Shown one piece after another: positions 1-29,038 of a stretch of DNA of 29,038 bases (the stretch's first letter is position 1; every line of letters begins with the position of its first letter). The notes below the pieces were generated by a model that was given only the letters and a program-made list of their open reading frames with translations, was not told where the DNA came from and did not search any database. Origin of the DNA: a virus; the IMG/VR virus record IMGVR_UViG_3300020470_000148, positions 1-29,038 of that record; one strand, given 5' to 3'. The position numbers and the translations under genes are program-made.

Positions 1-126
1 GTTATTACGGTTAACAGTTGGAAGAAAAAGAAACCCCCACACATCCATGTTACATGGGATGATGAGGATGATGATGACTACACTGGTGGTCCAGGCGAAG
101 GACCATATTGGTGGTATACTAAATAA
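1..126 (+). CDS. C-terminal end of an unidentified protein (5' truncated)
   Basis: An open frame runs from the first base of the window to TAA at 124-126, giving the last 41 residues of a protein. The tail is unusual: a KKKK stretch, an acidic run DDEDDDD, then a glycine/proline segment and an aromatic end with YWWYTK. I do not recognise the family. Its place directly before a tail-tube-fold gene and uvsY suggests the end of a virion or baseplate gene, but that is inferred from position only. The CTAAATA motif overlapping its last codons may be the promoter of the next gene. Confidence 0.6.
   Translation, partial: VITVNSWKKKKPPHIHVTWDDEDDDDYTGGPGEGPYWWYTK
119..125 (+). promoter_or_regulatory. 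Candidate phage late promoter (CTAAATA)
   Basis: CTAAATA differs by one base from the core of the T4 late promoter TATAAATA, which is read by gp55 sigma. It ends 23 bases before the ATG at 149, a normal distance for a late promoter and short leader. The same seven bases recur at 23667-23673 in front of another start. It is short and AT-rich, so chance occurrence is possible. Confidence 0.4.
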
Positions 127-131
127 AGTAT

Positions 132-144
132 AGCTTGGGAAGCT
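132..144 (+). promoter_or_regulatory. Small hairpin over the ribosome binding region of the tail-tube-like gene
   Basis: AGCTT (132-136) and AAGCT (140-144) pair around a GGG loop just before the ATG at 149. The only purine-rich Shine-Dalgarno candidate (GGGA, 137-140) lies in the loop and the 3' arm. A leader starting near the CTAAATA motif would begin with this hairpin. A role in mRNA stability or translation control is inferred. Confidence 0.3.
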
Positions 145-148
145 GGCG

Positions 149-667
149 ATGCCCTCTGAATGGTATAAAGAACAGTTAACAAATAGAAATTACCTTTCAC
201 CTCTTGGTTTCAATTTAGAGTTGGAACTTTTTAAAGGGGTGGATTTCTTTTGTCAGGCTGCGAATATACCAGACATAGAAATGCCTGTTACTGAAGTTCC
301 CTCAAGATTTCGTTCTCTACCTATTATTCCTGGTGGAGGAGTTTCCTTTGGGGATCTGAATGTTAGATTTATCATTGATGAATCTTTGGTCAATTACATG
401 TCAGTACATAAATGGATACGTGCTAATGGTAATGCTGATTCAGGTGAGAAGGTTCCAGACAATCCAGAGTACAGTCGTGCTCAATTAATTGTTAATACTT
501 CTAATTTCAATACAAATTTCTGTGTAAACTTTACAGGTGTATTCCCAATCTCTCTTTCTGGTGTGCAGTTCGATGCTTCTTTATCTGACCAGGAATATTT
601 GACTGCTGATGTTACGTTTAAATATCAGACCTATAGTATAACCGATAAGAATTTAAATGAACTTTGA
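149..667 (+). CDS. Tail-tube-fold protein (gp19/gp54-like)
   Basis: The 172-residue product resembles T4 tail tube gp19 (163 residues), and its end also resembles the tube-like part of baseplate initiator gp54. The shared layout is an N-terminal NYLSPLGF segment, a first strand ending CQAANIPDIE (about residues 35-44), a central region with ESLVNYMSVHKWI (about 78-90), and a C-terminal block FTGVFPISLSG...EYLTADVTFKYQTYSI that lines up with the end of gp19. The true tail tube gene normally sits next to the sheath gene, so this copy beside uvsY may be a paralogue that starts or caps the tube at the baseplate. It overlaps uvsY by 11 bases and has a candidate late promoter in front. Confidence 0.6.
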   Translation: MPSEWYKEQLTNRNYLSPLGFNLELELFKGVDFFCQAANIPDIEMPVTEVPSRFRSLPIIPGGGVSFGDLNVRFIIDESLVNYMSVHKWIRANGNADSGEKVPDNPEYSRAQLIVNTSNFNTNFCVNFTGVFPISLSGVQFDASLSDQEYLTADVTFKYQTYSITDKNLNEL

Positions 668-1133
668 TGCTCTTCGTAATCGCTTTGAAAAATTAAGAAC
701 TGAGTGGGATGAGGATAGTCTTGTAGACTTTCAGTTCAAAGATAAATCATACAGCACTGACCTTGGTAAGTTAGCGTTGGAGATTCCTTTTTGCCACAAT
801 AAATACTTAAACCATTATATTGACTGTTCTCAGATTAAAACCTCCTTAGAGTTTGAAGTTCGCAGATTGGTCAAAGAGAAAAAAGAATACTACGGTGGTG
901 AAGCAGATGCTAAAACATATGCCGAGAAACCATTTGGTACTCATATAAAAACTCAAGATAAAATGAAAACTTATCTTGAGGCAGATAATGAAATTATCAA
1001 TCTAGAAGCGAAGGTGAAGTACGTTGATCAAATGCTGTACTTCCTTGATTCTGTTATGAAGCAAATTTCTAATAGAGGTTTTGCTATCAAGTCAGCAATC
1101 GAATGGGAGAAGTTTATTAATGGTACTGATTAA
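657..1133 (+). CDS. uvsY: UvsY recombination mediator
   Basis: The 158-residue protein matches UvsY, slightly longer than T4 UvsY (137). UvsY loads the UvsX recombinase onto ssDNA coated with gp32. Features typical of the family are the charged helix around KEKKEYYGGEADAKTYAEKPF (residues about 75-95), the KTQDKMKTYLEADNEI segment, and a C-terminal helix with YVDQMLYFLDSVMKQI. It starts inside the end of the tail-tube-like gene and its TAA shares bases with the ATG of uvsW (TAATG). The uvsY-uvsW pairing is also seen in T4, which supports the call. Confidence 0.85.
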   Translation: MNFDALRNRFEKLRTEWDEDSLVDFQFKDKSYSTDLGKLALEIPFCHNKYLNHYIDCSQIKTSLEFEVRRLVKEKKEYYGGEADAKTYAEKPFGTHIKTQDKMKTYLEADNEIINLEAKVKYVDQMLYFLDSVMKQISNRGFAIKSAIEWEKFINGTD

Positions 1134-2587
1134 TGACTCATCTTGTTATACAGAAGAAGAACGAAGTCTTCATGAAGGTACATAGTGAACAACATGTTCA
1201 CAGGGAATTAGCAGATTACTTTTCTTTTGAAGCACCTAACGCAAAGTTTTTAAAGAGACAACCAAGATACAAATACTGGAATGGTATGATCCATTTGTAT
1301 TCTCCTGCTACTGGAGAATTATATAATGGTTTAATGGATCACCTTGACCTGTGGGCTGCTGAACACCAGTATACTATATCCCATGCAGATAATGAACACT
1401 ATGGGAAAGTACGTGAAGAGAATGGGTTCGTATCACCAGCAGGTGTAAAGGTTTTCATGGATAAGATATCCAAAGTAAAACCTAGAGACTATCAATATGC
1501 AGCAGTCTACGATGCTATAAGAAATAATAGAAAACTCTTTCTATCTCCTACGGGATCTGGGAAGAGCCTTATGATATATTCCATAGTCAGATACTATTGC
1601 GCCACCAGCAAGAAAACGCTCATCATCGTTCCTACTACTAGTCTGGTCGAGCAAATGGTCAACGACTTTATTGAATACGGTTGGAATGCCGAGGATCATG
1701 TTCATAAGATCTATAGTGGTAAGGATAAGAATACAGATAAGAATGTTATCATCTCTACTTGGCAGTCAATCTATAAGTTTCCTAAGAGATACTTCGATGA
1801 TTTTGACTGTGTAGTAGGAGACGAGGCACATCTATTTAAGGCTAAGTCCCTTACTGGGATCATGACTAAGTTACATAACGCAAAGTATCGGTTCGGTTTT
1901 ACTGGTACTCTGGATGGTACTACAACGCATAAATGGGTTCTAGAAGGACTCTTTGGATCCTGTAACCAAGTAACTAAGACTGATACCCTAATCAAGAAGG
2001 GCTACCTTTCTAATCTTAGGATCAAGGTACTACTCTGTAAACACCCTCCACAGTATTTTTCAGCATATCAAGACGAGATAGACTACCTAGTCAGTCATAC
2101 TGGTCGAAATAACCTGATCAAGAATCTGGTAAAGGATGCAGAAGGAAACACTCTTGTCCTCTTTAATTATATCGAAAAACATGGAGAACCATTGTTTGAA
2201 TTAATAAATAATTCTATAGATTCATCTCGTAAGTCATTTTTTGTTTGTGGTAATACAGACGTACACGACAGAGAGGAGGTCAGACAAATTATTGAGGAAG
2301 AAAACAATGCAGTTATCGTTGCGTCCTATGGGACTTTTAGTACTGGTATCAATATTAAGCGTCTTCACAATATCGTGTTCGCAAGCCCCAGTAAATCCCG
2401 TATTAGAAACCTCCAATCAATTGGTAGAGTCCTTCGCAGAGGAGAAGGAAAAGAAATAGCAACACTATATGATATCGGTGACGATATCTCTGGTAGAAAT
2501 TATACTTTGAAACATCTTAATGAAAGAGTTGATATCTACCAGAAAGAGAACTTTAAATATGAAGTTCATAAAGTAAACTTAAGGTAG
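1133..2587 (+). CDS. uvsW: UvsW ATP-dependent DNA/RNA helicase
   Basis: A 484-residue superfamily 2 helicase, close to T4 UvsW (503). Walker A is SPTGSGKS (residues 138-145), motif II is DEAH (230-233), and motif VI is QSIGRVLRRG near residues 427-436. The N-terminal ~110 residues correspond to the small DNA-binding domain of UvsW. In T4 the enzyme unwinds R-loops and branched DNA and helps switch from origin to recombination-dependent replication. The start overlaps the uvsY stop, and the next gene begins one base after the stop, so these are co-transcribed. Confidence 0.93.
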   Translation: MTHLVIQKKNEVFMKVHSEQHVHRELADYFSFEAPNAKFLKRQPRYKYWNGMIHLYSPATGELYNGLMDHLDLWAAEHQYTISHADNEHYGKVREENGFVSPAGVKVFMDKISKVKPRDYQYAAVYDAIRNNRKLFLSPTGSGKSLMIYSIVRYYCATSKKTLIIVPTTSLVEQMVNDFIEYGWNAEDHVHKIYSGKDKNTDKNVIISTWQSIYKFPKRYFDDFDCVVGDEAHLFKAKSLTGIMTKLHNAKYRFGFTGTLDGTTTHKWVLEGLFGSCNQVTKTDTLIKKGYLSNLRIKVLLCKHPPQYFSAYQDEIDYLVSHTGRNNLIKNLVKDAEGNTLVLFNYIEKHGEPLFELINNSIDSSRKSFFVCGNTDVHDREEVRQIIEEENNAVIVASYGTFSTGINIKRLHNIVFASPSKSRIRNLQSIGRVLRRGEGKEIATLYDIGDDISGRNYTLKHLNERVDIYQKENFKYEVHKVNLR

Positions 2588-2588
2588 T

Positions 2589-3008
2589 ATGGAAGAAGAA
2601 TTCTTTGCAACAATTAAATTAGTCTCTGGTGAAGAGATTATATGTAGAACATCCTTCTGTGCAGAGGATGATGTTCTATTGATACATGAACCTATGCAAG
2701 TAGAACATGTATCACATCAAAAACAAAGAATTAAAGTACAAGGATTCTCTTTACAAGAATGGATTCATTCTACTTTTGATGATTGTTTCTTTATACCTAA
2801 ACAACATGTAGTCACTATGACTGAATGTGATAAGAAGATAACAGAATTCTATCTTAAGTGTGTATCTAACGAAAAGAAATCAAAACATCTAAGTCAACAG
2901 ATGCGAGAAGGAAAACATATAGGTGATCCAAATAAAGTGATACCTGGTTATGTTGGATCAGTGGAGAATGCTAGAGAATCTCTAGAGAAGATATTTAAAA
3001 CAAGCTAG
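2589..3008 (+). CDS. Sm-like (LSM-fold) protein, paralogue of the 16937-17887 cluster
   Basis: This 139-residue protein starts FFATIKLVSGEEIICRT, which fits the first two strands of an Sm/Hfq-like fold. It continues with LLIHEPMQVEH and then SLQEWIHSTFDDCFFIPKQHVVTMTECD, the equivalent of later strands. The same order (SGE-x-hI, then a h-x-P strand, then W, then a closing hydrophobic strand) occurs in the proteins at 16937 and 17326. The C-terminal 50 residues are charged and look disordered or helical. RNA binding is inferred from the fold only. It follows uvsW by one base; a possible terminator-like hairpin lies just after it. Confidence 0.6.
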   Translation: MEEEFFATIKLVSGEEIICRTSFCAEDDVLLIHEPMQVEHVSHQKQRIKVQGFSLQEWIHSTFDDCFFIPKQHVVTMTECDKKITEFYLKCVSNEKKSKHLSQQMREGKHIGDPNKVIPGYVGSVENARESLEKIFKTS

Positions 3009-3017
3009 AACTTACCT

Positions 3018-3046
3018 TTAACCCTCCACAGGGTTGATTGTAACCC
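3018..3046 (+). promoter_or_regulatory. Two mutually exclusive hairpins after the Sm-like gene
   Basis: AACCCT (3020-3025) pairs with AGGGTT (3030-3035) around CCAC, extended by two weaker pairs to 3018-3037. The same GGGTT (3031-3035) can instead pair with AACCC (3042-3046). Only one can form at a time. No clear T tract follows, so a simple intrinsic terminator is not supported. The rest of the 142-base gap (3009-3150) holds the G-rich AGGGGGTGA at 3053-3061 and a promoter for gp55. Confidence 0.3.
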
Positions 3047-3099
3047 GATTCGAGGGGGTGAGTCAAGTCTTTTCGCAAATCTTAACAATTGATTTAGGA

Positions 3100-3128
3100 T
3101 TGCACTATACCCTGTTCTATGCTATACT
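3100..3128 (+). promoter_or_regulatory. Candidate sigma70-type promoter for gp55
   Basis: TATACT at 3123-3128 is a good -10 box and TTGCAC at 3100-3105 a weak -35 box, with the optimal 17-base spacing. Transcription would start near 3135 and gp55 starts at 3151. An AAAGGA at about 3133-3138 is the only Shine-Dalgarno-like stretch and would lie at the extreme 5' end. A host-sigma promoter in front of the phage late sigma factor fits the early/middle expression expected for it. Confidence 0.5.
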
Positions 3129-3150
3129 CATAAAAGGATGACCACATATA

Positions 3151-3639
3151 ATGGCAAAGAGAGCAAAAACAGAGTACTATGTAAATAATAAAGAACTCCT
3201 AGAGGCAATGACTGTCTATCGTGAGAGGGTTATTTATGCGTCCGAACACAAGAAGACGAAACCTAGGGTTCCTAATTACATAGGTGATTGCTTTCTTAAG
3301 ATCGCAACCCATTTATCTTACAAACCTAACTTTGTTAACTATCCATTCCGTGAGGATATGATATGTGATGGTATTGAGAATTGCCTTCAATACATAGATA
3401 ATTTTGATCCTGATAAGTCATCCAATCCTTTTGCCTACTTCACTCAGATTATATACTATGCATTCTTGCGTCGTATACAGAAAGAGAAGAAACAACTAGA
3501 GATCAAACAAAAGATCCTAGATCATTCTGATTCTGCTACGGTCATGCATGTAGATGATACTGGTGTGGTAGGACTCAATGCGTCTGCATCTGATATGAAT
3601 AGTATCAAAGAAAACATCGAAATTAAAATGAACCGCTAA
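3151..3639 (+). CDS. gp55: gp55 late-gene RNA polymerase sigma factor
   Basis: A 162-residue protein, a little shorter than T4 gp55 (185). The region YPFREDMICDGIENCLQYIDNFDP (about 69-92) followed by NPFAYFTQIIYYAFLRRIQKEKK (about 97-119) is the sigma region-2-like core that gp55 shares with bacterial sigma factors. It binds host core polymerase and recognises TATAAATA-type late promoters together with the clamp gp45. Four candidate targets occur in this window. It has its own promoter in the longest intergenic gap, and its stop shares a base with the next start (TAATG). Confidence 0.9.
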   Translation: MAKRAKTEYYVNNKELLEAMTVYRERVIYASEHKKTKPRVPNYIGDCFLKIATHLSYKPNFVNYPFREDMICDGIENCLQYIDNFDPDKSSNPFAYFTQIIYYAFLRRIQKEKKQLEIKQKILDHSDSATVMHVDDTGVVGLNASASDMNSIKENIEIKMNR

Positions 3640-3902
3640 TGCCTGTATACCGAGACTATGAGATTCGTATTAATCTCAATGAGTTAATTGAAAAGAGAAT
3701 CCCATGCTGTGATCTTTTACACCCTGATCATTGTTTCACGGAACCACAGATCTCACAGATAGCACATGATATTAACATGGACTTGGATCTACATCCAATC
3801 TACCATCAAATTGATGAGCATATAATGAGGTATGTTAAGGCTGCTGGTATCGATAACACAGAGCATTGGGTAGAGCCACACCTACCTGACTTGGAAGATT
3901 AA
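3639..3902 (+). CDS. Small protein, first member of a tandem paralogous pair
   Basis: This 87-residue protein is not a family I can name. Its segment YEIRINLNELIEKR, then PQISQIAHDINMDL, then YHQIDEHIMRYVKA lines up in the same order with the protein that follows (QITIDLNELVWAR, NQAEYLAETLRRTL, YGMIDQAILEFFEN). It is acidic, with a cysteine pair (PCCDLLHPDHC) absent from its partner. It starts on the last base of the gp55 stop and ends on the first base of the next start, so its translation is coupled to both. A link to late transcription is inferred from position only. Confidence 0.65.
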   Translation: MPVYRDYEIRINLNELIEKRIPCCDLLHPDHCFTEPQISQIAHDINMDLDLHPIYHQIDEHIMRYVKAAGIDNTEHWVEPHLPDLED

Positions 3903-4309
3903 TGGAAGCATATGATAACACTGGTGTCCATACTAATGTACAGATCACTATTGATCTCAATGAGTTAGTCTGGGCAAGAGGTGAATTCCTTAAGCAAGAG
4001 ATGTCTGTTAATCAAGCAGAGTACCTTGCAGAGACTCTACGGAGAACTCTAACATGGGACACTATGTATGGTATGATTGATCAGGCTATACTAGAGTTCT
4101 TTGAGAACCATGAACACCCTGAGATTTGGGATCCTCACTATGGTGAGATTCAACCTGAGCCAGGACGTGAAGATGAATTGAACAAACTAGAGAAGGCAGC
4201 AAAGCAAAGAGAGAAGGCCAGAAAAGAGTTTGTAATGGTGGATTTAGTTGCACCAGCATGGACTATCAAAGTACCCATACGCAAGGATAGACTCAAAGAT
4301 GGATCCTGA
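3902..4309 (+). CDS. Small protein, second member of a tandem paralogous pair
   Basis: A 135-residue protein whose first ~80 residues repeat the layout of the preceding protein: I-x-(I/N)-(D/N)-LNEL strand or helix, an A-rich helix, then Y-x-x-ID-x-x-I. The extra C-terminal 50 residues hold a charged helix (REDELNKLEKAAKQREKARKEF) and a final VAPAWTIKVPIRKDR. The function is unknown. The pair looks like a local gene duplication with loss or gain of the C-terminal part. It overlaps the next start by 11 bases. Confidence 0.65.
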   Translation: MEAYDNTGVHTNVQITIDLNELVWARGEFLKQEMSVNQAEYLAETLRRTLTWDTMYGMIDQAILEFFENHEHPEIWDPHYGEIQPEPGREDELNKLEKAAKQREKARKEFVMVDLVAPAWTIKVPIRKDRLKDGS

Positions 4310-4475
4310 TGATAACCCGTTTTGGGGTGAACCTACTCCCACTGATTTGTGGGATGATATGAAAAGATTAGATGAATGCTATGAGAAACTTGGTTGGGAT
4401 CATAGAGATTATCTAGAGATTGCTGTAGAGGGCAATCACATTACTATTAGAAACAAATCACGAGAGGGTAGATGA
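4299..4475 (+). CDS. Small acidic protein of unknown function
   Basis: The product has 58 residues, starting MDPDDNPFWGEPTPTDLW and ending with DYLEIAVEGNHITIRNKSREGR. The same frame is open further upstream to an ATG at 4248, but that would overlap the preceding gene by 62 bases; the ATG at 4299 gives an 11-base overlap, typical of this genome. The C-terminal I-x-V-x-G-x-h-x-h-x-N+S pattern is loosely like the end of the 53-residue protein at 4567 (EVCIAGTFAADKFIVLHNRSK), so the two may be distant relatives. Confidence 0.55.
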   Translation: MDPDDNPFWGEPTPTDLWDDMKRLDECYEKLGWDHRDYLEIAVEGNHITIRNKSREGR

Positions 4476-4576
4476 ATTTACTTGAAATACAACTAGCAGT
4501 AGTCAAGAAGTTAAGGGAACTATATCCTAATACTAAAGCAGTGTATAATATCAGGACACGAATGCTATGCGATTAA
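4472..4576 (+). CDS. Possible 34-residue mini-protein
   Basis: An ATG overlapping the previous stop (ATGA) opens a frame of 34 residues, MNLLEIQLAVVKKLRELYP and onward, ending TAA at 4574-4576. The first half would form an amphipathic helix. It overlaps the next small gene by 10 bases. Overlaps at both ends match the local style, and without it there would be a 91-base untranslated gap, but the frame is short and could be chance. Confidence 0.4.
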   Translation: MNLLEIQLAVVKKLRELYPNTKAVYNIRTRMLCD

Positions 4577-4728
4577 CTCAAAAAATTATTGAAGATCTCC
4601 AGATAGCCTTGATGCATACCAAGAAAGATGGTACAGTTAATTGGAAAGATGGTGATGAGATTGAGGTTTGTATTGCTGGTACATTTGCAGCAGATAAATT
4701 TATTGTCCTTCACAATAGATCTAAATGA
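4567..4728 (+). CDS. Small protein of unknown function upstream of gp47
   Basis: A 53-residue product: an N-terminal helix (MRLTQKIIEDLQIALMHTKK), a turn with GTVNWKDGDE, and a beta-rich end, EVCIAGTFAADKFIVLHN. Its stop codon overlaps the start of gp47 as ATGA, which supports translation. The order helix, turn, two strands suggests a compact folded domain. I do not recognise a family. Confidence 0.6.
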   Translation: MRLTQKIIEDLQIALMHTKKDGTVNWKDGDEIEVCIAGTFAADKFIVLHNRSK

Positions 4729-5765
4729 AGATCGCAATCATTACCGACCAGCACCTAGATGGTCGTAAGGGCAACATTAATTTCTGGAATTATTTTCAAC
4801 AGTTTTATGATGAGATATTTTTCCCTACTCTTGAGAGAGAAGGCATCACTACCGTCCTTGATTTGGGGGACACATTTGATAATAGAAAGTCTCTGGATTA
4901 TAATACTCTGGCAAGGATTAAGACTCATTATTTCGACAGACTTAGAGCATATGATGTATACATGATTCTAGGGAATCATACGACTTACTATAAGAACAGT
5001 AGTCATATTAATTCCCCTGAGTTGTTGTTAGAACAGTACGATAATATTAGAGTGTTCAGTGAACCATATGAATGTTCATTTGGTAGTAAGAACTTTCTAC
5101 TATTACCGTGGATTAATGGTGCAAACCAAGAACTCTCTGAGGAGTTCATAAACAAAAGCAATGCTGATATATGTTGTGGACATTTAGAGGTAGATGGATT
5201 TGAAGTAACACCTGGTATGAAGTTCCAAGGTGGTCGTGCTATTAAAGATTTCCATAGGTTTGATCGTGTGTGGTCAGGACATTTTCATCACAGATCAAAG
5301 AGAGCAAACATACAATATCTTGGTAACCCTTATCAGATGTTCTGGAATGATTATAAGGATCCTAGAGGGTTCCACATATATGATACAGAAACTGATAAGT
5401 TGAAGTGGATTAAGAATCCATTTGAAATTTTCAGCAAGATATACTATAATGATGTAGAGAAGGATTACAGTGAGTTTGATGTTTCTGGATACACCAACCA
5501 GTTCGTCAAGATCATTGTTGAAGAGAAGAAAAACTATCCTCAGTTTGAATCTTTACTAGATAAACTATATCAAACTGGTGTCCATGATGTTAAAATCGTG
5601 GAAACCCTTGTAGACACAGACCTAGATGATGATGCAGAGATAGATGTAAAGGACACACTTACTCTACTTAATGAGTATATTGACGAAGCAGATATCTCTG
5701 TTGATAAGTCTGATCTCAAGAAGTTGATGCAAACCCTATACATCGAATCTTGTGAGGTTGTATGA
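4725..5765 (+). CDS. gp47: gp47, SbcD/Mre11-like recombination nuclease subunit
   Basis: The 346-residue protein matches T4 gp47 (339). The metallophosphoesterase motifs are all present: TDQH (D8, H10), LGDTFDNR (D49), GNH (N84, H85), CGHLEVDG, and SGHFHH. With gp46 it forms the complex that resects double-strand ends for recombination-dependent replication and helps break down host DNA. It lies before gp46 as in T4, separated by one small gene that overlaps both. Confidence 0.93.
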   Translation: MKIAIITDQHLDGRKGNINFWNYFQQFYDEIFFPTLEREGITTVLDLGDTFDNRKSLDYNTLARIKTHYFDRLRAYDVYMILGNHTTYYKNSSHINSPELLLEQYDNIRVFSEPYECSFGSKNFLLLPWINGANQELSEEFINKSNADICCGHLEVDGFEVTPGMKFQGGRAIKDFHRFDRVWSGHFHHRSKRANIQYLGNPYQMFWNDYKDPRGFHIYDTETDKLKWIKNPFEIFSKIYYNDVEKDYSEFDVSGYTNQFVKIIVEEKKNYPQFESLLDKLYQTGVHDVKIVETLVDTDLDDDAEIDVKDTLTLLNEYIDEADISVDKSDLKKLMQTLYIESCEVV

Positions 5766-6034
5766 ATGTATACATCTTAACTCTAACAGGAAAACCTGAA
5801 AAGGTTTTCTCGGTAACTGGTCCGAATAATGAGCAAGTTGTACCTATGTTTGAGGCTGAGGAAGATGCTGAACGATATGTTTACTTAGTTGATGAAGTAA
5901 ATGATCCTTCAATTCCTGAACTAGATGTTGTAGAGGTTGAAGGAAATGCTATAATGGCTGCATGTTCTTCTCAGAATACTGACTTCGTAGTCTTTCAGAA
6001 AGACGATTTAATAATACCGCCACGTGTTTTATGA
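5762..6034 (+). CDS. Small protein encoded between gp47 and gp46
   Basis: A 90-residue acidic protein, MNVYILTLTGKPEKVFSVTG at the start. The pattern suggests alternating strands, one helix (EEDAERYVYLVDEV) and a closing pair of strands (FVVFQKDDLI). It overlaps gp47 and gp46 by four bases each, so it is expected to be made with the nuclease complex. No family is recognised; a role as an accessory subunit is only a guess from position. Confidence 0.65.
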   Translation: MNVYILTLTGKPEKVFSVTGPNNEQVVPMFEAEEDAERYVYLVDEVNDPSIPELDVVEVEGNAIMAACSSQNTDFVVFQKDDLIIPPRVL

Positions 6035-7746
6035 TAACCTTTGAAAAAGTTCGCTGGAAGAATTTTCTTTCTACAGGAAATACCTTCTCAGAGATTGATT
6101 TGGTGAAGGCAAAAACAAATATCATCATCGGTTCCAACGGTGCAGGTAAGTCAACCATCTTAGATGCGTTGACCTTTGCTCTCTTTGGCAGAGGGTTTCG
6201 TAAAATTAATAAGTCATCATTGATTAATAGTATCAATGAGAAAGATTGTTTAGTTGAATTAGAATTTAAGATTGGTAAGAATGAGTACTTGGTTCGCAGA
6301 GGTATTAAACCAAATGTATTTGAGATTCTTACCAATGGTAAACTAACAGATCAGGATCATACTGTAGCAATACAGCAAAAGAATTTTGAACAGAATGTAT
6401 TACGAATGTCGTACAAGTCTTTCACGCAAGTGGTGGTACTTGGATCATCTACATTTGTTCCATTCATGCGACTGCCTACTATACAACGTAGAGAGATCAT
6501 TGAGGATATCTTAGACATTCAGATCTTCTCTGTGATGAATGATTTACTTAAGGATAAGGTTAGAGAGAATAAGGACGAACTATTAAAACTAGAAGGTCAG
6601 TTAGATGTACAGAAACAGTCTATAGATCTTCAAAAGAATTATATGTTAGAGTTAGAGAAGAAGACTGCTAGTGAGATTGAAAGAAAGAAAGAGAAGATTC
6701 AAGAACTATCTTCACAGGAAGATGACTCTATTAAGAAGATAGAAGAAACATCAGAAGTACTTGAGGTTCTACAGAAACAGATGGAAGAACTATCAAATGT
6801 ATCTGGTAAACTAAAGAAGCTTTATAGTTTTAGGACAAAGGTATCACAGAAGATTAAGAACTGTCAGAAGGAACATAAGTTTTTTCAAGAGAATGAGGTT
6901 TGTCCTGTATGCACTCAAGATTTATCTGAAGAATTTAGAGCAGGTAAGATTGAATCAGGTACTGCTGAGATAGGTGAACTTGAAGGTGGGTTTAAGGAAT
7001 TAGAAACTGCTATTAAAGACGAGGAGAATAGAGAGACTCAGTTTACAGAGACTTCTGGTAAGGTCATTGATTTGAATTCAGTTATCACTCAAGCAAACTA
7101 TCAGATCAATATGATTAGAAATAATATTAAGGAGATTGAATCTGAGATTGATGAACTATCTAAAGACTCTGCTGATAAGAAAGGAGAGTTTAAGAAGCTT
7201 AAGAAGATGGTTGAGGAGAGTAACAGTACTAAAGAATCTATTGCTTCTACTAAGAAGGATAAAGATACATTAAATGTTGCTGGACATCTGTTGAAAGATA
7301 CTGGTATTAAGACTAGAATCATTAAGACATATCTTCCTACCATGAATAAACTGATTAATCAGTATCTTCAGGGTCTTGAGTTTTATGTCAATTTTACCCT
7401 TGATGAGAACTTTGAGGAGACTATCAAGTCTAGATATAGAGATGTATTTTCATACGAGTCTTTCAGTGAGGGAGAAAAGGCTCGTATTGATATCAGCCTA
7501 TTGCTTACTTGGCGTAGCATTGCTAAGCTTAAGAATAGTGTGGACACTAACCTTCTTATACTAGATGAAATCTTTGACAGCTCGCTTGACCAATCTGGTT
7601 CTTCTGATCTTGGTTGGATCTTACGTAATTTCGACGATAGTACTAATGTTTTCGTGATCAGTCATAAGGATGCTTTGATTGATAAGTTCGATAGAACCAT
7701 TCATGTGGACAAACCTAAGAACTTTAGTACCATCTCTGAGATGTGA
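6031..7746 (+). CDS. gp46: gp46, SbcC/Rad50-like recombination ATPase subunit
   Basis: A 571-residue SMC-type ATPase (T4 gp46 is 560). Walker A is GSNGAGKS (residues 34-41). A long coiled coil (about 170-430) surrounds a zinc hook CPVC (291-294). The ABC signature SFSEGEKARID begins near 477 and Walker B LLILDE ends near 513, followed by a conserved ISHK segment. It pairs with gp47 and tethers DNA ends through hook dimerisation. The coiled coil is rich in E, K and S, as expected. A hairpin spans its stop codon. Confidence 0.94.
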   Translation: MITFEKVRWKNFLSTGNTFSEIDLVKAKTNIIIGSNGAGKSTILDALTFALFGRGFRKINKSSLINSINEKDCLVELEFKIGKNEYLVRRGIKPNVFEILTNGKLTDQDHTVAIQQKNFEQNVLRMSYKSFTQVVVLGSSTFVPFMRLPTIQRREIIEDILDIQIFSVMNDLLKDKVRENKDELLKLEGQLDVQKQSIDLQKNYMLELEKKTASEIERKKEKIQELSSQEDDSIKKIEETSEVLEVLQKQMEELSNVSGKLKKLYSFRTKVSQKIKNCQKEHKFFQENEVCPVCTQDLSEEFRAGKIESGTAEIGELEGGFKELETAIKDEENRETQFTETSGKVIDLNSVITQANYQINMIRNNIKEIESEIDELSKDSADKKGEFKKLKKMVEESNSTKESIASTKKDKDTLNVAGHLLKDTGIKTRIIKTYLPTMNKLINQYLQGLEFYVNFTLDENFEETIKSRYRDVFSYESFSEGEKARIDISLLLTWRSIAKLKNSVDTNLLILDEIFDSSLDQSGSSDLGWILRNFDDSTNVFVISHKDALIDKFDRTIHVDKPKNFSTISEM

Positions 7747-7765
7747 CACTTGAATAAGTGGTCAC
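7743..7765 (+). other. Hairpin spanning the gp46 stop codon
   Basis: GTGACACTT (7743-7751) pairs with AAGTG-G-TCAC (7756-7765) around a GAAT loop: nine pairs with one bulged G. The left arm contains most of the stop codon TGA. No T tract follows, so it is more likely an mRNA-end stabiliser or a processing site than an intrinsic terminator. Confidence 0.35.
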
Positions 7766-7772
7766 CCCCTGC

Positions 7773-7800
7773 ATGACTTTCCATCTGTATGGTGTAATAT
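7773..7800 (+). promoter_or_regulatory. Candidate promoter for the VWA-CobS operon
   Basis: ATGACT (7773-7778) and TAATAT (7795-7800) are spaced by 16 bases. Both boxes deviate from consensus. Just upstream is TCACCCCCT (7762-7770), whose exact reverse complement lies at 3053-3061 before gp55. The gene start is at 7822, with no clear Shine-Dalgarno. Confidence 0.35.
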
Positions 7801-7821
7801 AGGTACATCAAACAGAAAAGT

Positions 7822-10017
7822 ATGAATCTTTACCACGAAATTAAAGGAAACCTAGCAAGACTTCTTGCAACTGAGAATCTAGTTGTTGAGCATCGCAAGG
7901 ATGCACAGACAGCATCCTTTGATGTGGAGAAAAGAGTTCTTACTCTACCCAATTGGGAACTTGCAAGTAACACTGTGTATGATCTACTTGTGGCACATGA
8001 GGTAGGACATGCATTGTTTACACCAAACATTGATTGGTCACTTGACCATGATGTACCTAAAGATTATGTAAATGTATGTGAGGATGTACGTATCGAGAAG
8101 TTGATGAAGCGTAAGTATGGTGGACTTCCTAAGACATTCTCACGTGGGTATTATGAATTAGATGAAAAGGATTTCTTTGAGGTATCAGATAAAGATCTTT
8201 GGGATTTCAATGTTATTGATCGTATCAATCTTCATTTCAAGATTGGTGCAACTGCTATGATTCCTTTCCTTCCTGAGGAGCAAGTATTTGTAATGAAAGC
8301 AGAGGAACTAGAAACATTTGATGAAGTTCTAGCACTTGCAAAAGAGATCCATGCTTATCAGTCTAAGAAAGATGAGGAGTTAAGACAACAGTATCAAGCA
8401 AATCAACCTGATCAAATGAACCTACCTATGGAAGGGAAGGGTGATCTTGAGAAGGATGAGAAGGGTGAAATCGAACAACCTCAGGGTCAGGATGGTGATC
8501 AACCAACTGATGAGATGGATGAAGGTAACAATCAACCATCACCAATTCAGACAAGTAGTCAGGGTGGTGGTCAACATAATGATACTGATGAAGCAAAGAC
8601 TCAAAAGTCTTTTGATCAGCAAACCCAAGGATTAAATACTAAGAGTTATAACAATAGAGAAATAACTTATGTAGAGTTGCCTAAAAAGATAAAGACTGAT
8701 AAGATAGTAGTAGATTGGAAAGAGATCCATGAGTGGATTGATGAAAGAGTTTCACTACGTAATACAGAGAGACTTCAGGAAGAGTACGGATTAAATGAAC
8801 TAAACATTTATGAAGAACCTGATCAGGAGTATTCTAAGTTTCGTAAGCAATCACAAAAGGAGGTAAATTATCTTGTTAAAGAATTTGAATGCAGAAAGTC
8901 TGCCAGTGCTTATGCTCGTGCTGCTACTTCTAGGACTGGAGTACTGGACACAGCGAAATTACACACTTACAAGTATAACGAAGACCTTTTCAAGAAGGTA
9001 ACAGTTCTACCTGATGGTAAGAATCACGGACTAATCTTTGTTCTTGATTGGTCTGGATCAATGTCCTCATGCTTACTTGCAACATTTAAGCAGTTGCTAA
9101 ATCTTACTGCTTTTTGTAAGAAAGTACAAATCCCATTTGAAGTATATGCTTTCACTAATGAGTGGAGGATTGTTAATAGAATTAAAGCAGGTGAACAGGA
9201 TCAGTATTATTATTCTTACAGAGATTACGCTCAGGATAAAGATCTTACACCAAGAGAGATCTTCATTGACGATAGTGAGTTTAACATGATGAATATTATT
9301 TCATCAAGAAGTAATGCTAGGGATTACGAACGTCAGTGTTTAAATATCTGGAGAGAAATTTGGCCACATCATAGAAGTGCATGGTACAGACCAACTGAAG
9401 GATTGCAACTATCTGGTACTCCATTGAATGAAGCACTTGTTTGTTTGCATGAAATAATTCCACAGTTTAAGAAAACAAGTGGAGCAGAGAAAGTTAATGT
9501 AACTATTCTTACTGATGGAGAATCTTCTCAACTTGGTTATGGTAGACAAGTACAACGTGAAGATCGTGAAGACTATACTACTATTGGTAGGTTGCATGAG
9601 TACTGTGCATTGAGGGATCGTAAGACTGGAAGAGTTTACCCTCAGTTCACAGATAGTTGGGTGGGTGTTACTAACGTATTACTACAACAACTCCGTCACA
9701 GATTCACTGATGTGAATATAGTCGGGTTCAGAGTATGTACTGGATCACAGTTGGCTAACTTTGTTCATCACTATAGTACTTCACGTTATGAGGAAGTACA
9801 GAAGGACTGGAGAAAGTTTAAGTCCACAGTCATCCCTGATGCTATAGGGTTCACTGAATTGTATGCTATCCAGCAGCAAGCACTGGATAATGAGGTTGAG
9901 TTTAATGTTGATTCTGGTGCTAAGAAGGGTGAAATCACTCGTGCATTTAAGAAGATGCTAGGTACTAAATCTAACAATAAAAAGATCCTCAGTTCATTCG
10001 TGGGTATGGTCAGTTGA
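7822..10017 (+). CDS. VWA-domain protein with HEXXH motif, CobT-like partner of CobS
   Basis: A 731-residue protein. The N-terminal third has HEVGH (59-63), the zinc-binding motif of metallopeptidases, followed by NVCEDVRIEKLM (84-95), a plausible place for a third metal ligand as in gluzincins. The middle (about 190-270) is a disordered Q-, G-, D- and N-rich linker. The C-terminal part is a von Willebrand A domain with the MIDAS motif DWSGS (409-413) and a later LTDGESS (D565). VWA proteins paired with MoxR/CobS-type AAA+ ATPases act as chaperone or metal-insertion machines; cobaltochelatase CobT has the same acidic linker plus VWA layout. The HEXXH part is not expected in CobT. It precedes CobS by 69 bases. 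Confidence 0.75.
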   Translation: MNLYHEIKGNLARLLATENLVVEHRKDAQTASFDVEKRVLTLPNWELASNTVYDLLVAHEVGHALFTPNIDWSLDHDVPKDYVNVCEDVRIEKLMKRKYGGLPKTFSRGYYELDEKDFFEVSDKDLWDFNVIDRINLHFKIGATAMIPFLPEEQVFVMKAEELETFDEVLALAKEIHAYQSKKDEELRQQYQANQPDQMNLPMEGKGDLEKDEKGEIEQPQGQDGDQPTDEMDEGNNQPSPIQTSSQGGGQHNDTDEAKTQKSFDQQTQGLNTKSYNNREITYVELPKKIKTDKIVVDWKEIHEWIDERVSLRNTERLQEEYGLNELNIYEEPDQEYSKFRKQSQKEVNYLVKEFECRKSASAYARAATSRTGVLDTAKLHTYKYNEDLFKKVTVLPDGKNHGLIFVLDWSGSMSSCLLATFKQLLNLTAFCKKVQIPFEVYAFTNEWRIVNRIKAGEQDQYYYSYRDYAQDKDLTPREIFIDDSEFNMMNIISSRSNARDYERQCLNIWREIWPHHRSAWYRPTEGLQLSGTPLNEALVCLHEIIPQFKKTSGAEKVNVTILTDGESSQLGYGRQVQREDREDYTTIGRLHEYCALRDRKTGRVYPQFTDSWVGVTNVLLQQLRHRFTDVNIVGFRVCTGSQLANFVHHYSTSRYEEVQKDWRKFKSTVIPDAIGFTELYAIQQQALDNEVEFNVDSGAKKGEITRAFKKMLGTKSNNKKILSSFVGMVS

Positions 10018-10034
10018 GAAACTGTCCAACCCCC

Positions 10035-10063
10035 CTTCCAAAAATCTCAAAATCCATTATACT
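10035..10063 (+). promoter_or_regulatory. Weak candidate promoter before cobS
   Basis: TATACT (10058-10063) has a poor -35 (CTTCCA, 10035-10040) at 17 bases. A second TATAAC follows at 10064-10069. A C-run (10030-10035) lies just upstream, as in the gap before the VWA gene. The leader before the ATG at 10087 is A-rich with no Shine-Dalgarno. Confidence 0.3.
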
Positions 10064-10086
10064 TATAACATACAAACAAAAAAATT

Positions 10087-11175
10087 ATGCCTTTTGAACC
10101 AGCACCTGTTACTACAGAAGACTTCGTAGAGTTTCTAACCGATAAGTTCGGACCAGAAGTGAATGCACCACAAGTACGTGAAGCGGCTGCACACTTCAAT
10201 GTTGGTTATCAAACTGCTATCAAAAGAATTCGTCAGTATCATGTTAAGCGTGGTCAGTGGAACCTAAGTATCGCAGAGAAACTAGAGCGAGTTTATGAGG
10301 GTCTACCTGCTGTACCTGCTGTAGAACAAAATCTTATTCCAGAAAAGGATCCTAACTATGTTCCTTTTGGAAACTTCAACGATGTTAAAAAGATCGTTCA
10401 GTCAGGGATGTTCTATCCTACATTCATTACTGGACTCTCTGGTAATGGTAAGACACTTAGTGTAGAGCAAGCATGTGCTCAATTGGGTAGAGAACTTATT
10501 CGTGTAAATCTTACTATTGAAACTGATGAAGACGATCTTATTGGTGGGTTCCGTCTTGTTGATGGGGCAACTGTTTGGCATAACGGACCTGTCGTTGAAG
10601 CACTCGAACGAGGAGCAATCTTGTTACTCGATGAGATTGACTTGGCTAGTAACAAAGTCCTATGCCTCCAATCCATTCTTGAAGGTAAAGGGGTGTTCCT
10701 CAAAAAAATCGGTAAAGTGGTCAGACCTAAGGTAGGATTCAATGTTATTGCAACTGCTAATACTAAAGGTAAGGGTTCAGATGATGGACGTTTTATTGGT
10801 ACAAATGTTCTTAATGAAGCTTTCCTCGAAAGGTTCGCATTGACTTTTGAGCAAGATTATCCTACTCCTAAGACTGAGCAGAGAATCCTTGAGAAGGTTT
10901 CTGCTAACCTAGGTGTACTTGATGAAGAGTTCTGTGAGAATCTTTCCAACTGGTCTGATATTATTCGCAAGACATTTAAGGATGGTGGTATCGATGAAGT
11001 TATCTCTACTCGTAGACTGGTACACATCATTCGTGCCTTTGCAATCTGGAACAATCGTGTTAAAGCGATACAGGTATGTGTAAATAGATTTGATGAGGAG
11101 ACTAAGCAGTCCTTTGTTGATCTATATGATAAGATTGATGCTAAAGTAGATCTGGAGGAAACCGATGGCGAGTAA
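10087..11175 (+). CDS. cobS: CobS-like AAA+ ATPase (MoxR class)
   Basis: A 362-residue AAA+ protein. The first ~75 residues include a possible helix-turn-helix-like segment (VREAAAHFNVGYQTAIKRI, 30-48). Walker A is GLSGNGKT (116-123), Walker B ILLLDE (178-183), and sensor 1 lies in FNVIATANTKG. This is the protein annotated as CobS in T4-like cyanophages, where it resembles the ATPase subunit of cobaltochelatase, which inserts cobalt in B12 synthesis. No CobN is seen here. Its neighbour is a VWA protein, so a MoxR-VWA chaperone role acting on some protein complex is an equally good reading. Confidence 0.85.
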   Translation: MPFEPAPVTTEDFVEFLTDKFGPEVNAPQVREAAAHFNVGYQTAIKRIRQYHVKRGQWNLSIAEKLERVYEGLPAVPAVEQNLIPEKDPNYVPFGNFNDVKKIVQSGMFYPTFITGLSGNGKTLSVEQACAQLGRELIRVNLTIETDEDDLIGGFRLVDGATVWHNGPVVEALERGAILLLDEIDLASNKVLCLQSILEGKGVFLKKIGKVVRPKVGFNVIATANTKGKGSDDGRFIGTNVLNEAFLERFALTFEQDYPTPKTEQRILEKVSANLGVLDEEFCENLSNWSDIIRKTFKDGGIDEVISTRRLVHIIRAFAIWNNRVKAIQVCVNRFDEETKQSFVDLYDKIDAKVDLEETDGE

Positions 11176-11344
11176 AAACGGATATCTAGGTCACGTTGTT
11201 TCTCTAAGAGATGGACGTTACGCTAAAATTCTTGAAGGGGTTGGATCCCCTTCAAGTCCTAGGCACAAAATTCGTATGGTTGATCTTGACGGAAACACCA
11301 TTCAGTGCTATCATAATGAAATAAGTTATGTATGGAATCCTTGA
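11165..11344 (+). CDS. Small beta-rich (SH3/KOW-like) protein
   Basis: A 59-residue frame starts inside the end of cobS (11-base overlap) and ends inside the next gene (13-base overlap). The product MASKNGYLGHVVSLRDGRYA continues through KIRMVDLDGNTIQCYHNEISYVW. The alternating strands with GHVVSL at the start and a final acidic-aromatic strand resemble SH3-like barrels, and the proteins at 22927 and 27007 have a similar plan. It fills what would otherwise be an untranslated gap of about 155 bases. Confidence 0.6.
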   Translation: MASKNGYLGHVVSLRDGRYAKILEGVGSPSSPRHKIRMVDLDGNTIQCYHNEISYVWNP

Positions 11345-11649
11345 AATACAATGAAGACGAACTTTTGAAAGAGGTTCACGATTACATTAGTCAAACATAC
11401 AGAGGTCATTATTCTGTCGGTAACGTACAGACTCTTGACCTCATTGATTCTGTAGGTGATGCTGAAGCATTCTGTAGAAGTAATGTTCTAAAGTATGCAT
11501 CACGTTACGACAGAAAAGGAACAGCACGTAAGGATATCATAAAGATTATCCATTATGGTCTGCTCCTACTTCACTTCAATGATAAGACTGCACAGCATCA
11601 ATCATTGCAGAGTGGAGCTACATCATTCACCGTTGATTATGACAAATGA
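11332..11649 (+). CDS. DUF3310-like protein
   Basis: A 105-residue protein with the pattern of DUF3310 (phage proteins sometimes labelled SaV-like or nucleotide-kinase-like): LDLIDSVGDAEAFCRSNVLKYASRYDRKG, then ARKDIIKIIHYGLLLL (about residues 35-80). The N/LKY-x-R-x-x-KG core followed by a D-x-x-K-x-x-H/WY helix is the recognisable part. The biochemical role of this family is not known to me. Its stop overlaps the gp45 start by four bases (ATGA), so it is translated with the replication genes. Confidence 0.6.
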   Translation: MESLKYNEDELLKEVHDYISQTYRGHYSVGNVQTLDLIDSVGDAEAFCRSNVLKYASRYDRKGTARKDIIKIIHYGLLLLHFNDKTAQHQSLQSGATSFTVDYDK

Positions 11650-12359
11650 GTACAGTACAATTATCAAACCAAACATATTCAATCCTAGAGAATTTTTCTA
11701 CTATCAATTCATCGATTGTATTTAAAAAAGGTAACACAATTAAGACGATTGCTAATGCAGAGAATGTTCTTGCTGAGTATGAAGGTGAAGAATACTGGCC
11801 AAGAGATTTTGCTATCTATGACTTGAGTCAGTTCTTGTCTGCTATTAGGACTCTAAAGTCTCAGACTGGTGAACTACCCATACTTGAATTTTTGAATGAG
11901 GATTATGTTGTTATCCGTAGTAAGGGTGCTAGTGTAAGATATTATTACAGTGATCCTGAGATTACATTGAAGGTTGCTCCAGACAAGACTGTTAATTTTC
12001 CAGGTGCAAACATTGAGTTTGATTTCCCACAAGAACAACTGAAGAAAGTACTTGATCTTTCTAACACATTGACCTTGAGAGATCTTACGTTTGCTAGTAA
12101 GGATGAGAAACCATTTATTAGGTTGTCTGATAGAGAGAATGATACCAGTAACAAATGTAAATTTGATTTATCAAATGCAGAATGTACTGGTGACTATAAT
12201 CTTCATATGAAGATGGATAACCTTCTAGTATATACTAAGGGTGCTGATTATAGAGTTCGTGTTTCAGATCAAATGTTATCTGAATGGACAGTGACTAGAA
12301 TCTTCGGTAACAACGAAGATGTTCAACTTAAATACTTCGTAGCATTGGAGCCTAAATGA
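11646..12359 (+). CDS. gp45: gp45 sliding clamp
   Basis: A 237-residue protein at the place and length of T4 gp45 (228), directly before the clamp-loader ATPase. Clamps have no catalytic motif; support comes from the N-terminal LSNQTYSILENFSTINSSIVFKKG pattern, the DLSQFLSAIRTL segment, and the C-terminal LKYFVALEPK. The trimeric ring tethers gp43 polymerase to DNA and is also the activator of gp55-dependent late transcription. It overlaps the genes on both sides by four bases. Confidence 0.88.
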   Translation: MSTVQLSNQTYSILENFSTINSSIVFKKGNTIKTIANAENVLAEYEGEEYWPRDFAIYDLSQFLSAIRTLKSQTGELPILEFLNEDYVVIRSKGASVRYYYSDPEITLKVAPDKTVNFPGANIEFDFPQEQLKKVLDLSNTLTLRDLTFASKDEKPFIRLSDRENDTSNKCKFDLSNAECTGDYNLHMKMDNLLVYTKGADYRVRVSDQMLSEWTVTRIFGNNEDVQLKYFVALEPK

Positions 12360-13300
12360 AGCAAGATTTTCTTTGGGTTGAGAGATATCGTCCCAAGAAG
12401 ATCGATGAATGTATTCTACCAGAGAACACAAAGAAATCATTTCTTGGATTCCTTAAGCAAGGTGAGATTCCCAACCTACTATTATCAGGTAGTGCTGGTG
12501 TAGGTAAGACAACAGTAGCACGTGCTCTCTGTGAAGAGTTAGGTGCATCCTACATCATAATCAATGGTTCTGATGAAGGAAGATACCTTGAGACCATAAG
12601 GAACAAAGTACAGACATTTGCTACAACAGTCTCATTGACCTCTACAACCACTCACAAGGTGGTCATACTGGATGAGGCAGACAATATGACTGCTGATGTT
12701 CAGATGATCCTTAGAGCAGCAATAGAGGAGTTTCATAGTAACTGTAGATTCATCTTTACCTGCAACTATATTAATCGTCTGATTGATCCTATCAAGTCAC
12801 GATGTACTGTGGTTGATTTTAGGATCAAGTCATCTGAAAAGGATGTTCTTAGTACAGAGTTCTTTACTAGACTTAAAGATATTCTCAACAAGGAGAATAT
12901 AACTGCTCAAGATAAAGTACTCGCTAAACTCATTAGGAGATACTATCCCGATTGGAGAAGGTTACTTAATGAGACTCAGAGACATGCTGCTAAGGGTACT
13001 ATAGAATCTGATATTCTACAGGACATTAGTGATATCAATACTGACGATCTTATCCGAGCAATGAAGGATAGGAATTATAAGACAGTTAAAGCATGGGTTC
13101 ATCAGTACATGGATCATGATCCATATCAAGTCATGCGTAAGATCTACGATGTTATGTACGATCATGCTACAGGTGCTTCTGTTCCAAACACAGTAATCAT
13201 CATTGCAAAGTATCAGTACCAAATTCAGTTTGTTGCTGACCAAGAGATTAACACTCTTGCTTGTTTAACTGAAATTATGTTAGGAGTTGAGTGGAGATGA
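12356..13300 (+). CDS. gp44: gp44 clamp-loader large subunit
   Basis: A 314-residue AAA+ protein (T4 gp44 is 319). It opens with FLWVERYRPKKIDECILP, the clamp-loader N-terminus. Walker A is GSAGVGKT (45-52), Walker B ILDEAD (104-109), and the SRC motif of clamp loaders is in IKSRCTVVDF. With gp62 it opens and loads the gp45 ring. Unlike T4, where 62 follows at once, here pyrE, dam, two mini-genes and purN lie between gp44 and gp62. Confidence 0.93.
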   Translation: MKQDFLWVERYRPKKIDECILPENTKKSFLGFLKQGEIPNLLLSGSAGVGKTTVARALCEELGASYIIINGSDEGRYLETIRNKVQTFATTVSLTSTTTHKVVILDEADNMTADVQMILRAAIEEFHSNCRFIFTCNYINRLIDPIKSRCTVVDFRIKSSEKDVLSTEFFTRLKDILNKENITAQDKVLAKLIRRYYPDWRRLLNETQRHAAKGTIESDILQDISDINTDDLIRAMKDRNYKTVKAWVHQYMDHDPYQVMRKIYDVMYDHATGASVPNTVIIIAKYQYQIQFVADQEINTLACLTEIMLGVEWR

Positions 13301-13851
13301 TTCCAAATGATCGTTTACTAGAGTTACTTAGAACTAGATGCTATAAGCAAGGTGAGTTTACTCTTTCTTCTGGTAGAGAAACAAATCATTATGTTAATTG
13401 TAAACCTGTAACCTTATCAGGTGAGGGTCTTTATAATGTAGCATCATCTATGTTAGACTTTATTGATAAAGATGTTAAAGCAGTAGCAGGATTAACTCTT
13501 GGTGCTGACCCTCTAGTATCAGGTGTTGCTATGCATTCTTATCAAGCATGGAAACCATTAGATGCTTTAATTGTTCGTAAAGAACCTAAAGGTCATGGTA
13601 CAGCATCACAGATAGAGGGACCAATACCATCAAAAGGATCTAAGGTTGTGGTGTTGGAAGATGTAGTTACTACAGGTAACTCTGCTATAAAGGCAGTCAA
13701 TGTATTACGTGATGCAGGTCTTGTTGTTGAACGTATCGTTACTATTGTAGATCGTCAGGTTGGTGGTGAAGCAGATACAAATGTATGTGCTGCTCATTTA
13801 GAACTGATGAGTTTGTTTACTCTTAATGAGGTTGCTTATGGTAACAACTAA
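13297..13851 (+). CDS. pyrE: PyrE orotate phosphoribosyltransferase
   Basis: A 184-residue phosphoribosyltransferase. The PRPP-binding motif VVVLEDVVTTGNS is at about residues 117-129, and the N-terminal segment FTLSSGRETNHYVNCKPVTL and the DALIVRKEPKGHG loop are those of orotate phosphoribosyltransferase, which turns orotate and PRPP into OMP in pyrimidine synthesis. I chose ATG 13297, which overlaps the gp44 stop as ATGA; a GTG at 13291 would add two residues. It is an auxiliary metabolic gene inside the clamp-loader region, consistent with raising pyrimidine supply during phage replication. Confidence 0.87.
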   Translation: MIPNDRLLELLRTRCYKQGEFTLSSGRETNHYVNCKPVTLSGEGLYNVASSMLDFIDKDVKAVAGLTLGADPLVSGVAMHSYQAWKPLDALIVRKEPKGHGTASQIEGPIPSKGSKVVVLEDVVTTGNSAIKAVNVLRDAGLVVERIVTIVDRQVGGEADTNVCAAHLELMSLFTLNEVAYGNN

Positions 13852-14680
13852 GTCATTAAAAACACCTTTAAGATATCCTGGTGGTAAGTCTAGAGCAACT
13901 ACTAAATTGTTCCAGTACATACCTGATCTTAAAGATTATAAAGAGTATAGAGAACCATTTCTAGGAGGTGGTTCAGTAGCATTAGAAGTTGTAAAAAGGT
14001 ATCCTCATCTTGAGGTATGGGTCAATGATCTATATGAACCATTATATAATTTCTGGTGTGAACTTAGGGATAGTGGTCAGGAATTACAAGACGCTATCTT
14101 GATGAAGAAAAATATGTATCCTGATCCAGGTACTGCTAAAGAATTATTTACTGAAAGTAAGGAGAAGATAAATGATCGAGAAACATCCCCATTTGATCGT
14201 GCCGTTAATTTTTATATTGTTAACAAGTGCAGTTTCTCTGGTCTCACTGAATCGTCGAGTTTCTCCTCTCAAGCATCAGAAAGCAATTTCTCCTTCAGAG
14301 GTATTGAGAGACTATCGGAATACTCAGAGCTCATTCAGAACTGGACAATAACAAATCTTTCTTATGAGAGAATGTTATGCGATGATAAGAATATATTCAC
14401 TTACTTAGATCCACCATATGACATTAAGATCCCTATATATGGGAAGAGAGGTGCTATGCATAAGCACTTCGATCATGATCAGTTTGCTTCTGATTGTGAT
14501 ACCTTTACATCCCCTATGTTAATATCATATAATAGCAGTCAGGTGGTACGAGATCGATTTCAAGATTGGAATGCTGCCGAGTTTGCTCATACTTATAGTA
14601 TGCGTACTGTTGGGGATTATATGAGAGAACAACAAGACCGTAAAGAACTAGTCCTTTTGAACTATGAAAATCGAAGTTAA
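13838..14680 (+). CDS. dam: Dam-like DNA adenine N6-methyltransferase
   Basis: A 280-residue class alpha N6-adenine methyltransferase (T4 Dam is 259). Motif X/I is PLRYPGGKS near the N-terminus and EPFLGGGS (about 39-46), and the catalytic DPPY is at 191-194, preceded by FTYL. Between them is the variable recognition region. Dam enzymes of this group methylate GATC, but specificity is not proved by sequence. I prefer ATG 13838, six bases after GAGG, over ATG 13826, which lacks a Shine-Dalgarno. No partner restriction gene is visible, so self-protection of phage DNA is the likely role. Confidence 0.88.
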   Translation: MVTTKSLKTPLRYPGGKSRATTKLFQYIPDLKDYKEYREPFLGGGSVALEVVKRYPHLEVWVNDLYEPLYNFWCELRDSGQELQDAILMKKNMYPDPGTAKELFTESKEKINDRETSPFDRAVNFYIVNKCSFSGLTESSSFSSQASESNFSFRGIERLSEYSELIQNWTITNLSYERMLCDDKNIFTYLDPPYDIKIPIYGKRGAMHKHFDHDQFASDCDTFTSPMLISYNSSQVVRDRFQDWNAAEFAHTYSMRTVGDYMREQQDRKELVLLNYENRS

Positions 14681-14807
14681 ACTCTACGTAGCAGGTACAC
14701 AGTTCACAGAGACTGTTATCGCTAGAAACTATGAGGAAGCTAGGCAAGTAGCATTGGCTAGGAATCCTAATGCGAGAGTTATTAGTGTTAATGCTGTATT
14801 CAAATGA
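14664..14807 (+). CDS. 47-residue conserved-type mini-protein
   Basis: The frame starts inside the end of dam (17-base overlap) and its TGA overlaps the next ATG (ATGA). The product begins MKIEVKLYVAGTQFTETVIA, then an AxxxA helix (NYEEARQVALARNP), and ends ARVISVNAVF. The strand-strand-helix-strand order suggests a tiny alpha/beta fold. The function is unknown. Confidence 0.6.
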   Translation: MKIEVKLYVAGTQFTETVIARNYEEARQVALARNPNARVISVNAVFK

Positions 14808-14965
14808 CTAGACCAGAACCACCTTATGCTAACGGATCTCTTTCAATGGTAGTTCCAATGGAAGATATGACCGTGATTCTTACACAACTGTGGAAGAGTC
14901 GTGCTACAGAACCAAAGATAGGAGAACTATACGAAAAATATAAGAGATTGATACCCGAAGAATAA
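14804..14965 (+). CDS. 53-residue mini-protein before purN
   Basis: Starts on the stop of the previous mini-gene and ends at TAA 14963-14965. It begins MTRPEPPYANGSLSMVVPME and continues with a helix (MTVILTQLWKSR) and a charged tail ending YKRLIPEE. It ends 18 bases before purN. The function is unknown; the overlap with its neighbour is the main evidence that it is translated. Confidence 0.55.
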   Translation: MTRPEPPYANGSLSMVVPMEDMTVILTQLWKSRATEPKIGELYEKYKRLIPEE

Positions 14966-14983
14966 CTAACCACCGAGGTAAAT

Positions 14984-15544
14984 ATGCGATTAGGAGTCAT
15001 GTGTTCTGGTGAAGGAACTAACTTCGAGAACATTATACGTTACCCACAAATGAAACATGAGATTGTGTTAATGATACACAATACCAAACAGTGTGGTGCT
15101 GCTAGACGAGCAGATAAATTTGGGATTCCTCATTGTAGAATCGCACATAAAGATGAAGATCAAATGATTCAACTCTTCAAGGCATGGAGGGTTGATCTTG
15201 TTATATTAGCAGGGTACATGAGGGTACTTAAGAAACCATTAGAGTTTCCATGTCCTATCATAAATGTACATCCATCATTACTTCCTAAGTACAAGGGTTT
15301 ACATGCAGTAGAACAAGCATTAGAATCAGGTGATAAGGAAAGTGGATGTACTGTCCACTATGTTAATGAAGAACTTGACGGTGGTGATATAATAGAACAA
15401 TCAAGGGTTCCTATTTGTAGTGATGATACGGTTGAGACCTTGACTCAACGTATTCAACGAGCAGAATATAGACTGCTCCCTCTTGTAATTAATAACTTAG
15501 CAAATGAGCAAACCGAAACTAGGAGATTGGCTGGAGTCTATTAA
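14984..15544 (+). CDS. purN: PurN phosphoribosylglycinamide formyltransferase
   Basis: A 186-residue GAR transformylase, which moves a formyl group from 10-formyltetrahydrofolate to GAR in purine synthesis. The catalytic triad is visible: N94 and H96 in INVHPSLLPKYKG, and D132 in EELDGGD, with the same H-to-D spacing (36) as in E. coli PurN. The N-terminal phosphate loop is CSGEGTNFE. GAGG at 14975-14978 provides a Shine-Dalgarno. purN is a known auxiliary gene of marine T4-like phages and complements pyrE nearby. It overlaps gp62 by 41 bases. Confidence 0.92.
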   Translation: MRLGVMCSGEGTNFENIIRYPQMKHEIVLMIHNTKQCGAARRADKFGIPHCRIAHKDEDQMIQLFKAWRVDLVILAGYMRVLKKPLEFPCPIINVHPSLLPKYKGLHAVEQALESGDKESGCTVHYVNEELDGGDIIEQSRVPICSDDTVETLTQRIQRAEYRLLPLVINNLANEQTETRRLAGVY

Positions 15545-15893
15545 CCAGTCTAAAAGAAATTTAATTAGAGAAAATCCTGAACTAGAATCTTCTTATCCTA
15601 GTTGGATTGTTAATAAAGCACTATCATCATTCACTGATAGCATTTTATTTGCCAATGAAATGAATATGAATTGGCAGATAGATAAGCGTATGCAATACGA
15701 TTTTTATATAAATAGTCTGAGACCTCGTAGGAGATTTTCTCCTTGGTCAAAAAAGGAGTCCATAGAATATCTTGAGGACATTAAAGAGTATTATGGGTAT
15801 AGTTATACCAAATCTCTAGAAGTGCTTAGGATTCTTTCTAAAGATGACCTTGAACAAATCAGAAAATTATTGCATAAAGGTGGTATAGGATGA
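15504..15893 (+). CDS. gp62: gp62 clamp-loader small subunit
   Basis: A 129-residue protein, shorter than T4 gp62 (187). The segment YPSWIVNKALSSFTDSILFANEMN (about 31-54) corresponds to the conserved VNKALSQFP...AVYAMN region of T4 gp62, and the region SKKESIEYLEDIKEYYGYSYTK near residues 82-103 matches the later helical part. It acts with gp44 to load the clamp. The start lies 41 bases inside purN; the next methionine would remove the conserved region, so the overlap is probably real. The stop overlaps regA as ATGA. Confidence 0.8.
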   Translation: MSKPKLGDWLESINQSKRNLIRENPELESSYPSWIVNKALSSFTDSILFANEMNMNWQIDKRMQYDFYINSLRPRRRFSPWSKKESIEYLEDIKEYYGYSYTKSLEVLRILSKDDLEQIRKLLHKGGIG

Positions 15894-16303
15894 TTGATAA
15901 TGAGGTTCAGTGGAAACAAGCTGACATGATTGAGGTTCTCCTGAAAGAACCAGATGACTTCTTAAAGGTTAGAGAAACACTTACAAGAATTGGTGTAGCA
16001 TCTCGTAAGGAGAGAAAGATATATCAGTCTTGTCACATCTTGCATAAGCAAGGAAAGTATTACATAGTTCACTTCAAGGAACTCTTCGCTCTTGATGGTA
16101 AGAACACAAACATCACAGAGAATGATGTTCAGAGAAGGAATAGAATTTCACAACTCCTTTCGGATTGGGGTCTAGTTAGTATTGTAGATTCTAATAAGGT
16201 AGGAGATCTCGCACCGTTAAATCAGATTAAAGTCATCTCTTTTAAAGAGAAAGGTGACTGGACTTTAGAGTCCAAATATAATATCGGTAAGAAAAAAGCG
16301 TAG
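15890..16303 (+). CDS. regA: RegA translational repressor
   Basis: A 137-residue match to T4 RegA (122). DFLKVRETLTRIGVAS, YQSCHILHKQGKYYIVHFKEL and the end WTLESKYNIGK are nearly the T4 residues. RegA binds AU-rich sites over start codons of phage early mRNAs and blocks translation; T4 targets include genes 44, 45 and rIIB. The product has about 12 extra residues before the MIEV that corresponds to the T4 start; ATG 15890 overlaps the gp62 stop, while ATG 15926 would give the T4-like length. It follows gp62 as in T4. Confidence 0.93.
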   Translation: MIDNEVQWKQADMIEVLLKEPDDFLKVRETLTRIGVASRKERKIYQSCHILHKQGKYYIVHFKELFALDGKNTNITENDVQRRNRISQLLSDWGLVSIVDSNKVGDLAPLNQIKVISFKEKGDWTLESKYNIGKKKA

Positions 16304-16332
16304 GATCCGAACTCTTTAAGTCGGTTAGTACC

Positions 16333-16361
16333 ACTGCGTTTTTGGGGTCTGAGAGTATAAT
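16333..16361 (+). promoter_or_regulatory. Promoter for hsp20
   Basis: A perfect -10 box TATAAT at 16356-16361 with a weak -35 (ACTGCG, 16333-16338) 17 bases upstream. It lies in the 113-base gap between regA and hsp20. The expected transcript would have a leader of about 50 bases containing the hairpin at 16368-16388 and a strong Shine-Dalgarno (AAGGAGG, 16405-16411) five bases before the ATG. Confidence 0.5.
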
Positions 16362-16367
16362 TAGTAG

Positions 16368-16388
16368 TGTGATGCCTAACGGGTCACA
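16368..16388 (+). promoter_or_regulatory. Leader hairpin (TGTGA/TCACA) before hsp20
   Basis: TGTGA (16368-16372) pairs with TCACA (16384-16388). Inside, CC and GG can close a TAAC tetraloop across a small internal loop. It begins almost exactly at the expected transcript start, so it would be a 5'-terminal hairpin. It could stabilise the mRNA or act as an operator; its 11-base spacing does not fit a CRP site. Confidence 0.35.
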
Positions 16389-16416
16389 TTAACCTAAGTC
16401 GCTCAAGGAGGACACC

Positions 16417-16866
16417 ATGAGAAACGCAACAACACATACATTTTTTGATCAATTTACACCATTTTCACTAGGGTTTGATGACACATTCAGTAGACTCGAA
16501 GCACTGTCGGGAACTTCAGTTAGTTACCCACCTTACAACATCGTGGCTGGACATGATGGTAGAACCCTACTGGAGATTGCTCTTGCTGGATTTTCAAGAG
16601 AAGATATCGAAGTAACAACAGAAGAAAACATCCTAACAGTTAAAGCATCTTCTAAGGAAGATGATAGAACCTATAGTCATAAGGGAATTGCTACTAGATC
16701 GTTTAGTAGAACGTGGCAACTAGGTGACTCTATGGAAGTCGAAGGTGTTGATTACAAAGATGGTCTCTTGGTTGTACAACTTCATAAGGTACTACCAGAA
16801 CATCAGCAGAAGAAGTTCTGGTTCGGCACTGAAGCACACAGAGAGAAGCTAGAAGCATCGGTATAG
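16417..16866 (+). CDS. hsp20: Hsp20 small heat-shock protein
   Basis: A 149-residue alpha-crystallin-type chaperone. The N-terminus (FFDQFTPFSLGFDDTFSRLE) and the start of the crystallin domain (YPPYNIVAGHDGRTLLEIALAGFSREDIEV) are typical of class A bacterial small heat-shock proteins; the later strand with FSRTWQLGD and VEGVDYKDGLLVVQL completes it. The usual C-terminal I-x-I anchor is replaced by a different tail. hsp20 is a near-universal gene of marine T4-like cyanophages. It has its own promoter, leader hairpin, a strong Shine-Dalgarno, and a terminator hairpin downstream. Confidence 0.93.
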   Translation: MRNATTHTFFDQFTPFSLGFDDTFSRLEALSGTSVSYPPYNIVAGHDGRTLLEIALAGFSREDIEVTTEENILTVKASSKEDDRTYSHKGIATRSFSRTWQLGDSMEVEGVDYKDGLLVVQLHKVLPEHQQKKFWFGTEAHREKLEASV

Positions 16867-16895
16867 AACACAGACCACATAACAAACCGTACACA

Positions 16896-16925
16896 GGGAG
16901 CTTGACTTTTGTCTTGCTCCCTTTT
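16896..16925 (+). terminator. Intrinsic terminator after hsp20, with a promoter inside it
   Basis: GGGAGC (16896-16901) pairs with GCTCCC (16916-16921). Inside, GAC and GTC pair around a TTTT loop, separated from the outer stem by TT/TT. Four T residues follow directly. This is a good Rho-independent terminator for hsp20. The -35 box of the next promoter sits in its loop and the -10 box overlaps its T tract. Confidence 0.65.
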
Positions 16926-16930
16926 ATAAT
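16902..16930 (+). promoter_or_regulatory. Strong sigma70-type promoter, probably giving a leaderless mRNA
   Basis: TTGACT (16902-16907), 17 bases, TATAAT (16925-16930): the best host-type promoter in the window. The ATG of the next gene is at 16937, six bases after the -10 box, where transcription itself should start. The mRNA would therefore begin at or within two bases of the start codon. It is expected to drive the Sm-like genes and the DNA polymerase. Confidence 0.75.
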
Positions 16931-16936
16931 GTCTCT

Positions 16937-17329
16937 ATGAGCATAAAGATAGTACACCTCACTAGTGGGGAAAGATTTATCTGTGACCTGTATGAATGCA
17001 GAGCACGACCAGATGAAAACAGTGAACATGTGGTCGGGTATGCTATAATACATCCACAGATATTTAATATGCAACAGGTGGTAGCATCTAATACTATGAC
17101 CTCAGGTAATGAACCTGAGTTCAAGGTTGTGTTTACCCCTTGGAATCCTTTAGCCAAGAGACAGCATTTTAAAATTAATGCTTTTGCTATCATTACCATC
17201 AGTGATGCACGTGAAGACATTGAGGAAATTTTCCGCAAAGAATATCAGGTGCTTACAAACTATGAGTTCCTTGAGGAACCCATAGATATTTTACATTACG
17301 ACGATAAGTTTACAGGTATTACAGTATGA
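16937..17329 (+). CDS. Sm-like (LSM-fold) protein 1 of the regA-gp43 cluster
   Basis: A 130-residue protein starting MSIKIVHLTSGERFICDLYE, the two opening strands of an Sm-like fold, then HVVGYAIIHPQIFNM, then FKVVFTPWNPLAKRQHFKINAFAIITISD, and an acidic helix (REDIEEIFRKEY). Similar order of motifs is seen in the proteins at 2589 and 17326. Sm-like proteins such as Hfq bind RNA as rings; RNA binding here is inferred from the fold. It is the first gene after a strong promoter and has no Shine-Dalgarno and almost no leader. It overlaps the next gene by four bases. Confidence 0.65.
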   Translation: MSIKIVHLTSGERFICDLYECRARPDENSEHVVGYAIIHPQIFNMQQVVASNTMTSGNEPEFKVVFTPWNPLAKRQHFKINAFAIITISDAREDIEEIFRKEYQVLTNYEFLEEPIDILHYDDKFTGITV

Positions 17330-17700
17330 CAATTCAATTAGTTAGAATGAAGTATTCTGACGAAACAGTTATCGCTGATGTTGGCGAGGTTTTTCAGAAT
17401 GAGGAGTCTAAAGAAAAGGGTGAACGTCCTCTCTGTCTACAGTTCATTAATCCATACACATTACATGTGGTAAATGAAACTGAAGATGGGTACAATGTTG
17501 CCTTCAAGAAATGGAATCCTTTCTCTGATGATAAGGAATATAATGTAGGGTTCGATCTAATTGGTATAATTAGTAATGTGAAACCTGCTGTTGCAGTAGC
17601 ATATAATGAAAAAGTTGCCGTAGACACTACCCCAAATGAAGAAACTACTGAAGATACAGAACGAGCCGCAGTGGATTTTGTCCCAAGTGGATCAAGTTGA
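17326..17700 (+). CDS. Sm-like (LSM-fold) protein 2
   Basis: A 124-residue protein with the same plan as its upstream neighbour: IQLVRMKYSDETVIADVGEVF, then LCLQFINPYTLHVV, then VAFKKWNPFSDDKEYNVGFDLIGIISNV. The shared landmarks are the N/HP after the third strand and W-N-P before the last two. The last 35 residues are low-complexity (T, E, P, S) and overlap the next gene by 65 bases in another frame, so this tail may be shaped by the overlap. The role is unknown, but its place where T4 has only small regA-distal genes before gene 43 suggests RNA-level control. Confidence 0.65.
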   Translation: MTIQLVRMKYSDETVIADVGEVFQNEESKEKGERPLCLQFINPYTLHVVNETEDGYNVAFKKWNPFSDDKEYNVGFDLIGIISNVKPAVAVAYNEKVAVDTTPNEETTEDTERAAVDFVPSGSS

Positions 17701-17887
17701 TACTGCTGAGTATGGTGAACCAGATTGTATTCTGATTAATCCAGTTACCATTGAAGATGGTAAACCTTGGCCACCACATTCAGCAGACAAGGATGTACTT
17801 GTCCGATCAACTGATATAATTGTTATGGTCGATCCGTCAGATGACGTTTTAAATTCAACAGAGGCAAAGGAACTACTGAACGAATGA
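17636..17887 (+). CDS. Sm-like (LSM-fold) protein 3, short
   Basis: An 83-residue protein, the shortest of the group: PQWILSQVDQVDTAEYGEPD, then CILINPVTIEDGKPW, then VLVRSTDIIVMVDPSDDVL. The INP after a hydrophobic strand and the closing IIVMV strand match its two neighbours. Starting at ATG 17636 keeps the WILSQVDQV strand that the fold needs but means a 65-base overlap with the preceding gene; GTG 17687 would cut into that strand. It overlaps gp43 by four bases (ATGA). Confidence 0.6.
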   Translation: MKKLLKIQNEPQWILSQVDQVDTAEYGEPDCILINPVTIEDGKPWPPHSADKDVLVRSTDIIVMVDPSDDVLNSTEAKELLNE

Positions 17888-20373
17888 AATTTTACACCAA
17901 CGTAGAACAAGCTGGTAATAGAATTTTTGTACGTGGTTATGAAGGTGGTGAAGCATTTAAGGATAAGGTCAATTTTGATCCCACCTTATATCTTCCCACC
18001 TCTAATTTTTCTGAGTGGCGTACACTTGAAGGTCAATGTGTAGAGCCTATGAAGCAGGGTACGATACAACATGCTAAGGAAACAGTACAGAGATATCGTG
18101 ATGTTTCCAATATGGATGTGTATGGTAACACAAGATATTTGTATCAGTATATTGCTGATGAGTATCCTGATGACCAAGTAAAGTTTGATCCCAAACTTAT
18201 CAGAGTCTTTAACATTGATATTGAAACTTCTGCTGAGAATGGGTTTCCAGATATCGAATCAGCAGACCAAGAAATCTTAGCGATCAGTATTAAGGACTCT
18301 TATTCTGGTCGCATTACTGTCTTTGGGGCTAGACAATTTGATAACAATGATCCCCAAGTAGACTACATGCATTTCAAGACTGAGGATTCTATGCTTAAAG
18401 CATTCCTCAGGTATTGGATGGAAAATTATCCTGACGTTATTACAGGTTGGAATGTTCAGCTTTTTGATATACCCTATATTGTTAGGCGTTTTGATCGGGT
18501 ACTTGGTGAGGGATTTACTCGTTATCTTAGCCCGTATAAACTTATTTCTACTCGTGAAATTTACATCAAGGGCAGAAGACAAATCGCTTGCGATCTACGA
18601 GGAATTTCTACTCTGGATTATCTCGAACTATACCGTAAGTTTACCTACACGAATCAAGAATCTTATCGGTTGGACCATATCTGCTTTGTCGAACTCGGAG
18701 AAAGAAAGTTAGACCACAGTGAGTATGATACTTTCAAGGAGTTCTACGAGAAGGATTGGCAGAAGTTTGTAGAATATAATATACATGACGTTCGTCTGGT
18801 GGACAAACTAGACGAGAAGATGAAACTTCTAGATCTTGCATTCACTATGGCTTATGATGCTAAGGTGAATTATGAAGATGTGTTTAGTCAAGTTCGTATG
18901 TGGGATAACTACATATACTGCGAACTACTAAAACGTAAGATCGCAATTCCTCCTAAGAAGGAGGCAACTAAAAACGCTAAGTATGCAGGTGCTTATGTCA
19001 AGGAACCGATTCCAGGATTCTATGATTGGGTGGTCAGTTTTGATCTCAATAGTCTGTATCCCCATCTTATTATGCAGTACAACATCTCCCCAGAGACCCT
19101 CAGGGAGACTAGATGTGCCAGTGCAAGCGTTGAGGGGTTCTTAAATAAGACTGTTCAACTAGACCCAGAGTATTCTACTTGTGCTAATGGAGCACAGTAC
19201 AGGAAGGACGTGCATGGATTTCTTCCAGAGATGATGCAGAAGATGTATGACTCTAGGGTCATCTTCAAGAAGAAAATGATTGAAGCAAAGAAGGAGTATG
19301 AGAAGACTCCTACTGTTGCATTAAAGAATGAGATTGCTAGATGCAATAACATTCAGATGGCTAAGAAGATCTCTTTGAACAGTGCTTATGGTGCTATCGG
19401 TAACGAACACTTTAGGTACTATAGGTTAGCAAACGCCGAGGCAATTACATTATCAGGACAAGTCTCAATTAGATGGATTGAGAACAAGATGAATGGGTAT
19501 CTAAATAAACTACTCGGATCAGATGAGAAGGATTACGTAATTGCATCAGATACAGACTCGATATATCTTAATCTCGGACCTCTTGTTGATAAATTTTTTG
19601 GTAGCAAGTCTAGTGATAAGGCTAAGGTTGTGGACTTACTTGATAAGATCTGCAAGGACAAACTGGAACCGTTTATTGATGCGTCCTATGAGGAACTGGC
19701 GACGTATGCTAATGCGTATGATCAAAAGATGAGTATGAAGCGAGAGAATATCGCTGACCGTGGTATTTGGACTGCTAAAAAACGATACATACTTAACGTC
19801 TGGGACTCAGAAGGAGTCCGATACAACGAACCCAAGATGAAAATCATGGGATTAGAAACTGCTAGGTCATCAACACCAGCATATTTTAGGGATAAATTGT
19901 ATGAAGCTTTTAAGATTATTATCGGCAAAACAAATGATGAGCTTATCGCTTTTATCGATGATGTCCGAGCAGCGACAAAGCAACAACCCTACGAAGACAT
20001 TGCATTCCCAAGAGGATGTAACGGACTTGAAAAATACTTTTCAAGAACCAGCATCTATCAAAAAGGAACACCAATCCACGTAAGGGGTGCATTGTTATAC
20101 AACCATTACGTTAATAAGAATAACGTAACCAACAAATATCCAATCATTCAGGAAGGTGAGAAGATCAAGTTCATTTATTTGAAGACACCTAACCCCATGA
20201 AAGAGGATTGTATTTCTTTCTTCAGTCAGATTCCTAAGGAGTTTAACATGGAGAAGTACATCGACTATAAGAAACAATTTGATAAGAGTTTCTTGAAACC
20301 TCTGGAAAATGTGCTAGAATGTATTGGGTGGAATAGTAAAAAGATCATTACAATAGGGAGTTTTCTTACATGA
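17884..20373 (+). CDS. gp43: gp43 family B DNA polymerase
   Basis: An 829-residue polymerase (T4 gp43 is 898), uninterrupted by introns or splits. Exonuclease motifs: Exo I DIE (D112, E114), Exo II with GWNVQLFD (N190, D195), Exo III with YNIHD (D302). Polymerase motifs: A DLNSLYP (387-393), B KISLNSAYG, and C SDTDS (D556, D558). The C-terminal end lacks an obvious T4-like clamp peptide that I can name. It replicates phage DNA with gp45, 44/62 and gp41. ATGA overlaps join it to both neighbours. Confidence 0.97.
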   Translation: MKFYTNVEQAGNRIFVRGYEGGEAFKDKVNFDPTLYLPTSNFSEWRTLEGQCVEPMKQGTIQHAKETVQRYRDVSNMDVYGNTRYLYQYIADEYPDDQVKFDPKLIRVFNIDIETSAENGFPDIESADQEILAISIKDSYSGRITVFGARQFDNNDPQVDYMHFKTEDSMLKAFLRYWMENYPDVITGWNVQLFDIPYIVRRFDRVLGEGFTRYLSPYKLISTREIYIKGRRQIACDLRGISTLDYLELYRKFTYTNQESYRLDHICFVELGERKLDHSEYDTFKEFYEKDWQKFVEYNIHDVRLVDKLDEKMKLLDLAFTMAYDAKVNYEDVFSQVRMWDNYIYCELLKRKIAIPPKKEATKNAKYAGAYVKEPIPGFYDWVVSFDLNSLYPHLIMQYNISPETLRETRCASASVEGFLNKTVQLDPEYSTCANGAQYRKDVHGFLPEMMQKMYDSRVIFKKKMIEAKKEYEKTPTVALKNEIARCNNIQMAKKISLNSAYGAIGNEHFRYYRLANAEAITLSGQVSIRWIENKMNGYLNKLLGSDEKDYVIASDTDSIYLNLGPLVDKFFGSKSSDKAKVVDLLDKICKDKLEPFIDASYEELATYANAYDQKMSMKRENIADRGIWTAKKRYILNVWDSEGVRYNEPKMKIMGLETARSSTPAYFRDKLYEAFKIIIGKTNDELIAFIDDVRAATKQQPYEDIAFPRGCNGLEKYFSRTSIYQKGTPIHVRGALLYNHYVNKNNVTNKYPIIQEGEKIKFIYLKTPNPMKEDCISFFSQIPKEFNMEKYIDYKKQFDKSFLKPLENVLECIGWNSKKIITIGSFLT
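20293..20320 (+). promoter_or_regulatory. Possible internal promoter at the end of gp43
   Basis: TTGAAA (20293-20298), 16 bases, TAGAAT (20315-20320), inside the gp43 coding region and about 50 bases before the small gene that leads into uvsX. Both boxes are one or two bases from consensus. It would let uvsX and gp41 be made apart from the polymerase. Coding constraint could produce it by chance. Confidence 0.3.
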
Positions 20374-20549
20374 GCAAAACCGTGTGGACAGTCACATATC
20401 AAGACGCACAAGTGGAAGCACTTGATGCTGGTCAGATCAAGGTCTTTGAGGAGAAGACAACAGCAGATGCATATGCTCAACTGTTGTCTAAAGACCATGA
20501 CTATGTTAGAATGTACGAAAGTGAGGTAACTGACGCATGGGCTTCCTAG
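20370..20549 (+). CDS. 59-residue mini-protein between gp43 and uvsX
   Basis: The start overlaps the gp43 stop as ATGA and the end overlaps uvsX by 13 bases. The product [20 protein letters not shown] continues with [30 protein letters not shown]. The strand-strand-helix-strand order recalls other small alpha/beta phage proteins here (for example at 14664). Function unknown. Without it there would be a 163-base untranslated gap in a genome that has almost none. Confidence 0.65.
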
Positions 20550-21550
20550 ATACAGTAATTAAGGATAGTGGAAACGAATACGCTAGTAGGGTCAGTGACG
20601 GAGTTGCTGCTGGAGATACATCCAGTTTTGTCGATACTGGCTCTTATATTTTCAATGCTGTCGTTAGTGGTTCTCTCTTCGGTGGTATCCCCTCTAATAA
20701 AGTCACAGCACTTGCTGGAGAATCATCAACAGGAAAAACTTTCTTTGCCCTTAGTGTTGTACGGAACTTTCTTACTCAGCATACTAACGGTGGGGTTATT
20801 TATTTTGAGTCTGAGTCTGCTATAAGCAAAGATATGATTGAGAGCAGGGGAATTGATTCCAAACGTATGGTAATTTTCCCTGTTGCTACGATAGAAGAGT
20901 TTAGGACACAAGCAACTAGGATCCTAGACAAGTATATGAAGCAACCAAAAGAAGAAAGAGAACCAATGATGTTTGTTCTTGATTCTCTTGGTATGCTATC
21001 AACATCAAAGGAGATGGAAGATATCTCTAATGATAAACAGGTCAGAGACATGACCAAATCACAATTAATTAAGGGTGCATTCAGAGTATTGACTTTGAAA
21101 CTAGGACAAGCACAAGTTCCTATGATTGTTACCAATCACACATATGATGTGATCGGATCCTATGTGCCACAAAAAGAAATGGGCGGTGGTAGTGGACTAA
21201 AGTATGCTGCATCGACTATAATTTACTTAACCAAATCTAAAGAGAAAGAAGGAACAGACTTAGTGGGTAACATCATTAAGTGTGAAGCCAAGAAATCTCG
21301 TCTAACCAAGGAGGGTTCTAAAGTTGCAACTAGATTATACTTCGATGAGCGTGGTCTCGACAAATACTATGGACTCTTGGAACTTGGTGAACAGTACAAC
21401 ATCTTTAAACGGGTGGGCAACCGTATCCAGTTCGGTGAAACTTCTGTTTACCCTAAATCTGTTCTTGCTAATCCTGAGAAGTACTTCACCGATGAAGTGA
21501 TTGCACAATTAGAAGAAGCAGCAAGAACGGAGTATGGTTATGGCAACTGA
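20537..21550 (+). CDS. uvsX: UvsX RecA-like recombinase
   Basis: A 337-residue RecA-family protein (T4 UvsX is 391). Walker A is GESSTGKT (61-68), the second ATPase motif is [11 protein letters not shown], and the DNA-binding loop region is near [18 protein letters not shown]. It forms the presynaptic filament for strand invasion with UvsY and drives recombination-dependent replication. It starts 13 bases inside the preceding mini-gene and overlaps gp41 slightly. Confidence 0.95.
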
Positions 21551-22934
21551 GAAAATCGAAGAGTCTATTCTTCGTAATCTCCTTTGCAATGAAGATTACT
21601 ACAGGAAAGTAGTACCACATCTTGACGCAGATTATTTTCAAGATCCAGTAGAGAGAGTATTATACGAAGAGATCCATGAGTTCTCTTCCAAGTATGATAA
21701 GGTTCCTACAAAGGAAGTACTTAAGATTAATCTGGGACAGAGAAGTGATCTTACAGATGAGATTTTTAAATCTTCTGTTTCTAAAATAGACACTCTATCA
21801 GATGAGTGGGTGGATCAAGATTGGTTGCTTGACTCTACTGAAACGTGGTGTCAAGATCGTGCTATCTACCGTGCTTTGATGCAGTCTATTAAGATTGCAG
21901 ATGGTGGGGATGATAAGTTGGATAAGGGTGCTATCCCTTCCATCTTACAGGACGCACTAGCGGTATCTTTTGATGAGCACATCGGTCATGACTATATTGA
22001 GTCTGCTGAATCTCGCTATGAGTTTTATCATAGAGAGGAAGAGAAGATACCGTTTGATCTAGAGAAATTCAATTACATTACTAAGGGTGGTCTTCCTAAT
22101 AAGACCCTCAATATAGCACTTGCTGGTACTGGTGTTGGTAAGTCTCTATTCATGTGTCACATGGCTAGTTCTTGCTTACTTCAAGGCAAGAATGTTCTGT
22201 ATGTTACCTTGGAAATGTCTGAGGAAAAGATTGCAGAACGTATTGATGCTAATTGTTTGAATCTTAGTATCAAGGACATTGTAGATGTCCCACAGGTTAT
22301 ATTCAGATCTAAGATTTCTGATTTGCAGAAGAAAACTAATGGTAAGATTATTATCAAGGAGTATCCTACTGCTTCAGCACATGCTGGACACTTTAGATCA
22401 TTACTTAATGAACTAAAACTTAAGAAATCTTTTAAACCCGATATAATCTTTATAGATTACCTTAACATTTGTGCTAGTGTTAGGTATAAAGGACACATCG
22501 TTAATTCTTATACTTATGTTAAAGCAATTGCTGAAGAACTTCGGGGTTTGGCGGTCGAATTTGACCTACCGATTATCTCCGCTACTCAAACTACTCGCAG
22601 TGGTTTTGGCAGCTCTGATCCCGATCTTACGGACACATCTGAGTCTTTTGGACTCCCTGCTACTGCTGATCTTATGTTCGCTCTTATTACCAACGAAGAG
22701 CTCGAACAAGAAGGTAGAATCATGGTCAAACAACTAAAGAACAGATACAACGATCTCACTTCAAATCGAAAGTTTTTGGTGGGGATAGATAGAGCAAAGA
22801 TGAAGCTCTTCGACGTTGCTGAATCTTCTAGAGATCTGACTCACGACAAAGAGAGTGAGGATGAGATCGAAGCGTTTGATACTATCAAACAAAACCAAGC
22901 TCGCCTTAGTAAATTCGCTGAATGGAATGTTTAA
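21540..22934 (+). CDS. gp41: gp41 replicative DNA helicase (DnaB-like)
   Basis: A 464-residue hexameric helicase (T4 gp41 is 475). Walker A is GTGVGKS (K201), Walker B FIDYLNI, and [12 protein letters not shown] and the KNRYND segment are typical of the DnaB family. It unwinds the fork and works with a primase. I chose ATG 21540, seven bases after GGAG, rather than ATG 21534, which is only one base after it. The N-terminal ~150 residues are the helical domain of this family. Confidence 0.95.
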
Positions 22935-23172
22935 ACATGGGGACATAGTTGAGTTCCGAGGTGATAGAGGTTTCGTTAACTTCTATGATAAACACGCACC
23001 ATACTTCACATTGTGTGTAAGACAATGGGAAGACAAAGATAAGATGCATGGCGTAAGTCAATGCAATCTCCTAGTGTATCGCTCACACTGGGATGAGGTT
23101 AAAATGATAGAACCAGCACCAGTTGCTGATACCTATCACTCACAAGAACATCGTTATTCTGATCCACAATGA
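22927..23172 (+). CDS. Small SH3-like protein between gp41 and mazG
   Basis: An 81-residue product, [20 protein letters not shown] then PYFTLCVRQWEDKDK, and NLLVYRSHWDEVKMIEP. HGDIVEF followed by strands and a closing W-D-E-V strand is the plan of SH3-like or KOW-like barrels. The frame is open upstream to 22855, but ATG 22927 gives an eight-base overlap with gp41. It ends on the mazG start as ATGA. The function is unknown. Confidence 0.65.
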   Translation: MFKHGDIVEFRGDRGFVNFYDKHAPYFTLCVRQWEDKDKMHGVSQCNLLVYRSHWDEVKMIEPAPVADTYHSQEHRYSDPQ

Positions 23173-23579
23173 CTGAAAAAATTGATTATAATAAGTACCT
23201 AGAGTTTGTTGATGGAACTACAAGCCATCCCTCTAAGGATACCGAAGAATTTATTAACAGGGTTCGTGACCTAGAATCTAAAGGAGTTAACATCGCACGT
23301 CTTCTAACTGCTGCTGTTGGTATCAGTGCAGAAGGTGGAGAGTTTACTGAGATCGTTAAGAAGATTGCCTTCCAAGGTAAAGAACTTGATGAGGATGTTA
23401 AAGTACATCTTCTTAAAGAACTAGGTGATGTGTTCTGGTATATTGCACAGGCATGTCATGCTTTAGATTTAGATTTCCAAACTATATGTGTTACTAACAT
23501 GATGAAGTTAGCAGCACGTTATCCTGGTGGAGAATTTAATGTGTTCCAATCTGAAAACCGTGCTGAAGGAGACATCTAG
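23169..23579 (+). CDS. mazG: MazG-like nucleotide pyrophosphohydrolase
   Basis: A 136-residue single MazG domain. The metal-binding helices are present: AAVGISAEGGEFTEIVKKI (ExxE type, about 55-73) and LLKELGDVFWYIAQACHAL (ExxD type, about 89-107), followed by NMMKLAARYPGG. MazG enzymes remove pyrophosphate from (d)NTPs; in cyanophages they have been proposed to act on host ppGpp or to help recycle GC-rich host nucleotides. A known marker gene of marine T4-like phages. Its TAG shares a base with the GTG of the next mini-gene. Confidence 0.92.
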   Translation: MTEKIDYNKYLEFVDGTTSHPSKDTEEFINRVRDLESKGVNIARLLTAAVGISAEGGEFTEIVKKIAFQGKELDEDVKVHLLKELGDVFWYIAQACHALDLDFQTICVTNMMKLAARYPGGEFNVFQSENRAEGDI

Positions 23580-23665
23580 TGCATTTAATTTTACCTATAA
23601 TTTGTATCGCTTTGATCTCTTTAGTGATAGTCTATTCAGTAATTCAGAAATATAACCCTCATTGA
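23579..23665 (+). CDS. 28-residue single-helix membrane mini-protein (GTG start)
   Basis: A GTG overlapping the mazG stop (TAGTG) opens a frame of 28 residues: (M)HLILPIICIALISLVIVYSV then IQKYNPH. The first 22 residues form a strong transmembrane segment with a short positively charged end, which by the positive-inside rule would face the cytoplasm. It is too short for usual ORF calling and ends just before a late-type promoter. A holin-like or host-membrane role is only a guess. Confidence 0.45.
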   Translation: MHLILPIICIALISLVIVYSVIQKYNPH

Positions 23666-23666
23666 T

Positions 23667-23673
23667 CTAAATA
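23667..23673 (+). promoter_or_regulatory. Candidate phage late promoter (CTAAATA)
   Basis: CTAAATA, identical to the motif at 119-125, in a 29-base untranslated gap 21 bases before the ATG at 23695. It marks the change from replication genes to the accessory block. Fits gp55-dependent late transcription of the following three enzymes. Confidence 0.5.
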
Positions 23674-23694
23674 TACCTAGTACCATAGGTATCG

Positions 23695-25248
23695 ATGGCC
23701 AAGCAGGAAGTTTTTAGTACACTTAGTGGTCAGTGGATAAGAAGAGCCACTGATATAACAGACTGTCTTATTGGAGAAGGTTATAACTATCTTCATTATA
23801 ATGTCACGTCTGTAAAATCTCCAAAGGATTTTCCTAAGACAAAGATCGTGCTTGGCCTGAGGGTAGAAGTAGAAGAGAAGGATAGAGCAACAGCAACAAA
23901 GAATATTTTAAAAGCTGTAAGTGAGAAGGATGTAACAGGGGCAGCATATCTGGGTAAGTACACCTATGTGATGAACTCGGATGGTACTGGTCCTCTGAAA
24001 GAGAATAGAATTGATATCCCTATTACAGTTGGTAAGCAAACTCAAAAGTTATTTCGTATAGAAGTAAAACCTGTTAAGGGTGGTGGTAGTGGTGGTGGAT
24101 CAGCATCAACTGCTATCAATGAGTGTATGTTTGCAGTGTATGCTGCATTAAGATTCCATGTTTATCAGCAGGACATAGATCCTGAGAAAGGTATTGATGT
24201 TGCTCATTTAGAACAAGCATACAGTCATTGTAAACTTGATAAACCACTTAAAGATTTGTGGGCAGATCCTGTATGGCATCATTCACATTCTATTGGAGCA
24301 AACATACTACACAAGAATTTAAAAGGACAGTTTACTAACCCTGAATTTTGGAGAGGTAAGGGTGGTGACGATAAAGAAATTAAGAAAGCATATAATAGGT
24401 TGAATGATAGTTTAAAGAAATCTGAGGGTGTTCAAGCATTCACATCGGAAGATAAATGGAACCCTGCTGATATATGGATTGCTGAGAAAGGTTTTAATAT
24501 ATCTGCTCTTGACGATAAGAATGATGCAGCTTCTATCAACAAGTTCATTGCTGATAGTTATAAATTGGTTGGAGGAAAAAGAAAATTGGTTGGTGTATCC
24601 TTGAAGAAGATGGGTGCAACAGCAAATTTTAAAGTGGTTAATGATGAATCTCCTGCTCAGAGAAAGGTAAATGTTGAATCTTATAAATGGGTTGATAAAA
24701 ATGCTAGAGGTGGATATGATTTAATATTTGAAAATAGAGGTAAAGAACCTATAGATGCTTACTTATACTTTGGTCCTGGTGAGTATGATAAGTTTCAGTT
24801 GAGAAACTTTGGTGGTAAGAAAGCATCGTGGCAGATAGAATTGAAGGGAGCAACAGCAGCACATGGTCGTTGTGGTGGTGGACAGGTTGCACAGATAGTT
24901 AATACGTATGCTCCTGGATCCTTTGAGTGGAATAATGATCAATTATATACTCACTGTGCAAAGCATCATGGTCAGAAAAAGAAGATCACTAAAGATATTG
25001 TTGATCTTTTAGATGAATTTGATGCAAAGAATATACAGAAAGGAATTGATATCAAACGTGATAAAGTTCAGTATACAGGAATAGTAGCACGTAAAGAACA
25101 GGAGTGGAGATACAGTAAACTTAATGGACTTAGGTTACTGAAAGCATTGAGAGATAATCCAAAGAAAGCTGATCAAATAGTTCAATCACTCTATCTCTTC
25201 GCTAGTTCTCAACTAGATTTCTCATCTGTATTTGTAAAAGTATACTAA
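23695..25248 (+). CDS. PD-(D/E)XK nuclease-like protein of unknown role
   Basis: A 517-residue protein. A glycine-rich turn (GGGSGGGSAST, 129-139) leads to a helix with INECMFAVYAALRF (141-154). About 115 residues later is NPADIW (256-261) and then VGVSLKKMG (299-307). An acidic helix residue (E143), an aspartate at the end of a strand (D259) and a strand with S-x-K (K304) follow the layout of PD-(D/E)XK nucleases in which the middle acid is changed. The C-terminal half holds a cysteine/histidine-rich stretch (HGRCGGG, then YTHCAKHHG). It ends on the start of the ligase-like gene (TAATG). This is inference from motif order; binding without cleavage is possible. Confidence 0.5.
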   Translation: MAKQEVFSTLSGQWIRRATDITDCLIGEGYNYLHYNVTSVKSPKDFPKTKIVLGLRVEVEEKDRATATKNILKAVSEKDVTGAAYLGKYTYVMNSDGTGPLKENRIDIPITVGKQTQKLFRIEVKPVKGGGSGGGSASTAINECMFAVYAALRFHVYQQDIDPEKGIDVAHLEQAYSHCKLDKPLKDLWADPVWHHSHSIGANILHKNLKGQFTNPEFWRGKGGDDKEIKKAYNRLNDSLKKSEGVQAFTSEDKWNPADIWIAEKGFNISALDDKNDAASINKFIADSYKLVGGKRKLVGVSLKKMGATANFKVVNDESPAQRKVNVESYKWVDKNARGGYDLIFENRGKEPIDAYLYFGPGEYDKFQLRNFGGKKASWQIELKGATAAHGRCGGGQVAQIVNTYAPGSFEWNNDQLYTHCAKHHGQKKKITKDIVDLLDEFDAKNIQKGIDIKRDKVQYTGIVARKEQEWRYSKLNGLRLLKALRDNPKKADQIVQSLYLFASSQLDFSSVFVKVY

Positions 25249-26456
25249 TGGCTAACGTAACTCAACTAAAACACTTAGAACATCTGGAAGATGAGATGCT
25301 CAACTATGGAGTTGAGGGATGTAAGGCTGCTGTTGGTTTCTTACAGGAACTAAGGAAGATGCTTGGATGTGATAACAGTACAGGATTCATGCAGACTAAG
25401 TGGGATGGTGCTCCTTCTGTTATCTGTGGTACATGTCCTTTAACAGATAATTTCTTTGTTGGAACTAAGTCAGTATTCAATAAAGATGAACCAAAGATAG
25501 CATACACTGAGAATGCAATAGACATGTACTATGGTCATTCTCTTGATCTAGCAGAGAAATTAAAATGGGCGTTGAGATATTTTCCTTCACTTGGTATTAA
25601 GGGTGTTGTTCAGGGAGATCTTCTATACACCAAACCAGATCTAAAAACTGAAACAGTACATGGTGAGAAACTTTATACTTTCAAACCTAATACTATAACG
25701 TATGGTATACCTACAGATCATGAGATTGGTAAGCAGGTTAGTACATCACAGATTGGTGTAGTATTTCATACTCATTATAGAGGTGAAGATATTCCAACTA
25801 TGCAAGCAATTGCTGGTGCAGGAGAAAAGTTCACACAGTCCTCTACTGTGTTGAATGTTAATAATGATACTCCTATGGATAAAGTAGGATTGAGTCATAC
25901 AGAGGAAGTTAGGTTTGATAATATGGTGAAAGCCATAGAGAGGGATTGTAAAATTTCTGGTGATTTCTTGGATGAGTTGGTATTACTTAAAGGTAGTACA
26001 GGAGATGCTAAGTGGCATGTGTCCTCTTACCTTAAACAGTTTTTCAATGATCAGATAAAGAAGCAGAGGACTATATCAAACCCAACACAAGCATTAGAAG
26101 ATCTAACTAACTTCTATCATAGTAAGGTTAAACCTGCTGCTGATAAGTTAAAACAACCAACGACACAAGCAGCAAAGAAGAAATTGATTTACGATAGTGA
26201 GAACTATCTTATGAATAATGCTGATAAGTTTAAGGCAATGCTTAATCTTTATAAGCAATTGCAAGAGATTAAACAGTTTGTTATTGATAAACTAGATCAC
26301 CTTGAGAAGTTTAGGACATATGTTCAGACTGATAAAGGATATAAGGCGACTGGTCCAGAGGGATATGTTCTACATAAGGATGGAGACATGATTAAATTTG
26401 TTAACCGTCTTGAGTTCTCGTACAATAATTTCACTGTAGCAAAAGCATGGCGTTAG
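25248..26456 (+). CDS. Nucleotidyltransferase/ligase-like protein (KxDG motif)
   Basis: A 402-residue protein with the motif series of ATP-dependent DNA/RNA ligases: motif I TKWDGAP (K51, D53, G54), a motif III-like VVQGDLLY (121-128), motif IV EGYVL (371-375) and a motif V-like MIKFVNR (381-387). In that superfamily the motif I lysine takes AMP or GMP. The spacing between motifs III and IV is much longer than in classical ligases because a helical region (about 230-350) is inserted. No OB-fold domain follows. It may be related to a family annotated as DUF6267. It is not T4 gp30 or Rnl1/2. Activity on DNA, RNA or another substrate cannot be told. Confidence 0.6.
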   Translation: MANVTQLKHLEHLEDEMLNYGVEGCKAAVGFLQELRKMLGCDNSTGFMQTKWDGAPSVICGTCPLTDNFFVGTKSVFNKDEPKIAYTENAIDMYYGHSLDLAEKLKWALRYFPSLGIKGVVQGDLLYTKPDLKTETVHGEKLYTFKPNTITYGIPTDHEIGKQVSTSQIGVVFHTHYRGEDIPTMQAIAGAGEKFTQSSTVLNVNNDTPMDKVGLSHTEEVRFDNMVKAIERDCKISGDFLDELVLLKGSTGDAKWHVSSYLKQFFNDQIKKQRTISNPTQALEDLTNFYHSKVKPAADKLKQPTTQAAKKKLIYDSENYLMNNADKFKAMLNLYKQLQEIKQFVIDKLDHLEKFRTYVQTDKGYKATGPEGYVLHKDGDMIKFVNRLEFSYNNFTVAKAWR

Positions 26457-27010
26457 AAACTAAAAGATGCTACTTTACATTTGGTAGGTTTCAACCACCT
26501 ACTACAGGACACAAAGATAACTTTGCTGGTCTAAAGCAGGCTGCTGGATCAGATGACTACAGGATTTATATTTCACAGACAGTAGATTCAAAGGGTAACA
26601 ATCCATTAGATCCTAAGACAAAATTTAACTTTATGGTTAAAGCATTCCCTGAACATAGAGGGCATATTTTTAGTGGACCTAGACAACCAGTAGAGATATT
26701 ACAACAGTTGATGACGGATGGATATGATGAGGTTATATTCCTTGTAGGATCTGATCGTGTTAGTGCCATGCAATTCTTGCATAAATATAATGGTAAAGAC
26801 TTCTCATTCAGAAAGATTGAGATAAAATCTTCAGGCAGTAGAGACGCAGATGGTGATACGTTTGCCGTATCTGGTACGAAGATGAGACGAGCAGCGAAAT
26901 CTCTTGATTTTAAAACGTTTCGTTCTGGTATACCAAAGTCACTATCTGATGCTGACTGCAAGACACTGATGAAAGTTATTTCTGCTAACCTTCCGTCAAA
27001 TTATAAATGA
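26447..27010 (+). CDS. Cytidylyltransferase / NMN-adenylyltransferase-like enzyme
   Basis: A 187-residue Rossmann-type nucleotidyltransferase. The nucleotide-binding start FGRFQPPTTGHKDNF (12-26) carries TxGH in place of HxGH; GSDR (101-104) and VSGTKMRR (141-148), the ISxTxxR motif, complete the set. Such enzymes join NTPs to NMN, pantetheine phosphate, glycerol phosphate and similar. NMN adenylyltransferase (NadM type) is the closest by pattern, but substrate residues cannot be judged. It overlaps the ligase-like gene by 10 bases, so they probably act in one pathway. Confidence 0.7.
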   Translation: MALETKRCYFTFGRFQPPTTGHKDNFAGLKQAAGSDDYRIYISQTVDSKGNNPLDPKTKFNFMVKAFPEHRGHIFSGPRQPVEILQQLMTDGYDEVIFLVGSDRVSAMQFLHKYNGKDFSFRKIEIKSSGSRDADGDTFAVSGTKMRRAAKSLDFKTFRSGIPKSLSDADCKTLMKVISANLPSNYK

Positions 27011-27288
27011 AAACTTTTAGAGATCTAAAAGAACAAGCGATCAGACAGAACTTCCGTAGGAAGGAATTGTTTGTTGAAGGACAAACTGTAATGAATAGTC
27101 AGACTGGTGTTAAAGGAGAAATCATTCGCACTGGTCCGAACTATGTTATATGCGTCACTGAAGGCGGTGAGATGTTTCGTGCGTGGGTACGTGACATAAG
27201 AGAAGTCAATGAAAGTATAAATAAACCCAGAAGAACAACCTTTTTTACTCATGGAAAAGCAACCACCATCAACATCCGTTCGTCATAA
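27007..27288 (+). CDS. Small SH3-like protein of unknown function
   Basis: A 93-residue protein: a basic helix at the start (MKTFRDLKEQAIRQNFRRKE), then EGQTVMNSQTGVKGEIIRTG, NYVICVTEGGEMF and AWVRDIREV, a five-strand pattern like an SH3 or KOW barrel, then a basic tail. The EGQ-x-VMN-x-x-TG-x-x-GEI block looks like a conserved domain. It overlaps its upstream neighbour by four bases (ATGA) and the next gene by 38, and contains that gene's late promoter in its coding sequence. The function is unknown. Confidence 0.65.
   Translation: MKTFRDLKEQAIRQNFRRKELFVEGQTVMNSQTGVKGEIIRTGPNYVICVTEGGEMFRAWVRDIREVNESINKPRRTTFFTHGKATTINIRSS
27216..27223 (+). promoter_or_regulatory. Exact T4-type late promoter TATAAATA
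   Basis: TATAAATA is the full T4 late consensus, here inside the coding region of the preceding gene and 27 bases before the ATG at 27251. Initiation would be expected near 27229, giving a leader of about 20 bases. The best late promoter in the window. Confidence 0.65.
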
Positions 27289-27874
27289 CGACGATTTTTC
27301 TAAGTCTTTAATTGAATCCTATGCTAACTGGATGAGTGGAGAAGGCTTCCAGCAGAGTACTCTTGAGGAGAGTATTCCTGCCGAGCAAAAGCAAGGTGGA
27401 ACTAGTGGTGAAGGAACTGTTCAGACACCTATTGGTTCTTATGAGAAACCAACTTTCGATACAAAGGCAATCCCTGTTATCGATAAGAAGGTAAATCCTG
27501 ATGATTTTTCTAAGAAGGATCCTAAAGCAAATGCTGGTGCTCCTGATAGTACAAAGATCAAGCAGTCACATGGTGCTGAGATAAAGGATGTTACTAAGGT
27601 TCCTGCTGCTATTGCTAGAGAAGAGGTTGAGTGTTGTTCTAAGTGTGGTAAACCAATACATGAAGGTTCTTGTGCTCCTAAGTCAACTAAAGAAGAGTTA
27701 GAAAAGCAGTTGGATGATGTTCTTACACAACTTAGTGAGTTAACTGAGTCAACATATACAGTAACTCATGAGAAGTGGGAGAAAAAAGAGAAGACAGAAG
27801 AAGAATTAAAGGAAGAGAAGGCTGCTAAGAAGAAAGCAGTGAAGAAGATTATGGCTTATGCCTCAAAAAAGTAA
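27251..27874 (+). CDS. Zinc-finger, lysine-rich protein; short (zero-frame) product
   Basis: The zero-frame product has 207 residues. The N-terminus is polar with a short helix (FSKSLIESYANWMSG), then a P/T/K-rich linker (about 45-115), then a probable zinc-binding knuckle CCSKCGKPIHEGSC (about 129-142) and a charged coiled-coil-like end rich in E and K. It stops at TAA 27872-27874 straight after the heptamer A AAA AAG. A -1 slip there would add 50 residues (see 27865-27909 and 27871-28023). An exact late promoter precedes it. A virion or assembly role is plausible from late expression but not shown. Confidence 0.7.
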   Translation: MEKQPPSTSVRHNDDFSKSLIESYANWMSGEGFQQSTLEESIPAEQKQGGTSGEGTVQTPIGSYEKPTFDTKAIPVIDKKVNPDDFSKKDPKANAGAPDSTKIKQSHGAEIKDVTKVPAAIAREEVECCSKCGKPIHEGSCAPKSTKEELEKQLDDVLTQLSELTESTYTVTHEKWEKKEKTEEELKEEKAAKKKAVKKIMAYASKK

Positions 27875-27909
27875 AGCGGTCTTGTTCTGAAGAGGCGAAG
27901 TCTAAGACC
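27865..27909 (+). promoter_or_regulatory. Candidate programmed -1 ribosomal frameshift site
   Basis: A AAA AAG (27865-27871) is in the right phase for the zero frame (codons TCA AAA AAG TAA) and is the same heptamer used by E. coli dnaX. Six bases later GGTCTT (27878-27883) pairs with AAGACC (27904-27909), with a further G-U pair, forming a stem around a 20-base loop. The zero-frame stop is the next codon after the slip site. The spacing fits known bacterial -1 sites. No clear Shine-Dalgarno stimulator lies upstream. A real A7 run lost by sequencing or assembly would look the same. Confidence 0.65.
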
Positions 27910-28023
27910 AAGAAGAAAAAGAAGACTGTAGAGATCATGCCTGATCTGGATGATGGTAAGGATCCAAAACATCCAAAGAAAAAGCCTGATATATATGTAA
28001 AAGACACAACGAACATCGGATGA
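27871..28023 (+). CDS. -1 frame extension of the zinc-finger, lysine-rich protein
   Basis: After a -1 slip at 27865-27871 translation reads VKRSCSEEAKSKTKKKKKTV then about 30 more residues (PDLDDGKDPKHPKKKPDIYV, ending TTNIG) to TGA 28021-28023, making a 257-residue fusion. The lysine-rich composition continues smoothly across the join. The -1 frame is open only from 27829 and has no ATG before 27937, so the basic part can be reached only by frameshifting. Its TGA overlaps the next gene's ATG as ATGA, the coupling used throughout this genome. An independent 28-residue gene from ATG 27937 is the alternative. Confidence 0.6.
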   Translation, partial: VKRSCSEEAKSKTKKKKKTVEIMPDLDDGKDPKHPKKKPDIYVKDTTNIG

Positions 28024-28406
28024 CCTATTACGGAGTCAGCAGATATATTCCTTATGATCCGTGGTTTCATGATAGACCACACAACCCCCTTGATGATATG
28101 CCTATAGCAACTGATAACACTGACCCTGAAGTTAAGTGTTATATTGATGAAGACGAAGTAGATTGTGAGAGTTGGGAACCTAAAACTTATGCATCACGAC
28201 ATGAGTCAACACCCGACCACGAGAAAGGTGCAGAAGAAGTAGTAACCATGCATGAAAAGATGTATCGTATGGCAACCGCAAGATACAATCCATTTTCTAT
28301 AGGTGGTTCAGAGAATTGTCATGCAGATATAGATTGTCCAACTGGTATAGGTGGTTCTGAAAATGCCTTTAAATTCCAAGGAGGTTCTGAGCAAGCACAT
28401 AAATAA
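28020..28406 (+). CDS. Acidic protein with C-terminal GGSE repeats
   Basis: A 128-residue acidic protein. It begins MTYYGVSRYIPYDPWFHDRP and has a very acidic middle (CYIDEDEVDCESWEP), a short helix (MHEKMYRMATARY), then three repeats: IGGSEN, IGGSEN and QGGSEQ. No family is recognised. The repeats and lack of large hydrophobic stretches suggest a partly unstructured virion or adaptor protein. It begins on the stop of the -1 frame extension and ends at a late-promoter motif. Confidence 0.6.
   Translation: MTYYGVSRYIPYDPWFHDRPHNPLDDMPIATDNTDPEVKCYIDEDEVDCESWEPKTYASRHESTPDHEKGAEEVVTMHEKMYRMATARYNPFSIGGSENCHADIDCPTGIGGSENAFKFQGGSEQAHK
28299..28394 (+). repeat. Three GGSE amino-acid repeats
   Basis: IGGSEN is encoded at 28299-28316 and 28347-28364, and QGGSEQ at 28377-28394. 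Spacing between repeat starts is 48 and 30 bases, so they are degenerate. Codons differ between copies (TCA/TCT, GAG/GAA), which suggests the peptide rather than the DNA is conserved. Confidence 0.6.
28398..28405 (+). promoter_or_regulatory. Candidate late promoter (CATAAATA) for the lipase
   Basis: CATAAATA differs from TATAAATA at the first base only. It overlaps the end of the preceding gene and lies 19 bases before the lipase ATG at 28425. No clear Shine-Dalgarno is seen in the T-rich leader. Confidence 0.55.
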
Positions 28407-28424
28407 AATAGTTGCTCTTTTATT

Positions 28425-29018
28425 ATGACATTAGGAAAAGAAGTCATCCTCGAAGCACTTAAGTGTTGTCGGGATGTATACCCACACTCAGAAGATTTTT
28501 TAGTCAGTAGGAAAATTGCAGGACATACTATCCTTGCAGTAGAGGGAACTAAAGAGAAGACTGACTGGATAACCAATTTAAAGTTTCTCATTAAGAGAGA
28601 CGATTGCCACAGAGGATTTAAAAATAACTGTAATAGGACACTAGCACAACTAGTGGTTGCCTATGAGGGATTAAATCCTGAAAGAAAATTAGTGATAGCA
28701 GGACATTCACTTGGTGGTGCTACTGCTACATTGATTGCTGATCTCCTATGGGAGTCAGGTAATAAGAATATTGCATTGGTTACTGCTGGATCACCTAGAC
28801 CAGGTGGACGCAGACTTAGAAAAAGAATCAAAGACCTAGAACATTTGCGTTTTGTTCATGGTGATGATATAGTGCCTGGTACACCTCCATGGCTTGCTGG
28901 ATATGTTCATACTCATCCAGTTATCAAACTAGAAGACGAAAAAGATACTCGTTTTGATGGTGTTGCTGACCATAATATAGGTGACTATTATGAAGCAGCT
29001 CTCAAATATTATAAATAA
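28425..29018 (+). CDS. Class-3 lipase-like alpha/beta hydrolase
   Basis: A 197-residue hydrolase of the lipase class 3 type. The nucleophile elbow is GHSLG (93-97, S95), then VTAGSPRPGG, an acid in FVHGDDIVPG (D147 or D148) and a histidine in ADHNIGDYY (H183), the order and spacing seen in fungal-type lipases. No signal peptide is evident. It may act on host membrane lipids during lysis, or be carried in the virion; both are inferred from its late-type promoter. The last 20 bases of the window after its stop hold nothing recognisable. Confidence 0.8.
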   Translation: MTLGKEVILEALKCCRDVYPHSEDFLVSRKIAGHTILAVEGTKEKTDWITNLKFLIKRDDCHRGFKNNCNRTLAQLVVAYEGLNPERKLVIAGHSLGGATATLIADLLWESGNKNIALVTAGSPRPGGRRLRKRIKDLEHLRFVHGDDIVPGTPPWLAGYVHTHPVIKLEDEKDTRFDGVADHNIGDYYEAALKYYK

Positions 29019-29038
29019 CTTCAGGAAATTAATTGTAA

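Follow-up and report, generated by a model that had tools for sequence, protein, structure and literature searches.

Our analysis indicates that a presumably late gene of a T4-like cyanophage very probably gives rise to two predicted proteins through -1 programmed ribosomal frameshifting at the slippery heptamer A_AAA_AAG, a reading that is drawn from comparative sequence analysis. A first-pass annotation of this DNA had proposed such a frameshift, and the proposal is strongly supported by the conservation of the heptamer, by compensatory changes in the stem that follows it and by selection on the -1 tail.

Gene layout and predicted products

The window (the whole stretch of DNA analysed, 29,038 bases) comes from a T4-like cyanophage, and the homologues of the gene fall in Kyanoviridae (cyanomyoviruses). 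The gene order in the window was DNA polymerase, UvsX, DnaB-like helicase, DUF6267, cytidylyltransferase, a 93-aa ORF, the frameshift gene, a 128-aa ORF and a lipase. The features of the locus were as follows.

27216..27223, + strand: T4-type late-promoter-like element, TATAAATA, upstream of the gene; putative function
27251..27874, + strand: zero-frame ORF, 207 codons/207 aa, member of the PHROG 4359 / T4-GC 842 family
27865..27871, + strand: slippery heptamer A_AAA_AAG, in phase as X_XXY_YYZ and adjoining the zero-frame stop; read directly, invariant in 99/99
27872..27874, + strand: zero-frame stop TAA; read directly
27872..27877, + strand: spacer of 6 nt from heptamer to stem; read directly
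27878..27884, + strand: 5' arm of the stem, GGTCTT (27878-27883) plus G, beginning 6 nt past the heptamer; predicted to be stimulatory
27903..27909, + strand: 3' arm of the stem, T plus AAGACC (27904-27909), pairing with GGTCTT; predicted to be stimulatory
27871..28023, + strand: lysine-rich -1 frame extension, 50 aa after KK, giving 257 aa in total, with TGA at 28021-28023
27928..27957, + strand: conserved V-E-I-M-P-D-L-D-D-G motif in the -1 tail, holding the first -1 frame ATG at 27937
28020..28406, + strand: next ORF, 128 aa, in ATGA overlap with the -1 frame end

This layout agrees with what the first-pass annotation had described, namely the in-phase heptamer next to the stop, the stem GGTCTT/AAGACC beginning six bases past it, forms of 207 and 257 residues differing by a 50-residue -1 extension, the lack of any -1 frame ATG before 27937, and the ATGA overlap with the next gene; at the same junction between the -1 frame end and the next ORF, L002 and L003 have TAATG.

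In the proposed mechanism, the single tRNA-Lys(UUU) of the host would read A_AAA_AAG at the gene end, a fraction of the ribosomes would slip back one base and so bypass the adjacent zero-frame stop, and the slipped ribosomes would append a conserved lysine-rich tail carrying the motif [VIL]-E-[IV]-M-P. In most relatives two elements may aid the slip, an internal Shine-Dalgarno (SD)-like sequence located 7-11 nt upstream and a stem-loop that begins 6-7 nt downstream, and in the window the stem would be the only helper. The outcome would be a short form of 207 aa and a long form of 257 aa with a common N-terminus. The conserved signal, frame and stem, the selection on the tail and the host tRNA content are shown by the present analysis; slippage in this gene and its rate we infer.

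The zero-frame protein of the window matched phrog_4359 (E 2.8e-27), and the record of the S-WAM2 homologue bears the note 'T4-like GC842'. Searches of Pfam and PHROGs gave no named function for the zero-frame part or the -1 tail; the tail of S-PM2 had a sub-threshold Pfam match to DUF3008. The lysine-rich -1 tail is probably disordered. The first-pass annotation had called the gene a zinc-finger protein, a description that we abandoned as a feature of the family, the Cys motif being absent from the closest relatives L002 and L003.

A conserved putative slip site

Viral contigs and annotated phages were scanned for homologues, and 173 distinct ones had a zero-frame gene with a complete 3' end. 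Ninety-nine of them, whose proteins start with MERQ, MEKQ or MDKQ, form the heptamer clade, which includes the cultured phages S-PM2, Syn1, S-RIM44, S-CAM1, S-CAM3 and S-H9-2. All 99 carry A_AAA_AAG in phase immediately before the stop, and none has an uninterrupted frame or lacks the heptamer, so that the comparison with homologues suggested by the first-pass annotation came out in favour of its proposal. The stop itself varies (TAA in 57, TGA in 35 and TAG in 7), and the codon before AAA AAG is GAA, TCA, GCA or GGA, each with A as its last base. On its own the heptamer is no rarity in the window (7 AAAAAAG observed, 8.5 expected), and a chance origin was ruled out by its occurrence before the stop in 99/99 as against 0/912 at the other Lys-Lys sites of these genes. 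The chance of the heptamer given the amino acids was about 10^-35 when 37 divergent representatives were treated as independent, a value that is merely indicative because these representatives are related. On a quick tree of the N-terminal region built with FastTree, the heptamer and ATGA states (the latter described below) were separated by a single change with a support of 100, and the 99 are therefore not independent events; the conservation has one origin. The N-terminal regions in the clade share only about 40-60% identity and the heptamer is kept throughout, and the 99 of 99 show a long maintenance of the putative slip site across divergent N-terminal regions.

The site is a homopolymer in a metagenome contig, where an assembly or sequencing indel might be suspected, or else a recently broken gene. 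Such an origin has a negligible probability here: the sequence recurs in 99 distinct homologues, genomes of cultured phages among them, the stop codons differ, and the tail is under purifying selection. In particular, an A7 assembly error in the window is very unlikely, judging from the agreement of independent contigs with cultured genomes. Slippage of the RNA polymerase, by which one A would be inserted in the run so that some mRNAs encode the fusion in-frame, would exploit the same 6-7 A, and one extra A does restore the frame. We nevertheless regard this transcriptional route as highly improbable, since the run is just A6 where the codon before AAA AAG is TCA, GCA or GGA, as in 23/99 members including the window, the last base of the heptamer is always G, the run is never longer, and an RNA stem and an SD-like element at ribosomal spacing would be needless for it.

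Downstream stem, SD-like element and host tRNA

The stem of the window had a folding energy of -9.1 kcal/mol and a z of about -0.6, which alone is not significant. Among the representatives of the heptamer clade, the 45 nt after the stop folded better than dinucleotide shuffles, with a mean z of -2.85 (37 representatives) or -2.72 (42), and windows 45-90 nt away had no such excess; at the same 45-nt position the z of the ATGA clade was -0.68. The first pair of the stem lies 6-7 nt 3' of the heptamer in 34/42 representatives, within the distance of about 5-9 nt at which a downstream structure is expected in bacterial and phage -1 frameshifts, and the structure is weak in the window when taken alone.

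The compensatory changes that the first-pass annotation had named as a check are present. Alignment A3 contained the changes 5-44 GC->CG, 8-41 AU->UA and 20-32 GC->AU. In the ASVE group six pairs were altered on both sides, and the covariation score exceeded all 500 shuffles and all slid versions, the slid control being somewhat generous because the ASVE structure was derived from one member. In the group of the window the arms occur as GGTCTT/AAGACC, GGTCTT/AAGGCC, AGTCTTG/CAAGACT and AGGCTTG/CAAGCCT, and compensatory forms of the stem occur in L002, L003, L008, L071 and L053.

Upstream of the heptamer, matches to the anti-SD sequence, for which the common bacterial one was used, peaked 7-11 nt 5' of the site and surpassed synonymous shuffles (z -6.6). 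An SD-like element was found at this distance in 36/42 representatives and the other six all carry the stem, so that each of the 42 possesses at least one of the two, an SD-like element or a stem reaching -8 kcal/mol. The window belongs with the stem-only cases, no SD-like sequence being recognisable upstream of its heptamer. As to the host, the genome of Synechococcus WH7803, on which S-PM2 grows, was searched with Rfam plus ARAGORN and had 43 tRNA genes above the Rfam cut-off, with a single tRNA-Lys, of anticodon UUU.

The -1 frame as coding sequence

Throughout the heptamer clade (99 members) the -1 frame is open and carries [VIL]-E-[IV]-M-P, with VQIMP in one member and one ended by the contig edge. 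Between the slip site and the motif, the -1 frame was free of stops in 28 ungapped representatives, in 21 and 15 of which the other two frames were interrupted. The pN/pS of the -1 tail was 0.50 over the seven codons before the motif Met and 0.32 after it, and for the tails of the window, L002 and L003 it was 0.25 in the -1 frame, the two other frames giving 0.81 and 1.45. As judged by these ratios, the -1 tail is under purifying selection. The segment before the Met is also homologous to internal residues of a stand-alone protein of the sister clade (NEACGCDD...VEIMP and REECGCDK...VEVMP), and that protein matches PHROG 12887 over its full length, the tail of the window matching the same family with E 5.8e-4.

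These data bear on termination-reinitiation, by which two separate proteins would be made with a restart at a nearby -1 start, either in a GTGA overlap or at the ATG of VEVMP. Public annotations of relatives do put the second CDS at the motif Met or at a GTG, or omit it, and in the cultured genomes examined the two parts were annotated as unrelated hypothetical genes or the tail was unannotated. ATGA overlaps do occur in the sister clade (74/74), and a GTG start codon overlaps the stop in 34/99 heptamer-clade members, in which reinitiation could therefore contribute. A start at the VEVMP Met as the sole explanation was ruled out, because conservation at the protein level already extends over the codons before the Met (the pN/pS of 0.50 and the homology to internal residues of the sister-clade protein). 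Moreover, 24/99 members have no ATG, GTG or TTG in the -1 frame between the heptamer and the motif, the first -1 frame ATG of L011 and AG-345-P14 comes only after 31-32 codons, and reinitiation would leave the invariant A_AAA_AAG and the stem at 6-7 nt unexplained. We consider it improbable as the general mode of expression of this gene, for which ribosomal frameshifting is the preferred reading.

The sister clade and evolution of the locus

The other 74 homologues form the sister (ATGA) clade, which includes S-RSM4, S-H9-1, ACG-2014e/h/i/j, S-CAM4, S-WAM2 and Sf-CH1b. In 74/74 of them the gene ends without the heptamer and ATGA stands at the stop, whereas an ATGA overlap at the zero-frame stop was found in 0/99 of the clade of the window. 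The two clades share the gene family, the locus, a homologous downstream segment and its relative frame; they differ in that the ATGA clade has neither heptamer nor stem and its tail is a stand-alone protein made from a stop/start overlap. Because this segment is a protein of its own in the sister clade, the locus offers a natural experiment on how stop/start coupling and frameshift fusion give way to one another. In one ATGA-clade member, L430, the first ORF ends in GGA AAA AAA TGA, and this possible intermediate between the two modes thus has an in-phase A_AAA_AAA together with ATGA.

Small modules were seen to change place at this locus, lying now in the zero frame, now in the -1 tail and now in a continuous ORF (CWKGY...VDNCVKAG; KLDPVGKEDKDIDNDGDHDKSDKYLLARRKK; ANIHAKRKRGG; a DUF3008-like module; KYERMVKHIKK...), in the different cyanophages represented by L047, L050, L054, L008, L011, L046, L143, L145 and L146. 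Where a different gene occupies this position (P-SSM2_195, ACG-2014f gp182, S-SRM01), some of these modules are found within a single uninterrupted frame. In P-SSM4 the genes past the cytidylyltransferase are linked in a chain by TAATG overlaps (L144:4286-4498). We tentatively put forward, as a possibility rather than an expectation, that one lineage swapped stop/start-coupled synthesis of two proteins for a frameshift fusion, or the reverse, and that the slip site might serve as a fixed joint for exchangeable -1 modules (CWKGY, DUF3008-like, DUF6321-like), fixing the ratio of tagged to untagged forms of a virion-associated protein.

Presumed late expression and neighbouring genes

The first-pass annotation had called the gene late, for which the TATAAATA motif at 27216-27223 is the only support. 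In the heptamer clade 76/98 members, and in the ATGA clade 74/74, have the same motif no more than 90 nt upstream of the gene (150/172 overall). The neighbouring cytidylyltransferase family T4-GC190 was detected in virions of S-SM1 and S-CREM2, and the next two ORFs were also found in S-CREM2 virions, linked to the present gene by position alone (PMC3037559, PMC10665884). Two or three genes further on, S-PM2, Syn1 and others have a 'head protein' gene. From the late-promoter-like motifs and these virion- and head-protein neighbours in relatives, we infer that the short and long forms make up a virion-associated or head-associated protein.

The 93-aa ORF (27007-27288) carries the database label ribonucleotide reductase alpha subunit or NrdB. 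This label is probably wrong, because in P-SSM2, P-SSM4 and others the cytidylyltransferase has this stretch at its C-terminus. The gene at 28425-29018 is class 3 lipase-like (PF01764, E 5.8e-20), and the same gene is found near the cytidylyltransferase locus of P-SSM2 as esterase/lipase.

Comparison with known frameshifts

The mechanism proposed is already known, and this gene family seems to provide a new example of it. The first-pass annotation knew of no description of frameshifting at this T4-like locus, and we likewise found no mention in the open-access papers searched, among them the main review, the paper on PRFect and the cyanophage paper on 16 genomes. The family adds a well-supported frameshifted gene in abundant marine phages, beyond the tail-chaperone and capsid cases, and predicts a protein product that is absent from current proteome databases.

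With the phage tail assembly chaperones G/GT the present gene shares a -1 shift close to its 3' end, which would yield a minor, C-terminally extended form. It differs in its place, which is after the genes for DNA polymerase, UvsX, DnaB-like helicase and cytidylyltransferase; the gene of the window has no homology to the chaperone families and does not stand before a tape measure gene. In the frameshifted capsid or Ig-like extensions of T3/T7 (gene 10), A2 and Listeria phages, too, a frameshift extends a presumed structural protein at its C-terminus. Here, unlike in those phages, the extension is a short lysine-rich tail with the VEVMP motif and exchangeable small modules, and Pfam gave no Ig-like domain. 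In the cyanophage hosts, the phr4/phr5 photolyase halves of marine Synechococcus are separated by seven G-C base pairs, for which a possible programmed frameshift has been suggested (PMC9426592), and such hosts may thus have a programmed frameshift too.

The closest likeness in signal is to dnaX of E. coli, a gene unrelated to this viral one, in which A_AAA_AAG is combined with a sole tRNA-Lys and a 5' SD (PMC5009743). The heptamer, the single host tRNA-Lys(UUU), the upstream SD-like element (in most relatives) and a downstream stem at similar spacing are shared with it (PMC5009743). In the dnaX type the 5' SD stimulator is some 9-14 nt away from the shift site; here the element stands 7-11 nt before the heptamer in 36/42 and is absent in the window. 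The frameshifted product of E. coli dnaX is the short one, whereas here the stop adjoins the slip site and the frameshifted product would be the long one, as it is in a minority of bacterial dnaX genes (PMC5009743).
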